Part shown: in pieces, positions 1-64,000 of the stretch
How the letters are laid out: every line of letters begins with the position of its first letter
Position numbering within the stretch: the first letter of the stretch is position 1
Assembly: GCA_009837445.1 (NCBI GenBank)
Contig: VXTM01000009.1
Location: forward strand, 62,001 to 126,000
From: Acidimicrobiaceae bacterium
GTDB lineage: Bacteria; Actinomycetota; Acidimicrobiia; Acidimicrobiales; Aldehydirespiratoraceae
Direction: 5' to 3'
Length of the DNA stretch: 64,000 bases
Position numbers and translations under genes: made by a program
The notes under the pieces: generated by a model
What the model saw: only the letters and a program-made list of their open reading frames with translations
Databases searched by the model: none
What the model was told of the DNA's origin: nothing

Positions 1-16
1 CGTCATCCATGGTCTG

Positions 17-166
17 TCACTCTTCGTCGGTGCCGGCGCTGTCGATCGTGCCGGCCCGGGCCCGGCGCATTAGCCGCTGACCTCGAAGCCGGAGGGTCAC
101 GGTGTAGACCGCGATCGCGGCCACCGTCACGCCCCAGGCGCTCAACACGAAGGCGGCGTGGCTCAT
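17..166 (-). CDS. ccmD: CcmD-like cytochrome c maturation membrane protein
   Basis: A 49-residue protein with one N-terminal membrane helix (about residues 4-23) followed by a basic stretch (RLRGQRLMRRAR), the usual shape of CcmD, which holds heme-loaded CcmE at the CcmABC transporter. The ATG overlaps the ccmC stop by 4 bp (ATGA), showing translational coupling. CcmD proteins are short and poorly conserved, so the call rests mostly on size, topology and position after ccmC. On the same strand an ATG at 10-8 lies 6 nt past the ccmD stop and probably starts the next gene (ccmE would be expected), but it leaves the window after ten bases. Confidence 0.75.
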   Translation of the reverse strand: MSHAAFVLSAWGVTVAAIAVYTVTLRLRGQRLMRRARAGTIDSAGTDEE

Positions 167-933
167 CGGCCGGCCTCCGCCCGCCGGGCCCGGACCGCCT
201 GATGGATGTCGCGGTCGGCCAGTTGACGTTCCAGCCAGCCGATGCGGAAGCGATGCATCACCATCCACCAGATGGCCATCGCGGCCACGACGAACGCCAG
301 GACCAGCGTGAGCAGGGTCAGATCCTCGAGCCTGCCTTCGGTGAGCGAGGACTGCTGGTGCAGGGTGCGGTTGGCCCACCAGTTGACCGAGCGGTTGACG
401 ATTCCGATGTTGACCGCGCCGACCAGCCCGACCACCGCGGCCCGGGTGGCGACCGAGCCGGCGGTCCCGCCGAGGGCCCGCACCGACAGGTACCCGACCA
501 TCACCAGGAACAGGATGAGGGTGGTCACGAGGCGCACATCGCCCCACTCCCAGTAGGTGCCCCAGGTGGGCCGGCCCCAGAGCATTCCCGTCACCAGCGT
601 GAGGCCGCACAGCAGCACCGCGACCTCCGCTCCGGCGTGGGCGGTGATGTCCCACCACTCCGAGCGCCGCCACAGCCACATGACCGAGCCCAGCGCGGTG
701 AGCCCGAAGGCGGCGTAGGCCCCCAGCGCCGACGGCACGTGCACGAAGATGATGCGCACCGTGTCGCCCTGCACATCATCGGCCGGCACGACCAGCAAAC
801 CCAGTGCCGCCACGCCGGCAAAACCGGCCAGGGTCGCCGCTCCGAGCCAGAAGGTGAAGCGGGATCCGGTGCGAGCGGGGCCGTCCAGATACCCGGCCAG
901 GCGCTTGGGATCGCCGGTTCCGGCGCGGCTCAT
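163..933 (-). CDS. ccmC: Cytochrome c biogenesis heme-handling protein CcmC
   Basis: A 256-residue polytopic membrane protein with about six helices. It carries the tryptophan-rich periplasmic segment of the heme-handling protein family (WGTYWEWGD, just past mid-protein), preceded by a conserved His in the FVHVPSA segment, both features of CcmC. In System I cytochrome c maturation CcmC presents heme to CcmE. The ATG is at 933; an in-frame upstream extension exists but lies inside ccmB. The ATG overlaps the ccmB stop (ATGA) and the stop overlaps ccmD, so the four ccm genes form one operon. System I is less usual than the ResBC type in Actinobacteria, which is a mild taxonomic clue. Confidence 0.93.
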   Translation of the reverse strand: MSRAGTGDPKRLAGYLDGPARTGSRFTFWLGAATLAGFAGVAALGLLVVPADDVQGDTVRIIFVHVPSALGAYAAFGLTALGSVMWLWRRSEWWDITAHAGAEVAVLLCGLTLVTGMLWGRPTWGTYWEWGDVRLVTTLILFLVMVGYLSVRALGGTAGSVATRAAVVGLVGAVNIGIVNRSVNWWANRTLHQQSSLTEGRLEDLTLLTLVLAFVVAAMAIWWMVMHRFRIGWLERQLADRDIHQAVRARRAEAGR

Positions 934-1658
934 GCTTCCTCCATCAGGGGACCGTATGCGACCGCCCCCAACGCCACGTTGACGACGGTGAATCCGGCCA
1001 GCAGGCCGACCCACGACCAGCCGTTGACCGCGGCCTTGCCCAGCGCATCCTCGAATGCCCGCGTCGCGGCGATCAGCACCGGCGCCACCACCGGCAACAG
1101 CAGGATCGGCAGGACCGTCTGATGGGCTCGCACTCCTGCTACCACAGCACCGAGCAGGCTACCGGCGGCTGCCAGCCCGGCCGTCGCGGCCAGCGAGGCC
1201 ACCACGGCCAGCGGCAGCGACTCGATCTCGGCCCCGTACAGGAGCACCACGCCGGGCAGCAGCACCGCGACCACCGCCAACAGTTGCACGGCTACAGCCA
1301 AGGCCTTTCCGCCGAAGGCGGCCGCAGGGGCCATACCGCTCAGCAAGAGCATCCGGCCGGCGCCGTCGATCGACTCGACCGCCACCGAGCGCTGCACCGC
1401 CACCACGGTGGCGAACAGCACCGTCATCCACAGCAGACCCGGGGTGGCCAGCTCAAGGGTCGGCCGGTTGGCGTTGAGCGCGAACCCGAAGAGCACCAGC
1501 ACCAGCAGCGCGAACGGCAGGACCTGTCCCAGCGTGGTCCGGGCCCGCCATTCGATCCGCAGATCCTTGGCTGCGATCAGCCCGATGTCGCCCGCGAGCA
1601 GGCGCAGGTCACGCCACATGAGACCCATAGGGCGCAGCCGCGGTGCGCGCTCGCTCAC
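930..1658 (-). CDS. ccmB: Heme exporter permease CcmB
   Basis: A 242-residue integral membrane protein with about six hydrophobic helices after a short cytoplasmic start. It contains the CcmB-type segment LIAAKDLRIEWRAR near the N-terminus and the late motif LPILLLPVVAPVLIAATRA. CcmB is the membrane subunit of the CcmAB ATPase that releases holo-CcmE. I chose the GTG at 1658 because it overlaps the ccmA stop by 4 bp (GTGA); an ATG at 1628 would give 232 residues. In the same frame an open but gene-like-free extension runs back through ccmA and was not used. Confidence 0.9.
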   Translation of the reverse strand: MSERAPRLRPMGLMWRDLRLLAGDIGLIAAKDLRIEWRARTTLGQVLPFALLVLVLFGFALNANRPTLELATPGLLWMTVLFATVVAVQRSVAVESIDGAGRMLLLSGMAPAAAFGGKALAVAVQLLAVVAVLLPGVVLLYGAEIESLPLAVVASLAATAGLAAAGSLLGAVVAGVRAHQTVLPILLLPVVAPVLIAATRAFEDALGKAAVNGWSWVGLLAGFTVVNVALGAVAYGPLMEEA

Positions 1659-2299
1659 ACCGCATCGGCGCCCACCGTTCCTCCCGCCATGGTCACGGTG
1701 CGGGTGGCCAGATCGTCGGCCGGGCCGGTCTCGTGAGAGGCCAGCACCACCGCGGCCCCCGCGGAGGCCGCCTCCGACATCAGATCGCTCACCAGCTCGC
1801 GGCCATCGCCGTCCAGCCCGGCGTGGGGCTCGTCCAGCAGCCACAGCTCGGGACGCCGCACCACGATCGCGGCCAGCGCCACCCGGCGCCGCTGGCCGGC
1901 CGACAGCCGCGTCGACGGAACGGCCCACAGCCTCTCTGGCACTCCCAGACGCCCGAGGGCGCCCGGAACGACGGCCGCATCCACCCGGGAGGCCCGGGCC
2001 CAGAGATCGAGATTCTCGGCCGGGCTCAGCTCGCCGTAGAGGGCGGTGTCGTGGCCCAGCAGCCCCACCCGGCGGCGCACCGCGGCCCGATCGGCACCGA
2101 GGTCGCACCCGAGCACCTCGCCCCGTCCCTCCGACAGCGGCAGCAAGCCGGCGCACAGGTGCAGCAGTGTGGATTTGCCTGCGCCGTTGGGTCCCCGCAC
2201 CAGCACCACCTCGCCGGGGTCGACGCTGAGGTCGGCCCCGGCCAGCGCCGGGAAACGCCCCAGCAGCACGACCGCGCCCTCGAGGCGCACCGCGCTCAC
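1655..2299 (-). CDS. ccmA: Heme exporter ATP-binding protein CcmA
   Basis: A 214-residue ABC ATPase with Walker A GPNGAGKST (36-44), Q-loop region replaced by LGHDTALY (81-88), signature LSAGQ (132-136), Walker B LWLLDEP (152-158) and H-loop His189. The length and the LSAGQRRR signature suit CcmA, and the following ccmB, ccmC and ccmD make the assignment firm. It energises release of holo-CcmE for cytochrome c assembly. The start is GTG at 2299. It is the first gene of the operon; the 217 bp upstream hold no gene but include the dispersed repeat at 2408-2452. Confidence 0.93.
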   Translation of the reverse strand: MSAVRLEGAVVLLGRFPALAGADLSVDPGEVVLVRGPNGAGKSTLLHLCAGLLPLSEGRGEVLGCDLGADRAAVRRRVGLLGHDTALYGELSPAENLDLWARASRVDAAVVPGALGRLGVPERLWAVPSTRLSAGQRRRVALAAIVVRRPELWLLDEPHAGLDGDGRELVSDLMSEAASAGAAVVLASHETGPADDLATRTVTMAGGTVGADAV

Positions 2300-2407
2300 G
2301 GCGCGTCCGGCAGGTGCGATACAGCCGCGGAGGCCCGGGTCATGCCTCCAGCGTAAGAGGCCGAGCGGAGAGCCCGAGGGTCAGAGTGATTTCACGGAAC
2401 CGAGCGA

Positions 2408-2452
2408 GGCCGTGGCCCGAGCGGCCCGTGAGCGCAGCGAACATGAGCGGGA
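2408..2452. repeat. 45-bp dispersed intergenic repeat, copy 1
   Basis: A 45-bp stretch beginning GGCCGTGGCCCGAGCGGCCC recurs at 10101-10145 with a single mismatch (T/A at the 36th base). Both copies lie in gene-free gaps (here between ccmA and the inositol-phosphate synthase). Short matches (AGGCCGAGCGGAGA) flank this copy at about 2359 and 2459. The function is unknown; a dispersed intergenic element is the simplest reading. The rest of the 2300-2516 gap holds no gene that I can support. Confidence 0.7.
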
Positions 2453-2516
2453 CTTCCAGAGGCCGAGCGGAGACCGAAGGTCGGCCTGCTGCCAGCCGAG
2501 TCCTGGCCAGGGGACC

Positions 2517-3872
2517 TCAGCCGGCTTCGCTGTGGGTCACTGGCTCCTCGCCCATCCACTCCCGCAGCGTGTTCTTGAGCTTGGTCTGCTGGATGAACAG
2601 ATCGTGCTCCACGTCGGCCTCGCCTGAGGGCTGGGGCGCCTTGAAGTAGAAGCTCAGCCACTCCTGCACGCCGGACTCGCCGGCCCGGGCGGCCAGGTCC
2701 ATGAACAGGGCCAGGTCGAGCACGATGGGTGCGGCCAGGATCGAGTCGCGGCACAGGAAGTCGACCTTGATCTGCATCGGGTAGCCCAGCCAGCCGAAGA
2801 TGTCGATGTTGTCCCAGCCCTCCTTGTTGTCGCCCCGGGGCGGGTAGTAGTTGATCCGCACCACATGGTGGATCTCGTCGTAGAGGTCGGGGTAGAGCTC
2901 GGGCTGCAAGATCGTGCCCAGCACGCCCAGCTTGGAGACCTCCTTGGTCTTGAAGTTCTCCGGGGCGTCGAGCACCTCACCGTCCCGGTTGCCGAGGATG
3001 TTGGTGGAGTACCAGCCGTTCAGGCCCAGCATCCTCGCCTTGAGGCCGGGCGCGATAAGTGTCTTCATCAGGGTCTGGCCCGTCTTGAAGTCCTTGCCCG
3101 CCACCGGGACGCCCCGCAGCCGCGACAGCTCCTCCATGCACGGCAGGTCCACGGTGAGGTTGGGGGCGCCGTTGGCGAAGGGCACGTCGCTCTGCAGCGC
3201 CGCGTAGGCGTAGATCTGGCTGGGGGCGATGGCGTCGTCGTCAGCCTTGAGCCCGGCCTCGAACGACTCGACCGACTCGTGCACGGCCGAGGGCTCCGAG
3301 AACGCCTCGGTCGAGCCGCACCACACCATCACCAGCCGGTCGCAGCCGTGGGTGCTGCGGAAGTTCTCGATGTCGTCCATCAGGGCCTGGGCCTGGTCCC
3401 ACTTGGACACCGACGGCTTCACCCGGACCCCGTCGAGGCGGCTCACCCAGCGCCGGTCGAACACCGCATCCATGGCGACCACGCTCTCGAGCTCGGCCGA
3501 GATGGCCCCCAGCTCCCGCTCCTCGAGCACGCCGCAGGTGCGGGCCGCCTCCAGCACGTTGGCCGACAGCGGATCCCAGCCGCCGAAGACGAGGTCATCG
3601 AGTCCGGCCAGCGGCACGAAGTCCCTGATTGGGGGGTTGCGGTTCTCGGTCTTGGTGCCGAGCCGGATGTGGGCCATCTGGCTGATGGAGCCGATGGGCG
3701 GGTTCAGGCCCCGGCGGGCCGCGATCACGCCGGCGACGAAGGTGGAGGCCACCGCGCCCATGCCCGGGGTGAGAACCCCCAGCGAGCCCTTCGCGGGAGC
3801 GATCTGGCGGGCAGTGGCCGGTCTGGGAGGCTCGCTCGGGGCGCCCTCTTGGGTCGGGACATCAACAGTCAT
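2517..3872 (-). CDS. ino1: Inositol-3-phosphate synthase
   Basis: A 451-residue myo-inositol-1-phosphate synthase that converts glucose 6-phosphate to inositol 3-phosphate with NAD. The family motifs GKDFKTGQT and LNGWYSTNILGNRDG are present, as is the N-terminal glycine-rich segment (VLTPGMGAVAST) of the NAD fold, and the length is that of the larger-type enzyme. In Actinobacteria inositol feeds phosphatidylinositol and mycothiol. I chose ATG at 3872; a TTG two codons upstream is also open. The gene is divergent from a LysR regulator across 63 bp of AT-rich DNA, so that regulator may control it. Confidence 0.93.
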   Translation of the reverse strand: MTVDVPTQEGAPSEPPRPATARQIAPAKGSLGVLTPGMGAVASTFVAGVIAARRGLNPPIGSISQMAHIRLGTKTENRNPPIRDFVPLAGLDDLVFGGWDPLSANVLEAARTCGVLEERELGAISAELESVVAMDAVFDRRWVSRLDGVRVKPSVSKWDQAQALMDDIENFRSTHGCDRLVMVWCGSTEAFSEPSAVHESVESFEAGLKADDDAIAPSQIYAYAALQSDVPFANGAPNLTVDLPCMEELSRLRGVPVAGKDFKTGQTLMKTLIAPGLKARMLGLNGWYSTNILGNRDGEVLDAPENFKTKEVSKLGVLGTILQPELYPDLYDEIHHVVRINYYPPRGDNKEGWDNIDIFGWLGYPMQIKVDFLCRDSILAAPIVLDLALFMDLAARAGESGVQEWLSFYFKAPQPSGEADVEHDLFIQQTKLKNTLREWMGEEPVTHSEAG

Positions 3873-3935
3873 GGGCAATAGATTAACCAGTGCTGAGCAT
3901 CTTGTACTAATAGTGAAGAAATACTTAAGTATTAT
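3873..3935. promoter_or_regulatory. Divergent ino1/lysR promoter region with 14-bp palindrome
   Basis: This 63-bp gap between two divergent starts is strikingly AT-rich for the region. It holds the perfect 14-bp palindrome AATACTTAAGTATT at 3920-3933, immediately before the GTG start of the LysR gene. LysR-type regulators commonly bind such dyads between their own gene and the target. The palindrome is seen directly; its role as operator is inference. Confidence 0.65.
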
Positions 3936-4811
3936 GTGGCTGTGATCGCTCCTCTACCTGATCTGTCGATCAGACAACTCGAATACCTGGTGGCTGTGGC
4001 CGATTCGGACACGTTCGCGCTGGCCGCAGAGCAAGTGGGTGTGAGCCCGTCGGCCCTGTCCCAGGGGCTGGCCGAGTTGGAGCGCCGTGTCGGTGTTCCG
4101 CTGTTCGATCGGGAGGGCCGGCGCCGGGTGCTGCGACCGGACACCAGACCGGTGCTGGAACACGCCCGCCAGGTGGTGGCCCTCACCGCCGACCTCACCG
4201 ACTGGGCACAGCGGATCCGCTCCGGCGACCACGGCCAGCTGCGGTTGGGCATGATCGACGCCTGCGCGGTACAGCATCACGGCGAGGCGCTGCGCCGCTT
4301 CCGGGCCGAGCATCCGGACCTGCGCATCCATCTGCGGGTCGGGCCATCGGGCGGGCTGCTGCGCGAGCTCGTGGACGGGTCTCTGGACCTGGCTGTGTGC
4401 GTCGAGCCCCCCGAGCCCGTCAGGGGCGTGCAAACCGAGCCGCTGCTCAGCGAGGACCTTGCCGTTTATGCGCCCGACGGGCGCCGGCAGCCGGGCCCCA
4501 GCGCCGGTTGGGGACCGTGGGTGCTGTTCCCCCGGGACGCCCACACCCGCGCCGTGACCGAGGCGGCCCTGCGCCGGCGGGGGGCGCCGCTCGAGGTCGT
4601 GGCCGAGTCTCACCAGCCCGAGGTGCTGTGCGAGATGGTGAGGCTGGGCCTGGGGTGGTCGGTGCTTCCCGTGGCCCAGGCCGAGTGGGGGGACAATCCG
4701 CTGACCGGCTGCCAGGTCCTGGCCCGCCGCCGTCTTGTGGCCGCCCGCCGCCGCGGCGCGGCCCCCCATCCCGCCGGAGTGCTGCTGGAGCAGGCGCTGC
4801 GCAACTGCTGA
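3936..4811 (+). CDS. LysR-family transcriptional regulator
   Basis: A 291-residue LTTR. The N-terminal winged helix-turn-helix (about residues 10-68) has the family pattern IRQLEYLVAVADSDTFALAA...SALSQGLAELERRVG, followed by a linker helix and a periplasmic-binding-like effector domain from about residue 93. The start is GTG at 3936; a second GTG at 3942 is possible. It is transcribed away from ino1 across a palindromic promoter, so ino1 control and autoregulation are likely (inference). Its effector is not evident. It ends 3 bp before the stop of the convergent downstream gene. Confidence 0.9.
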   Translation: MAVIAPLPDLSIRQLEYLVAVADSDTFALAAEQVGVSPSALSQGLAELERRVGVPLFDREGRRRVLRPDTRPVLEHARQVVALTADLTDWAQRIRSGDHGQLRLGMIDACAVQHHGEALRRFRAEHPDLRIHLRVGPSGGLLRELVDGSLDLAVCVEPPEPVRGVQTEPLLSEDLAVYAPDGRRQPGPSAGWGPWVLFPRDAHTRAVTEAALRRRGAPLEVVAESHQPEVLCEMVRLGLGWSVLPVAQAEWGDNPLTGCQVLARRRLVAARRRGAAPHPAGVLLEQALRNC

Positions 4812-4814
4812 GGG

Positions 4815-6926
4815 TCACTCGAGCGGTGGAATCGGGGCGATGAACCATCGAAGCGGGTAACTCGTGAAGTCCTGGTTCTCCTCCATGAGCGCCAGCACGA
4901 AGTCGGCGCCGACGGCCAACTCCACGGCCACGGCTCTCTCTCCCTGGTACTCGTCCGTGATTCCGAAGGCCTCGGCTGTGCTCTGCCACCCCCACTGCGC
5001 GCCGTCGGCTGACCAGCCGACGAGGGTTCGATCGTTGTGCTGATCTTCCTCGTCAACCCAGTGCCGCGTGGCTACAGTCGCCAGGCCTGCTGGCCCCGCA
5101 GCCATCTCCTCGAGACGCTTGCCCGGGCCTAGGCCCTCGAAGACCCTCTCGATTCTGGGTGTGTCGCCGATACGGAGGGAGGTGATGGCGAGTCCTCCCT
5201 CGTAGGCCCAGGCCCTGCCCCAGACTGTGCCGTCAGCCGCGACCCCGCCGAGGGGCTGAAAGGCGGCGAACGGCTCGAGAACGGTGAACGAGACGGCGAA
5301 CGACGGTGGGGATGCGACGACAGGGGTCTTACGCCAGTGATGTCCGTCGGACGAATCGGCTATCGCGCTTGCTGTTCCAACGACATGCAGCAGGAACCCG
5401 CCCGGTGTTGCCAGCGAAGAGAAGGGCCAGCCTTGAAGGTCCCCGCCGGGCGTCAGCCCGGACCTATCACCAACGAAGACGCGCGTGGTGACAAAATCCG
5501 CGATGCCGAAGGGGTGGAGCCCGAAGCCGGTCGGGCGCTCCTGCGCGAGCATCTCAATCTGGGCAACCTGCGCCCTGAGCACGGCCTGTTGATCCTCCGT
5601 CAGGTCCAACTCGTCGACCGTGATCTCCAGAGAGGCGACGCCGGGCAACTCGTCAAGGACCTCGATCACGGTCCACAACACGTCGTAGTACCGCAACACG
5701 TCATAGTCGTCCTGATTGACGACACCGTCAGGATCGACGGCAGCAAAGGGATCGAGTAGCGCCTCTACTACTTCGGCGGCGATCTGATCTTCGAGATCGG
5801 GGGTCAATGCGAGACATCGCAATACCGAGTCTTCGGTGCGCGGCCAGCACTCTGCCAACCGGCCGTCGTCTATGAGTCCCCGATCAGCCAGCAGCGAACT
5901 CCAATCGAGGGATCGATAGAGGAACACTGGCACGACGATGCACTCGCCCGACACGAGCAGCGCCGACGCGAGAAAGCCCCCCTCAATGACGTGGGGCGTT
6001 CCCGGCCCCATATCGAGCGCCACCTCGGTCCAGTGAACTCCGTCGTCGTCTGAGGCGAACACCCGAGGCTCTCGAGCGTCCGGAATCGAGGTAGACAGGA
6101 TCGACGCCACCCCGTTCGCGTCCTCCCGTTCCGTCTCCTCCTCAGGGTCGTATCCGACGACTGTCCAGGTGCTGCCGGATCCCCGGACCAACAAGGCCAG
6201 GATGTCCTCCGGCATCGGCAGCTCGGTCCAAGCGCTCCCGTCCGACGTGAAGAAGTACCGCCTGGCGCCCCCGTCACGTACTCTCGCCAGAACCCGCCCG
6301 TCGCCCGACGATTCGAGCGAGATGCGCGCGACGCCGCCGACGCTGGTTCCCTCGAGTCGCAGTCGGGGTTCGAGTCCAAGGGTCTCCTGGGGACCAGCGG
6401 CTATCTCCGTCCACCGCAGCCGAGGACCGGTCGACAGTTCCTCGGCGGTCGGGCTCTCGCCCGTCGTCGGGTCGCGCGGCTGCACGAGCCAATCGGAGAG
6501 CGACGGCAATCCATCAGACCCCGGATCGGAAAACGACGGCGATTCCGTGGGTGTCGGTTCGGACGTCGCGCAGTCGAGATCCCCGCCGTACAGAGGCTCC
6601 GCGCCCTCGGCAGCGCCGATCTCCGCGGTGCCCGTGTTGGTGCCGTCGGCGTCGTTCGGCAGTTCTGCGCCCTCGGCAGCGCTGATCTCCTCGGTGCCTG
6701 CGTCGGCGGCGTCGGTGTCGTTCGGCATTTCGGTGACATTGGCAGCGCTGAACTGCGCGGCGGGGTCTGAGTCGCTTGTGTCGCTGCCGTCACTGTCGGT
6801 GAGCACCACTACTCCTGCGACTGCGACCGAGAGGACTCCCGCGGCGGCCACCGCCAAGGCCGGCCATCGACGCCGCCTGCCGGGTGAGCGTCCGGACGGG
6901 CCGGCAGGTCCGCGCTCGTCACCCAT
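4815..6926 (-). CDS. Membrane-anchored exported protein with Asp-box-like repeats
   Basis: A 703-residue protein of unknown function. A basic cytoplasmic N-terminus (PGRRRRW) is followed by one membrane helix (about residues 23-44). A low-complexity acidic linker comes next, with two imperfect repeats of an AAEGAELPNDADGTNTGT-like unit. The extracytoplasmic body contains at least four S-x-D-G-x-x-W motifs (SDGSAW, DDDGVHW, SSDGHHW, SADGAQW) like the Asp-box/BNR turns of sialidase-type beta-propellers. No catalytic signature was found. ATG at 6926 is used; GTG at 6929 also fits. A 26-bp near-copy of its 3' end lies upstream at 7019-7044. Confidence 0.8.
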   Translation of the reverse strand: MGDERGPAGPSGRSPGRRRRWPALAVAAAGVLSVAVAGVVVLTDSDGSDTSDSDPAAQFSAANVTEMPNDTDAADAGTEEISAAEGAELPNDADGTNTGTAEIGAAEGAEPLYGGDLDCATSEPTPTESPSFSDPGSDGLPSLSDWLVQPRDPTTGESPTAEELSTGPRLRWTEIAAGPQETLGLEPRLRLEGTSVGGVARISLESSGDGRVLARVRDGGARRYFFTSDGSAWTELPMPEDILALLVRGSGSTWTVVGYDPEEETEREDANGVASILSTSIPDAREPRVFASDDDGVHWTEVALDMGPGTPHVIEGGFLASALLVSGECIVVPVFLYRSLDWSSLLADRGLIDDGRLAECWPRTEDSVLRCLALTPDLEDQIAAEVVEALLDPFAAVDPDGVVNQDDYDVLRYYDVLWTVIEVLDELPGVASLEITVDELDLTEDQQAVLRAQVAQIEMLAQERPTGFGLHPFGIADFVTTRVFVGDRSGLTPGGDLQGWPFSSLATPGGFLLHVVGTASAIADSSDGHHWRKTPVVASPPSFAVSFTVLEPFAAFQPLGGVAADGTVWGRAWAYEGGLAITSLRIGDTPRIERVFEGLGPGKRLEEMAAGPAGLATVATRHWVDEEDQHNDRTLVGWSADGAQWGWQSTAEAFGITDEYQGERAVAVELAVGADFVLALMEENQDFTSYPLRWFIAPIPPLE

Positions 6927-7018
6927 CACGACGTCGCCATGAGGAGCCGGACGTCATTGCCATCGCATCCTATGATGCGCAACCCCCCGCCTTTGTTGCA
7001 GCAAGGGTTGCTTCTGGA

Positions 7019-7044
7019 TGGAATCGGGGCGATGAACCACCGAA
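7019..7044 (-). repeat. Remnant copy of the 3' end of the Asp-box gene
   Basis: Twenty-five of 26 bases match 4827-4852, which encode the C-terminal residues RWFIAPIP of the preceding Asp-box protein. Here, on the same strand, they would encode RWFIAPIPS without any surrounding gene. This looks like the tail of a deleted tandem paralogue, or one half of a direct repeat flanking the gene. Confidence 0.6.
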
Positions 7045-7115
7045 CTATCGAGGCCGGGAGGTTCACCGATGGGCGCTAGGTTGACGCCGCAGTCCAGCCA
7101 CGAGAGGAGACCCGA

Positions 7116-7592
7116 ATGAGCAGTGCTGAGACGGCCTATGCAGTCGTGAAGCCCACCGAGGGATCCGAGCGGGGGCACGGGGACTGGTTCGAGATCACCC
7201 AGGACCAGATAAGCGCCTTCGCCGACTGCACCTGGGACCATCAGTTCATCCACATCGACGAGGAGCGGGCAAAGGCCGAGACGCCCTTCGGGGGCACCAT
7301 CGCCCACGGCTTCCTGACGCTGTCGATGCTCACCCACCTGATGCAGTCGGTCCCGGTGAACACCCCGAGGCTCGACGGCGTGGTCATGGGCATCAACTAC
7401 GGCCTCGACCGGGTGCGCTTCATCAGCCCCGTCAGCCGGGGCAAGCGGGTGCGGGCCCACGCCGTGGTCAAGTCGGTGGAGCTCAAGGCGGCTTCGGTCC
7501 AGACAGTGACCACGATCACCGTCGAGATCGAGGACGGGCCCAGGCCGGCGCTGGTGGCCGACTGGGTGACCAGAACGGTGTTCGACTCGTGA
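7116..7592 (+). CDS. MaoC-like (R)-specific enoyl-CoA hydratase
   Basis: A 158-residue single hot-dog-fold protein. The hydratase-2 signature is intact: Asp41 and His46 in the segment CTWDHQFIH, followed by PFGGTIAHGFLTLS. These correspond to the catalytic Asp/His pair of PhaJ-type hydratases. It would hydrate trans-2-enoyl-CoA to (R)-3-hydroxyacyl-CoA. A good ribosome binding site (GAGAGGAGA, 7102-7110) precedes the ATG. The following plus-strand genes are closely spaced (44 and 10 bp), so they may be co-transcribed. The natural substrate cannot be read from sequence. Confidence 0.88.
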   Translation: MSSAETAYAVVKPTEGSERGHGDWFEITQDQISAFADCTWDHQFIHIDEERAKAETPFGGTIAHGFLTLSMLTHLMQSVPVNTPRLDGVVMGINYGLDRVRFISPVSRGKRVRAHAVVKSVELKAASVQTVTTITVEIEDGPRPALVADWVTRTVFDS

Positions 7593-7635
7593 GCACTTCT
7601 AGCGCCACCGCGGCGCCCGAGACGGGGGAGGACTG

Positions 7636-8436
7636 ATGAACACGTACCCGGTGCGGGTCGGCAGCTGCCTGTTCACCATGGTCGACCCCGAACGGGGCCA
7701 CGAGGTCGCCTACAACCGCTGGTACGAGCGCGACCACTTCTACGCCGGTTGCCTGATCGGGCCGTGGCTGTTCGCGGGCCGCCGCTGGGTGGCCACCCGC
7801 GACCTCAAGGACCTGCGGTTCCCGGAGGACTCGCCGCTGGCAGTGCCGGTCGACGCGGGCTCCTACCTGGCCATCTACTGGGTCCACGAGGACCGCCACC
7901 GTGAGCACTTCGCGTGGGCCATCGACCAGGTGGTGGACCTGTACAAGGACGGCCGGGGCTTCGACAACCGGATCCACGCCCACACCGTGCTGATGCACAA
8001 GCCGTGGTCGCACTACCGCGACGACGATCCCGTGCCCATCGAACTGGCCCTCGACCACCCCTACCAGGGCCTGGCCGTAGTGGCCCTGGATCCGGCCGAG
8101 GGCACCGACCTCGACGGGCTCAACGCCCACCTGCGGGACGAGGCGCTGCCCGGGTTGATGGACGGTTCGGCCATCGCCTCGATGGTGTCGTGGAGCTACA
8201 TCGACCCGGCTGGCGGCGAGACCGAGCGCGCTCCCATGGACCTCGGCACCCCGGCAGGGCCGGCCGAGCGCCAGGTGCAGATGTTCTTCCTCGACGGCGA
8301 CCCCGCCGAGAGCTGGGACCGGTTCCGCGCCTACGCGGCCTCGCTGGCCGATGCCCGCACCGGCAATGTCGTGTTCGCGGCGCCGTTCCTGCCCACCATC
8401 GTCGGGACGGACACCTACACCGATCAGCTGTGGTAG
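7636..8436 (+). CDS. Conserved hypothetical protein, dimeric alpha/beta-barrel-like
   Basis: A 266-residue soluble protein that I do not recognise firmly. Two similar halves are suggested: the N-terminal half has an EthD/ferredoxin-like pattern (EVAYNRWYERDHFYAGCLIGP), and a second hydrophobic strand-rich unit starts near YQGLAVVALDP with a later helix rich in Arg/Asp. Such repeats are typical of dimeric alpha/beta barrel proteins. No signal peptide or membrane segment is present. It lies between the MaoC hydratase and a secreted hydrolase, on the same strand, and could be a small enzyme of the same acyl-CoA or aromatic pathway (inference). Confidence 0.7.
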   Translation: MNTYPVRVGSCLFTMVDPERGHEVAYNRWYERDHFYAGCLIGPWLFAGRRWVATRDLKDLRFPEDSPLAVPVDAGSYLAIYWVHEDRHREHFAWAIDQVVDLYKDGRGFDNRIHAHTVLMHKPWSHYRDDDPVPIELALDHPYQGLAVVALDPAEGTDLDGLNAHLRDEALPGLMDGSAIASMVSWSYIDPAGGETERAPMDLGTPAGPAERQVQMFFLDGDPAESWDRFRAYAASLADARTGNVVFAAPFLPTIVGTDTYTDQLW

Positions 8437-8446
8437 CTCGACGTTC

Positions 8447-10057
8447 GTGAACACGGCATTGCGCCATGCGGCCGCGGTGATCGGGCTGGCGGCGGTGGCT
8501 ACAGCCTGCTCGGGCGTGACCGGCGACTCGATCCCCGAGGCGGTTCCCGTCGAGGACGGGGGTCCGTACGACTTCGCTGATGTTGCGCCCTTCGAGTCGT
8601 CCTCACCCGTGACCGGCGTCCCCGGCGACGTCGTCGAGCAGGACTGCCCCGAACTCCTGGCGGGAACGGGATCCAGGTGCGTCTGGGTCGTGGTCCCGAT
8701 CGATCGGGACGATCCGGACGCAGGCACGATGAGTGTGAGCGTCGCCATCCGCCCCAGCACCGGCGATCAGTCGTTGGCACCGCTCGCGGTGTTGCAGGGA
8801 GGTCCCGGCGGGGCCAGCAGCGACCTGGCGCTGGCTCTGCCGAGCCGCCCGTATGCGCAGGTACTGATCGATCAGCGGGGAGTCGGCTTCGGCAGCGCCA
8901 ACTTCTGGTGCCCGGAGTGGCAGGTTCCGCTGGCACAGATCCTCGAGGGGCCCCGCGACCGGGCCGAGTCCATCGCATCGGATGCGTTCGCCAGGTGCTC
9001 GGAGCGGTTGAAGCAGGATCCGGCCTTCGTTCACACCTCGACCAGGGCCCACGCAGCCGATGTCAGCGATGTCATGGCCGCGTTGGGCTACGACCGGTGG
9101 TTCCTCTACGGCGTGAGCTACGGGACCACGATCGCCCTCGAGGTGATGCGGGACGCTCCCGCGGGCCTGGCCGGAGTGGTGCTCGACGGCGTGTACCCCG
9201 CGTCGCTCGACCCGGACGTCAACACAGCGAAGGGTGCTGAACGAGTCATGCGTGAACTCGACGGGGAGTGTCGGGCCGACCCGGCCTGCTCGGCCATTCT
9301 GGCCGGCGCCACCGGCGTGGACGGCGTGACCATGTCCGGGCTGCTCGCCGATCTTGTCCCGCGCTTCAACGCCGACCCGGCCCGGGTCGCCATCTCCGCG
9401 GAGGAGACCACCTTGCTCGAGCCCTTCGATGCGCTGGTCGACGGCGACATCGTCGCCGGCGTTGTGTTCCAGTTGCTCTACAACGACTTCACTGCGACCT
9501 TGGTTCCGGGAGTGCTGGCCGGACTTGAAGAACACGACGAAGACGACGCCGCGGCCGATGACGGAACGGTCACCGCGGCCCGGCTGGTGGCGCTGGTGGC
9601 CACCGAGACCGCGTCCCAGCAAGCCCACGCGGGCGCTGCGGCGACGTTGGCCGCGGTGACATGCGCCGAGCGGCTGCCGCTCGCGTCGGGGCCGCCCGCG
9701 GGGACCGGCCCGTTCGCGGCGGCGGTTGTGGGGAAGGGTCTGGCTGCGTTCTGCGAGCCGTGGGCGATCGAAGCGGCGCCGTTGCCGGTGGAACCAGTGG
9801 AGAGCGACCTGCCGGTGCTGTTGATCTCGGGTTGGTTCGACCCGATCACGCCGCCGGGGTATGCCGAGGAGGTCGCGCAGCATCTGCCTCAGGCCACGAG
9901 CATCGTGAGCCGGAGCCGGGGACACGGCATCTGGGTGTGGGGCTATGACAGCTGCGTCGACCGGATCGTCGTCGACTTCCTCAACGAACCCTCGGCTGAG
10001 CTTGACATTGCGTGCGCATCCGAGGACCGCGCCCTACGGTGGCAGCCCTTGCCCTAG
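8447..10057 (+). CDS. Exported alpha/beta-hydrolase of the tripeptidyl-aminopeptidase (S33/TAP) type
   Basis: A 536-residue lipoprotein-like hydrolase. The GTG at 8447 gives a short signal peptide ending in VATAC (Cys21), an imperfect lipobox. The oxyanion motif GGPGG occurs in LQGGPGGASS, the nucleophile serine in GVSYGT, the acid in GWFDPITPP and the histidine in RGHGIW, together with the TAP-type C-terminal domain. The family includes secreted tripeptidyl aminopeptidases and proline iminopeptidase-like enzymes. Longer in-frame starts would run into the previous gene and lose the signal peptide. The substrate is unknown. Confidence 0.88.
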   Translation: MNTALRHAAAVIGLAAVATACSGVTGDSIPEAVPVEDGGPYDFADVAPFESSSPVTGVPGDVVEQDCPELLAGTGSRCVWVVVPIDRDDPDAGTMSVSVAIRPSTGDQSLAPLAVLQGGPGGASSDLALALPSRPYAQVLIDQRGVGFGSANFWCPEWQVPLAQILEGPRDRAESIASDAFARCSERLKQDPAFVHTSTRAHAADVSDVMAALGYDRWFLYGVSYGTTIALEVMRDAPAGLAGVVLDGVYPASLDPDVNTAKGAERVMRELDGECRADPACSAILAGATGVDGVTMSGLLADLVPRFNADPARVAISAEETTLLEPFDALVDGDIVAGVVFQLLYNDFTATLVPGVLAGLEEHDEDDAAADDGTVTAARLVALVATETASQQAHAGAAATLAAVTCAERLPLASGPPAGTGPFAAAVVGKGLAAFCEPWAIEAAPLPVEPVESDLPVLLISGWFDPITPPGYAEEVAQHLPQATSIVSRSRGHGIWVWGYDSCVDRIVVDFLNEPSAELDIACASEDRALRWQPLP

Positions 10058-10100
10058 AGGCCCCGCGGGTAGGCGGGCTAACCCGGTCCATACGGGGCGG

Positions 10101-10145
10101 GGCCGTGGCCCGAGCGGCCCGTGAGCGCAGCGAACAAGAGCGGGA
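10101..10145. repeat. 45-bp dispersed intergenic repeat, copy 2
   Basis: This is the second copy of the 45-bp element at 2408-2452, in the same orientation, with 44 of 45 bases identical. It lies in the 193-bp gap between a hydrolase and an SDR gene. I see no gene in the rest of that gap. Confidence 0.7.
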
Positions 10146-10250
10146 AACACCCCGTCCCGATGCGGCGGGCCTGCACCTACCCGCGCACGTTATTAGCGCG
10201 ACATCGCGCCGCGCGGTGCAACCTCGCCTCCGCGGCAACAGACTGGAGCC

Positions 10251-11042
10251 ATGATCCTCGAAGGACGAACCGTGCTGGTGGTGGGCGTCGGCCCCGGACT
10301 CGGCGCCAGTTGCGCCCGCCTCGCGCTCCGCGACGGTGCCAACGTGGCGGTGATGGCCCGCAATGCTGAGCGCCTGAACGCGGCCGCGGCCGAGCTCGAC
10401 CCGACCGGCGAGCGGATAGTCGCCTGCCCGGGCGACGTCACCAGGCAGGAGGACTGTACCGACGCGGCCGACATGGCTGCGGCCCGCTTCGGTGAGCTGC
10501 ACGCGGTGATCAACGTGGCCGCCCTCGACACCCAGAAGGGTGCGTTCCACAACAGCACCGACGAGGACTGGACGCTCAACCTCACCGTCAACGTGCTCGG
10601 CGCGGTGCACGTGGTGCGAGCGGTCGAGCCCCACATGAAGGCCGCGGGCGGGGGCTCAGTGGTGCTGATCGGGTCGCAGGCCTCGATGAGGCCGGTGGCG
10701 GTGTTCCCGCAGAGCCCCTACGGCGCGGCCAAGTCGGCGCTGCTGTCGGTGGCCCGCGACCTGTCCGCGGAACTCGGGCCGTCGGGGATAAGGGTGAACA
10801 CCGTCGTGCCGAGCTGGATGTGGGGGCCCAACGTCAAGTTCTACTGCGAGTGGCAGGCCGGCATCCGGGGCATCACCGCCGAGGAGGTCAAGCACGAGAT
10901 CGCGCAGGGCATGGCCCTGCGGGAGATGCCCACCGACTCCGATGCGGCCGAGGCCGCGATCTTCCTGGCGTCGGAGCGGGCCCGGATGATCACCGGCCAG
11001 ACGCTCGTGGTCAACGCGGGAGAGTTCTACCCGGTCGCCTGA
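10251..11042 (+). CDS. Short-chain dehydrogenase/reductase
   Basis: A 263-residue classical SDR. The N-terminal cofactor loop is GVGPGLG (12-18), a variant of TGxxxGIG. The active-site serine is in VLIGSQAS and the catalytic pair is Tyr/Lys in SPYGAAKSA. The C-terminal LVVNAGEFYP fits the usual (G)G-type end. It would oxidise or reduce an alcohol/ketone using NAD(P). Arg-containing MARN after strand 2 hints at NADP preference (inference). Its last 16 bp overlap the 3' end of a small minus-strand gene. Confidence 0.92.
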   Translation: MILEGRTVLVVGVGPGLGASCARLALRDGANVAVMARNAERLNAAAAELDPTGERIVACPGDVTRQEDCTDAADMAAARFGELHAVINVAALDTQKGAFHNSTDEDWTLNLTVNVLGAVHVVRAVEPHMKAAGGGSVVLIGSQASMRPVAVFPQSPYGAAKSALLSVARDLSAELGPSGIRVNTVVPSWMWGPNVKFYCEWQAGIRGITAEEVKHEIAQGMALREMPTDSDAAEAAIFLASERARMITGQTLVVNAGEFYPVA

Positions 11043-11323
11043 CCGCCGGACAGCTTCTCGATCTGGCGACCCTGCTCCGCCTGGGTGGCTTCGATCCGGG
11101 CCAGCACGTCCTTGACTTGTCCGAACTCGGAGATCGTGCGCTCCTCAAGCCTGCCGAAGGCCACCTCGAGTCGGCCGATGTGCGCGCCGGCGTCCTTGAT
11201 GCCGGCGCCATTCTCCAGAATGGCAGCCCGCAAACCCGTCAAGATGAATCCGAGCGCACCGAAGAAGCCCGCACCGAAAACGCCGATGAGTGCAGCAACG
11301 ATCGGAGTATCCACGGCAACCAT
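11027..11323 (-). CDS. Small membrane-anchored coiled-coil protein
   Basis: A 98-residue protein with one N-terminal membrane helix (about residues 8-31, rich in Gly/Ala/Phe) and a charged heptad-like tail (about 40-90; GRLEVAFGRLEE, VKDVLARIEATQ). It belongs to no family I can name. The architecture is common in small phage- or stress-associated membrane proteins, but context gives no support for that. The 3' end overlaps the convergent SDR gene by 16 bp. An ATG is present; no strong ribosome binding site is visible, so confidence is moderate. Confidence 0.6.
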   Translation of the reverse strand: MVAVDTPIVAALIGVFGAGFFGALGFILTGLRAAILENGAGIKDAGAHIGRLEVAFGRLEERTISEFGQVKDVLARIEATQAEQGRQIEKLSGGQATG

Positions 11324-11383
11324 GTTAGGACCCGGATTCGGATATGCAACTATCTTTGGAGTATTTCTGTGCTATGACGCTAA

Positions 11384-13825
11384 TCAGTGATGGTTGTCGG
11401 TCTCGAGGATGCCGCGGGTGATCAGGTCGTCCACAGCGGCGTCGTCGAGGCCCATTTCGGCGACGATCCGGTGGGTGTGCTCGCCGAGGCCGGGAGCGGG
11501 CCGGATGTCGGCGTCGGCCATGCCGGTGGCGGTGAAGGCCGGTCCCTCGAAGGTCATCACTCCGATGGGCGGTTGATCCAGCTCCACCAGGTAGCCCCGG
11601 GCGGCCAGGTGCGGGTCATGGAGCTGCTCGCCGGAGGTCAGCATCGGCCCGGCGGGCACCCCTGCAGCCAGGCAGGCCTCGGTGACGGCGTGCTTGGACA
11701 TGGGCCGGGTCCACGCCGTCACGGCCTCCTCGACCTCGTCCTCCCGTTCCCGGCGAGCGGGCAGGGTGGCCAGGGACGGATCGCCGATTCCGGCGAGGCC
11801 GGCCAGCGCGGCCCACTCGTCGTCGTTGCGGCAGCAGATCGCCACCCACTGGTCCTCGCCCTCGCAGGCGAAGAACCCCCAGGGCGTGCCCCGGTCCCGG
11901 CGGTTGCCCTGCGGCCTCACCGAGCCCGCCTTGAGCGACTCGCGGGCCAGCAGGTCGCCCATCGCCCCGACAGTCTGCTCAACCTGGCACACCTCGGTGT
12001 GGCACCCGCGCGCCAGCACGCCCCGGCGACGGCCGAACACCCCGGCAACCGCGGCCAGCGCTCCCATCCGTCCGGCCCAGTGGTCGGGGAAGATCGACTG
12101 GGACCCCGACGGCCGCTCGACATCGGGATAGTCCCACAGGTGGGTCATGCCCCCGGTCACCTGCGTGTTCGGGCCGTAACCCTTCCAACCCGACCACGGT
12201 CCGGAGGATCCCATGAGCTGGCTGGAGACCATCACCAGGTCGGGGTTGGCCGCCGAGAGGTCCTGGTATCCCAGCCCGAGCTGGTCCATCACCCCGGTCG
12301 AGCCGTTCTCGATCGCCACGTCGCAGGGGGCCGCTCCCCCGGCGCCGGCCACCAGGTCCAGAAGCACCCGGCGACCCTCGCCCGTCTTGGCGTCGACGCC
12401 CAGGCTCCGCTTCGACCGCGACGAGGACGCGAACGACGGCGACATCTCCCCGCCCAGGATCACCCGTATGAAGTCCGGATAGGTGCGGCTCTCGATCTTG
12501 ATGACGTCGGCGCCGTACTCGGCCAGCATCCGGCTGATCTCCACGCCCACCCCGCCATGCCCGAAGTCGGCGACCCGCACTCCGGTCAGAGGCAGCGCCG
12601 GGTCAGGGGCCGTGTCCGGAACGGGGGGCCAGGCGACCAAGCCGCCGGGCTTCGCCAGCACGGCGGTGTCGAGGGCGGCTAGCACCTCGTCGGTGTGCTC
12701 CCCGAGGTGCGGGGGACGCCCGGTGGGACCGACCCGCTCGCCGTCGGTCTCCATCCACCCCGACGGCAGGCTCATGGTCCCGCCAGTAGTCAGCGGCACC
12801 CGGTCGAACGTCTTGCGAGCCTCGAAGTGCTCGTTGGTGATGACGTCGCCGGGCTTGAGGATGGGGGTGGCCACGATGCCGCGGCGTTGAGCCTCCTCGG
12901 CCACCTCCTCCATGGTCATGGTGGAGAACAGCTCCTCGTACAGCGGGTTGAGCACCGCGTCGGCGATCAGGAACCGGCTGATGAACCCGTCGTACTCGGG
13001 GTCCTGGAGGTAGTCGGGCTCGCCCAGCCAGGCCCTCATGGCATGCCACTGGCGGGGGCTGAGCACCACCAGCCGCACGAAGCCGTCAGCCGCGGCCAGG
13101 ATCGTGTACACCGGGCCGGGACCGGCCCTGATCTCCGTGGGATCGACGCCTTCGACCATGGCTTTGGACGAGTTGGGCAGCGACCAGTCAGTGATCTGGG
13201 CAGTGGCCTCGTTGGCCGACAGGTCGATGAGCTGGCCGCCACCGAGGGCGAGGCGCTGGATCAGGGCGCAGACGATTGCGAAGGCGGCGGTCAGCCCGGC
13301 CACATCACCGGAGATGTTGCCCGGCGGCATGAGCGGCTCGCGCTCGGGCAGGCCCGCCTTCCAGCACATGCCCGAGGTGGCGTCGACCACCGACCCGGGG
13401 ACGTCGCGGCCCGCGTAGGGACCGGTGCGTCCGTAGGCGGTGATGGACGCCACAACCAGATGCGGGTGGCGGGCCGCGATCGCATCGGCCTCCAGCTCGG
13501 GGGCGCCCACGGCTGCGGCCGCGCCGGGCTCGGCCGAGCCGACTAGCACATCGGCGGAGGCGAGCAGGGACTCGAAGCTCGCCATGCTGGCCCCATCGGC
13601 GGGGTCGATCACGACGCTGCGCTTGCCGCAGTTGCGCATGGTGAAGAACAGCGAGTGCTCGGGGGTGAGCGGGTCGAGGGGCGGGAGGCTGCGGCTGGGC
13701 GACCCCTCTGGCGGCTCCACCTTGATGACATCGGCACCCAGGTCGCTGAGAAGCCGGCCGCAGAGTTCGCCCCTGTCGACGGCGAGGTCGATGACCCGGA
13801 TGCCGGTGAGTGGTCTAACGGGCAT
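11384..13825 (-). CDS. Tandem-fused type III (CaiB/BaiF) CoA-transferase
   Basis: An 813-residue protein made of two complete CaiB/BaiF-like halves (about 1-395 and 410-805). Each half begins with the family start (LTGIRVIDLA and LTGVRVADFG) and the segment for CoA binding (GADVIKVEPPEG and GADVIKIESRTY). Each half keeps an Asp at the catalytic place (NISGDVAG and IFPDHWAG), which would form the aspartyl-CoA thioester. Type III enzymes are normally dimers of interlocked single chains, so this is a covalent pseudo-dimer. ATG at 13825 matches the domain start. It is divergent from the condensing-enzyme/thiolase pair by about 110 bp, suggesting a shared acyl-CoA pathway. Confidence 0.92.
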   Translation of the reverse strand: MPVRPLTGIRVIDLAVDRGELCGRLLSDLGADVIKVEPPEGSPSRSLPPLDPLTPEHSLFFTMRNCGKRSVVIDPADGASMASFESLLASADVLVGSAEPGAAAAVGAPELEADAIAARHPHLVVASITAYGRTGPYAGRDVPGSVVDATSGMCWKAGLPEREPLMPPGNISGDVAGLTAAFAIVCALIQRLALGGGQLIDLSANEATAQITDWSLPNSSKAMVEGVDPTEIRAGPGPVYTILAAADGFVRLVVLSPRQWHAMRAWLGEPDYLQDPEYDGFISRFLIADAVLNPLYEELFSTMTMEEVAEEAQRRGIVATPILKPGDVITNEHFEARKTFDRVPLTTGGTMSLPSGWMETDGERVGPTGRPPHLGEHTDEVLAALDTAVLAKPGGLVAWPPVPDTAPDPALPLTGVRVADFGHGGVGVEISRMLAEYGADVIKIESRTYPDFIRVILGGEMSPSFASSSRSKRSLGVDAKTGEGRRVLLDLVAGAGGAAPCDVAIENGSTGVMDQLGLGYQDLSAANPDLVMVSSQLMGSSGPWSGWKGYGPNTQVTGGMTHLWDYPDVERPSGSQSIFPDHWAGRMGALAAVAGVFGRRRGVLARGCHTEVCQVEQTVGAMGDLLARESLKAGSVRPQGNRRDRGTPWGFFACEGEDQWVAICCRNDDEWAALAGLAGIGDPSLATLPARREREDEVEEAVTAWTRPMSKHAVTEACLAAGVPAGPMLTSGEQLHDPHLAARGYLVELDQPPIGVMTFEGPAFTATGMADADIRPAPGLGEHTHRIVAEMGLDDAAVDDLITRGILETDNHH

Positions 13826-13934
13826 GTCGACCTCGCATCGGGCGGCGCGCCCACGGGTCGCCACCTGGTTGGCTGTGACCTGGCAGGTTACTGACTTCCG
13901 AGAGGGCCGGCCCGGCGCCGGTAGGGTTTCGGCG

Positions 13935-15377
13935 ATGCGCGGCGTGATCTCGGCAGCGGGTTACGTGCCGTACCACCGACTCGACCGGTCCGAGATCGCC
14001 GCCTTCTTCGGTTCCGGCAGCGGCCAAGGCAGACGGGCGGTCGCCTCCTACGACGAGGACACCACCACCATGGGCCATGCGGCCGCCGATCTGGCCCTGC
14101 GCTCCACCCCAGTCAAGCCCGTAGCCGTCTGGTTCGCGACCTCGGCGCCGGCCTACCTGGAGAAGACCAACGCGGCCGCCATCCACGCCGCCCTGCGGCT
14201 CGATCCCGCCGTGGGCGCTCTCGACTTCGGGGGAGCGATCCGTTCCGGGATCGGCGCGCTCCGCACCGCCTTGGCCGCTGGCGGCCCAACCCTGGTGGTG
14301 GCGGCCGACCGGCGCGACGGCCCTCCCACCGGAGCCGACGAGGCCGCCGCGGGCGACGGAGCCGCCGCGCTCCTGGTCGGCGACGGCTCCGACGGCCCGG
14401 TGCTGGCCGAGTACCTCGGAGCGGCGTCGCGCACGGTCGAGGTGACCGAGCGCTGGCGAACCCCCGGCGAGGCCCGCTCGCGCAGTTGGGAGGAGCGATT
14501 GGGCGCGCACGTGCTCGGTCCGGTTGGAGCCGAAGCACTGCACGCCGCGCTGGTCGACAGCGGGCTGGGCGACACTGCCGGCATCGACCGTCTGGCGGTC
14601 ACGGGCCTCAACAGTCGGGCCGTGGCCGCGGCCGTCAAGGCCATCGGCGCCGAGCCCAGCAGCATTGTCGATCCCCTGATCGACACGGTGGGGAACACTG
14701 CCACCGCCCATCCCGCGCTGCTGCTGTGCTCGGCCCTGGAGCAGGCCAGTCCGGGCGAGACCGTCGCGGTGGTGGCGCTGGCCGACGGCGCGGAGGCGGT
14801 CATCCTGCGGGCCACCGACGAGCTGGCCGATCACCGTCCTATCGCCCCCGTTTCGGCCCAGATGGCTGCGGGCGGCCCGGTCAGCTACGGCCGCTTCCTG
14901 GCCTGGCGCCGGATGGTCGACGTCGAGCCGCCCAACCGACCGCCGCCCAACCGGCCATCGTCGCCAGCGGCACACCGGCGGACCGGCTGGAAGTACGGGT
15001 TCACCGGCTCCCGGGACCGCTCGAGCGAGATGGTGCACCTGCCCCCGGCGCGGGTGTCCGAGAAGGGCGGGGCCGCCGACGACATGGAGCCGGAGTCCAT
15101 GGCCCACACCACCGGGACGGTCAGGAGCTTCACCGTCGACCGGCTGGCTTACTCGCCCAGCCCGCCCACGGTGTTCGCCGTGGTGGACTTCGACGGAGGG
15201 GGGCGGGCGCCCCTGGAGCTCACCGACGTCGACGCCGGCGAGGTGCATGTCGGCCTGCGGGTCGTCCCGACGTTCAGGCGGCTCTACACCGCCGACGAGA
15301 TCCACAACTACTTCTGGAAGGCCCGTCCGGCGCGTGCAGGAGAAGCCGCCGGCACCCAGGCCGGGGCGGCGAAATGA
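13935..15377 (+). CDS. HMG-CoA synthase/KAS III-like protein fused to a DUF35 OB-fold domain
   Basis: A 480-residue fusion. Residues 1 to about 320 follow the archaeal-type HMG-CoA synthase/KAS III fold, including the acidic segment SYDEDTTTMG and the late motif DTVGNTATAHP with its conserved Asn. The catalytic Cys position (normally xACxGG) reads GGAIRSG (99-105) with no cysteine, and the usual His motif reads VTGLNS. From about residue 345 a DUF35 domain follows, with zinc-ribbon cysteines replaced (SRDRSSEMVHLPPARVS). It overlaps the thiolase by 4 bp. It is likely a non-catalytic scaffold or acyl-CoA-binding partner of that thiolase, by analogy with thiolase-DUF35-HMGCS complexes (inference). 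Confidence 0.85.
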   Translation: MRGVISAAGYVPYHRLDRSEIAAFFGSGSGQGRRAVASYDEDTTTMGHAAADLALRSTPVKPVAVWFATSAPAYLEKTNAAAIHAALRLDPAVGALDFGGAIRSGIGALRTALAAGGPTLVVAADRRDGPPTGADEAAAGDGAAALLVGDGSDGPVLAEYLGAASRTVEVTERWRTPGEARSRSWEERLGAHVLGPVGAEALHAALVDSGLGDTAGIDRLAVTGLNSRAVAAAVKAIGAEPSSIVDPLIDTVGNTATAHPALLLCSALEQASPGETVAVVALADGAEAVILRATDELADHRPIAPVSAQMAAGGPVSYGRFLAWRRMVDVEPPNRPPPNRPSSPAAHRRTGWKYGFTGSRDRSSEMVHLPPARVSEKGGAADDMEPESMAHTTGTVRSFTVDRLAYSPSPPTVFAVVDFDGGGRAPLELTDVDAGEVHVGLRVVPTFRRLYTADEIHNYFWKARPARAGEAAGTQAGAAK

Positions 15378-16588
15378 GTTCCCGGGGGATCTGTAACCAG
15401 GTGGCCGTCATCGGAATGGGCTGCACCCCCTTCGCCGAGCACTGGGACCTCTCCCTCGACGACCTGATCGTCGACGCGGCCCACGCCGCCTACCACTCGG
15501 CCGGGATCGCCCAGGACGACATCGACGCCTTCTGGTTCGGCACCTCGCAGTCGGCGGCCTCCGGCCTGGCTCTGGCCGGGCCTCTGAAGATCCAGGGCAG
15601 ACCGGTCACCAGGGTCGAGAACTACTGCGCCACCGGATCCGAGGCCCTGCGCCAGGCCTGCTACGCGGTGGCCTGCGGCGCCTACGACACCGCCATGGCC
15701 CTCGGCGCCGAGAAGGTCAAGGACGGCGGCTACCAGGGGCTCAACGCCTTCCCGGTCCCCACCGACGGCACCCAGCGCACCCTCACCGCCGCGGCCATGT
15801 TCAGCCTGATGCTGCCCGCCTACGCCGACCGCTACGGCGTGGACCCCGATGAGCTGCGCTACGCCGCGGCCCGCATCGCCTCCAAGAACCACCACAACGG
15901 CGCCCGCAACCCCCTGGCCCAGTTCCGCCGGGAGATGTCGGCCGAGCAGATCTGCGAGATGCCCGCGGTGGCCGGGATGCTGTCGGTGTTCGACTGCGCC
16001 GGGGTGGCCGACGGGGCCGCAGCCGCCATCGTGTGTCGGGCCGCCGACGCCCACCGTTGGTGCGCGGATCCGCTGTACGTGAAGGGGCTGTCGGTGGTGA
16101 CCGGCACCGGTGCGGGGTCGCTCGACCCCGACTACGACTACACCACCATGCCGGAGTGCGCACAGGCAGCGGCCGACACCTACGCCCAGGCCGGGGTGAC
16201 CGACCCGAGGTCGCAGCTGGCGCTGGCCGAGGTCCACGACTGCTTCACGCCCACCGAGCTGGTGCTGATGGAGGACCTGGGGTTCTCGGCCCGGGGCGCC
16301 GGTTGGCGCGATGTGCTCGACGGTGTCTTCGACCTCGACGGCGAGCTCCCCGTCAACACCGACGGCGGACTCAAGTCGTTCGGCCACCCGGTGGGGGCCA
16401 GCGGACTGCGGATGCTCTACGAGGTGTGGCTCCAGTTGCGGGGACAGGCCCCGGCCGACCGCCGCATCCCCGACACCGGCCGCACTCTGGGCCTCACCCA
16501 CAATCTGGGCGGCTACCCCGGCGAGATCGTGAGCTTCGTCGGGATCTTCGGCACCGAGCCCTCAAGGGAGCTGACATGTCAGCGGTGA
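15374..16588 (+). CDS. Thiolase-family acetyl-CoA acetyltransferase / lipid-transfer-type thiolase
   Basis: A 404-residue thiolase of the archaeal/SCP-x-like subgroup. The nucleophile is Cys85 in ENYCATGSEA, followed by VHDCFTPTE (conserved His) and the C-terminal GGLKSFGHPVGASG with its catalytic His. The start is ATG at 15374, overlapping the stop of the condensing-enzyme/DUF35 fusion (ATGA). In this subgroup a DUF35 protein is commonly needed as partner, and here it is the directly upstream gene. The reaction may be thiolytic cleavage, Claisen condensation or a retro-aldol step; sequence alone does not decide. Confidence 0.92.
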   Translation: MSSRGICNQVAVIGMGCTPFAEHWDLSLDDLIVDAAHAAYHSAGIAQDDIDAFWFGTSQSAASGLALAGPLKIQGRPVTRVENYCATGSEALRQACYAVACGAYDTAMALGAEKVKDGGYQGLNAFPVPTDGTQRTLTAAAMFSLMLPAYADRYGVDPDELRYAAARIASKNHHNGARNPLAQFRREMSAEQICEMPAVAGMLSVFDCAGVADGAAAAIVCRAADAHRWCADPLYVKGLSVVTGTGAGSLDPDYDYTTMPECAQAAADTYAQAGVTDPRSQLALAEVHDCFTPTELVLMEDLGFSARGAGWRDVLDGVFDLDGELPVNTDGGLKSFGHPVGASGLRMLYEVWLQLRGQAPADRRIPDTGRTLGLTHNLGGYPGEIVSFVGIFGTEPSRELTCQR

Positions 16589-16618
16589 ACGTTCTCGCCT
16601 TCGGCGTGACTTGCGAGA

Positions 16619-17497
16619 TCAACCGCCGGAGATGATGGCGTCGACCTCGATCTCGACGACCAGGTCGGGATGCACCAAGGCCGAGACTTCCACCAGAGTG
16701 GCCGCGGGACGGATGTCGCCGAAGACCTCACCGTGGGCCCGGCCGTACTCCTCTGCCTTCGAGATATCGGTGAGAAAGGCCCGAGTCCGCACCACATCGT
16801 TCAGTGACGCCCCCGCTCGGTTCAGAGCATCCTCGATGTACTGCAGCACCAGCTTCGCCTGCTGGTAGCAGTCGCCGGGGTAGTCGACGCCGTCCGGTCC
16901 GAGCGTGGTCGTACCAGCTACCACCACGTGGGTACCGACGCGGACCGCCCGGGAGTAGCCCACCGTCGATTCCAGAGGCCCACGACTCGAGACGTTGACC
17001 CGGTCCGACACGACAACGGTCGGCTCCGGCTCGGGGACCCATTCCGCCGATGTCGCTCCACCGGGCGCCTCCAGTAGCTGGATGACCTGCTCCCGCACTC
17101 CGCCCAGGTCTGCGCCCAGCTTCACGAGCACCTGCGCGGCGACGCCCTCGCCCTCGCGCAACAGGCCCAGCAGGATGTGCTCCGTGCCGATGTAGTTGTG
17201 CTTGAGTTTCAGCGCCTCGCGAAGGCTCAGCTCCAGGATCTTCTTGGCCCTGGGCGTGAACGGGATGTGTCCGCTGGGCGAGGTGCCGCCCTGGCCGATG
17301 ATCTCCTCCACCTGGCCCCGCACCGACTCGAGGCTGATCTTCAGCGACTCCAACGCTTTGGCCGCCACCCCTTCGCGCTCCTGGATGAGACCCAGCAGGA
17401 TGTGCTCGGTGCCGATGTAGTTGTGGTTGAGAAGGCGCGCCTCCTCCTGACTCAGGACCACCACTCGACGGGCCCGGTCGGTGAACCGCTCAAACAC
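16619..17497 (-). CDS. ClpC N-domain (double Clp repeat) fused to a RidA-family domain
   Basis: A 292-residue chimera. Residues 1-143 are a nearly canonical ClpC N-domain with both Clp repeats (MFERFTDRARRVVVL; LNHNYIGTEHILLGLI; IPFTPRAKKILELSLREAL). No AAA+ ATPase module follows. After an acidic-proline linker (about 144-170) comes a RidA/YjgF domain (171-292). That domain keeps the typical VVRTRAFLTD and VEIEVDAI strands, but the RidA substrate-binding Arg position reads RPAATLVEV. The start is GTG at 17497 behind GGGGAGG. It might tether a Rid-type enzyme to the ClpC/ClpP system or act as a decoy or adaptor for ClpC substrates (inference). Confidence 0.9.
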   Translation of the reverse strand: MFERFTDRARRVVVLSQEEARLLNHNYIGTEHILLGLIQEREGVAAKALESLKISLESVRGQVEEIIGQGGTSPSGHIPFTPRAKKILELSLREALKLKHNYIGTEHILLGLLREGEGVAAQVLVKLGADLGGVREQVIQLLEAPGGATSAEWVPEPEPTVVVSDRVNVSSRGPLESTVGYSRAVRVGTHVVVAGTTTLGPDGVDYPGDCYQQAKLVLQYIEDALNRAGASLNDVVRTRAFLTDISKAEEYGRAHGEVFGDIRPAATLVEVSALVHPDLVVEIEVDAIISGG

Positions 17498-17571
17498 CGC
17501 TCACACCTCCCCCTGCTTGCATCGCTGACGCGGCCACCCTAACCCGGCCAGTGCGGGCCCGGAGGCGGAGA

Positions 17572-19152
17572 CTAGAGGCCGGCGGCTACCCCTATTGCGG
17601 CTCGGGGGTCGGCGGCGCCGGCGAATGCGCCCTGGGTGGTGACCTCGATCAGGTGGGCGTGGCCGTAGGTGTGGGGCGACTCGTCGCGTAGCTCCGTGTT
17701 GTGGCCCCGGGCGGCCAGGGACTGGTGCCAGCCGGTGGCTGCGTCCTCGATGAGCACCCGGCGTCCCTGGCCGGGGCGCCAGGTGGCGAAGCCGGCCTCG
17801 CGGTCGTCGGGGGTCAGCACCCAGCGGGGCGCCCGGATGGCCGCGCCCGGCGACTGGCCCAGTCCCAGGGTGCGGGCCAGCAGTTGCAGCAGGATCTGGG
17901 GCTGCGAGTCGCCGCCCATCGTGCCCAGCACCTGGCGAAGGGTGCCGTCTGGGTTGGTGACCAGCGCTGGCGACAGGGTGTGAGGCGGGCGTCGGCCCGG
18001 TCCGTACTCGGCCGGGTGGCCGTGGACCAGATTGAAGCCGAGGCCCCGGTCGTGCAGGAAGATCCCGGTGCCGCCGGCCACCAGCAGGGCGCCGAAGCCG
18101 TTGGCGTTGGAGTTGATGAGCGACACCCCCATGCCGTCGCCGTCCACCGCGCACAGATACGTGGTGTCGCCCATGGCGGCGGGAGCGGCAACGTTGCCGG
18201 CCCGCTCCGGATTGATGACGTCGCGCCGGGGGGCGAGCCGCTCCGGATCGACCAGCGCCTGGCCGTCGGCGCCCTCGTGCAGCACCCGCACCCGGTCGTG
18301 AGCGGCCTGCGAGGCTGCCTCGATCAGCAGATGGGCCCACCGGTCGTCGTCGCGGTCGCCCAGGTCGAGGCCGTCGGCGATCCACGCCCCGGCCAGGGTC
18401 AGGTAGCCCTGCGATGTGGGCGGCACTGTCCAGAGCACCTGCCCGAAGGCCTCGGCCTGCACCGGCTCCACCCAGCGGGCAATCGGCCGGACCAGGTCGT
18501 CGGTGGTGTACTCCCCCGCGCCGAGCGCGAGCAGGCCCTCCCCGAACTCGCCGCCGTAGAAGCCGTCACGGCCCTGCTCGACGATCGCCCGCAGAGCGCG
18601 GGCCGAGCCGGGACGCCGTACCACCGCTCCGGCCCGCAGACCGGCCGGGATGTCGGTGTTGCCCTCGACGCCGGCCACCTCACCGGCCCGCTCGGCCAGC
18701 AGGGGCGACGCCGCGAACCCCTGATCGGCGATCCGGATGGCCTCGGCCACCACGTCGGCCAGCGGCAGCCGCCCGTAGCGGTCGTGCAGTGCCAGCCAGC
18801 CGTCCACCGCGCCGGGCACGGTCACCGAGGCCACGTCGCCGTGCAGCGGCATCTCGTCGCACCCCTGCGCCCGCAGCCGGTCGGGATCAGCCCCCGACCC
18901 GGCGAATCCGGCCGCATCGAGCGCCACTGGCGGGCCGTCGCCTCCCTCGTGCACCAGAGCCCACACGTCGCCGCCGGGCCCGCACATGTGGGGTGACGTC
19001 ACCGCCAGCACCGCGTTGGCGCCCACGGCTGCATCGGCGGCCGACCCGCCCCGCCGCAGCAGGTCCACCCCGACGCCAGTGGCCAAGTGGTCGACGGTCG
19101 ACACCATCCCCGACACCGAAGTCCGGGTGACGGCAGATGGAAGTTGCGACAT
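17572..19152 (-). CDS. ggt: Gamma-glutamyltranspeptidase family hydrolase
   Basis: A 526-residue Ntn-hydrolase precursor. The processing/nucleophile threonine is in AMGDTTYLCAVD, followed by SLINSNANGFGA, and the C-terminal GTMGGDSQPQ is typical of the family. The N-terminal GGSAADAAVGAN and GPGGDVWAL motifs are also present. No signal peptide precedes the ATG at 19152, so it is probably cytoplasmic and could be a GGT-like amidase rather than true glutathione hydrolase. It lies 130 bp downstream of coxM on the same strand, separated by a long hairpin (19219-19265). Confidence 0.9.
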   Translation of the reverse strand: MSQLPSAVTRTSVSGMVSTVDHLATGVGVDLLRRGGSAADAAVGANAVLAVTSPHMCGPGGDVWALVHEGGDGPPVALDAAGFAGSGADPDRLRAQGCDEMPLHGDVASVTVPGAVDGWLALHDRYGRLPLADVVAEAIRIADQGFAASPLLAERAGEVAGVEGNTDIPAGLRAGAVVRRPGSARALRAIVEQGRDGFYGGEFGEGLLALGAGEYTTDDLVRPIARWVEPVQAEAFGQVLWTVPPTSQGYLTLAGAWIADGLDLGDRDDDRWAHLLIEAASQAAHDRVRVLHEGADGQALVDPERLAPRRDVINPERAGNVAAPAAMGDTTYLCAVDGDGMGVSLINSNANGFGALLVAGGTGIFLHDRGLGFNLVHGHPAEYGPGRRPPHTLSPALVTNPDGTLRQVLGTMGGDSQPQILLQLLARTLGLGQSPGAAIRAPRWVLTPDDREAGFATWRPGQGRRVLIEDAATGWHQSLAARGHNTELRDESPHTYGHAHLIEVTTQGAFAGAADPRAAIGVAAGL

Positions 19153-19218
19153 GCCCGACAGTGTTGCCCGCGCCCGTGTCACCCCACAAGCCAGCCGCCC
19201 GCGCTCGCCAGAGCGCGC

Positions 19219-19265
19219 AACTTCCGGGAGTTGTGGGGAAATAGTGCACACAACCCCCGGAAGTT
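19219..19265. terminator. Long inverted repeat between coxM and ggt
   Basis: Arms of 17 nt at 19219-19235 and 19249-19265 are complementary with one mismatch (AACTTCCGGGAGTTGTG and its partner) around a 13-nt loop. It lies 18 bp after the coxM stop and about 67 bp before the ggt start on the minus strand. No T-run follows, so it could be a terminator/attenuator hairpin or a protein-binding dyad for ggt. The rest of the gap has no gene. Confidence 0.5.
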
Positions 19266-19282
19266 CAGTTCGGGGTCAGCGC

Positions 19283-20101
19283 CTAGGCCACTCCGGCGGC
19301 GTTGAGGGCCCGCTCGGTGAGCACCCTGGCCAGATGGCTGCGGTACTCGGCGTCGGCGTTGAGGTCGTCGGGGGGCTCCAGCCCGTCGGCGGCCACCGCG
19401 GCCGCCTCGGCGGCTGAAGCGCCGCCGGCCACCGCGGCCTCCACTCCGGAGGCCCGGATGGGGGTGGAGCCCATGTTGACCAGGCTCACGCCGGAGCCGC
19501 CACCGGCCACGGCCGCCCCGACGATGGCCCAGTCTTGAGCCCGCCGGTTGAACTTCTGGTAGTTCCAGCCGCCACCGCCGGCCGGCACCCTCACCTCGGT
19601 GATCATCTCGTCGGCGGCCAGAACCGACTCGAAGTACCCGGTGAAGAAGTCCGTCGCCGCGATCTCACGGGATCCGCCCGGCCCCTGGGCCACGATGGTG
19701 CCGCCCAGGGCCAGCACCGCCGCGGGCAGGTCCGACGCCGGATCGGAGTGGGCGAGCGTCCCGCCCAGCGTCCCCCGGTGGCGCACGGCCGGGTCGCCCA
19801 CCAGAGCGGCCACCGACGCCAGCATCGGGCAAGCGCCGGCCAGCTCGGCCGAGTGCTCCAGCTCGCTGTGGCGGGTCAGCGCCCCGATCGACACCGTGCC
19901 GTTGCCGGTACGGATGTACCGCAGGTCGTCGAGACGGCCCACATCCACCAGCACGCTGGGCGTGGCCAGCCGGTAGCGCATCATCGGGATCAGGCTGTGG
20001 CCGCCGGCCAGCAGCTTGGCGTCGTCGCCGTGCTCGGCCAGAAGGGCAATGGCGTGGTCGGCCGATTCGGCCACCTCGTAGTCGAATGCGGCGGGAATCA
20101 C
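19283..20101 (-). CDS. coxM: Aerobic CO-dehydrogenase-type FAD subunit (CoxM-like)
   Basis: A 272-residue medium subunit of the xanthine oxidase/CO dehydrogenase family. The FAD-binding motifs are LLAGGHSLIPMMRYR (near residue 32) and RHRGTLGGTLAHSDPASDLPA (near residue 108). It passes electrons from the iron-sulfur subunit through FAD. The GTG start at 20101 overlaps the coxL stop (GTGA). The gene order S-L-M, unlike the M-S-L of classic form I CO dehydrogenase, fits form II-type or other molybdenum hydroxylases. Confidence 0.9.
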   Translation of the reverse strand: MIPAAFDYEVAESADHAIALLAEHGDDAKLLAGGHSLIPMMRYRLATPSVLVDVGRLDDLRYIRTGNGTVSIGALTRHSELEHSAELAGACPMLASVAALVGDPAVRHRGTLGGTLAHSDPASDLPAAVLALGGTIVAQGPGGSREIAATDFFTGYFESVLAADEMITEVRVPAGGGGWNYQKFNRRAQDWAIVGAAVAGGGSGVSLVNMGSTPIRASGVEAAVAGGASAAEAAAVAADGLEPPDDLNADAEYRSHLARVLTERALNAAGVA

Positions 20102-22488
20102 GACGCACCTCCTTGGGCATCGGCGATGGCTTTCCAGACGGTCTGGGGCGACGCGGGCATGTCCACATCGGTGACGCCTAGGTCGCGCAGCGCGTCCACC
20201 ACGGCGTTGATCACCGCGGGGGCAGCCGCGATGGTCCCGGCCTCGCCCACGCCCTTGACCCCCATCGGGTTGGTGGGGCTCGGCGTGGCGTGGCTGTCGA
20301 GCCGGAAGCGGGGCGCCTCCGCGGCCGACGGCACCAGGTAGTCGCCCAGATTGGCCGACACGAGCTGGCCGTCGGAGTTGTAGACGGCGTCCTCGTACAG
20401 CGCCTGGGCTGCACCCTGCAGGATGCCCCCGTGCACCTGGCCCTCGACGACCAGCGGGTTGATCTGCACGCCGCAGTCGTCCACCGCCACGTAGTCGATG
20501 AGGTCCACGTCCCCGGTGTCGGTGTCGACCTCCACCACGGCGATGTGGGTGCCGTTGGGGAACGTGAAGTTGGGCGGGTCGTAGGTGACGTGAGCCTCCA
20601 GGTTGGGCTCCATCCCGTCGGGCAGGTCGTGGGCGGTGAACGCCGCGAAGGCGATACCCGCCAGCGGCACCTCGGCCTCGGGCGTGCCCCTCACCCGGAA
20701 CACGCCCCCGGAGAACTCCAAGTCGTCCTCGCTGGCCTCCAACTGGTGAGCGGCGATGGCACGGGCCTTGTCGATCACCTTCTCGGTGGCCATGTAGACC
20801 GCCGTGCCGCCGACCGCCAGCGACCGGGACCCGTAGGTGTCCAGGCCGGTGGGGCTGACCGCGGTGTCGGAGTGCAGGACCTCCACGTCGTCGGGATCGA
20901 CGCCGAGCTGGTCGGCCACGATCATCGACCAGCACGTCTCGTGGCCCTGGCCGTGAGGCGTGGAGCCGGTCACCACCTGCACCTTGCAGGTGGGCGAGAT
21001 CCGCACCGTGGCCGCCTCCCAGCCGCCCGCGCCGTAGTCGAGCGACGCCAGCACCCGGCTGGGGGCCAGGCCGCACATCTCCACGTAGCTGGAGAAGCCG
21101 ATGCCGAGCCGCTTGGACGAGCCTTCGGCCGCCCGGCGGGCCTGGTCGGCCCGACGCTCGGACAGCCCGGCCAGCGCCACCGCCTTGTCGAGCACGGCCT
21201 GGTAGTCGCCGCTGTCGAAGACGAGGCCGGCCGACGACTCATACGGGAAGGCGTCGGCCGCGATGAAGTTGCGGGCCCGTATCTCTTCGGGCGACACCCC
21301 CACCGACACCGCCAGCGAGTCCATGGCCCGCTCGACGGCGTAGGTAGCCTCGGGCCGTCCCGCGCCCCGGTAGGCGTCGGTCGGGGTCCGGTTCGTGAAC
21401 ACCGACGTGCACTCGAACATGTAGTTCGGGATGTCGTAGCAGCCGTGGTACAGGAACCCGCCCAGCAACGGCACGCCCGGCGTGACCAGCTGCAGGTAGG
21501 CGCCCATGTCGGCCAGCAGCTTCACCCGCACGGCCTGCACCTTGCCGCCGGCGTCGGCGGCCATCTCGATGTGCTGCACCTGGCCCCGGCCCTGGATGGT
21601 CGAGACCGCACCCTCGGTGCGGCCCTCGGTCCACCGCACCGGCGCGCCCCGCTGCATCGCCAGAGCGCTGCACAGGATCTCCTCGGCGTAGACGTTGAGC
21701 TTGCAGCCGAAGCCGCCGCCCACCGACGGGGCCACCACCCGCAGCTTGTTCTCGGGGATGCCGAGGACCACCGCGGTCATCACCTTGAGGATGTGCGGGA
21801 TCTGGGTGGCCGAGTACAGCGTGAGCTCTCCCCCGGCCGGCGACGGCACCGCCGCGCAGCCCCGGGGCTCCATCGGCGCGGGGATGAGCCTCTGCTGCAG
21901 GTAGCGCTCGCTCACCACGTGGGCGGCCTCCGCGAAGGCGGCGTCCACCGCAGCGGCGTTGTCGCCCCAGAGCCCCCACGTGTAGCACTCGTTGGACTCG
22001 AGGTCGGCATGGACCAGCGGCGCGCCGTCGGCGACGGCGTCCTCTATCTCGACCACCGCGGGCAGCGGCTCGTAGTCGACCACCACCGCGGCCGCGCCGT
22101 CGGCGGCGGCGTAACGGGAGTCGGCCAGGACCACCGCCACCGCGTCACCGACGTACTTGGCCGTGGTCGTGGCCACCGGCAGATGCGTCGGGTTCTTCAT
22201 GTCGGGCGTGACCGGCCAGGCGCACGGCAGCGCGCCCTCGCCCCACAGCGGGGCCAGGTCGGCACCGCTGAGGACCTCGTGCACGCCGTCGATCTCCAGC
22301 GCGGCCGAGCCGTCGATGCCGACGATGTTGGCGTGGGCCTCAGTGGAGCGCACCACGCCCACCCAGATGGCGCCGGGCAGGGCCAGGTCGTCGATGAACC
22401 GGGCCTCGCCGGTGAGCAGCGCCGGGTCCTCTTTGCGGAGCCGGCGGGAGCCGACGTGGGCCGCGGGTGCGTCTTCGGTGATGGTCAT
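20098..22488 (-). CDS. coxL: Molybdenum hydroxylase large subunit (form II CoxL-like)
   Basis: A 796-residue molybdopterin-cytosine-dinucleotide subunit. The active-site loop reads AYRGAGR, the form II signature, rather than the AYxCSFR of true CO dehydrogenase. Other family motifs are GGGFGCKLN, HGQGHET and the catalytic Glu in GVKGVGEAGT. Actual CO oxidation is therefore uncertain; another aldehyde or heterocycle may be the substrate. I chose ATG at 22488 because GGGAGG lies 8 nt upstream; the GTG at 22497 sits inside that ribosome binding site. Confidence 0.92.
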   Translation of the reverse strand: MTITEDAPAAHVGSRRLRKEDPALLTGEARFIDDLALPGAIWVGVVRSTEAHANIVGIDGSAALEIDGVHEVLSGADLAPLWGEGALPCAWPVTPDMKNPTHLPVATTTAKYVGDAVAVVLADSRYAAADGAAAVVVDYEPLPAVVEIEDAVADGAPLVHADLESNECYTWGLWGDNAAAVDAAFAEAAHVVSERYLQQRLIPAPMEPRGCAAVPSPAGGELTLYSATQIPHILKVMTAVVLGIPENKLRVVAPSVGGGFGCKLNVYAEEILCSALAMQRGAPVRWTEGRTEGAVSTIQGRGQVQHIEMAADAGGKVQAVRVKLLADMGAYLQLVTPGVPLLGGFLYHGCYDIPNYMFECTSVFTNRTPTDAYRGAGRPEATYAVERAMDSLAVSVGVSPEEIRARNFIAADAFPYESSAGLVFDSGDYQAVLDKAVALAGLSERRADQARRAAEGSSKRLGIGFSSYVEMCGLAPSRVLASLDYGAGGWEAATVRISPTCKVQVVTGSTPHGQGHETCWSMIVADQLGVDPDDVEVLHSDTAVSPTGLDTYGSRSLAVGGTAVYMATEKVIDKARAIAAHQLEASEDDLEFSGGVFRVRGTPEAEVPLAGIAFAAFTAHDLPDGMEPNLEAHVTYDPPNFTFPNGTHIAVVEVDTDTGDVDLIDYVAVDDCGVQINPLVVEGQVHGGILQGAAQALYEDAVYNSDGQLVSANLGDYLVPSAAEAPRFRLDSHATPSPTNPMGVKGVGEAGTIAAAPAVINAVVDALRDLGVTDVDMPASPQTVWKAIADAQGGAS

Positions 22489-22489
22489 G

Positions 22490-22960
22490 TCAGTCACCTC
22501 CCGAGCCCGCTGCGGCGAGCACGGCGTCGACGATGTTCTGGTAGCCGGTGCAGCGGCAGAGGTTGCCCTCCAGGCCGTGGCGCACGCCGCCCTCGTCGAG
22601 GCCGGGGTACTCCTCCACCAGCGAGATGGCGGCCATCACCATGCCGGGGGTGCAGTACCCGCACTGCAGGGCGTGATGCTCGTGGAAGGCCTGCTGCATC
22701 GGGTGCAGAGTCCCGTCGGCGTCGGCGACACCCTCGATGGTGGTGATGTCGGCGCCGTCGGCCTGCACCGCGAACACGGTGCAGGACTTGGCGGATTGGC
22801 CGTCCACCAGCACCGTGCACGCCCCGCAGCTGCTGGAGTCGCAGCCGACGTTCGTGCCCGTGAGCCCTAGGTCGTCGCGCAGCGCGTGCACCAGCAGGGT
22901 GCGAGGCTCCACGTCGAGGCTCCGTTCGGTGCCGTTGACGGTCAGGGTCACAGCTGTCAT
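22490..22960 (-). CDS. coxS: Molybdenum hydroxylase [2Fe-2S] subunit (CoxS-like)
   Basis: A 156-residue iron-sulfur subunit. The N-terminal plant-ferredoxin-type cluster has Cys residues in [16 protein letters not shown]. The C-terminal cluster has them in CGYCTPGM and [11 protein letters not shown]. It transfers electrons between the Mo site and FAD. ATG at 22960 is preceded by GGGAGAAG. It is the first gene of the coxSLM operon. An in-frame extension of 12 residues is possible but has no better start. Confidence 0.93.
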
Positions 22961-23053
22961 GCGCTTCTCCCTGTGTTGACTGGTAGGGGCTGACATCCTG
23001 TCGCGAATTCGGGCCGCTGTCGAGTGAGTCCCAGCGGGTTGGCGGCTGTCCAG

Positions 23054-23920
23054 TCAGGTGGCACTGCCGGGCCCGGTGGTGGACGGGCCGGCCAGTGCGG
23101 TTCGGGCTGCTTCGAGGTCATCGGGGTTGGTGACCCCGATCCAGGGCTCGGCGGTGGACACCACCCTGACCGACAGCGCACGGGTGGCCATGCGCTCGGC
23201 GACCATCACCGGCAGCAGGCACTCCGAGTCGGGGTTGTCGCGGTGATCGGCCAGGAAGCGCTCGAAGCTGTCGCCGATCCAGTCCAGCGCCGCCCTAGGG
23301 AATGCCCACAGGTTCATGGACACGACGGTCTCGTCACTGAGCTCCGCCGCAGGTTCGGCCGCCGCGATCGTGCCGTCGGCCCGCCGGGCCACTCCGTGGT
23401 GCTCGACAATGCCGGCGAGACGGTCGCCGGACACCTCGCAGACGCCGCGGCTGACCGCGCCCGTCGCCGACAGCGTGCGTCCCAGGCCGTAGCCGCACAG
23501 GCAGGCCTCGTTGTCGCCGAGTTCGACGGCAGCCGAGGCGAGGGTGCGCAGCGCGGCCGGGCCGTAGTAGTCGTCGGCGTTGCACACCACGAAGGGACCA
23601 GGCACCTCGCCCGCGGTCACCAGCACCGCATGCGCGGTTCCCCACGGTTTGGCCCGGGCCGGGCCGTGCTCGTCCTGGCGGACGTAGGCGAAAGTGACGC
23701 CGGCGTTCTGCAGGGGGCGGTGGCGGGCGTCGACATGGGCCCGCAGGTCGGCCTCGATGGCGGAGCGCACCACCAGCACGACCTTCGACGCGCCGGCCCG
23801 GACCGCGGAGTCGATGGCGTAGTCGAGGAACGTCTCGCCGTTCGGCCCCACCTCGACGAGCTGCTTGTCGCCGCCGAAGCGCCGGCCGATGCCCGCAGCC
23901 ATTACCACGAGCGTGAACAC
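23054..23920 (-). CDS. Sugar-nucleotide-type NTP transferase
   Basis: A 288-residue nucleotidyltransferase with the N-terminal signature LVVMAAGIGRRFGGDKQL (residues 4-21), a GxG-like nucleotide loop with basic residues and a downstream Lys. It continues with CNADDYYG (metal-binding Asp pair) and EHHGVARR. It would join an NTP to a sugar or alcohol phosphate, but the substrate is unclear. The GTG start lies 6 bp after the stop of the phosphatase gene, so it closes the menaquinone-type operon. Its presence there is unusual and may reflect a separate sugar-activation step. Confidence 0.85.
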   Translation of the reverse strand: MFTLVVMAAGIGRRFGGDKQLVEVGPNGETFLDYAIDSAVRAGASKVVLVVRSAIEADLRAHVDARHRPLQNAGVTFAYVRQDEHGPARAKPWGTAHAVLVTAGEVPGPFVVCNADDYYGPAALRTLASAAVELGDNEACLCGYGLGRTLSATGAVSRGVCEVSGDRLAGIVEHHGVARRADGTIAAAEPAAELSDETVVSMNLWAFPRAALDWIGDSFERFLADHRDNPDSECLLPVMVAERMATRALSVRVVSTAEPWIGVTNPDDLEAARTALAGPSTTGPGSAT

Positions 23921-23926
23921 GCCGGC

Positions 23927-24538
23927 TCAGCGCTCCAGCAAGTGGCGCACGTGGTGGGTCTCGTTCACGGAGCGGACCGTGCGCAGTCCAGTGCTGGACG
24001 CGGCAACCCGGGTGATCCCGCAGTAGTCGACCAGCAGCGACAGCGGGTCGTCGATGCCGAGCAAGATCTGGAGGTACACCCCGGTGACCATGCCGTGGCA
24101 GAACACGGCCACCGTGCGAGACCGGTTGGTGCCGATGATGTGCTCGAAGCCCTGCTCGACCCGGTCGCGGAACTCTTCGTACCCGTCCGAGAAGATGGTC
24201 TCGCTGAGGTCGGCGTCGGGGTCGTAGTAGTGGGCGGTGGCGGGGTCGTCGCGGCTGAACTCCTCCGCGGGCACGTAGATCCGGGAGCGGTGGTCGGACT
24301 CTCGCAGCTCGTCGAGGATCTCGATGTCGAGGCCGAGCTTGGTGGCCAGGGGCTCGGCCGTGCGCACTGCCCGCTTCATGGACGACGACACGATGTGGTC
24401 GATGCCCTCGTCGATCAGGAAGCCGGCGGTGGCCTCGGCCTGGAGGTGGCCGACATCGGCCAGGTCGGGATCAGCGGAGCCACCCTCGGGTGCCTCGTCG
24501 CGGACCGGCCGGGCATGGCGTATTACGACCAGCTCCAT
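23927..24538 (-). CDS. Histidine-phosphatase (phosphoglycerate mutase-like) protein
   Basis: A 203-residue enzyme of the histidine phosphatase superfamily. The phospho-acceptor motif is VIRHARP (residues 5-11), the second Arg lies in SSMKRAVRTAEPL, and the distal catalytic His is in VFCHGMVTG. It is likely a phosphatase rather than a mutase, judging by size. It sits between menC and a nucleotidyltransferase with 11 and 6 bp spacing, so it is part of the menF-D-H-C operon. Its substrate is unknown. Confidence 0.88.
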   Translation of the reverse strand: MELVVIRHARPVRDEAPEGGSADPDLADVGHLQAEATAGFLIDEGIDHIVSSSMKRAVRTAEPLATKLGLDIEILDELRESDHRSRIYVPAEEFSRDDPATAHYYDPDADLSETIFSDGYEEFRDRVEQGFEHIIGTNRSRTVAVFCHGMVTGVYLQILLGIDDPLSLLVDYCGITRVAASSTGLRTVRSVNETHHVRHLLER

Positions 24539-24549
24539 GACCGCGGAGG

Positions 24550-25614
24550 CTACCGGGGAGTGAGTCCCAGGCCGTGAGCTCTTGGTACCACCATGGTGCC
24601 GGCCACGACGACGGGCGCCTCGGCTACGTCGGCGGCCAGGAGCGACGCCGTGGCCAGGCCGTGGGCCCGCCCGCGGAGGGCGGCCGCGTCCACTGCGGCA
24701 GCCACGTGCAGGGCGTGGGCGACTCCTACCGCCGAGTCGAGGAATGACGTTACGACGGTGGAGGCTCCCGCCTCGCGGGCGAGGGCCGCGATGGCGAGGG
24801 CCACGTCGGGCCCGCCCACGGCCTGCGGCTTGACGATCAGCGTGCACACCCCGAGCTCCAGAGCCCGTCTCGCGTCGGCCTCCCCCCGGATGGACTCGTC
24901 GGCGGCCACCGGGACGGGGCTGCGCCCGCCCACTGCTGCGATGGCCTCGATCCCGGTGACCGGCTCCTCGCAGTAGGCGACGTCGCAGTCCTGGACCCGG
25001 CCCAGCACCTCCAGAGCGGTTGCCGGATCCCAGGCACCGTTGGCGTCGAGCCGCAGCTCGGCGATGGGTCCTAGACCGGCCCGAGCGGCCCGAACCCGGT
25101 CGATGTCGACAACCGGGTCGGCCGCACCGACCTTGAGCTTGACCGCGCTGAAGCCTGCTCCAACCGCTTCCCTCGCAGCCTCCTCGACCTCAGACGGCTC
25201 GGGTGCGGCCATGAGGGCGTTGACCAGCACCGCGGCCGCGGCATCGCCCCCGTGGTCTCGGCTCAGTCGATCCGCGAGAGACTGCCCGGCTCGGCGGGCT
25301 CGCAAATCGGCCCAGGCGCCCGCGACGCCGGCCCTGGCGTGCGGGGTGTCGGCCAGACCGTCGAGGAGGTCCTCGAGCGCGGCCTCGCCGCCGGCCTCGA
25401 CGGCGTCCAGGGTGCGGCGCAGGGCGGCCTCGGTCTCCAGCAGGGTCGTGCGCGACCATCCCGGCAGCGGGCTGGCCTCGCCCCAGCCGGTGATGCCGTC
25501 CGCGTTCAGCGCCATCAGGAACCCGGCCCGGTAGCGGACCGAGACGCCGCCGGTGACGAGAGGGGCTCGCAGGGCCAGGCGGAAGGGATGCAGCTCAGCG
25601 CGCATGGCGGTCAC
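24550..25614 (-). CDS. menC: o-Succinylbenzoate synthase (enolase superfamily)
   Basis: A 354-residue enolase-superfamily enzyme. Visible active-site elements are the Lys pair in AVKLKVG, metal ligands in RLDANGAW, CEEP and VAADES, and the second Lys in LIVKPQAVGG. It dehydrates SHCHC to o-succinylbenzoate in menaquinone biosynthesis. Position after menH and menD makes the MenC role much more likely than a dipeptide epimerase. The start is GTG 25614, with ATG 25605 as alternative. Confidence 0.92.
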   Translation of the reverse strand: MTAMRAELHPFRLALRAPLVTGGVSVRYRAGFLMALNADGITGWGEASPLPGWSRTTLLETEAALRRTLDAVEAGGEAALEDLLDGLADTPHARAGVAGAWADLRARRAGQSLADRLSRDHGGDAAAAVLVNALMAAPEPSEVEEAAREAVGAGFSAVKLKVGAADPVVDIDRVRAARAGLGPIAELRLDANGAWDPATALEVLGRVQDCDVAYCEEPVTGIEAIAAVGGRSPVPVAADESIRGEADARRALELGVCTLIVKPQAVGGPDVALAIAALAREAGASTVVTSFLDSAVGVAHALHVAAAVDAAALRGRAHGLATASLLAADVAEAPVVVAGTMVVPRAHGLGLTPR

Positions 25615-25625
25615 CCGGTGCCGGC

Positions 25626-26534
25626 TTAGCCGGCTGGGCGGGCTGGGCGGGCTGGGAGAGCCTCGGCGCCGGAAGTGCTCTCGCTGTCGGCGAGGTTGGC
25701 GGTGTCGGCTATGAATCCGGCTATCGCAGCCGCGGCGGCGTCGGGCTGCTCCAGGTGGGCGGCATGCCCGGCCCCTTCGACGCGGACGGCGGCACAGTCC
25801 GGCAGCACGGTGGCGAGCTCTGCGGCGATGGCGCAGAACTTGGCGTCCTGGGCGCCCGCCAGCGCCAGCACCGGGACCTCGCAGTCCTTGAGCCGGCTGT
25901 GCAGCGGCGTCATCGAGCCGGTTCCGCCGGCCAGCAGGCTGCGGGCCAGACCGGCCGGGCTGGACGCGAGCCGCTGGGCCCGGGCCGCCTGCCGGTGGGC
26001 GTGGCCCAGCGCGGCCTGCCCTGCGAACAGCGGGTCGGCCATCCAGCCCTCCACGAACGCCTCGAAGTCCTCGACGATACGGTCGGCGCGGGATCGGTCG
26101 GCTCCGGCCCGGCGACGCCGTTCAGCGGGGTCGCTGATTCCGGCCGATGCCCCGATGAGGGCCAATGACTGGAGCCGCTGAGGTTGCGTGCATCCCAGCG
26201 TGAGGGCCACCCGGCCGCCCATCGAGTAGCCGACGAGGTGGAAAGTCTCGCAGTCGAGAGCGTCGGCGAGCCCTGCGACCTGGCCTGCCATCGCCTCAAC
26301 CCGGTAGCGGTCGATGTCGTCGGGGACTTCCGAGTCCCCGTGGCCGATCAGGTCGGGGCAGATGACGCGGCCGGCCAGCCCGGCCGCGAGCCGTTCGACT
26401 AGGGGCTCCATGGCCGCACTCGATCCGGTGAACCCGTGCAGCACGAGGATCGGCATGCCGCCCTGCGGACCGCGCTCGCTGACCGCGAGTTCCACCCCGC
26501 CCGCCCGGATCCTGAACGCCCGGTCCGTTCTCAT
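25626..26534 (-). CDS. menH: Alpha/beta-hydrolase, probable SHCHC synthase MenH
   Basis: A 302-residue alpha/beta-hydrolase. The oxyanion HGFTGS, nucleophile Ser in GYSMGG, acid Asp in AGAQDAKF and His in GAGHAAHLEQP are all present, as in MenH (2-succinyl-6-hydroxy-2,4-cyclohexadiene-1-carboxylate synthase). Its ATG overlaps the menD stop (ATGA) and menC follows 11 bp downstream, supporting the pathway role. The C-terminal tail of about 15 residues (rich in Ala/Pro/Arg) is extra compared with typical MenH. Confidence 0.88.
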   Translation of the reverse strand: MRTDRAFRIRAGGVELAVSERGPQGGMPILVLHGFTGSSAAMEPLVERLAAGLAGRVICPDLIGHGDSEVPDDIDRYRVEAMAGQVAGLADALDCETFHLVGYSMGGRVALTLGCTQPQRLQSLALIGASAGISDPAERRRRAGADRSRADRIVEDFEAFVEGWMADPLFAGQAALGHAHRQAARAQRLASSPAGLARSLLAGGTGSMTPLHSRLKDCEVPVLALAGAQDAKFCAIAAELATVLPDCAAVRVEGAGHAAHLEQPDAAAAAIAGFIADTANLADSESTSGAEALPARPARPAG

Positions 26535-28366
26535 CGAGAGCGCTGAGCGTCCGCCAGAGCCCTGCGGGCGGCCTCTTGGGCCGCGGCGGTCAGGGATCTG
26601 CGCTGGGCCACGTCGTCGTCGCGGGACACGTCGATGATGCACAAGTCCACCCCCGGCGCCCGGGTCGCGGCCGCGGTGCGGACCGCCTCGCTCAGCTCTG
26701 CGGCGGTGGCCACCCGCCGGGCCCGGATACCGCCGAAGCCGTCGAGTCGGCTCAGGTCGAGGCCGTGGGGGGTGCGGAACAGTTGATCGAAGTGGTCCGC
26801 GGGCACCCGGTCGGCCACCGGCAGCAGGGAGAAGATCTCGCCGCCGTCATTGTCCACGCACACCGCGGTCAGGTGCAGTCCCAGGCGGGCGGCTGCGGCG
26901 AGGCCGCTCAAGTCGTGGAGCAGGGCCAGGTCGCCGGTGTAGAGAGCCACAGGCCGGGATGGGTCGGCTGCGGCGATGCCCAACGCCGTGGAGGCCGAGC
27001 CGTCGATTCCGGCCGCGCCCCGGTTGGCGCAGCAGACGACCGATCCGGTGTCGAACACGAAGGCGTCGAGATCTCTCACCGGCAGCGAGTTCGTGGCCAC
27101 CAGCACGGCGTCGCCGGGCAGGGCGCCTACGAGCATCCGAGCGGCTCGGGCCGACAGCAGCTCACCACGGTCGGCGGCTTCAACCGCGCCGCGGGCAGCT
27201 GTATCGAGTTTCGTCCAGGCGTCGAGCCATCCGCCGGGGGCGTCACGGCCCGCAGGCGCGGCCCGCGCCGTGATCGAACGTAGCGACTCGACCGAGTCCG
27301 GCACGTGGCCGGTGAGCCGGAACACGGCCCGCTCCCAGCGGTCCTCGGGATCCACGAGCACCACGTGGCGGGGCCGGGTGCGCTCCAGCCACTGCCGGAC
27401 CGGCTTAGTCGTCACGGTCCGGCCGACGAGTACGGCAGCATCAGGACGCAGTGCCTCGGCGAGGTCCTCGTCGGCGAGCAGATGCTCGGCGGAGGCGACC
27501 ACGCACGCCGGCTGCGCCTCGCCTCCGTCGTGGTTGGAACGGTTGGAGCGGCCCCGGACATGGGTGATGGGCTCACCGATGAGGGGCCAGCCGGCCCAGG
27601 CCGCGAAGCGCCCGGCCGCCGCGGCCCACTCCAGTTCACGGTGCAGCCCGCCGGCCGGCCACGGCCCGGCGATGACCACGCCCCGCTCGTGCTCGGCGAC
27701 GATCTCGGCCAGGCTGGCGACGCGGGCCAGACTGGCCGGGTCCGCCGGGGCCCGGCCGTCGTCCCTGTCGTCTCTGTTGGTGTCGCCCGACCCGGGCTCG
27801 GACGCGGGCACGGGCACGGCGCCCAGAGGTTCGAGGGGTTCGCGCAGAGGCCAGTTGAGATGCACGGGGCCGGGGTCGGAGCCCGAGGCCAATTCAACCG
27901 CAGTCTCGGCCCACCCGATCGCGGCGTCAACACCGGCCGTAACGCCGGCATCACCGGGCACGGGGAGGTCGACGCTCCAGCGAGCGGCCGTCCCGTACAG
28001 GCCCACCTGGTCGATCGTTTGGGGAGAGCCCCAGCCGCGCAGCTCCGGCGGGCGGTCAGCGGTGCACACGACAACTGGGACGCCGGCATGGGAGGCCTCC
28101 ACTACCGCGGGCAGGTAGTTGGCCGCGGCGGTGCCGGATGTGCACACGAGCACGGGCGGCAGCCCGGTGGCCCGGCCCAGGCCGAGGGCGAAGAAGCCCG
28201 CGGCACGCTCGTCGAGCTGTATCCACGTGCGGATGCGGGGCTGGGCGTGGAAGCACAGGGCCAGCGGACCCGATCGCGAGCCAGGGCTGATCACCGCGTC
28301 GGTCACCCCCAGAGAGGCCAACCGGGCCGCGAACGCGGCCACGACGTCGTAGACCGGGTCAGTCAC
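26531..28366 (-). CDS. menD: SEPHCHC synthase MenD
   Basis: A 611-residue thiamine-diphosphate enzyme that joins isochorismate and 2-oxoglutarate. The N-terminal VISPGSRSGPLAL with the later cofactor Glu in QLDERAAGFFALG, the motif CTSGTAAANYLPAVVEA and the C-terminal ThDP site GDLALLHDLSG...DNDGGEIFSLLP are typical MenD features. The start is GTG at 28366. About 58 bp separate it from menF upstream. It is slightly longer than usual owing to a mid-domain Gly/Asp-rich insertion near SEPGSGDTNRDDRD. Confidence 0.94.
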   Translation of the reverse strand: MTDPVYDVVAAFAARLASLGVTDAVISPGSRSGPLALCFHAQPRIRTWIQLDERAAGFFALGLGRATGLPPVLVCTSGTAAANYLPAVVEASHAGVPVVVCTADRPPELRGWGSPQTIDQVGLYGTAARWSVDLPVPGDAGVTAGVDAAIGWAETAVELASGSDPGPVHLNWPLREPLEPLGAVPVPASEPGSGDTNRDDRDDGRAPADPASLARVASLAEIVAEHERGVVIAGPWPAGGLHRELEWAAAAGRFAAWAGWPLIGEPITHVRGRSNRSNHDGGEAQPACVVASAEHLLADEDLAEALRPDAAVLVGRTVTTKPVRQWLERTRPRHVVLVDPEDRWERAVFRLTGHVPDSVESLRSITARAAPAGRDAPGGWLDAWTKLDTAARGAVEAADRGELLSARAARMLVGALPGDAVLVATNSLPVRDLDAFVFDTGSVVCCANRGAAGIDGSASTALGIAAADPSRPVALYTGDLALLHDLSGLAAAARLGLHLTAVCVDNDGGEIFSLLPVADRVPADHFDQLFRTPHGLDLSRLDGFGGIRARRVATAAELSEAVRTAAATRAPGVDLCIIDVSRDDDVAQRRSLTAAAQEAARRALADAQRSR

Positions 28367-28424
28367 GATCAGCGGGTGAGCGCTCCACCGGCGGTGTCGC
28401 AGGATTGGTGACGGCCGGCACGGA

Positions 28425-30275
28425 TCAGCACTCGTCGATGACGTCCAGGAGGGCCCTGAGCTTCATCGCCGTCTCCTCCAGCTCATCCTCGGGATCGGAG
28501 TCTGTGACGATTCCGGCACCGGCGAACAGGTGGGTGGAGTCCGGGCCGGTCAGCGCGCAGCGCAGGGCCACGCCCATCTCGCCGTTGCCGTCGAGGTCGC
28601 ACCATCCCACCGGAGCCGCGTACCAGCCCCGGTCGAAGCCCTCGCGGCTGGCAATGAACTCGAGGGCCGCTCCGGTGGGGGCGCCGCCGACGGCCGCGGT
28701 CGGGTGCAGCACGCCCGCGGCCCGCAGCACGTCCATGTCGCTCGCTCCGGTGCGCCTGCGCTGGACACGGGCGGTTATCGGCGTACGCAGATGCTGGACA
28801 CGGCTGAGGCGCATGAGGCCGGGCTCGGCCGGGGCCGGGTCCACCAGCCCCAGACCGGACAGCGCGTCGATGATCCCGTCCACCACGAATCGGTGCTCGG
28901 CTCGGTTCTTGGCCGATGTCAGCAGCCCTGCCCCGAAGCGCTCGTCAGCCTCGGGATCGTCGCTGCAGGGTGCAGTGCCGGCGAGGGCCACCGTGTTCAG
29001 CCGGGGACCGTCGAGCGTGACCAGCTCTTCAGGGGTGGCCCCGAGGAACGTGGACTCGCCCGCGGTGACCGCGAAGATCGCGCAGGCCGGGTTGCGTTGC
29101 CGGAGCCGGTCCAGCACGGCGGCTACGTCGAGCCCGTGGTCGAGCGTGACGGTGCGGGCCAGCACGACCTTCTGGAACTCACCGCGGTGTATGCCGGCCA
29201 CGGCGTCGGCGACTAGGGCCGCGTAGTCGTCGTCGCGGTCACAGTCGATCGTGGCCGAGGCCGGGCGGGCCGGATCACCGGTGGCAGGCAGCGGCAGTTT
29301 GACCTGGAACGACGTCAGGCGCTGGTCGAGCGCGGCCTCGGCGGCCGTCTCGTCACCGTCGGAGCCGACCCGGGTGGCGGCCAGGACCCAGGCTCCGTCC
29401 GGGTGGTCGATGATCGTCAGTTCGGGCAGCACCATCCGGCAGTCCCCGAATCCGGTCCACTTCGGGACGGGGTGGCGATACTCGCCGTTGCCGGGATCGG
29501 ATTGCTGCGAGTCGGTGTCGGCGCCGGTGGGCGTGAACGAGAAACCGCCCACCAGCACGGGCGCCGGGGCGTCGGGGTTCGGGTCTCGCCGTATCCGGGC
29601 CGCGAGGACGGCCCGGGCTGCCGAGGCCGCCGAGAAACGATCGCTACCGACCGGCCTGATCGTCTCCACCACTCCGAACGCGGCCAGTCCCATGCTGGCG
29701 TCGGGGCGCAGCCAGACGCTGCGATGCTGGTCGGAGGTAGCCGCGGCGTAGGCCGCCAGAGGATCGACGCGCCCGCCGATGCGCCGGGCCTTGACGACGA
29801 CGGCGCCCACCGCGGGAGCCGGGTCGTCCCCGATGCGGGCCATTGCCCGCGCCCACAAGGTCTTCTCGAAGTGGCCGACCACGAGATTGGTGGCCACCGG
29901 CACGAGCCGGTTCACGCTGGCGACCAGCGCCGCCTTGTCGCGGCCCTCCCGGTCGAAGTGGCGCTTGACCAGGTCGATCGCGTCCTCGATCAGGTTCTCC
30001 ACATTGGTGGCGTGACGCATGGCCAGGGCAGCCAACTCCTCGACGGCCACCCCCTCTCCGACCAGGGTGCGGGCCGCGACCAGCATCTCGACATCGTCGG
30101 AGTCGAATCGCTCACCGTCGGAGCCGTTGTCGAGCGGCGTTATGAGACCGGCATCGATCACCAGATCCACGACGAAGGCTGGGACGCCAGCCCGTTCGGC
30201 CAGTCCGGCCCTGTCGAGCACAAGACCGGAGCGGGGCGCATCGGCCGCAGAAGAGCTGTCCGGCACGCACACCAT
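28425..30275 (-). CDS. menF: Isochorismate synthase with N-terminal MerR-like domain
   Basis: A 616-residue protein. Residues about 160-610 are an isochorismate synthase: general base Lys369 in HRGEFQKVVLAR, AEHRFVVDGI near 460, the PTAAVGGAP motif and FAGAGIV near the end. Residues about 18-85 look like a MerR-type winged helix (LAERAGVPAFVVDLVIDAGL, then FDSDDVEMLVAARTL), followed by a helical stretch. Isochorismate synthases normally start directly with the catalytic fold, so this is a fusion. The N-terminus might bind DNA (a trigger enzyme that autoregulates the men operon) or be a structural relic; this is inference. It is the first gene of the men operon. Confidence 0.9.
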   Translation of the reverse strand: MVCVPDSSSAADAPRSGLVLDRAGLAERAGVPAFVVDLVIDAGLITPLDNGSDGERFDSDDVEMLVAARTLVGEGVAVEELAALAMRHATNVENLIEDAIDLVKRHFDREGRDKAALVASVNRLVPVATNLVVGHFEKTLWARAMARIGDDPAPAVGAVVVKARRIGGRVDPLAAYAAATSDQHRSVWLRPDASMGLAAFGVVETIRPVGSDRFSAASAARAVLAARIRRDPNPDAPAPVLVGGFSFTPTGADTDSQQSDPGNGEYRHPVPKWTGFGDCRMVLPELTIIDHPDGAWVLAATRVGSDGDETAAEAALDQRLTSFQVKLPLPATGDPARPASATIDCDRDDDYAALVADAVAGIHRGEFQKVVLARTVTLDHGLDVAAVLDRLRQRNPACAIFAVTAGESTFLGATPEELVTLDGPRLNTVALAGTAPCSDDPEADERFGAGLLTSAKNRAEHRFVVDGIIDALSGLGLVDPAPAEPGLMRLSRVQHLRTPITARVQRRRTGASDMDVLRAAGVLHPTAAVGGAPTGAALEFIASREGFDRGWYAAPVGWCDLDGNGEMGVALRCALTGPDSTHLFAGAGIVTDSDPEDELEETAMKLRALLDVIDEC

Positions 30276-30368
30276 GCTAGGAGTCGCAGTTCGTCACCGA
30301 TCAGGCGGCGATCAGGGGTGTACGGAGGCTGCGTCCGGCTGGCCGGAGCTCCCGGCTAGAGTCGGCCC

Positions 30369-30827
30369 ATGCTCTTCGCTGCCGGAAGAACGGCTTACAA
30401 CATCGTTGAACTGCTCCATGTCCTCACCGTCCTGGTGGCTGTCGCCCCGGTGTTCGTCCATCCGCTGCTGCGTAGGCAGATGCGGGCCGCGGGCGGGTCC
30501 GGTCACCAGCAGTTGGTGGTCGCTATGGCGGCCAACGCACGCAGGCTGTACAGCCCGGCGCTGATCGTGGCGGGCCTGCTGGGCATCGCCTTGGTCGAGA
30601 TGTCCGAGGACGCGATCTCGATGACTGAGGGCTGGGTTATCGCCGCCATTGTGATCTGGGTGATCATGAACGGCGTGCTCCACGGCATGATCAGGCCGGC
30701 TCTGAAGGCGCAGGGCGCCGAGGGGGCGTCGCCGGGCACCGACAAGCGACTCGAGGCGGGCTCGGCCCTGCTGTCGATCGGGTTCACGGTTCAGCTGATC
30801 CTGATGATCTGGCAGCCTGGAGGCTGA
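30369..30827 (+). CDS. DUF2269-like four-helix membrane protein
   Basis: A 152-residue integral membrane protein with four predicted helices (about 10-30, 58-75, 85-105, 130-148). It has the pattern ELLHVLTVLVAVAPVFVHPL and a conserved Arg-rich loop, resembling the DUF2269 family. The function is unknown. It is divergent from menF with a 93-bp gap, and no partner gene is evident. Confidence 0.7.
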   Translation: MLFAAGRTAYNIVELLHVLTVLVAVAPVFVHPLLRRQMRAAGGSGHQQLVVAMAANARRLYSPALIVAGLLGIALVEMSEDAISMTEGWVIAAIVIWVIMNGVLHGMIRPALKAQGAEGASPGTDKRLEAGSALLSIGFTVQLILMIWQPGG

Positions 30828-30903
30828 GCCCGGGTCGCATTCTCGCCCTACAACCGGCCGTACCCGGACCCGGCTCCACCGGCCGGTGCCTACCGGTGGG
30901 AGT

Positions 30904-32256
30904 TCACCATCGGGTTTGGTCTTGGTCGGGAGCGAAGTCCTCCCATCGGGGCGCCGGGCCCGGTTCGGTGACCTCGCGCTCGCTGCTGTCGTCCGCCGGG
31001 GCCGCATCAGGCTCATCGTGCGTGTCGCCGGCCGGCTCGCCCGGCGGGGTGGGGCCGGAACCGGCGGCAACCACCGCAGCCAGGACGGTTGTGACCGGCA
31101 CGGCGGCGACCAGACCCATCGAGCCGCACAGCGTCCGGACGATCTCCACTGCGATGAGCTCGGAGTTGGCCGCCATGGCCAGTGACTGGTCCGAGACGGC
31201 GAACAGCAGCAGCAGCGGAAGGCCCGCGCCGACATAGGCGAGCAGCAGGGTGTTGACGGTGGCCGCGATGTGCTCGCGCCCCACCCGGATGCCCGACGCG
31301 ATGAGCTGGCGAACGCTCAGGCTGGGGCTGCGGTAGCGCAACTCCGCCACGGTGGCCACCTGGGTGACCGTCACGTCGTCGAGCGCGCCCAGCGCGCCGA
31401 TGATCGCTCCTCCCAGCAGCAGCGACGCCAGATCGATGTCAGCGGCGATCAGCGGCAGGGTGAGGCCCTCCTCAGTCGCCAGTCCGGTGAAGTCGGCGAG
31501 CCCGAAGAAGATCCACGACAGCCCCAGGGTGAGGCCGAGCGATGCGAGGGTGCCGGCGAGGGCCACGGTGGTGTGAACATTGAGCCCGTGGGTCAGGTAC
31601 AGGCTCACGAACGCGATCACCGCCGCGGCTACCACGGCCACCAGCACCGGATCGTTGCCGTCGAGCACCGAGGGCGCCGCGAAGGCGATCAGCACCACGA
31701 GGGTGGCGGCCATCCCCGCTAGGGCCAGCCCACCGCGCCAACGTCCCAGCGCCACCACCACCCCAGCGAACAGGATGGCAAGCCACAACAGCGGTGTGCG
31801 GCGGTCGCGGTCGACGAAGAAGTAGTAGTCGTTGGAGGCCTCGTACCCGAGGACCACCTTGTCCGCTGGCGAGACCCGGATGGCGGTGCGGTCGTACTCG
31901 AGGCTGAACTCCGGCAGGGCGACCTGGGCGCCGCCGTCGGGACCCTCGTCGACGCGCACGACGATGAATCGGCACGCCTGGGGATCGTCGGGCGCCGAGT
32001 AGCTGCACGCCCGGTCGCTCACCTCCACCACGGTGGCGGCCAAGCGCTCATACACGATGCCGATGTCGTCGGCGCGCTGGCGGGCGGCGTCGCGGCCGGC
32101 GCCGGTCGGCCACAGCAGCGCCATGCCCACCGCCGCAGCCAAGATCGCGAGGCCGACAAAGGCGAGCACCGCCTGCAAGGCACGGTCACTCCGCCATGCC
32201 TCCAACATGGCCCTCGGGCCCCACTCCGGACCCCAGAAGTGCGAATGTCCCCGCAT
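30904..32256 (-). CDS. YibE/F-like multispanning membrane protein
   Basis: A 450-residue membrane protein. One N-terminal helix is followed by an extracytoplasmic domain (about 60-150) and then seven or more helices. The motifs LTHGLNVHTTVALAGTLASL and GALGALDDVTVTQVATVAELR are typical of the YibE/F family. The C-terminus is an acidic, Pro-rich tail. The function is not established; family members are suspected transporters. ATG at 32256 was used; an ATG at 32280 adds eight residues. Confidence 0.88.
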   Translation of the reverse strand: MRGHSHFWGPEWGPRAMLEAWRSDRALQAVLAFVGLAILAAAVGMALLWPTGAGRDAARQRADDIGIVYERLAATVVEVSDRACSYSAPDDPQACRFIVVRVDEGPDGGAQVALPEFSLEYDRTAIRVSPADKVVLGYEASNDYYFFVDRDRRTPLLWLAILFAGVVVALGRWRGGLALAGMAATLVVLIAFAAPSVLDGNDPVLVAVVAAAVIAFVSLYLTHGLNVHTTVALAGTLASLGLTLGLSWIFFGLADFTGLATEEGLTLPLIAADIDLASLLLGGAIIGALGALDDVTVTQVATVAELRYRSPSLSVRQLIASGIRVGREHIAATVNTLLLAYVGAGLPLLLLFAVSDQSLAMAANSELIAVEIVRTLCGSMGLVAAVPVTTVLAAVVAAGSGPTPPGEPAGDTHDEPDAAPADDSSEREVTEPGPAPRWEDFAPDQDQTRW

Positions 32257-32367
32257 GGCCCGATTATGGCCGCCGTCCATGCCTGGCCCGGGGACTGGGC
32301 CCGCTTGGCCGGCAGACGGCCGGGGTTACTATCCGTCCCAGGGGGCACTCCGGGAGGTGAGAGATTG

Positions 32368-33426
32368 ATGAGTCAACGGGTGGGCGACTTCACGGAACTC
32401 GGCTTCTACGCGCTGGCTGGCGAACCCGACAGCTCGAGGGACCTGATCGACGAGGTCAGGGCAGGCGAAGCGCTGGGCCTCGGGACTGTGTTCATATCGG
32501 AGCGCTACAACAAGAAGGAGATCGCCGCGCAGTGCGGGGCGGCGGCCGCAGTCTCCGAGACGATCACGATCTCGACCGGTGTCACCAACCACAACACCCG
32601 TCGCCCGCTGGTAACCGCGGCGTTCGCGCGGACCATGCAGAGCCTGACCGGTGGCCGATTCGTGCTGGGCATCGGTCGGGGCGTCCCACTGCTGCAGGCC
32701 GCGATGGGGGTCAACCGGATCACGACGGCCGAGATGGAGGACTTCACCGGGCTGATGCGCAGGCTCTTTCGGGGCGAGACCGTGATGAACCACGACGGCC
32801 CTGCCGGGCGCTACCCGTACCTGCGCCTCGACTCCTCGCTCGATGAGCACCTGCCCATGAGTCTCGCCGCCTTCGGCCAGAACACCCTTCGGCTCGCCGG
32901 CCGCTGCTTCGACGAGGTGATACTGCACACCTACTTCACGGACGAGACGGTGGTGCGGTGCGTAGAGGCCGTTCGATCCGCGGCGGAGCGGGCCGGACGC
33001 GATCCTTCCGACGTGCGGGTGTGGTCGTGTTTCGCCACCGTCGGCGACCACCTGCCCTACGAGGATCGGATGATGAAGACGGTGGGCCGGTTGGCCACCT
33101 ATCTGCAGGGCTACGGCGAGCTGCTGGTGAGCACCAACCGGTGGGACCCGGCCGCGCTGCAGCGGTTCCGGGAGCATCCGCTGGTGGCCGGGCACCGGGG
33201 TGCCATCGACGCCGGAGCCGGCGTCAAGGAACTGGAGCAGATCGCCGCGGTGATCCCGTCCGAATGGCTCGCCCCCAGCGCCACCGGCACACCCGAGCAG
33301 TGTGCCCGGGCGGTGCGGCGACAGCTCGATTTGGGCTGTGACGGCGTGATCATGCACGGAGCCACCCCGGAGGAGCTTGCGCCGGTGATGGCCGCCTACC
33401 GCGACCGGGTCGAGTCCCGCGACTGA
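32368..33426 (+). CDS. LLM-class (F420-type) oxidoreductase
   Basis: A 352-residue luciferase-like TIM-barrel protein. The typical ISTGVTNHNTRRPL, GRFVLGIGRGV and RPxxAAxxxxTMQSLTGGR-like segments are present, together with the C-terminal GTPEQCARAVRRQLDLGCDGV. Members with this start (DFTELGFYALAGEP) are common in Actinobacteria and usually bind F420. It probably reduces or oxidises a small or lipid substrate. The ribosome binding site GGGAGGTGAG precedes ATG 32368. Confidence 0.9.
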   Translation: MSQRVGDFTELGFYALAGEPDSSRDLIDEVRAGEALGLGTVFISERYNKKEIAAQCGAAAAVSETITISTGVTNHNTRRPLVTAAFARTMQSLTGGRFVLGIGRGVPLLQAAMGVNRITTAEMEDFTGLMRRLFRGETVMNHDGPAGRYPYLRLDSSLDEHLPMSLAAFGQNTLRLAGRCFDEVILHTYFTDETVVRCVEAVRSAAERAGRDPSDVRVWSCFATVGDHLPYEDRMMKTVGRLATYLQGYGELLVSTNRWDPAALQRFREHPLVAGHRGAIDAGAGVKELEQIAAVIPSEWLAPSATGTPEQCARAVRRQLDLGCDGVIMHGATPEELAPVMAAYRDRVESRD

Positions 33427-33446
33427 CCCCGCGGGTTGGATCCGTC

Positions 33447-35222
33447 ATGAGATGCGGCCTCCCCGCTCGGCCTCGTGGCCGGTCCCGCCCCCGTGCCCCG
33501 TGGCGGCGCCCCCGTCTCCGTATCGTGGCTGTTGTGGCCACGGTCGCCGTCGTGGTCCTCGTAGCGTCAGCCTGCGGATCGGACGAACCGGGCGGCGAGC
33601 CTGCTCCGCCCGCGGTGGAGACTCCTATTGAGCCCGAGCTGCCGGCTGATGGCGAGACGAGCGCGCCGGCCGTCAACAGGACCGATGTTGAGGCCGATCT
33701 TGCGGCCAGCGCGGAAGCCGCAGCCGGCATGGAGGACTCTGTTGCGGACTCGGTTGAGGGAGATCCCTCGGAGCCGGCGGCTCCCGAGCCCGCCGTAGAG
33801 GAGCCGGAGGCTGAGGCGCCTGGCGATGAGGCGCCTGGCGATGGGATGCCTGACGCCGGGTCTGGTGCCGTCGAGGAGACGCCGCCGGACTCCGAGCCTG
33901 GTGCCGGCGAGGCCGCTCCTCAGCGACCGCTCGCCTCGGTGCGCCTCGTCAGCCAGAACATCCTGCATGGGGTGGGATGCGCGGCGGACAGCGACTCCTG
34001 CCAGGTGGCCGAGCGGGTGTCGCTGTTCATGGCCCAGCTTGCCGACGCCGGCTGCCCTGAGCTGGTGTCGATTCAGGAGGCCAACGAGCGGATCGTCGGT
34101 CTGGTCTCCGGCGAGGCCGGCGCCTGCGGCTACGAGGTTGTCTGGGACGACGATCCCGGCCTCGACCGGGAGGTGGTGCTGACGACGCTGGAGGTGGTCG
34201 ACTCCCAGCGGCGGGTGCTGGCCGACCGGTTCCGGTCCGCGTACCTGGTGCGGGTGGCCTCACCGGTCGGGGTGATCGACTTCCTTACCACCCACCTGGC
34301 CGCCAGCGCCGACGACCGCGCCTGCAGCCCGGGGCTGTGCCCGCCCCCGTGCGACCCCGACGGCAGCGTGCGAACCTGCCAGGCCCGCCAGGTCCTGGAG
34401 TTCGCTCGGGAGGTCGCGCTGGCCGGGGCCGTGACCGTGGTCGGGGGCGACCTGAACGACTCGGCGGGTAGTCCCGCGCTGGCGGTGTTCGGCGATGCCG
34501 GGTACGTCGATTCGCACCTGGCTGCGGGGCACGCCGAGTGCGATCCGGTCAACGGGACGGGCTGCACGGCGGGGCGGGAGGACACCACCCTGGCCGACAT
34601 GGCCGACCCGTCGAGCCGCCAGCGCAGCCGTATCGACTACCTGCTGTACTCGGCTCCGGGCCGGGACTGTTCTGTGGGTGAGGGCACCGGCCTGTTCAAC
34701 GCCGAGCCCGCGGCCGGAGGCCTCGCCTTCCCGTCCGACCACACCGCGGTTGCGCTGACGCTGGTGTGCGACGCCGCTCCAGACGACGGGGTAGACGCCG
34801 CCACCGCCACCCTGCCCGAGGCTCCGGCGGATCCGGCACCGGTAGAGGGCCACCCGATCGACGAGGCCACCGCCCAGGCCATCACGGCCGCGTTCGAGAC
34901 CTACATGGACGGCTCGATCGAGGACATGGAGTTGCGCATCGACCAGGCCGAGGACTTCCCCGGCATGCGCGAGGCGGCCCGGCTGATGTTCGAGGCAACC
35001 GCGGAGATCGGAGCAGGCGTTCGGGTGCAGGTCGACTCGATCTCCCGCACATCGGTCGCCACCGCCCGGATCGTCTATTCGATACTGCTCGACGACCAGG
35101 TCATTTTCGATGGCCGGGAGGGCGAGGCGGTCCTGATCGGCGGTCGGTGGCTCGTCGCCAAGGCCACCTTCTGCGACCTGGCAGCCCTCTCCCCCGTCGC
35201 CGAGGACATCACCGTCTGCTAA
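33447..35222 (+). CDS. Exported lipoprotein with endonuclease/exonuclease/phosphatase domain
   Basis: A 591-residue protein. A basic N-terminus and hydrophobic helix end in the lipobox VASAC (Cys43). A Pro/Glu/Ala-rich linker (about 48-160) leads to a DNase I-like domain with RLVSQNILHG, LVSIQEAN, THLAA, VGGDLND, RIDYLLY and PSDHTAV, which are the EEP metal and catalytic residues. Its likely role is extracellular nuclease or phosphodiesterase. A smaller C-terminal domain (about 480-591), ending in two Cys-containing strands, is not recognised. The cysteine pairs suggest disulfides outside the cell. Confidence 0.88.
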   Translation: MRCGLPARPRGRSRPRAPWRRPRLRIVAVVATVAVVVLVASACGSDEPGGEPAPPAVETPIEPELPADGETSAPAVNRTDVEADLAASAEAAAGMEDSVADSVEGDPSEPAAPEPAVEEPEAEAPGDEAPGDGMPDAGSGAVEETPPDSEPGAGEAAPQRPLASVRLVSQNILHGVGCAADSDSCQVAERVSLFMAQLADAGCPELVSIQEANERIVGLVSGEAGACGYEVVWDDDPGLDREVVLTTLEVVDSQRRVLADRFRSAYLVRVASPVGVIDFLTTHLAASADDRACSPGLCPPPCDPDGSVRTCQARQVLEFAREVALAGAVTVVGGDLNDSAGSPALAVFGDAGYVDSHLAAGHAECDPVNGTGCTAGREDTTLADMADPSSRQRSRIDYLLYSAPGRDCSVGEGTGLFNAEPAAGGLAFPSDHTAVALTLVCDAAPDDGVDAATATLPEAPADPAPVEGHPIDEATAQAITAAFETYMDGSIEDMELRIDQAEDFPGMREAARLMFEATAEIGAGVRVQVDSISRTSVATARIVYSILLDDQVIFDGREGEAVLIGGRWLVAKATFCDLAALSPVAEDITVC

Positions 35223-35239
35223 CCGGCTTCCGAGGCACG

Positions 35240-35263
35240 CCAGCCGGCTGATATCATGGCTGG
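35240..35263. promoter_or_regulatory. Palindromic site overlapping the vapB start
   Basis: An inverted repeat CCAGCC/GGCTGG (35240-35245, 35258-35263) encloses the smaller palindromes CAGCCGGCTG (35241-35250) and TGATATCA, and overlaps the ATG of vapB. VapBC complexes usually repress their own promoter through such dyads. The sequence symmetry is seen; the operator role is inference. Confidence 0.45.
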
Positions 35264-35471
35264 GGTGAGTAAGACATCTGTTGAGATCGATCGAGATATC
35301 GCTGCGCGGGCGGCCGACATCCTGGGCACTGCAACTCTGCGCGACACGATTGATGCTGCCCTGAGGGAGATTATCGACGCCAGACGCCGCCTCGAGCTCA
35401 TCGCGATGCTCTCCGAGCCCGGCCGCTTCGACTTCGGCACGGCCGAGGATGCCTGGGGCGGAGACGGCTGA
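35256..35471 (+). CDS. vapB: VapB-type antitoxin
   Basis: A 71-residue protein with an N-terminal ribbon-helix-helix-like segment (KTSVEIDRDIAARAADILG, then TLRDTIDAALREIID) and an acidic/aromatic C-terminus (RFDFGTAEDAW) that would wrap the toxin. It ends 2 bp before the PIN-domain gene. The pair is a standard type II VapBC arrangement. The antitoxin would neutralise VapC and repress the operon. Confidence 0.85.
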   Translation: MAGVSKTSVEIDRDIAARAADILGTATLRDTIDAALREIIDARRRLELIAMLSEPGRFDFGTAEDAWGGDG

Positions 35472-35473
35472 GC

Positions 35474-35893
35474 GTGGCTCGGGCGGTGTATCTGGCTGAC
35501 ACCAGCGCATTCAGTCGACTCGACCGCCCCAGCGTTGCGGCTGCATTCGCGCCACTGGTGGCGAGAAGCCAGGTGGCGCTGTGCGCGCCCGTGGCGTTCG
35601 AACTCGGCTTCTCCGCTCGAAACGCAGGCGATCACGATGAGATCATGAGCCGTGTCGACGCCTTCGAGGCGGCGCCCGTCACCGAGGGCGACCACCGGAG
35701 GGCGCTCGAACTGCAGCGTCTCCTGGCCGGACGGGGCCTGCACCGCGCCCTCTCGCTGGTTGACGCCCTCGTCGCCGCCATCGCGGAGAACCGCAACCTC
35801 ACGGTGCTGCACTACGACGCCGACTTCGAGACGGTGTCGGAGGTAACCGGCCAACCCAACCAGTGGATCGTCCCCCGAGGCACAGCCGACTAA
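35474..35893 (+). CDS. vapC: VapC-type PIN-domain ribonuclease toxin
   Basis: A 139-residue PIN-domain protein with the acidic active site visible: Asp9 in LADTSAF, Glu43 in FELGFSAR, Asp97 in LVDALVAA and Asp115/Asp117 in YDADFE. It is predicted to cleave RNA in a Mg2+-dependent way. The start is GTG 35474, two bases after the vapB stop. The 133 bp after it hold no gene. Confidence 0.9.
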   Translation: MARAVYLADTSAFSRLDRPSVAAAFAPLVARSQVALCAPVAFELGFSARNAGDHDEIMSRVDAFEAAPVTEGDHRRALELQRLLAGRGLHRALSLVDALVAAIAENRNLTVLHYDADFETVSEVTGQPNQWIVPRGTAD

Positions 35894-36026
35894 GCCAAGC
35901 CCCTGCAGCGACACGGTCTGCGCAGCCTCGGATCCCCTCCGCCGTTGCCCGGCCTCCTTCACCCGCTGACCAGGCGGAGCCCTCCTCACGGGTATGGGGT
36001 CAGGTCAGGGGCCCTGGGGCCCGGTC

Positions 36027-37511
36027 CTATCCGACTCGAGCGGCGCTGAGCGCGGCTCGGGCAGCTCGCGGCCCGGACAACCCGGCCGACTCCGCCGCCG
36101 CAACCCGCGGCTCGGACAACCCGGCCGACTCCGCCGGCGCGGCCCTGCTCCGGCTGGGGGCCAGCCCCGCTCGGGCGTCGTTGAGCGCGGCTCGAGCGGC
36201 TCGGTGTCCGGACCGCCCGGCCGGTTCGGCCGGCGCCGCTCGCGCACCGCGGTCGCGGGATCGACCTGGCGTGTCGGCATCCGTGTCTGGGGCCGGGGCG
36301 GCCGCGGCGAACAGCGGCACCGCCTCGGGTATGCGAGCCGGGCCGTGATGGACCCGGTCGGGGGGCTTGATGGTGCGCAATCCGTCACCCCGACTCGTGA
36401 TCTGCCAGCCGTGCTCGTGGACCTTGTCGTGGCAGCCCCAGCACAGCGGCAGCAAGTTGTCGAGGTCCGTGCAGCCACCCAGCGCGAACGGGTCCATGTG
36501 GTGGGCCTGGATCTTGAGCCTGTCGGGCTCGCCGCACCCCGCGCAGCCGCCGTAGAGCGAGAGGAGCGCCTGGAACTGCGAGTCAGTGGCCCGCCGGACG
36601 TTCCGGCCCTTCCACATGGGTACGCCCTTGGAGCTGAGCACCAGCGCGAACCACGACGACCCGCAAGCCAGCCGCTCAACCACCGATGAGGGGAGCGGTT
36701 CGCCGTCAGCGGTAGCCACCATCAGCTTCTCGGCATCAGCATCCAGCCGCGCCACCAGCGCAATATCAGCGAACGGCCGGCCATCGCCCGCGGTGGTGCT
36801 CCCGGCAGTGAGGTTGTCGAGGGCGTCGGCCATGCACTGCTCGGGAGTGGGCCGTCGCCCGGTGCCGAACTCCTGCCTGTGGGCGTCCCGGAGCCAGCGG
36901 GCCTCCCGGTTGAGCCGGTTGGCGATGCGACGACCGGTGACGGGGTCGAACTGGCCGCTCAGGTGCATCATCCCGTCGTCTCCGTCCCACATGCGCACGC
37001 TTCGACGGGCCCGCTGGCGGCGATACTCGGACTCGCCGCCGTCGCCCTGGCGGTCTGCGGCCCAGCGTCTGGCCTCCTTGGCGAAGCGCTCCGGCGACAG
37101 CGACTCGGCCTTGGACAGTAGATCCGGGTCGCGCTCGACGTCCTCGGCGCTGGTCTTCTTGAGCGCCTCGGCCAGCCGCCTCGCGTTAGCAGGCGCGACC
37201 CGGCCAGACTCGACCGCGTCCCGCACCGCGGGCGCAGCCGCTATCGCCTGTGCGGTGCTGATGTGCCCGAACGCTTCCTGGCGGGACGCCCCCGTGGTCT
37301 CGGCGAGCACATGGGTGCCGCCGTCGCCGTGGCCGCGGCTGGCCGCCACAGCCGACGCCGCAAACGCCTGGACTGCGTCGAACTTGCCCCGCACCGGACG
37401 CGTCGCAGCAAGCACCGAGACCAGTTCCTCCGAGGACGCCCGACCGCGGCGCAGTTCAGCCAGCAGTTCTGAGACCGCCGCCTCGACCCGCTCGACCAGT
37501 TCGATCACCAT
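36027..37511 (-). CDS. DUF222-HNH endonuclease-like protein
   Basis: A 494-residue protein of the actinobacterial 13E12-repeat/DUF222 type. DUF222 spans about 1-300. An HNH nuclease follows with GGCAGCGEPDRLKIQAHHM and LDNLLPLCWGCHDKVHE, containing the metal-binding Cys pairs and catalytic His. The C-terminal 100 residues are low-complexity Ala/Arg/Pro with an in-frame 13-residue repeat (AESAGLS). Such genes are often multi-copy in actinobacterial genomes, and the function is unclear. ATG at 37511 is used, as a strong promoter ends just before it. Confidence 0.9.
   Translation of the reverse strand: MVIELVERVEAAVSELLAELRRGRASSEELVSVLAATRPVRGKFDAVQAFAASAVAASRGHGDGGTHVLAETTGASRQEAFGHISTAQAIAAAPAVRDAVESGRVAPANARRLAEALKKTSAEDVERDPDLLSKAESLSPERFAKEARRWAADRQGDGGESEYRRQRARRSVRMWDGDDGMMHLSGQFDPVTGRRIANRLNREARWLRDAHRQEFGTGRRPTPEQCMADALDNLTAGSTTAGDGRPFADIALVARLDADAEKLMVATADGEPLPSSVVERLACGSSWFALVLSSKGVPMWKGRNVRRATDSQFQALLSLYGGCAGCGEPDRLKIQAHHMDPFALGGCTDLDNLLPLCWGCHDKVHEHGWQITSRGDGLRTIKPPDRVHHGPARIPEAVPLFAAAAPAPDTDADTPGRSRDRGARAAPAEPAGRSGHRAARAALNDARAGLAPSRSRAAPAESAGLSEPRVAAAESAGLSGPRAARAALSAARVG
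36074..36136. repeat. Tandem 24-bp in-frame repeat in the HNH gene 3' end
   Basis: Two identical 24-bp units (CGGACAACCCGGCCGACTCC...) at 36074-36097 and 36113-36136 are offset by 39 bp, so they keep reading frame and encode a repeated AESAGLS stretch. Similar degenerate units follow up to about 36240. Confidence 0.75.
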
Positions 37512-37517
37512 GGAGCC

Positions 37518-37547
37518 AGTATCGCACACCCTTGTGACACTTGTCAA
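37518..37547 (-). promoter_or_regulatory. SigA-like promoter for the DUF222-HNH gene, probably leaderless
   Basis: On the minus strand TTGACA (37547-37542) and GATACT (37523-37518) are separated by 18 nt. The -10 box ends 6 nt before the ATG at 37511, so the transcript would begin at or very near the start codon. The rest of the 37548-37737 divergent gap holds AT-rich sequence and two GTAGCCGCC copies (about 37645 and 37685) but no gene. Confidence 0.5.
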
Positions 37548-37737
37548 GCATTTTCATTAATTTTCCCTTATCTAAGGGGGCCTCCCGTTGATTCCGCTCG
37601 CCAAAGGCGGGCGTGCTACCACACTGGCTGGCAAACAGCCCGGTTGTAGCCGCCTACCGAGCCGCCATATCTCGCAACTGACGCTGTAGCCGCCGTTATC
37701 GATCACAGCGTGACCCGACGGCATACGATGCCCGCCG

Positions 37738-40590
37738 GTGCCTTCCGCTGACGCCTCCGACCCGTCGTCGAAGTATCTCGATCCAGAGCAGCGCGCTCGG
37801 ATGGAGATCGATGAGCAGCTCGCGGCGTGCGGGTGGGTGGTGCAGGACTACAAGCACGCTGCGGTGGCCACCGCGCAGGGCGTGGCGGTGCGGGAGGTGC
37901 CGACCGGCGCCGGCCCGGCCGACTACGTGCTGTTCGTAGATCGCCAGGCCGTCGGGGTGATCGAGGCCAAGAAGGCGGGCAGCACTCTCACCGGTGTGGA
38001 GCCCCAGACCCGCAAGTACCAGGTCTCCTCTCCCGACTGGTTGCCCGCGTTCGAGGTGGACGGGGCGCTGCCGTTCGGTTACGAGTCAACCGGCGCCGAG
38101 ACCCGCTTCACTTGTGGGCTCGACCCGGTTCCGGCCAGCCGGCGGGTGTTCACGTTCCACCGCCCCGAGGCGCTGGCCCACTGGGTTGACGAGCATGTGC
38201 GGCTGGGCGACTACAGCACTCTGCGAGCTGGCCTGCCACTGCTGCCTGAACTGGAACCCGAAGCGCCCGGGCTGTGGCCGGCGCAGGCCGAGGCGATCCG
38301 CAACCTGGAGGAGTCGCTGCGGGAGAACCGTCCTCGGGCACTCATCCAGATGGCCACCGGAGCGGGCAAGACGTTCACCGCCGCCAACGTCTGCTACCGG
38401 CTGGTGCGCCATGCCGGTGCCCGGCGGATCCTGTTCCTGGTGGACCGGGCCAACCTCGGCCGCCAGGCGGTCCGGGAGTTCGAGGACTTCACCGTTCCCG
38501 ACGACCGCCGCAAGTTCACCGAGTTGTACAACGTCCGCCGGCTCGCGACCTCACGGCTGGATATAGCCGACGAGACGGCCACCAAGGTGCATGTGTCCAC
38601 CATTCAGCGGCTGTATTCGATCCTGCGGGGCGACGACGACTACGACGAGAGCCTCGACGAGCAGACCGGTTTCGAGACAGCGCCCGACCAGCCGGTCGAA
38701 GTGTCCTACAACCCGAAGGTGCCGATCGAGTTCTACGACTTGATCATCATCGACGAGTGCCACCGCTCGATCTACGGGGTGTGGCGCCAGGTGCTGGAGT
38801 ACTTCGACGCCTTCCTGGTGGGGCTCACGGCCACGCCGGGCATCCAGACCTTCGCCTTCTTCGATCAGAACATGGTGATGGAGTACGGCCACGAGCAGGC
38901 GGTGGCCGACCGGGTGAACGTGGACTTCGACGTGTTCCGCATCCGCACCGAGCTCACCGAGTCCGGCGGCACGGTCCCGGCCGACTTCGTGACCGAGTTC
39001 CGCGACCGCGAGACCCGCCGACTCCGCCTGGAGAAGGTCGACGAGGACATCGACTACAACGCGGCCGAACTGGACCGCAAGGTGGTGGCCCTCGACCAGA
39101 TCCGCACCGTCGTGCGCACCCTGCGCGAGTCGCTGCCGGCGATCTTCGATGACCGTGAGCGCCGCGACGACGGCCTGCTCAAGCACATTCCGAAGACGTT
39201 GATCTTCGCCAAGGACGACAGCCACGCCGACGACATCGTCCAGGTCGTGCGCCAGGAGTTCGGATTGAGCAACGAGGGCGCGGTGAAGATCACCTACAAG
39301 TCCGGCGACTCAGGCAACAAGCCCGAGGATCTGCTCCAGTCGTTCCGCACCAACTACCCGACACGCATCGCAGTGACGGTGGACATGATCGCCACCGGCA
39401 CCGACGTGAAGCCCATCGAGTGCGTGGTGTTCATGCGCATGGTGCGCAGCCGCAACTTCTTCGAGCAGATGAAGGGCCGGGGCGTGCGGGTGATCGACAA
39501 CAACGACCTGCGGGCCGTAACGCCCGACGCCAAGGTCAAGGACCGTTTCGTGATCGTGGACGCGGTAGGCGTGACCGACGCCGGCTTGCATGACACGGTG
39601 CCGCTTGAGCGCAAGAAGGGCGTCAGCTTCGACCGGCTGCTGAACCAGATCGGCGTCGGCTCCACGGATGAGTCGGTCGTGTCGTCGGTGGCGTCGCGCC
39701 TGGCCCGCCTGAACCGCCGAATCACTGCGGAGGACCGGGCCGCCGTCGAGAAGGTCGCCGGGATCGGACTGGACGACTTGGTCCGCCAGATCACCGATGC
39801 ACTGGATCCCGACCGCCAACACACCGAGGCCGTAGCCGAGACCGGAACCGACGACCCCACCCCCGAACAGGTGAAGGCCACTGCCGAGCGCCTGATCACA
39901 GAGGCAGTGCAGCCAATCGCCGGCAACGCCCAACTACGGGAGAAGCTCATCGACATCCGCCGCAGCTACGAGCAGGTGATGGACACCGCGTCGAAGGACA
40001 AGGTGATCTCCGGCGAATACTCGAAAGACGCTGCCGACCGAGCCCGAGCTCAGACCGAGTCGTTCCGCCAGTTCATCGAGGACCACAAGGACGAGATCAC
40101 GGCCCTCCAGGTCCTCTACAGCCAGCCCTACGGAGGCGGGCTCACCTACACCGACATCAGGGAACTAGCCGAAGCCATAGGCCGACCACCTCACCGCTGG
40201 ACCCCGGAGGCGCTGTGGCAGACCTACGAGACCCTCGACGCCTCCAAGGTCAGAGGCTCAGGCCACCGAGTCAGTACCGACCTAGTCAGCCTCGTCCGCC
40301 ACACCCTCGGCCACACCGACGAACTCATCGCCTACCCCGACCTAGTCAACGAACGCTTCGAGGCATGGCTCCACCAGCAACAGCAAGCCCTGGGCCGCCA
40401 CTTCACCGACGAACAGACCGCCTACCTCCACCTCATCAAGGAACACATCGCCGCCAGCCTCACCGTCGCCCCGGCAGACCTCCAGAACCCACCTTTCAGC
40501 ACCCACGGCGGCCTCGGCCGTGCCCGCCAACTCTTCGGCAACGACCTGAACCCCCTCCTCGAGGAACTAACCCTCGCCCTAGCGGCATGA
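37738..40590 (+). CDS. hsdR: Type I restriction enzyme, HsdR subunit
   Basis: A 950-residue motor/nuclease subunit. The N-terminal PD-(D/E)xK nuclease has Asp62 and the EAK pair Glu76/Lys78 (GVIEAKKAG). The SF2 motor has Walker A ATGAGKT (206-212), DECH (339-342), motif III LTATP and motif VI QMKGRGVRV. The C-terminal region would bind the methylase core. The start is GTG 37738. The stop overlaps the hsdS start by 4 bp. It cleaves unmodified DNA after ATP-driven translocation. Confidence 0.95.
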   Translation: MPSADASDPSSKYLDPEQRARMEIDEQLAACGWVVQDYKHAAVATAQGVAVREVPTGAGPADYVLFVDRQAVGVIEAKKAGSTLTGVEPQTRKYQVSSPDWLPAFEVDGALPFGYESTGAETRFTCGLDPVPASRRVFTFHRPEALAHWVDEHVRLGDYSTLRAGLPLLPELEPEAPGLWPAQAEAIRNLEESLRENRPRALIQMATGAGKTFTAANVCYRLVRHAGARRILFLVDRANLGRQAVREFEDFTVPDDRRKFTELYNVRRLATSRLDIADETATKVHVSTIQRLYSILRGDDDYDESLDEQTGFETAPDQPVEVSYNPKVPIEFYDLIIIDECHRSIYGVWRQVLEYFDAFLVGLTATPGIQTFAFFDQNMVMEYGHEQAVADRVNVDFDVFRIRTELTESGGTVPADFVTEFRDRETRRLRLEKVDEDIDYNAAELDRKVVALDQIRTVVRTLRESLPAIFDDRERRDDGLLKHIPKTLIFAKDDSHADDIVQVVRQEFGLSNEGAVKITYKSGDSGNKPEDLLQSFRTNYPTRIAVTVDMIATGTDVKPIECVVFMRMVRSRNFFEQMKGRGVRVIDNNDLRAVTPDAKVKDRFVIVDAVGVTDAGLHDTVPLERKKGVSFDRLLNQIGVGSTDESVVSSVASRLARLNRRITAEDRAAVEKVAGIGLDDLVRQITDALDPDRQHTEAVAETGTDDPTPEQVKATAERLITEAVQPIAGNAQLREKLIDIRRSYEQVMDTASKDKVISGEYSKDAADRARAQTESFRQFIEDHKDEITALQVLYSQPYGGGLTYTDIRELAEAIGRPPHRWTPEALWQTYETLDASKVRGSGHRVSTDLVSLVRHTLGHTDELIAYPDLVNERFEAWLHQQQQALGRHFTDEQTAYLHLIKEHIAASLTVAPADLQNPPFSTHGGLGRARQLFGNDLNPLLEELTLALAA

Positions 40591-41897
40591 CGGAGGAGCT
40601 TCCCCCGAATTGGGCACGAACTTCGCTCGGCAGCATCTGCGTCCCGGTTCGCAAGACGGATCCTCGCGCTTGCCCCGATCTGGAGTTCGAATACATAGAC
40701 ATCGGTGGCGTCTCGCCAGGTAGCGGGCGCATACAAGCGACCAAGTCTCTCAAGGGTTCTGATGCGCCTTCGCGGGCACGACAAGTGGTGCATGCGGGGG
40801 ACATAGTCCTGAGCACTGTTCGGACCTATCAGCGCAAGACCGCAATCGTCTCGGCTGAACTACACGGCGCAATCGCCTCGACAGGCTTCTCTGTGCTCCG
40901 CCCTGCTCCTGGAGTCGACTCCCGATTCGTGCTCTATCGACTCCTCAGCCAGGAATTCGTGAGTCAACTGAGTCCGCAGCAGACAGGTACTAGTTACCCC
41001 GCTGTTCGAGACAAGGATGTTCGGGCGATGAGCATCTCGATAGCTCCTAGCGCCGAGCAGGAGCGGATCGTCGCTGCTATCGAGGAACACTTCTCCCGCC
41101 TCGATGCCGCGGACGACTCCATGGCAGCGCCTTCACTCCGCGCGGCGCAGCTCTTGGAGAGCGCGCTTCAGGCTGAACTCAGGACCGCCAAGCTGCACAG
41201 TCAGCCGCTGAGCGACTTCTTGACAGAGCAGTTGGCCAACGGACGCTCCGTGCCGACCGCCGCGGAGTACGGACTCCCGGTGCTGCGTCTTACCTGCCTC
41301 AAGAACGGATGGGTCGACACCTCAGAGAGCAAACAGGGGAACTTCGGTGAGATCGATCACAGGCGATACCAAGTGGAGTCGGGTGATTTCCTGATATCAC
41401 GAGGTAATGGATCACTCCACCTTGTGGGCATCGGCGGGCTCGTTCCCCATGGCGCCCATTCCGTTGCGTATCCGGACACATTGATCCGCGCAAGAGTGGA
41501 CCCATCACGGCTGCGCCCCGAGTTCCTGAGTCTGATCTGGAATAGCCGGATCATTAGACGACAGCTGGAGTCGCAGGCAAGAACGACCGCAGGCATCTAC
41601 AAGGTCAACCAGTCCATGATCGGCAACGTTCTCCTGCCCGCTCCATCTCCAGGCGTCCAGGATCGCATCACCCGGAGACTCGAGTTGGTGCGACAGACCA
41701 TCCTCCAACTAGACGCGGGAGTCGATCGATATCACCTGCGGTCGGCATCCCTGCGGCGGTCGATCCTCTCAACTGCGTTCTCAGGGCGGTTGGTGCCTCA
41801 GAATCCAGACGACGAGCCCGCATCCGTCCTACTGAAACGCATCGCAGCCTCTCAGACGACCGAACCGAAGCGACGAGGGCCAAGACATGACCAGTGA
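40587..41897 (+). CDS. hsdS: Type I restriction enzyme, specificity subunit HsdS
   Basis: A 436-residue specificity subunit with two target-recognition halves. Each ends in the conserved helical spacer: AEQERIVAAIEEHFSRLDAA near residue 155 and QDRITRRLELVRQTILQLDAG near 370. The C-terminal SILSTAFSGRLVPQNPDDEPA is typical. The recognition sequence cannot be inferred. It overlaps hsdR by 4 bp and hsdM by 11 bp. The order R-S-M is unusual; M-S-R or R-M-S is more familiar. Confidence 0.95.
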   Translation: MTEELPPNWARTSLGSICVPVRKTDPRACPDLEFEYIDIGGVSPGSGRIQATKSLKGSDAPSRARQVVHAGDIVLSTVRTYQRKTAIVSAELHGAIASTGFSVLRPAPGVDSRFVLYRLLSQEFVSQLSPQQTGTSYPAVRDKDVRAMSISIAPSAEQERIVAAIEEHFSRLDAADDSMAAPSLRAAQLLESALQAELRTAKLHSQPLSDFLTEQLANGRSVPTAAEYGLPVLRLTCLKNGWVDTSESKQGNFGEIDHRRYQVESGDFLISRGNGSLHLVGIGGLVPHGAHSVAYPDTLIRARVDPSRLRPEFLSLIWNSRIIRRQLESQARTTAGIYKVNQSMIGNVLLPAPSPGVQDRITRRLELVRQTILQLDAGVDRYHLRSASLRRSILSTAFSGRLVPQNPDDEPASVLLKRIAASQTTEPKRRGPRHDQ

Positions 41898-43344
41898 CCC
41901 GAGGACGCTTGTGCCGAGACTGTGGGAATACTGCGACAGGCTGCGCGACGACGGCCTGTCCTACGGCGACTACATCGAGCAGCTCACCTATCTGCTGTTC
42001 CTCAAGATGGCCGACGAGCAGCACGAACTGCTGGGCGGCCAGCGGGTCGTGCCCATCGAATACGACTGGCAGTCGCTGCTCGCCCGGTCGGGGGCCGAAC
42101 TCGAAGCCCACTACAGCAAGACCCTCTCGGAGTTGGGCGCGGGCAACGACATGTTAGGCGTGGTCTTTCACAAGGCCCGCAATCGGATCCAGACCCCGGC
42201 CAAGCTGGAGCAGCTCATCAAGGACTTCATCGACAAGCACGAGTGGCTCAGCTACGACGCTGATGTCAAGGGCGCCGCGTATGAGGGCCTGATCGAGAAG
42301 ACCGCCCAGGAGGGTGCTCGAGGCGCGGGCCAGTACTTCACGCCGCGGGCGCTAATCTCCGCGATCGTCGATGTGATGCTGCCGGAGGCCGGAGATCGCA
42401 TCTGCGATCCGGCCTGTGGCACCGGCGGGTTCTTCTTGGGCGCCTACCGCTCAATCATCGACCGGTACACGCCGCTGGAGCGCGACCAGGTGGCCCACCT
42501 GCGCTCCGGCGCGTTCACCGGCTGGGAGATCGCCGATCTGCCGGCTCGGCTGTGCGCCATGAACCTGCTGCTGCACGGCATTGAGAGCCCCGAATCAGAC
42601 TCGCCGGTCCATGTGGACGACGCCTTGCGTTCTGATCCCGGCGAGCGCTTCGACATGGTGCTGACCAACCCGCCGTTCGGCCGGTCCTCGTCGGGCAGCT
42701 ACGAGCGGGAGGACTTCTGGGCAACCACCCGCAACAAACAACTCAACTTCGTGCAGCACGTCGTCGGCCTGCTCAAGGTCGGCGGAACCGCCGCGGTGGT
42801 GGTACCCGACAACGTGCTGTTCGAAGCCGGTGCGGGAGAAACTATCCGTCGGCGCCTGCTGCACGACTGCGAGGTCCACACCCTGCTTCGCCTTCCCACG
42901 GGCATCTTCTATGCCCAGGGAGTGAAGGCCAACGTGCTGTTCTTCCGTCGCCGTGAGGGCGCAGAGCAGGCCTGGACCCGAGAGCTATGGGTCTACGACC
43001 TGCGCACCAACAAGCACTTCACGCTGAAACAGAATCCGTTGACCAAGGCCGGCCTCGACGACTTCGTGGCCTGCTACAACCCGGCTGACCGCCACCAGCG
43101 CCAGGAGTCGGAGCGCTTCAAGCGTTACACCTACGACGAACTCATCGCCCGCGACAAGGTAAGCCTCGACCTCTTCTGGCTCCGCGACGACAGCCTGGAG
43201 GACATCGACAACCTCGCACCCCCAGCCGTCCTGGCCGCTGAGATAGCCGAAGACCTCCAATCCGCCCTAGCCGAAATCCAAGCCCTCACCGAATCCCTCT
43301 CTACCACAGGCGACGCGGCGTCAGACACGAGAGCTGTTCGGTGA
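41887..43344 (+). CDS. hsdM: Type I modification methylase HsdM
   Basis: A 485-residue N6-adenine methyltransferase. The helical N-terminus (YIEQLTYLLFLKMADE) precedes QYFTPRALISAIV, the SAM motif DPACGTGGF (174-182) and the catalytic NPPF (261-264). With HsdS it methylates the host site. The C-terminal tail (ending EIQALTESLSTTG) has a decayed copy about 3.3 kb downstream at 46534-46694. The gene ends the hsdRSM operon. Confidence 0.95.
   Translation: MTSDPRTLVPRLWEYCDRLRDDGLSYGDYIEQLTYLLFLKMADEQHELLGGQRVVPIEYDWQSLLARSGAELEAHYSKTLSELGAGNDMLGVVFHKARNRIQTPAKLEQLIKDFIDKHEWLSYDADVKGAAYEGLIEKTAQEGARGAGQYFTPRALISAIVDVMLPEAGDRICDPACGTGGFFLGAYRSIIDRYTPLERDQVAHLRSGAFTGWEIADLPARLCAMNLLLHGIESPESDSPVHVDDALRSDPGERFDMVLTNPPFGRSSSGSYEREDFWATTRNKQLNFVQHVVGLLKVGGTAAVVVPDNVLFEAGAGETIRRRLLHDCEVHTLLRLPTGIFYAQGVKANVLFFRRREGAEQAWTRELWVYDLRTNKHFTLKQNPLTKAGLDDFVACYNPADRHQRQESERFKRYTYDELIARDKVSLDLFWLRDDSLEDIDNLAPPAVLAAEIAEDLQSALAEIQALTESLSTTGDAASDTRAVR
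43277..43292 (+). repeat. 16-bp direct repeat in the hsdM 3' end (partner at 46639-46654)
   Basis: The sequence TCCAAGCCCTCACCGA is found exactly at 43277-43292 (in hsdM) and at 46639-46654 (in the hsdM remnant), in the same orientation. The copies lie within a longer diverged similarity, so they come from duplication or recombination of hsdM tails. They bracket the AT-rich DUF2971/ubiquitin-like segment. Confidence 0.7.
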
Positions 43345-43365
43345 CACCTTTGAGCGGAGAGTCCA

Positions 43366-44325
43366 TTGACAAGTAGGGATGCCGACCTTGATCGCCTCAA
43401 GAGGCTGATCGAGGCCGCGCAGCACAATTATGATCAGACTGGTGACACGTTCCGTGTCGCACAATTCATGGAGAGCTTCATCCTGCCAGCGGCAGCTGAT
43501 CTACTCCACACGATTGTCGGCCATCGTCATGTGCTAGCAAAGTCACAAGAACGCGTCGTTCACTACACGAGCGTGTCAAGCTTGTTCTCGATGTTCGCGA
43601 ATGAGAGGATGAGGTTGTATGACTCAGACAACTCTAACGACCCCGGTGAAGGCAAGTACTTTGATCAACACTCTCAATGGCTATCCGACTATAGCTGGCT
43701 TGATACCGCAACACCAATGCCAGTCTACATTGCATCATTCGTCCTTTCAGATCTGAGCGAGGGTGACCGATCATGTAGCGATGATCTTGTATACTGGCGT
43801 ACTTATGGCGACTCTGGTCGCGGATGCTCCATCGAATTCTTTTCTTCCTCACGAGATCTCCAGAAGGTCCTCTATGGTCAACATGAAGTCGAAGCCACCG
43901 CCGAGAGCCTGCGAGAATTTCTTAGTCAAGTTGACCCGTTCGTCGAGCCCTCATCACCAATAGGTGCCCGGTTGGCTGACCTGGTAGCTGAAGCATTGAA
44001 TTCAATTCGTCATCTATACAAGTCAGAAGATTATGAGTATGAGCATGAGTGTAGACTCGTGGTCCTAAAGCAGCAACAGTCCCTTGCGAACATTCACATA
44101 GACTCCGATCAAGCGCACGGCGGATTCTCAGTTAGACACTATTGCTATGATGATCGCCTGAAGCTGAGAGGCATGCTGGATGCTACAGGATCGACAATTA
44201 CGATTGGGCCTGCTGCAACGTCCCAAGAAGCCCTTGAACGAACGATGCGAGTAGCGCTCGAGAAGCTTGGCATCTATTCTGGGGCTTCTATCAAGTTCTC
44301 CCGAATATCCTATCGAAGAAACTAG
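43366..44325 (+). CDS. DUF2971-family protein
   Basis: A 319-residue protein with the DUF2971 pattern: VVHYTSVSSLFSMFANERMRL (near 64-84), then NSNDPGEGKYF, and SDDLVYWRTYGDSGRGCSIEF. DUF2971 proteins are frequent in defence islands and are often of unknown activity. The start is TTG 43366 after GAGCGGAGAG; other starts are possible. The gene is AT-richer than hsdM, and its last 35 bp overlap the 3' end of the convergent JAB-E1 gene. A role in the neighbouring defence genes is likely but unproven. Confidence 0.8.
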   Translation: MTSRDADLDRLKRLIEAAQHNYDQTGDTFRVAQFMESFILPAAADLLHTIVGHRHVLAKSQERVVHYTSVSSLFSMFANERMRLYDSDNSNDPGEGKYFDQHSQWLSDYSWLDTATPMPVYIASFVLSDLSEGDRSCSDDLVYWRTYGDSGRGCSIEFFSSSRDLQKVLYGQHEVEATAESLREFLSQVDPFVEPSSPIGARLADLVAEALNSIRHLYKSEDYEYEHECRLVVLKQQQSLANIHIDSDQAHGGFSVRHYCYDDRLKLRGMLDATGSTITIGPAATSQEALERTMRVALEKLGIYSGASIKFSRISYRRN

Positions 44326-45763
44326 TAAGCCTTGACAATAGAGTCTTGTCGGAGGGTCGCCTATCGCTAGCATCAACGGATGCTGTCAGATAGAATGGAT
44401 GTTCCAAGTCGCCCTTAGCAATGCGGTCTAGGAACGCGCAGAATGGTTCACAGCGTTCTCCATCTATGTATGTCTCACCAGTAACCAGCTGATGGGTTTG
44501 CCCATGAATCTTCTTCCACCAACTGGGAGCCAGGAGATACCGTAGCATCAGATTGACTTCCATCGAAGCAAGGCTCTGGCTAAAAGGAAAGATATTAGCA
44601 CCCGTGCTGGTGCCATCCTCAGGCAGTGCGTTAAGGTAGCTGGGATCATCGAGAGACCCGTCAAGTTCGGTCATAACCATTCCCGTGCTGTACTGTTCGC
44701 TGCATCTCATACACCGGTGATACGGTGTTACCAATTGTGTTCGCCAATGCGCCGAGAAAATACCATCTTGTAGTGGATCAAGTTGAACGGCGATTCCGCC
44801 ATCAATGACCGGAATCAGGTGAGCATTGGCTACATAATTGAGAACATCACGAGGGATCGGTCGATCGACGCAGCTGAAGATGACATCGCACTCCAAGATC
44901 GCTCGATAAGCATCTGCTTCATGTACCGATGTCGCATACGTGAGAACCTGCGGATGTGCTGCTGTGCTATGTTGCCGCATCGCTTTCGCGGCGACGTCGA
45001 CCTTGCGCTGGCCGATGTCACCGATGGTGGCATTGAGTAAGCGATCAAGATTATGCTCTTCTACTTCGTCAGGATCCACCATCGTCACTCGCTCCACGCC
45101 GAGACGCGCTATGGACTCTGCTACGGAGCTTCCGACGCTGCCTAGCCCGACGATACCAATGTGTAGCCGCGAGAGTGTTTGCTGCCCATGCAGTCCCCAT
45201 GTGTCGAATGTGCGCCTAAGTACGTTTCGACGAGGGCCAGGAGATGAAGCATATCGACCAAATTGTACTTCGTATGTTCTTGGTCCAATGATTCGCACCT
45301 TATCACACCAATAGCGCTCAAACGCTTGACCATTGTGTATCCACAAGCGAGCACTCCAATGGCCGTCACTACCAATCGTTAGCCCCAATAGCGGCTGCTC
45401 GGTCGAAGCGGCCGGATAAGCCAGAACATCGCGCTCCGCAACTACATCCGTCGGACTCATTTCCTGCCAACCGGTTCCAGGATGACTGTGCATGAACGCC
45501 AGTCCGGCGTTCATGCGACGAGCGCTTGTGATCGCCCGCGCCATGTAGTCTGGGGTGAAGCTCGTGTTTCCGTGAAGAAGCCGGTCCTCTTCCTGTGGAA
45601 TCAAAACCTCATATATTAGAGCGGTAAGGCGACTCGCTGCTGTCGATGGCCGCCACAAAGCGAAGCAAAGATCTTCCTGAGAATGTCCCACATTGAAGTG
45701 TTGAAGCAGATGCTGCTTAGAGAGACTATGAACTCCATGAGTCAGAGCAACATCGTAGTTCAT
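44291..45763 (-). CDS. JAB peptidase-E1 (ThiF/MoeB-like) fusion of a ubiquitin-like system
   Basis: A 490-residue fusion. The N-terminal JAB/MPN domain has the full zinc-protease signature: Glu52 (VLIP context), His92 and His94 (HSHPG), Ser103 and Asp106 (SPTD). From about residue 200 an E1-like adenylating fold follows, with GIVGLGSVGSS (203-213), Asp230, Asn238/Arg241 (HNLDR), Lys254 and Asp300 (SCVDRP). A CMRC pair (351/354) and Cys438/442 probably bind zinc. No obvious separate catalytic Cys follows the CxxC pair. It would process and adenylate the UBL encoded upstream. Its ATG overlaps the E2-like stop by 4 bp. It is AT-rich and probably acquired. Confidence 0.88.
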   Translation of the reverse strand: MNYDVALTHGVHSLSKQHLLQHFNVGHSQEDLCFALWRPSTAASRLTALIYEVLIPQEEDRLLHGNTSFTPDYMARAITSARRMNAGLAFMHSHPGTGWQEMSPTDVVAERDVLAYPAASTEQPLLGLTIGSDGHWSARLWIHNGQAFERYWCDKVRIIGPRTYEVQFGRYASSPGPRRNVLRRTFDTWGLHGQQTLSRLHIGIVGLGSVGSSVAESIARLGVERVTMVDPDEVEEHNLDRLLNATIGDIGQRKVDVAAKAMRQHSTAAHPQVLTYATSVHEADAYRAILECDVIFSCVDRPIPRDVLNYVANAHLIPVIDGGIAVQLDPLQDGIFSAHWRTQLVTPYHRCMRCSEQYSTGMVMTELDGSLDDPSYLNALPEDGTSTGANIFPFSQSLASMEVNLMLRYLLAPSWWKKIHGQTHQLVTGETYIDGERCEPFCAFLDRIAKGDLEHPFYLTASVDASDRRPSDKTLLSRLTSFFDRIFGRT

Positions 45764-46131
45764 ATATCAGCCCAAATGCGGCGCAGGTGTTCAGAAATGT
45801 ATGCGCGCATAGTCTTAGTAGGTATTCTATCCCAGTTGCCAGGGGGGCGACTCATAGCAACCCATGAACGACCGCTTCCATCGTGGTATTCCTGCACACT
45901 GCCTCCGCGGCCATCATGAATCGGAGGTGTAATATGGATCCAGTGGGGTGGGTACTCTGGGTATCCCTCTTCTTGGAAGCTCACTCCAACCGTTACTAAC
46001 TCACCCTTGTGAGATCCAGCTTCGATCGTATAGTTGAACGCCACTACCTGACCCTGAGCAGAACTGAAACACTCCGTCTCGTAGCCGAGATCGATTAGCT
46101 CGGCCTGCACACGGCTTACACTATCGCTCAT
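45760..46131 (-). CDS. E2-like protein of a ubiquitin-like operon, lacking canonical Cys
   Basis: A 123-residue protein. The core GVSFQEEGYPEYPPHWIHITPP (residues 49-70) matches the E2 pattern of a strand, YPxxPP and a following beta-strand. HDGSGRSW and a second Trp (residue 100) then follow, where classical E2 enzymes carry HPN and the catalytic Cys. The only cysteine is Cys21 in the N-terminal helix region. It resembles prokaryotic E2-like families from multi-ubiquitin operons. Ser89 or Ser94 lie near the expected active site. It sits between the UBL and JAB-E1 genes with 4-bp overlaps on both sides, so it is clearly part of that module. Activity without the usual Cys is inference. Confidence 0.75.
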   Translation of the reverse strand: MSDSVSRVQAELIDLGYETECFSSAQGQVVAFNYTIEAGSHKGELVTVGVSFQEEGYPEYPPHWIHITPPIHDGRGGSVQEYHDGSGRSWVAMSRPPGNWDRIPTKTMRAYISEHLRRIWADI

Positions 46132-46400
46132 ACGCGATTTCGTGAAGCTACAGGTGTCGGAGTATGCGGAATAGTGATGAAGATGCTGTCTTCCTGGAGA
46201 TCAATTTTGTCGTCGTCCTTATAGCGTCCCTTGTCACCTTCGAGATAGTACTCATCTGGTTTACCAGGGATGACGCCTGCCTTAGCCGCCATCTCTAGGA
46301 TTTGTCGTGCGGTTAGGAATTCAGATTCTGAGTCGAACTGAGTACCGTTGACCTTATAGGTGAACTTGCTATCTTTGGATTCTAGGCCTTGTTCTGCCAT
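46128..46400 (-). CDS. Ubiquitin-like (multi-ubiquitin family, single domain) protein
   Basis: A 90-residue protein with a beta-grasp-like pattern: FTYKVNGTQFDSESEFLTARQIL, then PDEYYLEGD, KDDDKIDLQEDSIFITI. This pattern is typical of prokaryotic multi-ubiquitin family domains, but only one domain is present. The C-terminus PTPVASRNRV has no Gly-Gly. ATG at 46400 is preceded by GGAG; a longer in-frame extension back to 46547 reads low-complexity sequence and was not used. Its stop overlaps the E2-like start (ATGA). It is the first gene of the operon, and the JAB peptidase could trim its C-terminus. Confidence 0.75.
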   Translation of the reverse strand: MAEQGLESKDSKFTYKVNGTQFDSESEFLTARQILEMAAKAGVIPGKPDEYYLEGDKGRYKDDDKIDLQEDSIFITIPHTPTPVASRNRV

Positions 46401-46533
46401 CTGGAGTCTCCATATGCTCGATTCTGGGTTGGTGTTGAAGTGTAGCGGTACTCTACGTCGATGGTTGGGACGCCGAGCAGAACGCAAGGTAGGCCAGCCG
46501 ACATCCACCACCACACGCCTTGAATCTCCGCCG

Positions 46534-46694
46534 ATGACCTCCGACATGGTCAGCCTCGACCCATTGTTGCTCCACTAGCAATCGGCGACCTCCTAGCCGC
46601 CGAGATGACCGATGAACTCAAGTCCATCCTGGCCGGCTTCCAAGCCCTCACCGAGTCGCTGACCGCCACCGTCGAGTGCGAGGCTGGGGGCTGA
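46534..46694 (+). pseudogene. Remnant of an hsdM 3' end
   Basis: In one frame the DNA encodes SDMVSLDPLLLH, like the hsdM segment RDKVSLDLFWL. After a frameshift a second frame encodes LLAAEMTDELKSILAGFQAL and TESLTATV, which closely parallels the hsdM tail VLAAEIAEDLQSALAEIQAL and TESLSTTG. The similarity is divergent, with an exact 16-bp core at 46639-46654. There is no start or methylase core. It is a decayed hsdM tail on the same strand as hsdM. Confidence 0.75.
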
Positions 46695-46707
46695 GGCCTG
46701 TCGTACC

Positions 46708-46727
46708 CGGTCCATATCTTTGGACCG
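46708..46727. promoter_or_regulatory. Inverted repeat upstream of the DUF5131/TcmP genes
   Basis: Arms CGGTCCA (46708-46714) and TGGACCG (46721-46727) are perfectly complementary around TATCTT, 42 bp before the GTG start of the DUF5131 gene. This could be an operator for the two-gene unit. No matching regulator lies nearby. Confidence 0.4.
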
Positions 46728-46769
46728 ATGGGTACCCTGTGGATAACTGGGTGGAGAAAGGGGGTGGTC

Positions 46770-47519
46770 GTGGCCGACCGGACCGGTATCGAGTGGACCG
46801 AGACAACTTGGAACCCCAGCACCGGCTGCGACCGCACGTCGCACGGCTGCGATAACTGCTACGCACTCACCCTCGCCAAGCGCCTCAAGGCCATGGGCAA
46901 TCCTCGGTACCAGAACGACGGTGACCCCAAGCACAGCGGCCCCGGCTTCGGCCTCACGTTGCACGAAGACCTCCTAGATCTCCCCCACCGCTGGCGAGCA
47001 CCTCGCATCGTCTTCGTGAACTCCATGAGCGACCTCTTCCATCCAGACGTGCCACTTGACTTCATCCAGCGTGTCTTCAAGGTCATGGCCGACACACCTC
47101 GCCACACCTACCAGGTCCTTACCAAGCGCTCGAAGCGCCTGGCGTCGCTGGCTAGCCAGCTGGACTGGCCCCCCAACGTCTGGATGGGCGTCAGCGTCGA
47201 GTCCAAGCGCTACGCCTTCCGCATCAATCACCTGCGCACCGTCCCGGCAGCAGTCCGCTTCGTGAGTGCCGAGCCCCTGCTAGAAGCACTTCCAGACCTC
47301 GATCTGTCGGGCATCCACTGGCTCATTGCCGGAGGCGAGAGCGGGCACAACGCCCGTCCCATGAGCGAAGGCTGGGTGCTTGATCTCCGCGACCAGTGTG
47401 CAGCAGCAGACGTCGACTTCTTCTTCAAACAATGGGGTGGCCGCACTCCCAAAGCGGGCGGTCGGGAACTAGACGGGCTGCTGTACGACAACATGCCGTC
47501 ACGGAGCAATGCCGCCTGA
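46770..47519 (+). CDS. DUF5131 family three-Cys-motif protein
   Basis: A 249-residue protein of the phage Gp37/Gp68-like, DUF5131 family. The start ADRTGIEWTETTWNPSTGC is followed by three Cys (20, 27, 30) in GCDRTSHGCDNCYA, resembling an iron-sulfur-type site. Later segments are NSMSDLFHPDVP, YQVLTKRSKRL, GVSVES and GGESGHNARP. A radical-SAM-like role has been suggested for the family. GTG at 46770 was chosen for the typical N-terminus; ATG 46728 is an alternative. It overlaps tcmP by one base (TGATG). Confidence 0.85.
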   Translation: MADRTGIEWTETTWNPSTGCDRTSHGCDNCYALTLAKRLKAMGNPRYQNDGDPKHSGPGFGLTLHEDLLDLPHRWRAPRIVFVNSMSDLFHPDVPLDFIQRVFKVMADTPRHTYQVLTKRSKRLASLASQLDWPPNVWMGVSVESKRYAFRINHLRTVPAAVRFVSAEPLLEALPDLDLSGIHWLIAGGESGHNARPMSEGWVLDLRDQCAAADVDFFFKQWGGRTPKAGGRELDGLLYDNMPSRSNAA

Positions 47520-48502
47520 TGAGTCGCTCTTGGGGATTCTGGACTCTCGGGAAGCTGCACGTACTGAGAGATTATCTTGACGCATTTACCACGGCTACCA
47601 AGTATCGAGCAGACGAGCGGATCTATCTCGACCTCTTTGCTGGCGAAACCAAGAACTTTGACAAGATCACTAAGGAAGCGACAGAGAGTTCTGCACAGAT
47701 AGCCCTATCCATCAAGGAACCGCTGTTTACGAGACTCAGGTTCTTTGAACTTGAAGGCAAGGCACAAGAACTTGAGAGGACTCTGGTACGTGCTTATCCC
47801 GACCGCGACATCAAGGTCTACGCTGGAGACTGCAACAAGAAGATCCCTTGCGCACTTAAGGAGTTACGCCATCTGTCATGGGCGCCAACGTTCGCCTTCA
47901 TAGATCCCAATAGTCTGGAAGCCAAGTGGCGGACGCTGGAAGAGCTTGCTCGATTCCGGACGGGAAACTACAAGACTGAACTGTTCCTCCTGTTCTCGCC
48001 TCAGATGTTCAGCCGCCTGCTGCCTGTCAAGGGGAAGCTGCTTAGGCCTGAGGATGAAGAAGCAATAGATGCCGTGTTCGGGATCGGTGCATGGCGAGCA
48101 GTCTACGATTCTCGCCTGAACGAGTCACTCAGTGGACACGAGGCGTACGAAGAGTACCTAAACCTAATGCGCTGGCGCCTAGAGACTGAACTTGGATACC
48201 GTTGGACGCACCCGCTGGAACTCAAGAACACACGGGGAACATCTGTGTACTTCATGATCTTCGCTACGAGCAACGACACAGGGCACAAGATCATGAGCCA
48301 TCTCTACAACTCAGCTGCTGCCCAGTTCCCGGCTATGCAGGCTGAGGCAAGAAGTAGACTTCAGCAGATTCGCGAAGAGGAATCCGGAGTCATGAGGCTG
48401 TTCGAGGACGGATCAGAACTTGGTCGGCCGGGTCAGCAACATGAAGGACTCTATGTTCACGAAGCACCAACTCGACCGTGGTTCCTCGACGATGAGTCGT
48501 AG
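47519..48502 (+). CDS. tcmP: Three-Cys-motif partner protein TcmP
   Basis: A 327-residue protein. The order FWTLGKLHVLRDYLDAFT, YLDLFAGETKN and FAFIDPNSLEAKWRTLEEL matches the TcmP family, which has a methyltransferase-like Rossmann start (LDLFAG) and is always found beside a three-Cys-motif gene. The ATG shares a base with the DUF5131 stop, so the two are translationally coupled. The function is unknown; defence is likely, given the setting. It is AT-richer than neighbours to the right. Confidence 0.85.
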   Translation: MSRSWGFWTLGKLHVLRDYLDAFTTATKYRADERIYLDLFAGETKNFDKITKEATESSAQIALSIKEPLFTRLRFFELEGKAQELERTLVRAYPDRDIKVYAGDCNKKIPCALKELRHLSWAPTFAFIDPNSLEAKWRTLEELARFRTGNYKTELFLLFSPQMFSRLLPVKGKLLRPEDEEAIDAVFGIGAWRAVYDSRLNESLSGHEAYEEYLNLMRWRLETELGYRWTHPLELKNTRGTSVYFMIFATSNDTGHKIMSHLYNSAAAQFPAMQAEARSRLQQIREEESGVMRLFEDGSELGRPGQQHEGLYVHEAPTRPWFLDDES

Positions 48503-48574
48503 CTCCCTATCACTCGCCCCGGGCCCGCCACTCCATGTCTGCCCACTTCGTACCTCCCCGTAGGCGCTAGCACG

Positions 48575-49075
48575 GTGCCCACGGAGGGCGAGCACCAGTT
48601 CGTCGGGGTGCTGCATGAGTTTGCGTCGAACTATGCGCACATCATGAACGTGGCGCTTGATGTTCCCGCGGCCGTGTCGGAGGCGTTTGGGGTGCGGGGC
48701 TATGTGCCGGTTGTGGGCACCGTAGATGGCGCGGAGCTGACCGCCACGCTGGTGCCTGTCGGTGGTGGGCGTCATCGGCTGTTTCTGAACAACTCGGTCC
48801 GCTCCGCAATCGGCAAGGGTGCAGGCGACTTGGTGGAGGTCCGGATCCGTCTCGACCGCCGCGACCGCACACCTGAGACACCGACGGAGCTGCAGGAGGC
48901 TCTGGCCGACGAGGGCGCTACCGCGGCATGGGAGGCGTTGACACCGTCGAGGCGCAAGGAGTTGCTGGTGTGGCTGGCTGATGCGAAGCGCGAGCAAACC
49001 CGCGCCGGTCGCATCAAGCGCATCGTGCAGACTGCAATCGAGGAGGGCACACCTCGACTGGAGAGCGGGAGGTGA
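48575..49075 (+). CDS. YdeI/DUF1905-type protein
   Basis: A 166-residue protein. The N-terminal DUF1905-like barrel (residues about 5-90: VRGYVPVVGTVDGAELTATLVP, then HRLFLNNSVRSAIGKGAGD) is followed by a YdeI/OmpD-associated helical motif (PSRRKELLVWLADAKREQTRAGRI). Such proteins are poorly characterised. The start is GTG 48575. The stop overlaps the next gene's GTG (GTGA), suggesting a two-gene operon. Confidence 0.85.
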   Translation: MPTEGEHQFVGVLHEFASNYAHIMNVALDVPAAVSEAFGVRGYVPVVGTVDGAELTATLVPVGGGRHRLFLNNSVRSAIGKGAGDLVEVRIRLDRRDRTPETPTELQEALADEGATAAWEALTPSRRKELLVWLADAKREQTRAGRIKRIVQTAIEEGTPRLESGR

Positions 49076-49422
49076 CGGGCGTGGCAGGCGATGCGTTGCA
49101 AAGGGTGCGGGAGATATGCCTGGCTTTGCCTGACACCAAGGAGACGCTGACCTGGGGGTCGCCCTACTTCCGGGTCGGCGACAAGATCTTCGCCGGATAC
49201 GGCGAGACCGACGGCAGGCCGACGGTGGGATTCAAGCTGGAGAAGCCGCACGCCGAGGCCATCGTCGCCGACCCTCGGTTCACGCCGTCGAAGTATGTGG
49301 GACGCCACGGCTGGGTGACGATGGACCTCGCCGACGTCGACGACTGGGGCCACGTCGAGGACCTGATCCTCGAGAGCTTCCACCTCATCGCGCCCAAGCG
49401 CACCCTGGCGAAGCTGGACTAG
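49072..49422 (+). CDS. MmcQ/YjbR-family DNA-binding-like protein
   Basis: A 116-residue MmcQ/YjbR fold protein with the N-terminal ALPDTKETLTWGSPYFRVGDKIFAGY and the later KYVGRHGWVTMDLADV and LILESFHLIAPKR. The family has a CyaY-like fold and no established biochemical role. GTG start at 49072 overlaps the YdeI-like stop. It converges with the cupin gene by 4 bp. Confidence 0.88.
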   Translation: MTGVAGDALQRVREICLALPDTKETLTWGSPYFRVGDKIFAGYGETDGRPTVGFKLEKPHAEAIVADPRFTPSKYVGRHGWVTMDLADVDDWGHVEDLILESFHLIAPKRTLAKLD

Positions 49423-50033
49423 CGCGACGGCGAGCGGTCGGGGCGGGCCTCGACTATGTGGCCGGCGTCGTCGTAGGGGCGCCACTCGCCGCTGCGGGCG
49501 TGCCAGAAGCGTCGACCGGCGAGCCTCTCGAGGGCCAGGCCGTAACAGTGGAAGTTGGTGGCCGCACCCTCGATGTGGATCGAGTGCACATCGTCGCTGA
49601 GCAGCGCCACCCCGGTGCCCTGCTCGACCACCACCTCCTGCTGCACCTGGGGCTCGCCCGAGCCCCCGCAGGGGCCGTACAGGCGGTTCAGCTCCTGGCC
49701 CCGCATCCCCACGATCACCGCCCAGGTGTTGTGCTCGTGCGGCGGTGCAGACGTGCCGTCGGACACGCACTGCACGTACAGCGCCAACTCGTCATCGTCG
49801 TTCTGCGCGATCCGGTAGCTCACCGAACTCCCGGGAGTGTCCGGGGGCGGGAAGTCTGCGTCACCGAACAAGTCGCCGCGCTCGGCCAACTCCAGCAGCC
49901 GCTCCCTGATTCGCTCCAGGCCGGCCCGGTCGATGCCGCCGTGCTGGCGGCCGTGGGCGTCGATCTTGGCGATGTCGTCCATCGCGCCGGCAACCGCCGC
50001 GGCTCGCTCGGCTGCCCGGTCCTTCTCGCTCAT
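49419..50033 (-). CDS. Cysteine dioxygenase-like cupin protein
   Basis: A 204-residue cupin. The metal-binding motif PPHEHNTWAVIVG (with His/Glu ligands) and the second motif DVHSIHIEG resemble cysteine dioxygenase-type and related thiol dioxygenases. An extra N-terminal helical region of about 70 residues is present. Predicted to be a soluble non-heme iron enzyme, substrate unclear. ATG 50033; an extension to 50060 is possible. Confidence 0.82.
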   Translation of the reverse strand: MSEKDRAAERAAAVAGAMDDIAKIDAHGRQHGGIDRAGLERIRERLLELAERGDLFGDADFPPPDTPGSSVSYRIAQNDDDELALYVQCVSDGTSAPPHEHNTWAVIVGMRGQELNRLYGPCGGSGEPQVQQEVVVEQGTGVALLSDDVHSIHIEGAATNFHCYGLALERLAGRRFWHARSGEWRPYDDAGHIVEARPDRSPSR

Positions 50034-50169
50034 GGCTCCCCCGGCTCGACTGTCCAACACAGAGTATGGGACGGCGGTCCAGCGGCGCTCTCACCGGCCT
50101 CTCGGTTTGTGCACCGGGCTAGGTTCGACGCACACCAGCAGTCGGTCTGCCTACAGAATCGTGGCACGC

Positions 50170-51438
50170 ATGGCAAGCAAGAGAAGCGCAGGCCTCATAC
50201 TCCACCGCCGCAACGCCGCCGGTGAGATCGAAGTGCTGCTCGTGCATCCCGGCGGACCGTTCTGGGCCAGGAAGGACGAGCACTCCTGGTCGATCCCCAA
50301 GGGCGAGTTCGCCGAGGGCGAGGATGCCGAGACAGTGGCGCTGCGGGAGTTCGAGGAGGAGTTGGGGTCGCCACCGCCGGCCGGGTCGAGGGTCTTCCTC
50401 GGCGAGTTCGGCGAGCCGAGCCGCAAGAAGATCAGCGCGTGGGCATTAGAGGCGGACTTCGACGCGACCCATGTGACCAGCAACACCTTCGAACTCGAAT
50501 GGCCTCCCCGCTCCGGCAGGGTCCAGGAGTTCCCCGAGGTGGACAAGGCGGCCTGGTGGATGATCGACGAGGCCCGGGCGAAGCTGCACAAGGGCCAAGC
50601 CCCTCTCTTGGACGCCCTGGCCAACGTCCTCGATGACGGCCGGGGCGAGAATGGCGGCGCGACCAGAGCGGGCCCTGCCCGGGAAGCGCGGCTGGCGATC
50701 CGGACGGGCGAGCACACTGGGCCCACCGCCCATCTGGCCCCGGGATGCGTCCAAGCCAATCTGGTCGTGCTGCCCCGGGCGTTGGCCGCCGACTTCATCG
50801 CCTTCGCGGAGCGCAACCCCAAGCCGTGTCCCATCGTGGAGGTCATCGAATGCGGCACGGAGGCGGTGAGCAGCGCTCCCGGCAGCGATCTGCGCACCGA
50901 CGCGCCCCGATACCGGTTGCTCGCCGACGGAGTCCACACCGACTCGGCCACCGACGCCACCGCATGGTGGCGCGACGACCTGGTGTCGGTGCTGCTGGGA
51001 TGCAGCTTCAGCTTCGAGGCCGCCCTGATGCGGGCCGGGCTGCCGGTCCGCCACATCGAGCAGAACTGCAACGTGCCCATGTACATCACCGACCAGCAGT
51101 GCGAACCCGCGGGCGAATTCGAAGGCCCGCTGGTCGTGTCGATGCGGCCCATGCCCTCCGACATGGTCGATCAGGCCCGGTGGATCACCGAGGCCTACCC
51201 TCAGGCCCACGGCGGTCCGGTCCATGCCGGGGATCCGGCCGGGCTGGGTATCTCAGACCTCAACGCCCCGGACTTCGGCGACTCGGTGGACATCCACGAC
51301 GACGAGGTGCCCGTGTTCTGGGCCTGCGGCGTCACGCCGCAAGTGGCGCTGGCCAACGCCGCACCTGACTTAGCCATCGTCCACGAACCCGGCCACATGT
51401 TCATCACCGACCTGCCCGCCGACCCGATCTTCCGGTAG
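50170..51438 (+). CDS. Nudix hydrolase fused to a DUF1445 (D-glutamate cyclase-like) domain
   Basis: A 422-residue fusion. Residues 1 to about 150 are a Nudix domain with box GEFAEGE (45-51) and REFEEELG (59-66), matching Gx5Ex7REUXEEXGU. After a short Gly-rich linker, residues about 165-420 are DUF1445, with ARLAIRTGEHTGPTA, APGCVQANLVVLP, CSFSFEAAL, NVPMYIT, VSMRPMPSDM and PVFWACGVTP. The two domains are usually separate genes; here they are in one open frame with no internal start in that frame. GTG 50161 is an alternative start. The combined function is unknown. Confidence 0.9.
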   Translation: MASKRSAGLILHRRNAAGEIEVLLVHPGGPFWARKDEHSWSIPKGEFAEGEDAETVALREFEEELGSPPPAGSRVFLGEFGEPSRKKISAWALEADFDATHVTSNTFELEWPPRSGRVQEFPEVDKAAWWMIDEARAKLHKGQAPLLDALANVLDDGRGENGGATRAGPAREARLAIRTGEHTGPTAHLAPGCVQANLVVLPRALAADFIAFAERNPKPCPIVEVIECGTEAVSSAPGSDLRTDAPRYRLLADGVHTDSATDATAWWRDDLVSVLLGCSFSFEAALMRAGLPVRHIEQNCNVPMYITDQQCEPAGEFEGPLVVSMRPMPSDMVDQARWITEAYPQAHGGPVHAGDPAGLGISDLNAPDFGDSVDIHDDEVPVFWACGVTPQVALANAAPDLAIVHEPGHMFITDLPADPIFR

Positions 51439-51556
51439 AAATGGGGAACTATCGCCTTCATTCGCCGGAAGTTCGGAAGAGCAGAGGGCGCCCAGCCGAC
51501 TGGGGCTGAGCCGAGCGGTTCCAGGCACGGATTGGGGTCCACCTACACTGCAAGCC

Positions 51557-51913
51557 ATGGCTGCAGCCTTCGACCTGGTCACCCTCGATTCGCCCCGAAC
51601 CGACGACTTGGCGGAGTTCTGGAGCGCAGCTCTCGGGCTTGTCGAAGTGCAGCGCGAGGACGGCGACCGCTGGATCGTGCTGGCCAGCCCCAACGGGCAG
51701 CGCCGGATCGGGCTCCAGCGGGGAGCCCATGTCACGGGGAGCGTGCACCTGGACCTCGCCTGCCACCCTGACGAGTTCGAGGCTGAGTTGGCTCGGCTGC
51801 TCACCCTCGGGGCGTCAGAATGCCAGCCGCCCCGCATCGAGCCCTACGGCAAGATCGCCAACCTCGCCGACCCCGACGGCAACCTGTTCGACCTGTGCGC
51901 GTACGTGAGTTGA
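51557..51913 (+). CDS. VOC-superfamily (glyoxalase-like) protein
   Basis: A 118-residue protein with a glyoxalase/bleomycin-resistance fold: LVTLDSPRTDDLAEFWSAALGL, HLDLACHPDEFEAELARLLTLGA and ADPDGNLFDLCAY. Such proteins bind metals or small ligands. Nothing in the context decides the substrate. A strong hairpin (51923-51958) follows. Confidence 0.82.
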   Translation: MAAAFDLVTLDSPRTDDLAEFWSAALGLVEVQREDGDRWIVLASPNGQRRIGLQRGAHVTGSVHLDLACHPDEFEAELARLLTLGASECQPPRIEPYGKIANLADPDGNLFDLCAYVS

Positions 51914-51922
51914 GTCGCGCCG

Positions 51923-51958
51923 GCAGGCGGGGCGCCGAACGAGCGACGCCCCGCCTGC
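51923..51958. terminator. Hairpin terminator between convergent genes
   Basis: Perfect 12-bp arms GCAGGCGGGGCG (51923-51934) and CGCCCCGCCTGC (51947-51958) around a 12-nt loop lie between the VOC gene (plus) and a binding protein gene (minus). Extra paired bases extend the stem with a bulge. There is no U-run, so it would be a GC-rich, possibly bidirectional terminator. Confidence 0.6.
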
Positions 51959-51982
51959 GGCGAAGTCAAGGCCTGAAGAGGA

Positions 51983-53119
51983 TCAGCTGAGACCGGGCGC
52001 GCCCGCGCAGAAGGAGTTGTCCACCACGGTGGCCGCCGACAGGTCGTCGGGATACTCGATGCCCCGGTTGTCGAAGGTCGGCTTGAGGATCTCGATCAGC
52101 CCGTTGACGCGGCCCTCGTCCATCGAGCAGTACGTTCCGTCGGGGCTGTTGGCCATGATGCCGTCGGCGAACATCTCCTTGGCCTTGTCGTTGATGCCCG
52201 TCGACAGCTCCCAGTAGGTGTTGTACTCGGCGTTGAGCGAGATGAGCGCGTTGGCGATGGGATCGGGGTCCGCGAAGAAGTCGACCCAGGCCTGCGCCAG
52301 CATGGGCACCAGCAGCTCCAGACAGGGCGAGAGCTCCTCGAGCCGGTCGGCGCGAACGCTGTACATGGCCGGATAGTCCTCGAAGCCCAGATCGTGGATG
52401 AGGAAGAACGACACATCGGCCGGGGCGCCGTTGTTCCACTCGATCTCGTTCTCGTACTTGTAGATCTCGTTGGTGGCGAAGCCCTGCTGGAGGATCCCGC
52501 CGTTGCTCTCGATGAACTGGTCGGGTGCGCCCGCGTAGGACGGGTCGAGCTGATCCTCGGTCATGAATCCCGAACTCACGATGAAGTCCACATAGGTAGA
52601 CCCGTCGAAGTACAGGAACCGGGCCCCGCTCGCGGCCATGTCCGCAGGCTCGGAAATGTCGTAGCGCGCGGGGTTCCACATCACCATCTGCGGGTTGATG
52701 TCGAGCGTCTTGGCCACACCGATGACGGCGTTGGTCCCGGCGTCCTTGGCCGCGTCCGACGTGTTGACATATCCGAGGGTGATGTCGCTGTCCTCGTACA
52801 TCACTGAGGTGACCGGGCTGAAGGAGATGGCGTCTCCACCGGCTCGGATCTCCACCGTCTCGATGCCGCCGACCTTGTACTGCTCCTGGATGGGACCGCT
52901 GTAGCGGAACGTCTCCGGGTCGGACGTGCCGTTCGGACCGATTAGCTGGTACGTGCCGATGTGCTCGATCTCGGGCCACCAGTCCGTCTGGATCACCAGG
53001 TTCGTCGGACAGACCGTCGAACTGGCCGCGTCGTCATCGTCGCCACCGCTGCAGGCCGCAGCCACGAGGCCGACCGCCAGGAGCAAGGCGAGGTACCTTG
53101 TGATGTGTCTAGATGCCAT
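51983..53119 (-). CDS. NMT1/SsuA-like ABC substrate-binding lipoprotein (1)
   Basis: A 378-residue lipoprotein. The signal peptide ends in VAAAC (Cys23), followed by a short Gly/Asp linker. The LVIQTDWWP start and INPQMVMWNP segment are characteristic of the NMT1/THI5-like and SsuA-like binding protein group. It is clearly paralogous to the second binding protein at 59501-60763. It follows the permease and ATPase and would deliver substrate to them. ATG at 53119. Confidence 0.88.
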   Translation of the reverse strand: MASRHITRYLALLLAVGLVAAACSGGDDDDAASSTVCPTNLVIQTDWWPEIEHIGTYQLIGPNGTSDPETFRYSGPIQEQYKVGGIETVEIRAGGDAISFSPVTSVMYEDSDITLGYVNTSDAAKDAGTNAVIGVAKTLDINPQMVMWNPARYDISEPADMAASGARFLYFDGSTYVDFIVSSGFMTEDQLDPSYAGAPDQFIESNGGILQQGFATNEIYKYENEIEWNNGAPADVSFFLIHDLGFEDYPAMYSVRADRLEELSPCLELLVPMLAQAWVDFFADPDPIANALISLNAEYNTYWELSTGINDKAKEMFADGIMANSPDGTYCSMDEGRVNGLIEILKPTFDNRGIEYPDDLSAATVVDNSFCAGAPGLS

Positions 53120-53167
53120 TGGGTATCCCCCTTTTTTAGGTGAAATTGCCGCAGCCGCCGAGGCAGC

Positions 53168-54046
53168 TCACGTGTAGTTCCGCGCTGACTCATGCCAGTG
53201 CTTGAGCGTTCGATTCGAGATCCACCCCACGATGAGGAAGATCGCGATCCCGAAGAGGCAGGCGACGATCGTCGCAGTGAACAGTTCCGGGATCCTGGTG
53301 TCCTTCTGGTAGTTGTCGATCAGCCGGCCCAGCCCGATCTCACCCTGGCGGAAGAAGAAGTCACCGACTACTGCACCGATCACGCTGCCGCCGGCCGCGA
53401 TTCGCATGCCGGTCAAGAAGGCCGGCATCGCTCCGGGCATCTCCAGGCGCCACAGGCGGGTGAGCCAGCTGGCGTGATGGAGCGTGAACAGGTCGTGATG
53501 GCCTTCCTTGGCCGATTGCAGCCCGAACAGCGTGTTGGTGATGACCGGGAAGATCGCGATCAAGACGCACACCACGACCCTGGCGGGGATCCCGAAGCCG
53601 TACCAGTTCCGGATCAACGGCACCAGAGCGAGGATGGGCGTCACCTGGATGATGACCGCGTAAGGGAATATCGACCTCTCAGCCCACTTCGCGGTGTTCA
53701 TCACGATGGCCAGGATGACCCCGATCGCGATTGAGATTCCGAGCCCGATCAGCGCCACGCGGCTGGTTACCAGCAGCGCCTCGAGGATCGGCTTGAGTCC
53801 CTTGCGGTCCTCCCAGACGAGCAGGCCGTCCTCGAAGACGGTGTGCGGCGCGGGCAGCGCGGTGCGCCGCCTGACCGCGTCCATGCGGACGTAGGAGATG
53901 AAGTACCACGCTCCGATGATCAGAATGAACGTGATCAGCGGCGCGAGATATGTCCAGGCCGCCGCGCCCCTGCGGGCCTCGTCCTCGTCCTCGTCGGCGT
54001 CCACCTCGCTGAGGGCCGGCTCGATCTCGTGATCGGCTTCACTCAT
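53168..54046 (-). CDS. ABC transporter permease (SsuC/ThiX-type)
   Basis: A 292-residue permease. An acidic N-terminus precedes about six helices (residues about 35-285). The EAA-type loop reads GAMPAFLTGMRIAAGGSVIGAVVGDF. It overlaps the ATPase by 8 bp. ATG 54046 is used; the upstream extension lies inside the ATPase gene. A single copy is present, so both binding proteins probably share it. Confidence 0.88.
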   Translation of the reverse strand: MSEADHEIEPALSEVDADEDEDEARRGAAAWTYLAPLITFILIIGAWYFISYVRMDAVRRRTALPAPHTVFEDGLLVWEDRKGLKPILEALLVTSRVALIGLGISIAIGVILAIVMNTAKWAERSIFPYAVIIQVTPILALVPLIRNWYGFGIPARVVVCVLIAIFPVITNTLFGLQSAKEGHHDLFTLHHASWLTRLWRLEMPGAMPAFLTGMRIAAGGSVIGAVVGDFFFRQGEIGLGRLIDNYQKDTRIPELFTATIVACLFGIAIFLIVGWISNRTLKHWHESARNYT

Positions 54047-54800
54047 GCGATGCCTCCGATGCATGGGCGCCCTCAAGGGCGACCGACACCTCGCCGCAGA
54101 GTTCGCCGAACCTCGCGTCGAACCTCAAGTCCGCCTGGCGCGGATAGCCGAACGGGACCGCGTACTCGGACAGGATCCGGCCCGGCCGCGCTGACATGAC
54201 CATCACCCGGGTGGACATGAACACGGCCTCGCTGATCGAGTGGGTAATGAACAGGCCGGCGAACCCTTCGCGCTGAAAGAGCGCCTGCGTCTCCTCGTTC
54301 AGCCGCTGGCGGGTGATCTCGTCCACTGCCGCGAAGGGCTCATCGAACAGGAACAGCGGCGGGGCGAGCGTCAGCGTGCGAGCCAGGGAAACCCGCATCT
54401 TCATGCCCCCCGACAGGGACTTCGGGTAGTGGCGCTCGAATCCGGTCAGGCCGACCAGCTCGATCGCCTCACTGGCCAGCCGCTTCCTCTCGGCCTTTGG
54501 GAACCCGTGAAGCTGCGGGAGCAGTTCGACGTTGTTCTGAACATTGCGCCAGTCCAGAAGCGTCGCGTCCTGGAAGACGTAGCCGATCCGCTCGCGGTCG
54601 GCCTCCACCCGACCCGAAGTCGGTTCCAGCAGGCCCGAAGCGATTCTCAACAGCGTGGACTTGCCGCAGCCCGAAGGGCCCACGATCGTGACGAACTCTC
54701 CCATCGAGACGCTGAAGCTGATCCCGTCGAGGGCCTCGGTGCCGTCGGGGAAGGTCATGGAGATTTTGTCGAACCTAAGAGCAGGCGCAGCGTCGCTCAC
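54039..54800 (-). CDS. ABC transporter ATPase (SsuB/TauB-type)
   Basis: A 253-residue ABC ATPase with Walker A GPSGCGKST (41-49), Q-loop FQDATLLDWRNV, signature LSGGM (129-133) and FLFDEPFAAVD. This combination is typical of nitrate/sulfonate/taurine-type importers. The start is GTG 54800. Together with the permease and the two NMT1-like lipoproteins it forms one importer in the oxygenase cluster. Confidence 0.92.
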   Translation of the reverse strand: MSDAAPALRFDKISMTFPDGTEALDGISFSVSMGEFVTIVGPSGCGKSTLLRIASGLLEPTSGRVEADRERIGYVFQDATLLDWRNVQNNVELLPQLHGFPKAERKRLASEAIELVGLTGFERHYPKSLSGGMKMRVSLARTLTLAPPLFLFDEPFAAVDEITRQRLNEETQALFQREGFAGLFITHSISEAVFMSTRVMVMSARPGRILSEYAVPFGYPRQADLRFDARFGELCGEVSVALEGAHASEASHE

Positions 54801-54901
54801 AGCCAGATCAGTCCCCCTTGCATTTGTCTCTCAGGCCATCGCTGTTGCTCAGCCGTCACCGAGCGAGGCTAGGTCCGGATGGCTCCACGCTCCAAACCCG
54901 C

Positions 54902-54934
54902 GAGGCGGTCCGCTCGGTTGGAGGCGGTCCGCTC
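54902..54934. repeat. 14-bp tandem repeat before the ATPase gene
   Basis: GAGGCGGTCCGCTC occurs at 54902-54915 and 54921-54934 (19-bp period), between the ATPase start and the stop of the first oxygenase gene. The rest of the gap 54801-54932 holds no gene. Confidence 0.6.
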
Positions 54935-55913
54935 AGCTGTAGGTGGTTGTCTTGCGGAGCATCTCCTCCAGCCACTCCCCCGAAGTGATGGGCTCATAGC
55001 GGGGCGGATCATCGGGCGAAGCACAGGTCGGGATGCACTCGATCACCGCGTCGTAGGCGGGAGTGTGGAAGAAGGCCACCGAGATGCGCTCACCCCAGGC
55101 TCCGTCGGCGGCCACCACCCGATGCATGGTGGACCTCCAACGGTCGTTGGTCCAGGCCGCCATCAAGTCGCCGAGGTTGACCACGAGCGAGCCCTCCACC
55201 GTGGGCACATCCTCCCATTCGCCCTCCGGCGACAGGATCTGCAGGCCCGGCACGCCGTCGTCGTGCAGGATCGTGAGGCTTCCCCAGTCGGAATGCGGCC
55301 CCCGGCGGTACTGACCGGGCAGCGGCGGCGCCTCCAGGGCGGGATAGCACGCCGCGGACATTCCGGTGATGTGGTCAACGATCTTGTCCTCGAACCAGTG
55401 CTCGTCGAGGCCCAACGCGAGCGCCATCAGACCCATGAGCGCCGTCGCCAGATCCTCCATCACCTTGTAGTAGCCCAGAAAAGACTCCCGGAAGTCGGGC
55501 ACCAGGCCGGGATCGGGCCACAGGTTGGGCAAGAAGAACACCTCCCGGCCCTCGCGCAACCCGGCCCGGCGAGCCACCTCTGGATCGTCGAACCGGTTGA
55601 TGACGTAGAACTCTCCAAGGTCGGGAGGAGTCTGATGCTCGCGGGCCAGCGCAAGCGCCGAACTGTGCACCGGCTTGTAGCCCCGACGATCCCCGCTGTC
55701 ACTATGGGACTGCATCTTGTCGGCCCGAGGCAGGGCGAAGAACCGCCGGGCCGCGTCGTCAACGCGGCGCACCGCCTCCGGATCCACCCCGTGACCGGTA
55801 ATCACGAGGAAGCCCACGTCCTCGCACGCTTGCCGGATCGCCTCCACCACGGCGTCACGCCGTGGGCCCGGCTCGAACGCTCCCGACAGGTCCACCAGCG
55901 GCACGCGTGACAT
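54933..55913 (-). CDS. IPNS-like 2-oxoglutarate/Fe(II) oxygenase (copy 1)
   Basis: A 326-residue non-heme iron oxygenase. Iron ligands are His207, Asp209 (HSD) and His264; the 2-oxoglutarate-binding pair is Arg276/Ser278 (RISVAFF). The N-terminal VPLVDLSGAFEPGP and the EDVGFLVITGHGV segment are typical of isopenicillin N synthase-like enzymes, a family that includes thymine 7-hydroxylase-type enzymes. It starts with MSRVPL and lacks the MTVSAGVV prefix of copies 2 and 3. Copies 2 to 4 are close paralogues. Confidence 0.9.
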   Translation of the reverse strand: MSRVPLVDLSGAFEPGPRRDAVVEAIRQACEDVGFLVITGHGVDPEAVRRVDDAARRFFALPRADKMQSHSDSGDRRGYKPVHSSALALAREHQTPPDLGEFYVINRFDDPEVARRAGLREGREVFFLPNLWPDPGLVPDFRESFLGYYKVMEDLATALMGLMALALGLDEHWFEDKIVDHITGMSAACYPALEAPPLPGQYRRGPHSDWGSLTILHDDGVPGLQILSPEGEWEDVPTVEGSLVVNLGDLMAAWTNDRWRSTMHRVVAADGAWGERISVAFFHTPAYDAVIECIPTCASPDDPPRYEPITSGEWLEEMLRKTTTYS

Positions 55914-55924
55914 AGCAGCCCCCC

Positions 55925-56926
55925 TCAGTTGTAGGTGGTGGTCTTACGGATCATCAGGTCGAGCCACTCTCCCGAGGTGATGGGCTCGTAGCGGGGCGGA
56001 TCGTCGGGGGAGGTGCAGGTGGGGATGCACTCGATGCGGGCGTCGTAGGCGGGCTGGTGGAAGAACGCCACCGAGATGCGCTCGCCCCAAGCGCCGTCGG
56101 CCACCACGACCCGGTGCATGGTGGAAACCCAGCGGTCGTTGGTCCAGGCCGCCATCAAGTCGCCGATGTTGATCACGAAGGAGCCGGCGACCGCTGGGAC
56201 ATCCTCCCACTCGCCCTCAGGCGACAGGATCTGCAGGCCGGGCACTCCGTCGCTGTAGAGGATGGTGAGGCTGCCCCAGTCCGAGTGCGGGCCCCGGCGG
56301 AACTGCCCGGGCAGCGGCGCCGCGTCCAGAGCGGGGTAGCGCAGTGCGGCCAGACCGGTGATGTGGTCGGCGATCTTGTCGTCGAACCAGTGCTCGTCGA
56401 GGTCAAGCGCCAGCGCCATCAGACCCATGATCTTGGCCGCCAGGTCCTCCATCACCGCGTAATAGGCCAGGAACGACTCCCGGAAGCCGGGCACCTGGTC
56501 CGGGTCGGGCCACACGTTGGGGGCGAAGAACTCCTCCCGCCCCTCGCGCAGCCCCGCCCTCCGGGCCGCCTCACGATCATCGAACCGGTTCACGAGATAG
56601 AGCTCGGCAAGGTCGGGAGGGGTGACCTCGTCACGCGAGAGCCCCAGTGTCGAACTCTGCACAGGCTTGTAGCCCCTGCGGTTGCCGACATCGCAGACGA
56701 GTTCCATCTTGTCGGTCAGGGGCAGGTTGAAGAACCGGCGGGCGGCATCATCGATCCTCCCCACGTCCTGCTCCGACACGCCGTGGCCGGTTATGACCAG
56801 GAAGCCCACGTCCTCGCAAGCTCGCCGGATCGTGTCCACGGCCTCCTCGCGATGCGGTCCCGGCTCGAACGCCCCCGACAGGTCCACCAGCGGAACCCGG
56901 GAAACCACCCCCGCCGAGACCGTCAT
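55925..56926 (-). CDS. IPNS-like 2-oxoglutarate/Fe(II) oxygenase (copy 2)
   Basis: A 333-residue paralogue of copies 1, 3 and 4. HSD, MHRVV and RISVAFF motifs are all intact. It begins MTVSAGVVSRVPLVDLSG, exactly as copy 3. The ATG shares a base with the stop of copy 3 (TGATG), so the two are coupled. The in-frame extension to 56962 has no better start and overlaps copy 3. Confidence 0.9.
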   Translation of the reverse strand: MTVSAGVVSRVPLVDLSGAFEPGPHREEAVDTIRRACEDVGFLVITGHGVSEQDVGRIDDAARRFFNLPLTDKMELVCDVGNRRGYKPVQSSTLGLSRDEVTPPDLAELYLVNRFDDREAARRAGLREGREEFFAPNVWPDPDQVPGFRESFLAYYAVMEDLAAKIMGLMALALDLDEHWFDDKIADHITGLAALRYPALDAAPLPGQFRRGPHSDWGSLTILYSDGVPGLQILSPEGEWEDVPAVAGSFVINIGDLMAAWTNDRWVSTMHRVVVADGAWGERISVAFFHQPAYDARIECIPTCTSPDDPPRYEPITSGEWLDLMIRKTTTYN

Positions 56927-57921
56927 CAGTAGAGGGTCCTCTCGATCATCGACAGGATCCACCCACCCGAGGTGGTCGGCTCGTAGCGGGGCGGGTCGTC
57001 AACCGAGGTGCAGGTGGGGATGCACTCGATGCGAGCGTCGTAGGTCGGCTGGTGGAAGAAGGCGATCGAGATGCGGTCTCCCAGGTCTCCGGTGGGGGTG
57101 ACCACCCGGTGAAGGGTCGACACCCAGCGGTCGTTGGTCCACGCCGCCATCAGGTCACCCAGGTTTACCACGAAGGAGCCGGCCACCACCGGCACGTCCT
57201 CCCAGTCCCCCTCGGGCGACTTGATCTGCAGGCCGGGCCCGCCGTCGTGGTACAGGATCGTCAGGCTTCCCCAGTCCGAGTGGGCGCCCCGCCGGAACTG
57301 CCCCGGCGCGGCGGGGGCGTCGAGGGCCGGATAGTGGTTGACGGTCAGGTTGGTGATGTGGTCGGCGACCTTGTCGTCGAACCAGCGCTCGTCGAGGTCC
57401 AGCGCCAGCGCCATCAGCCGCATGAGCTTGACGGCCAAGCCCTCCATCACCTCGTAGTAGGCCTCGAAGGCCTCCTTGAAGTCGGGGACCCGCTCGGGGT
57501 CGGGCCAGATGTTGGGGGCGAAGAACCCCTCCCGCCCCTCGCGCCGGCCCGCCCGTTGCGCCACTTCCGGGTCGTCGAACCGGTTGATGGTGTAGAGCTC
57601 GCACAGGTCGGGCAAAGACTCGTCGTCTCGCGACAGCGCCAGGGCCGAGCCCTGGGAGGGCGTGAAGCCCCGGTACACGCCGGTGGTGCCCACATAGGCC
57701 AGCTTCTCCTCGTGGGGCAGGGAGAAGAACCGCCGCGACGCTGCGTCGATCCGCTGCACCACCCCGTCGTCAACGCCGTGCCCGGTGATCACGAGAAAGC
57801 CCACGTCCTCGCACGCCCGGCCGATGATGTCCACGGCCTCGTCGCGCCGCGGCCCCGGCTCGAACGCGCCTGACAGGTCCACCAGCGGCACCCGGGAAAC
57901 CACCCCCGCTGAGACCGTCAT
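56926..57921 (-). CDS. IPNS-like 2-oxoglutarate/Fe(II) oxygenase (copy 3)
   Basis: A 331-residue paralogue with intact HSD, LHRVV and RISIAFF motifs. It is more similar in its C-terminal half to copy 4 than to copies 1 and 2 (STLHRVVTPTGDLGD, YDARIECIPTCTS). It ends at the start of copy 2. ATG at 57921. The 42 bp before it separate it from the deaminase stop at 57964. Confidence 0.9.
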   Translation of the reverse strand: MTVSAGVVSRVPLVDLSGAFEPGPRRDEAVDIIGRACEDVGFLVITGHGVDDGVVQRIDAASRRFFSLPHEEKLAYVGTTGVYRGFTPSQGSALALSRDDESLPDLCELYTINRFDDPEVAQRAGRREGREGFFAPNIWPDPERVPDFKEAFEAYYEVMEGLAVKLMRLMALALDLDERWFDDKVADHITNLTVNHYPALDAPAAPGQFRRGAHSDWGSLTILYHDGGPGLQIKSPEGDWEDVPVVAGSFVVNLGDLMAAWTNDRWVSTLHRVVTPTGDLGDRISIAFFHQPTYDARIECIPTCTSVDDPPRYEPTTSGGWILSMIERTLY

Positions 57922-57963
57922 CGTGAGCCCTCCCCTTTCGGCATCGCGGCGCCTGGCACGACT

Positions 57964-58443
57964 CTAGCCAGGACCGTCTTTGCGCCCGCCCGCACTGGAC
58001 GGCACAGTCGACCACACCTCGGGGTCGGTCGCCAACCAGTCGGCGAACATTGCCACACAGGCCTCGTCGTGCAGCCTGGTGGTGGAGACTCCGGCGGAAG
58101 CCAGCCAGTCCAGGGCCTCGTCGGACCAGCTCTGGCTGTCTCCCACCACCACCGCGCCGATGCCGAGGAACCGCACCAGGCCCGAGCAGTACCAGCAGGG
58201 CGTCATCGTGGTCACCAGCGTGGTGCCGGAGTAGTCGCTCAGCGGGCCCGCGTCCCCGATGGCGACGGTCTCGGCGTGGAGCAGGAAGTCGCCCTGCTGG
58301 ACATTGCCGTTGCACCCGGCTCCGAGCACGGCGCCGTCAGCGTCAACCAGTGCGGCACCGATGGGCACTCCCCCCTCGGCCAGACCCCTGCGGGCCTGCG
58401 CATAGGCCAGCGCCAGCAGTCCGCCGGGGTCGAGCTTCGGCAC
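57964..58443 (-). CDS. Cytosine-deaminase-like zinc deaminase
   Basis: A 159-residue cytidine-deaminase-fold enzyme. The zinc site has His56 and catalytic Glu58 (LLHAETVAIG) and Cys83/Cys86 (TPCWYCSG). The size and pattern resemble yeast-type cytosine deaminases rather than tRNA deaminases, but cytidine-like or guanine-type substrates are not excluded. GTG 58443 is used; CTG/other starts nearby cannot be excluded. It lies between copies 4 and 3 of the oxygenases, a setting that suggests pyrimidine chemistry. Confidence 0.8.
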   Translation of the reverse strand: MPKLDPGGLLALAYAQARRGLAEGGVPIGAALVDADGAVLGAGCNGNVQQGDFLLHAETVAIGDAGPLSDYSGTTLVTTMTPCWYCSGLVRFLGIGAVVVGDSQSWSDEALDWLASAGVSTTRLHDEACVAMFADWLATDPEVWSTVPSSAGGRKDGPG

Positions 58444-58454
58444 TGCGGGCCCTG

Positions 58455-59450
58455 TCAGTAGATGGTCTTCTGGAGCATGGACAGGATCCACCCGCCCGAG
58501 GTGGTGGGCTCGTGGCGGGGTGGATCGTCGGGTGACGTGCATGTGGGGATGCACTCGATGTGAGCGTCGTAGGTGGGCTGATGGAAGAACGCGATCGAGA
58601 CGCGGTCTCCCATGTCCCCGGTGGGGGTGACCACCCGGTGGAGAGTCGACACCCAGCGGTCGTTCGTCCACGCCGCCATCAGGTCGCCGAGGTTGATCAC
58701 GAAGGAGTCGGGAACGACAGGGACATCCTCCCACTCACCGTCGGGCGACATGACCTGCAGACCAGGCTCGCCGTCGTGGTACAGGATCGTCAGGCTTCCC
58801 CAGTCGGAGTGAGCGCCCCGCCGGAACTGCCCGGGCGGTGCAGGTTCGTCAAGGGCGGGGTAGTGGTGGACGGTCAGGTTCGTGATGTGGTCGCAGATCT
58901 TGTCATCGAACCAGTGCTCGTCCAGGTTCAGAGCGAGGGCCATGAGCCTCATGAGCTTCACGGCCAGGTCCTCCATCACCTCGTAGTACGTCTCCAAGGC
59001 CTCCCTGAACCCGGGCACGTGGTCGGGCCTGGGCCAGATGTTGGGAGCGAAGAACTGCTCGCGCCCCTCGCGCAGCCCGGCCCGCACGGCGACCTCGGGA
59101 TCATCGAAACGGTTGACGGTGTACAGCTCGCACAGATCGGGCAACGACTCGTCCTCGCGCGACAGCGCGAGCGCCGACGCCTCAGACGGTGTGAAGCCTC
59201 GATAGGTCCCCGGCGGCGCGACATAGTCGAGCTTCTCGTCGTGGGGGAGAGCGAAGAACCGGCGGGCGGCGTCGTCGATCCGGTGCACCACCTCGTCGGG
59301 CACACCGTGGCCCGTGATCACCAGGAAGCCCACGTCCTCGCAAGCACGCCGGATGACATCCACCACATGGTCTCTCTGGGGGCCCGGCTCGAAGGTGCCA
59401 GAGAGGTCCACGAGCGGAACCCGCTGCGACACCTTGAGTGCGTTTGTCAT
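58455..59450 (-). CDS. IPNS-like 2-oxoglutarate/Fe(II) oxygenase (copy 4)
   Basis: A 331-residue paralogue with HSD, LHRVV and RVSIAFF motifs. It is the promoter-proximal copy, preceded by AAGGAGAG. It begins MTNALKVSQRVPLVDLSG, a different N-terminus from copies 2 and 3. The deaminase start lies 12 bp beyond its stop. All four oxygenases lie on one transcription unit downstream of the second binding protein. Confidence 0.9.
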   Translation of the reverse strand: MTNALKVSQRVPLVDLSGTFEPGPQRDHVVDVIRRACEDVGFLVITGHGVPDEVVHRIDDAARRFFALPHDEKLDYVAPPGTYRGFTPSEASALALSREDESLPDLCELYTVNRFDDPEVAVRAGLREGREQFFAPNIWPRPDHVPGFREALETYYEVMEDLAVKLMRLMALALNLDEHWFDDKICDHITNLTVHHYPALDEPAPPGQFRRGAHSDWGSLTILYHDGEPGLQVMSPDGEWEDVPVVPDSFVINLGDLMAAWTNDRWVSTLHRVVTPTGDMGDRVSIAFFHQPTYDAHIECIPTCTSPDDPPRHEPTTSGGWILSMLQKTIY

Positions 59451-59500
59451 TGGGACGGCTCTCTCCTTAGGCACTCATCCCGTCAAGGCGGGAGCGGCCG

Positions 59501-60763
59501 TCAGAATCCAATCGACGGATCGATGAACTCGTTCGTGTACAGGTCGGTGGCCTCGAGGTCTTCGGGAACCCCGTCGACCACGTCCTTGAGCAGTTGCACG
59601 ACGCGCTCCATCCGAGCCTCATCGATATTGCCCACGATGTCATCGGGCCCGTTGCCTACCAGGCCGAGCTCGAGGGCGGTCGCGGCCGAGTAGTCCATCT
59701 GACCCGGATGCAGCACCCAGGACGACGCGATCTCCTCGACGATGTCGAGGATCAGCTGACTCGTCGGAGCATGGTTGGCATAGTGGTCCAGGACGGCCTG
59801 CTGGAAGATCGGGACCACCAGCTCGAGACAGGGGCGCAGTTCTTCAAGAGCGCCTGCCCGGATCACCATCGGCTGGGCGTATATCTCGAACCCGGAGTCA
59901 TGAACGAGCATGTAGTCGACCGGCTTGCCCCACTCCTCGAGCGCGTTCTCGTAGAACCAGGGCTCGCTGCTGGCGAACCCCTGCTGGGCATAGTTGCCGT
60001 TGGCGGCGACGAACCGGGCCGGCGTCCCGTCGTAGGACGGGTCGAGTTGGTCGGCGTTGAGGATGCCGGCGCCGACCATGTAGTCGACGTAGAGAGCGCC
60101 GCCGAAGTGGAAGACAGTGACGCCGGACTCCCCGATCTCCTCGAAGCTCGAGAACGAGAGCTCCTCGGGGTTCCACATGAGGATCTGCGGATTGATCTCG
60201 AAGGGCGCCGCCACCGCGATGGTGGGGACCTCCTCGAAGGCGGCGACCTGCTCGTCGGTGTTCGCCCAGCCGAGGTGGATGTTGTCGTCGAGCTGCATCG
60301 TGGTCGTCATCGGCTGGAAGCCGAGGTAGGGGCCACCGGCACGGATCTCGAGGTTGATCCCGGTGTTGAGCAGCGGTCCCGTGTAGATGCCGGCCTCGGC
60401 ATCGAGCTCTCCGGCGTCGCCTATCAGGTAGTAGGCGTAGCCGTGCTCGGGGGACGGGTACCAGTCCGTCTGCAGCACCAGCGGGTCTGGACACACACCC
60501 GACAGGTCGACAGCCATGGGATCCGGTGCCGCCGCGGGCTCCTCATCCGGCATATCCTCTGCGGGCGCCTCGGTGGGTGCAGGTTCAGGTGCGGGCTCCT
60601 CAGCCGGCTCAGGCTCAGCGGGGGCGGGCGCCTCCTCGGCGGGCTCGCTGGGCGCGGCCGGTTCGGCAGCAGTCTCATCGGTGTCTGAGTCGTCCCCGCA
60701 GGCAGCCGCGATCAGCGCCAGAAGCGTCAGGATTATGGCCAGTCGTCTCATTCGTCCCCCCAT
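59501..60763 (-). CDS. NMT1/SsuA-like ABC substrate-binding lipoprotein (2)
   Basis: A 420-residue lipoprotein. The signal ends in IAAAC, and a long Glu/Ala/Pro linker (to about residue 88) precedes the domain. Its body aligns with the first binding protein throughout (LVLQTDWYP, INPQILMWNP, LDPSYDGTPARF, LEELRPCLELVVPI). ATG at 60763 follows AGGGGG; ATG 60751 is also possible. It begins the operon after the regulator, so it may be the higher-expressed binding protein. Confidence 0.88.
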   Translation of the reverse strand: MGGRMRRLAIILTLLALIAAACGDDSDTDETAAEPAAPSEPAEEAPAPAEPEPAEEPAPEPAPTEAPAEDMPDEEPAAAPDPMAVDLSGVCPDPLVLQTDWYPSPEHGYAYYLIGDAGELDAEAGIYTGPLLNTGINLEIRAGGPYLGFQPMTTTMQLDDNIHLGWANTDEQVAAFEEVPTIAVAAPFEINPQILMWNPEELSFSSFEEIGESGVTVFHFGGALYVDYMVGAGILNADQLDPSYDGTPARFVAANGNYAQQGFASSEPWFYENALEEWGKPVDYMLVHDSGFEIYAQPMVIRAGALEELRPCLELVVPIFQQAVLDHYANHAPTSQLILDIVEEIASSWVLHPGQMDYSAATALELGLVGNGPDDIVGNIDEARMERVVQLLKDVVDGVPEDLEATDLYTNEFIDPSIGF

Positions 60764-60859
60764 GGTCGTTTCCCCCTGGTGTTTGATACCACGAACTTCG
60801 CCGCAGATATTTTCACTGTACATAAACGTCTGAGACGGCGTCAAGAGGCCGCGTGTGGC

Positions 60860-61480
60860 TCAGCCTCCCCTGCTGTCCTCCCTGACGGTGACGAGGAGTG
60901 TGACCGCCTCCTCGTCGCCGACTCTTCGAGACCTGTGCGGCACCCGCCCGTCGTAGCAGACGCAGTCCCCGGCTCGCATCTCGATGATCTCGCCGTCGAT
61001 GTCCTTCTCGATGACCCCCTCGATCACGACGAGCAGCTCCTCGCCGGGGTGCTCGTAGTACGGGCCGAAACTCTTGGGGAGCCCGCGGAACTCCAGGGCG
61101 GTCAGGGACCGGGCGTCCCGCACCAGCGACCGGGCGATCCCGGACGCCTTGTCGATGTCGTGGTCGACGTCTCGCGGGTCGCCGCGACGGACCAGAGAGT
61201 ACGGCTTCGTCTCTTCGAGCGACAGCAGGGCCTGAGCAGTGGTGCCCAACATGCGGGCCACCCGGTGAAGCGACGTGATTCGGGGCCTGGCAAGCCCCCG
61301 CTCCAGCTGGCTGAGGAATGACGGCGACAGGTCGGTCTTCGCCGCGAGCTCCTTCAGTGAGAGTCCCGCCCTGACCCGGCGTTCACGGATCTGGCGACCG
61401 AGCGCTAGATCGAGATCCCGCAACTCGCTCATTTCTTGGAGTTCGCTCAGGCTCTCAGTGCTCGGGAGCGGCGACGCCAT
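60860..61480 (-). CDS. XRE-cupin transcriptional regulator
   Basis: A 206-residue regulator with an N-terminal XRE helix-turn-helix (about 30-82: RRVRAGLSLKELAAKTDLSPSFLSQLERGLARPRI) and a C-terminal cupin sensor (about 130-200: EHPGEELLVVIEGVIEKDI, GDCVCYDG, VPHRSRR). It probably senses a small ligand and controls the uptake/oxygenase cluster that follows on the same strand. The 96-bp gap to the binding protein contains AT-rich sequence (TTTCACTGTACATAAACG), a plausible operator. It is divergent from the AddB-like gene. Confidence 0.9.
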   Translation of the reverse strand: MASPLPSTESLSELQEMSELRDLDLALGRQIRERRVRAGLSLKELAAKTDLSPSFLSQLERGLARPRITSLHRVARMLGTTAQALLSLEETKPYSLVRRGDPRDVDHDIDKASGIARSLVRDARSLTALEFRGLPKSFGPYYEHPGEELLVVIEGVIEKDIDGEIIEMRAGDCVCYDGRVPHRSRRVGDEEAVTLLVTVREDSRGG

Positions 61481-61593
61481 GGGCCAGCACCATACAAGCC
61501 CCGGGAGGGCCGCCGCGTCACCGCCGACCGGCTCTGCTCGCCCGGTCTCGCGGCGCCGGTCGCTGTCACACCGGTGCCGTAGGGTGCGCACCC

Positions 61594-64000
61594 GTGACGA
61601 TCGCCTGCGTGACCACGGCCTACGGTGCGGCCGCCCACGAGGCGCTGGCGACGGCCGTGGCACGGGCCAAGGATCGCGACCCGCTCGCCCCGGTCACCGT
61701 CGTCGTGCCCAACCATTACGTGGGCCTGGCCGCCCGCCGGGCGCTGGGCCGACGCAGCCACAACGGCACTCGAGGGGTTGCCGCCGTCGCCTTCCACACC
61801 GCCTACGACCTCGCCGAGCGTCTCGGCGGGGCCGAGATGGCCGCCGAGGGGCGACGGGGCGTGACTATGACGGTCATCGCCGCCGCGGTCCGCACCGTGC
61901 TGCGGCGCGATCCCGGGCACTTCCGGGGCGTGGAGACCCATCCGGCCACCGAGCGGGCCCTCACCCGAGCCCACCGCGAGCTGTCCGAACTCGAGGGCGG
62001 GCAGCTCCGTGCGCTGGCTGCGCAGTCGCCGCGGGCTGCCGACGTGGTGAGGATCCACCAGCAGGTCGCGGCCGACCTCGAAACGCGCTTCAGCAACGAG
62101 CAGCAGCTCTCGCGGGCTGCGGCAGCGGCGGTGCGGGCCGATCCCGCCGCGGTGGCGCGCCAACTCGGACCGATGATCGTGTTCCTGCCCCAGAGGATCA
62201 CCCACAGCCAGGCCGGCCTGCTGCGTGCGGTCGGCAAGGCGACGGACACGACGATCGTCGCTGGCGCGACAGGAGCCGAGGACGCCGACGCTGTGGTGGT
62301 CGCCTCGGTTCGCAGGCTCGGTGCCGAGCTCGACGCCCCGGCACGACGAAGCGGGCAAGGCCGAGCGGGGGCCACCGTGGAGGCTCTCAGCGTGTCCGAT
62401 GCCGACGATGAAGTGCGCCACGCCGTGCGGGCTGTCGTCAACGCCGCCCGGGCCGGCACCCCCCTGGGGCGATGCGCCATCGTCTACGGCGTCGAGAGCC
62501 CCTACGTGCGCCTGATCAGCGATGCGCTCGACGCGGCCGGCATCCGACGCTGCGGCGCCGCCTCCCGAACGGTGGAGACGTCGCTGCTGGGGCGGTCGCT
62601 GCTCGAGATGCTGGCCTTGCCAGACCGCGGGTTCTCCCGGCGCGTCGTGATGGCTTGGCTGGCCAGCGCCCCGGTGAGCGTCAGACGGCCCGATACGGAC
62701 GCTGGCGCACCCGACGGTGAGGCCGGCGGCGGCGAACCGGCGGCTCGCCACCGATGGCAGGGGGTGCCGAGCGCGGCGTGGGAGCGGGAGGCCCGAGCCG
62801 CCCGGGTGGAGTCCGGGATCGAAAGCTGGAGGCGCAGGCTCACCCGGTACGCCGAGGACTGCACCGCCGAGGCCGACCATCACGCCGCCGACGAGGAGCA
62901 GGCATGGCGCGGCGACAGGCATCGGCGCAGGGCCGAGCGTTCGCTGGAGCTGCTGAGCTTCGTCGAGGAGCTCCACGCCGACTTGGATCCCCGCCCGGCG
63001 CCGCGCACCTGGGCCGAGCTGGCCGGCTGGTGCCAGAAGCTGATCCAGAAGTACCTCGGCGGGCGGCTGCGCCGGAGCTGGCCGGAGGAGGAGCGGCAGA
63101 TGGCCGAGAGGGTGGACCGCGCCGTCAGCCGTCTCGGAGACCTCGACGGCACCGACGACGAGCCCTCCGTGGCCGCCTTCGGGCGGGCGCTGAGGCTTGA
63201 GTTGGAGGGGGCTGCGCACCGCCACGGGCACCTCGGTGCAGGCGTGCTGGTCGGGCCGGTCGACCTGGCCCTAGGGGTGGAACTCGACCTGGCCGTCGTA
63301 TGCGGCATGGCCGAGGGGACCTTTCCCGCCCGCCGCAACGACGACGCTCTGCTGCCGGATCGGGAGCGGTTGGTAGCCGGCGGCGATTTGCCCGCCCGAG
63401 CCGACCGTCCCGGAGACGACCACCGGGCGCTGCTGGCGATCGTGGCCGCCGCTGGGCGGTCGCTGCTGCTGCACCCCCGCGGCGATCTCCGCCGGGCCGC
63501 GGACCGGTCGCCGAGCCGTTGGCTGACCGAGGAGGCGGGCGAGGCCCAGGAGGTGCCATCATTCGTGGCCGGGCTGCGTCGCACCGGGTTCCCGGCCCAC
63601 GCCCAGGAGTACGACACCCGGTGCGTGCTCGACTGGTACGAGGCCCGCGCCCGCACCGAGAGCCCCTGGAGCGAGCTGGCCCGGATTCCAGGTGTGCAGC
63701 GGCGTCCAGAGCTCATCCGGGGCATCGAACTGCGCCGGGCCCGCATGTCGCCGAGGCTCACCCGCTTCGACGGCAACCTGCCGGCCGGCGACCTCCGGGG
63801 GGCCGTTCTGGCGCACCCGGCGGGCGGCGAGACGACCTCCGCCTCCCGGCTGGAGATGTGGGCGGGATGTCCCCACGCCTACTTCATGCGATACGTCCTG
63901 AGGGTCGAGGCCATCGACGACGCCGACGACGACCACCGCATCAGCCCGCTGGAGCGGGGGAGCCTCGTGCACCGGATCCTCGAGCGCTGGCTGGCCGAGG
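61594..64000 (+). CDS. AddB-like/PD-(D/E)XK helicase-nuclease family protein (incomplete at right edge)
   Basis: At least 802 codons are open from GTG 61594 to the window end with no stop. The N-terminus VTIACVTTAYGAAAHEAL and the later VCGMAEGTFPARRNDDALLPD match the helicase-inactivated AddB-like subunits. No Walker A GxGKT is seen. From about residue 748 the RecB-type nuclease begins (TSASRLEMWAGCPHAYFMRYVL, then RGSLVHRILERW), with a Cys typical of its iron-sulfur site. The catalytic Asp/Glu-x-Lys part lies outside the window. It would act in double-strand break processing with an AddA-like partner. A long minus-strand open frame over it is a shadow. Confidence 0.85.
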   Translation, partial: MTIACVTTAYGAAAHEALATAVARAKDRDPLAPVTVVVPNHYVGLAARRALGRRSHNGTRGVAAVAFHTAYDLAERLGGAEMAAEGRRGVTMTVIAAAVRTVLRRDPGHFRGVETHPATERALTRAHRELSELEGGQLRALAAQSPRAADVVRIHQQVAADLETRFSNEQQLSRAAAAAVRADPAAVARQLGPMIVFLPQRITHSQAGLLRAVGKATDTTIVAGATGAEDADAVVVASVRRLGAELDAPARRSGQGRAGATVEALSVSDADDEVRHAVRAVVNAARAGTPLGRCAIVYGVESPYVRLISDALDAAGIRRCGAASRTVETSLLGRSLLEMLALPDRGFSRRVVMAWLASAPVSVRRPDTDAGAPDGEAGGGEPAARHRWQGVPSAAWEREARAARVESGIESWRRRLTRYAEDCTAEADHHAADEEQAWRGDRHRRRAERSLELLSFVEELHADLDPRPAPRTWAELAGWCQKLIQKYLGGRLRRSWPEEERQMAERVDRAVSRLGDLDGTDDEPSVAAFGRALRLELEGAAHRHGHLGAGVLVGPVDLALGVELDLAVVCGMAEGTFPARRNDDALLPDRERLVAGGDLPARADRPGDDHRALLAIVAAAGRSLLLHPRGDLRRAADRSPSRWLTEEAGEAQEVPSFVAGLRRTGFPAHAQEYDTRCVLDWYEARARTESPWSELARIPGVQRRPELIRGIELRRARMSPRLTRFDGNLPAGDLRGAVLAHPAGGETTSASRLEMWAGCPHAYFMRYVLRVEAIDDADDDHRISPLERGSLVHRILERWLAE

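Follow-up and report, generated by a model that had tools for sequence, protein, structure and literature searches.

A three-gene operon of probable Bub type with a single ubiquitin-like protein in a defence island of an Acidimicrobiaceae bacterium

Overview

The window, the whole 64,000-nucleotide stretch of DNA that was analysed, contains three minus-strand genes encoding a ubiquitin-like protein (UBL), an E2-like protein and a JAB-E1 fusion (Table 1). The trio is most probably a Bub operon, corresponding to type 6e of Iyer et al. 2006, which belongs to a sporadic actinobacterial branch, lies in a defence island and would operate through a proposed JAB/E1/Ser94 cycle. The arrangement is a known one with small differences, predicted in 2006 and later solved structurally as Bub.

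Table 1. Features of the bub locus, in window coordinates
Feature	Coordinates	Strand	Basis
bubA-like, single beta-grasp UBL, 90 aa	46128..46400	-	leave-out profile, fold match
bubB-like, E2/UBC-fold protein, 123 aa	45760..46131	-	profile to Citrobacter BubB, fold match
bubCD-like, N-terminal JAB/JAMM fused to ThiF/E1 adenylation domain, 490 aa	44291..45763	-	sequence matches, motifs
Low-GC inserted block: bub operon and convergent DUF2971 gene	43299..46590	.	
70-bp direct repeat, left copy, within hsdM 3' end	43229..43298	+	77% to right copy
70-bp direct repeat, right copy, hsdM 3' end remnant past insert	46591..46660	+	

Operon organization and genomic setting

Both junctions of the operon are 4-bp overlaps reading ATGA (46128-46131 and 45760-45763), exactly as the original prediction had placed them. 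All three genes are under purifying selection, with dN/dS values against the sister MAG of 0.146 for the UBL, 0.095 for the E2-like protein and 0.094 for the JAB-E1 fusion. Promoter-like sites equalled the shuffled mean, while terminator-like sites lay about one standard deviation over it.

The operon lies in a block of low GC content that is inserted at the hsdM 3' end and is missing at the same place in two genomes of the same genus (G407 and G408). Type I restriction-modification genes flank the locus on one side, and across it lies a DUF5131/TcmP pair with matches to PADLOC candidate-defence models; this neighbourhood supports the defence-island setting proposed earlier. A general partnership of DUF2971 with Bub was rejected, as phmmer matched only the window protein and its sister, present in two copies of one contig, among the ORFs of 30 loci; a phage origin was likewise discarded, with no match at E 1e-5 among 50,697 phage records. 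Beside the operon, where the next gene is the convergent DUF2971 gene, neither DUF6527 (an accessory Zn protein that is frequent but not universal downstream of Bub operons) nor a HigA- or ImmA/IrrE-annotated gene was seen, and the ten proteins scanned (37738 to 49075) included no DNA-damage regulator. An EMBO J 2026 article (PMC13373217) reports such optional regulators beside Bub operons, namely CapW or CapH+CapP in 219 of 544 and CapK+CapS in 59 of 544, and states that protection by Bub from phage has not been demonstrated.

Distribution of the trio

Thirty loci, one of them the window itself, were each retrieved through an E1 or E2-like match, and the UBL, E2-like and JAB-E1 parts were present at all 30, with UBL and E2 profiles that were iterated on these same loci; the expected co-occurrence of the trio was thus observed. 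Two of the loci (L004 and L041) share a contig, and two others (L030 and L032) are near copies. The E2 table comprises 28 rows (near copies L032 and L041 left out) and the UBL table 26 (fused L030 and L033 kept separate). Alignment A1 holds 24 of the 28 E2 rows (without L025, L030, L033 and L038), A2 15 of the 26 UBL rows, and A3 21 of the 28 E1 rows, including L030, so that the PDB score of A3 to BubCD is not independent. All three parts were also found at L014, outside the 30 loci; L012, which has stops, was excluded; its 3.8 kb showed no E2 or UBL. Within Actinomycetota the trio has a sporadic distribution, and plasmids of Proteobacteria, Cyanobacteria and haloarchaea carry it as well. A scan of genome contigs returned the sister MAG only.

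The UBL and E2-like proteins

Profiles built with the window and its sister left out recovered each of the three proteins as the sole match among 832 window ORFs of at least 40 aa: the UBL at 1e-10 (24 rows), the E2-like protein at 2.9e-15 (26 rows) and the JAB-E1 fusion at 1.7e-128 (26 rows). Profiles drawn from the other branch missed the window UBL (five rows) and the E2-like protein (seven rows), and the seven-row E1 profile of that branch found the window JAB-E1 at 7e-56. AlphaFold2 models of the two small proteins, each built from two sequences only, reached a pLDDT of 74 and pTM of 0.60 for the UBL and 75 and 0.72 for the E2-like protein. Their best PDB fold matches were Citrobacter BubA (9ea8_B, Foldseek E 0.0019) and BubB (9eae_C, Foldseek E 0.021), neither below 0.001, the latter followed by mostly eukaryotic E2s. 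The predicted beta-grasp and E2 folds and the JAB-E1 fusion are upheld.

The leave-out profile and the fold match identify a single Multi_ubiq-type beta-grasp domain in the UBL, within the one to three domains of Bub and type 6e. Against Pfam Multi_ubiq (PF14452) the window UBL scored 15.3 bits (E 0.023), under the 24.5-bit cut-off, and a search of genomes with this family gave no match in the window's own genome. A UBL profile of 15 rows matched multi-ubiquitin structures from bacteria, with E-values from 1.1e-16 to 6.5e-12, and reached BubA itself only at E 0.86 on sequence.

Taken alone, the window E2-like protein had no match in Pfam, PADLOC, NCBIfam or PDB, and tblastn against plasmids yielded nothing at E 1e-3. 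Pfam Prok-E2_E matches 9 of the 24 A1 rows, the window protein not among them. A profile of 24 E2-like proteins, with no Citrobacter-type row, matched Citrobacter BubB at 1e-19. The gene lies separately between those of the UBL and JAB-E1 and encodes a Cys-less E2-fold protein, as in Bub and type 6e.

Ser94, within a W-x-x-[M/H/W]-S-R motif, is the sole invariant column of A1. Serine occupies this position in 28 of 28 E2-like rows, followed by arginine in 25, and no conserved Cys column was observed across these rows. Judging from this pattern in the alignment, Ser94 would be the UBL acceptor. Alternatively, the E2-like protein may lack catalytic activity and bind the UBL as an RWD-like adaptor, while the E1 transfers the UBL directly from the adenylate to targets, a reading that is somewhat improbable. 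It agrees with the missing Cys column, with the description of the Cys-less E2 as catalytically inactive in Iyer et al. 2006 (PMC1779556), and with PDB entry 9eae, by its title a structure of BubCD bound to BubB. However, Ser94 is invariant among rows only 10-31% identical to the window protein (the 93% sister excepted), which suggests chemistry beyond a binding surface.

The JAB-E1 fusion

An intact JAMM signature was found in the JAB domain at the N-terminus of the E1/ThiF domain, the layout of Bub and type 6e. His92, His94, Ser103 and Asp106 of the predicted signature are conserved in 28, 28, 26 and 28 of 28 rows, whereas the Glu52 assigned with them is glutamate in 11 of 28 (counted by eye in the alignment block); the invariant glutamate is E30 (28 of 28). 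The JAMM and adenylation-domain residues (G206, G211, D230, N238, R241, K254 and D300) are invariant in A3. Alone, the fusion has Citrobacter BubCD as its best PDB match (E 7.9e-22), and the JAMM Asp mutated in the Citrobacter structures (D104) fits the window D106. Prok-JAB matches 10 of the 21 A3 rows, the window protein not among them. C298 of the E1 domain, conserved in 25 of 28 rows, could still be catalytic. Separately, 43 viral-contig loci match the JAB-E1 protein only within residues 153-327, not in the JAB part.

Comparison with known systems

Type 6e, as described by Iyer et al. 2006 (PMC1779556), has from one to three Ubl domains together with JAB+E1 and an E2-like domain lacking Cys. 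In some cases a stand-alone gene, sited between Ubl and JAB+E1, encodes the E2-like domain; one species has a solo Ubl, an actinobacterial example is listed, and the operons are sporadic and mobile. The window resembles this type in its Ubl number and in the stand-alone Cys-less E2/RWD-like gene at that place, and differs in that the Zn-binding protein Y was not seen there. Citrobacter Bub, represented in the PDB by 9ea4, 9ea5, 9ea8, 9eae and 9eav and reportedly the subject of papers by Ye et al. (2026) and Gong et al. (2025), likewise has a Ubl, a Cys-less E2-like protein with a Ser-Arg motif and an N-terminal JAB fused to E1. In L030, an E. coli IncHI2-plasmid locus used as a stand-in for Citrobacter, three Ubl-like stretches and the E2 occupy one ORF followed by DUF6527, whereas the window has a single stand-alone Ubl; L030 also lacks the CxxC pair present in the window. 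The actinobacterial plasmid loci L019-L026 (Rhodococcus, Mycobacteroides and others) carry the same trio, fall in the same clade and end their Ubl in VA, with a single Ubl, as in the window, in L019, L023, L024 and L026. A HigA- or ImmA/IrrE-annotated gene lies upstream in 7 of these 8. DUF6527 is annotated at L028, L030, L031 and L033 and at none of L019-L026, according to annotation only, in incomplete PLSDB tables.

The original prediction could match the arrangement to no characterised system and saw in it a candidate for an undescribed pathway. A conjugation pathway distinct from Bub could appeal to the 23% identity between the window and L030 JAB-E1 proteins, the non-Gly UBL tail and the unseen DUF6527, but the trio shares the gene order, the fusion, the Cys-less E2 and the Ser motif, is connected by intermediates to Citrobacter-type Bub and corresponds to type 6e of 2006 (PMC1779556); for these reasons we regard it as the known Bub kind. 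An undescribed architecture is thereby refuted, and a distinct pathway is highly improbable.

A Bil-type, type 6d or CBASS Cap2-type system is more improbable still, and is refuted on architecture at the window. PADLOC E1-E2 models do match the fusion at 2.9e-20, and a single stand-alone Ubl is also described for type 6d in PMC1779556, but only the ThiF part (residues 195-372) aligns, and the window has no E2-E1 fusion, a JAB fused to E1 and, among the ten proteins scanned, no CD-NTase. Bil (BilABCD) shares the Ubl/E1/E2/JAB logic and CBASS Cap2/Cap3 the JAB and ThiF domains, yet both have a Cys-dependent E2, another E1 layout and an unfused JAB, according to PMC11354881 and PMC12355090. The window thus departs from Bil (E2 catalytic Cys, present in BilB, two-domain Ubl and unfused JAB; PMC11354881), from type 6d (stand-alone Ubl ending in Gly, Cys-containing E2 and separate helical protein; PMC1779556) and from CBASS (E2-E1 fusion, separate JAB and CD-NTase).

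Proposed conjugation cycle

The window UBL ends in PVA, with Ala at position 85, followed by the five-residue extension SRNRV. In the Bub cycle that we propose, the JAB domain would trim this extension, exposing a carboxylate at or near Ala85, and the fused E1 domain, given its motifs, would adenylate it. The UBL may then form an oxyester with Ser94 of the E2-like protein before being handed on to a target amine or hydroxyl, the weakest step of the scheme, and the JAB domain could take it off again. The overall role would likely be a stress- or phage-triggered, reversible protein tagging. A relay through Ser94 is proposed because neither enzyme has a fully conserved cysteine. JAB maturation is consistent with L030, where the fused Ubl-E2 ORF has Gly at residue 229, the number at which the PDB construct Citrobacter BubA 155-229 ends, shared numbering being assumed. 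Bub may use a serine oxyester.

A clade with non-glycine tails

In the UBLs of one clade, the position of the terminal Gly of Citrobacter BubA is occupied by Ala, Ser, Thr or Glu. We tentatively consider, as a doubtful possibility, that one actinobacterial Bub clade conjugates a non-Gly-ended modifier through a Cys-free relay with an invariant E2 Ser acceptor, to which the window would add a JAB-removed SRNRV tail. The E1 active-site motif CVDRPW is exact in 11 of 16 rows with a V-[ASTE] tail and in none of 10 Gly-tail rows, the window motif being CVDRPI. This association is confounded by descent, since the V-[ASTE] tail (16 rows) is a single change, with support 99/97, on the 27-row E1 tree, which had tail-derived labels, the archaeal row labelled apart, truncated L040 omitted and rows longer than 520 aa trimmed to the C-terminal 500. 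GG directly precedes the final VA in three of the 16 rows (L020, L021 and L022), where trimming to Gly-Gly is conceivable, and these rows make the non-Gly reading less probable. Residues are present past the Gly in L027, L034 and L035. Other Multi_ubiq loci have tails without a terminal Gly, such as GDDNS, so that not every member of the wider family ends in Gly.

Few complete ubiquitin-like pathways are known in bacteria, Bub among them, and a compact three-gene, single-UBL version offers a simple test piece. If true, a non-glycine tail combined with a relay through serine alone would indicate how far the chemistry of ubiquitin can drift from the Gly/Cys rule.

Assignment to the Bub operons

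The three minus-strand ORFs occupy exactly the positions given in the original prediction, and ATGA is common to each adjoining gene pair (UBL/E2-like and E2-like/JAB-E1).

Features of the operon and its surroundings (positions in the window)
Feature	Position	Strand	Length or remark
UBL (beta-grasp)	46128-46400	-	90 aa
E2-like	45760-46131	-	123 aa
JAB-E1	44291-45763	-	490 aa
DUF2971 gene	43366-44325	+	weak PADLOC match PDC-S31
70-bp direct repeat, left copy	43229-43298		part of hsdM 3' end
70-bp direct repeat, right copy	46591-46660		77% identity to left copy

With JAB-E1 alone as query, the best PDB sequence was Citrobacter BubCD (E 7.9e-22), in an alignment covering JAB and a large part of E1 (residues 7-330). 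The E2-like protein as sole query had no match in Pfam, PADLOC, NCBIfam or PDB; a profile of 24 E2-like relatives, containing no Citrobacter-type row, found Citrobacter BubB at 1e-19. The 15-row UBL profile placed the multi-ubiquitin protein 9cd2 at the top of the PDB matches (1.1e-16), followed by 9d59, 9d5b and 8u38, down to 6.5e-12, and reached Citrobacter BubA at E 0.86 only. AlphaFold2 models of the UBL and E2-like proteins, each with two sequences as input, were of moderate confidence. Their top Foldseek matches were Citrobacter BubA 9ea8_B (E 0.0019) and BubB 9eae_C (E 0.021), respectively; most of the matches ranked after the latter were eukaryotic E2s. At E 0.01, Pfam Multi_ubiq was observed in 10 of the 15 UBL rows, Prok-E2_E in 9 of the 24 E2-like rows, and Prok-JAB and ThiF in 10 and 21 of the 21 JAB-E1 rows; for the window's own proteins, ThiF matched at this threshold and Multi_ubiq, Prok-E2_E and Prok-JAB did not. 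The window operon belongs to the Bub (bacterial ubiquitination-like) operons, possibly with a variant UBL tail.

The arrangement had been thought to match no characterised system, yet it is a published one, operon type 6e, defined by Iyer, Burroughs and Aravind in 2006 (PMC1779556). In that paper's description of the type, the Ubl has one to three domains, with a solo Ubl in one species, the E1 bears an N-terminal JAB, and an actinobacterial member is included. The E2/RWD-like domain is described as being without the cysteine and sometimes as a separate gene between Ubl and JAB+E1, as in the window (PMC1779556). A 2026 EMBO J paper, citing Gong et al. 2025 and Ye et al. 2026, reports 544 identified Bub operons and, in its account of them, phage protection of the host not demonstrated to date (PMC13373217).

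Conservation and distribution of the operon

The genome holding the window comprises 3.9 Mb in 52 contigs. Its closest JAB-E1 copy (91% identity) was found in the MAG 'Acidimicrobiaceae bacterium isolate SB0675_bin_25' (L004, the sister); the same-genus genome G402 has the same genes as L004, and both were counted as one genome. Synonymous differences between window and sister far outnumbered replacements in all three genes, with dN/dS of 0.146 (UBL), 0.095 (E2-like) and 0.094 (JAB-E1). Profiles built from relatives, window and sister excluded, each picked out their own gene among 832 window ORFs (1e-10, 2.9e-15 and 1.7e-128, respectively). Judged by these comparisons, the three are protein-coding genes under constraint.

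In a sample of 396 genomes spread evenly over the phylum, including the window's own, the JAB-E1 query (E 1e-20) and the E2-like profile (E 0.001) each matched 11 places in 10 genomes, nine of these genomes being common to both searches; seven of the ten non-window places of the E2-like search were already rows of its profile. Two genomes were matched by one search alone: G182 contained all three parts on locus scan, and G035 a broken E1 only, in a 3.8-kb locus. Among 61 close relatives, the E2-like query matched four, including the window's own genome and the sister, and the trio was present in the other two (7e-6 and 1.3e-5). One of 15 other same-genus genomes searched carried the operon. 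Given these few carriers in the phylum sample, close relatives and genus, its distribution is sporadic.

JAB-E1 also matched 146 plasmid records, and the trio was present by profile in all 17 fetched plasmid stretches, with hosts including Rhodococcus, Mycobacteroides, Clavibacter, Nocardioides, Rhizobium, Synechocystis, Pontibacter and the archaeon Halorussus. On conjugative IncHI2 plasmids of E. coli (L030) and Serratia (L032), the Bub operon has Ubl and E2 within a single ORF; in L030, an annotated DUF6527 gene comes next. At L040 (genome G150), JAB-E1 is shortened to 324 aa, and 30 bases on lies an ORF resembling a transposase by eye. In two 3.2-kb loci (L118 and L119), Multi_ubiq proteins adjoin a distant E1-like ORF, with no E2-like gene detected, possibly representing another related operon type.

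UBL tail

Residue 229 of the fused L030 ORF is Gly, and the PDB construct BubA 155-229 stops at the same number, shared numbering being assumed. When tail positions were counted from the conserved Phe/Tyr/Leu, 16 rows, including the window, had Ala, Ser, Thr or Glu at the same or next position. These 16 rows form one side of a tree branch with support 99/97, and GG stands directly ahead of VA in 3 of them. The UBLs of window and sister have five extra residues, SRNRV, past PVA. The E1 motif CVDRPW was exact in 11 of the 16 rows, compared with 0 of 10 Gly-tail rows, and reads CVDRPI in the window; common descent explains this link with the tail class equally well. In the Bub-like trio of an archaeal (Halorussus) plasmid (L029), the UBL ends in GSGRS.

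Probable insertion at hsdM

The operon has a GC content of 0.517 and the adjacent DUF2971 gene one of 0.501, compared with 0.681 for the whole window. The DUF2971 gene is convergent with JAB-E1, overlaps its end and has a dN/dS of 0.197 against the sister. In two same-genus genomes (G407 and G408; loci L115 and L116), the hsdM 3' end joins directly to sequence starting at window 46591-46593; both genomes therefore lack the block of about 3.3 kb and have empty sites. The 70-bp repeat copies flank the bub and DUF2971 block, and one frame of the right copy still resembles the HsdM C-terminus. The block seems to have entered through an exchange at the hsdM end, by site-specific or homologous recombination.

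Nearby, DNA of the hsdS region (40604-41775) matches the sister over one short stretch of 63 bp only, and its flanks match at 84% and 92%, as if the specificity subunit had been swapped. At 46728-48502, a DUF5131 gene adjoins a three-Cys-motif partner (TcmP) gene, a pair matching the PADLOC candidate models PDC-M41B/M30B and PDC-M41A.

Active-site residues and proposed cycle

The JAMM residues E30, H92, H94 and D106 occur in all 28 E1 rows of the wider table and S103 in 26. His92, His94, Ser103 and Asp106 of the original prediction were thereby retained, whereas its Glu52 (Glu in 11 of 28 rows) gives way to E30. Citrobacter BubCD was crystallised as the mutant D104A, and D104 fits D106 of the window. 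The predicted adenylation motifs were borne out: G206, G211, D230, N238, R241, K254 and D300 are invariant in the 21-row JAB-E1 alignment and conserved in 27 or 28 of 28 rows in the wider table. No cysteine of JAB-E1 is invariant (C298 25/28, C351 22/28, C354 22/28, C442 23/28); C351, C354 and C442 appear to belong to a zinc site.

Ser94 is the sole invariant column of the 24-row E2-like alignment; in the wider table, Ser occupies this position in 28 of 28 rows, with Arg next in 25. Most rows have a Trp 5-9 residues after Ser94, and in classical E2s a Trp follows the catalytic Cys at much the same spacing, so the natural reading is that the active-site Cys has been exchanged for Ser. The main rival, that the protein is a dead E2 acting as an adaptor, is the view held in the 2006 description (PMC1779556). 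With domains, motifs, conservation and co-occurrence established, we infer every reaction of the proposed cycle: the JAB domain would mature the UBL, the E1 domain would adenylate it, Ser94 of the E2-like protein would relay it as an oxyester, and JAB would reverse the tagging.
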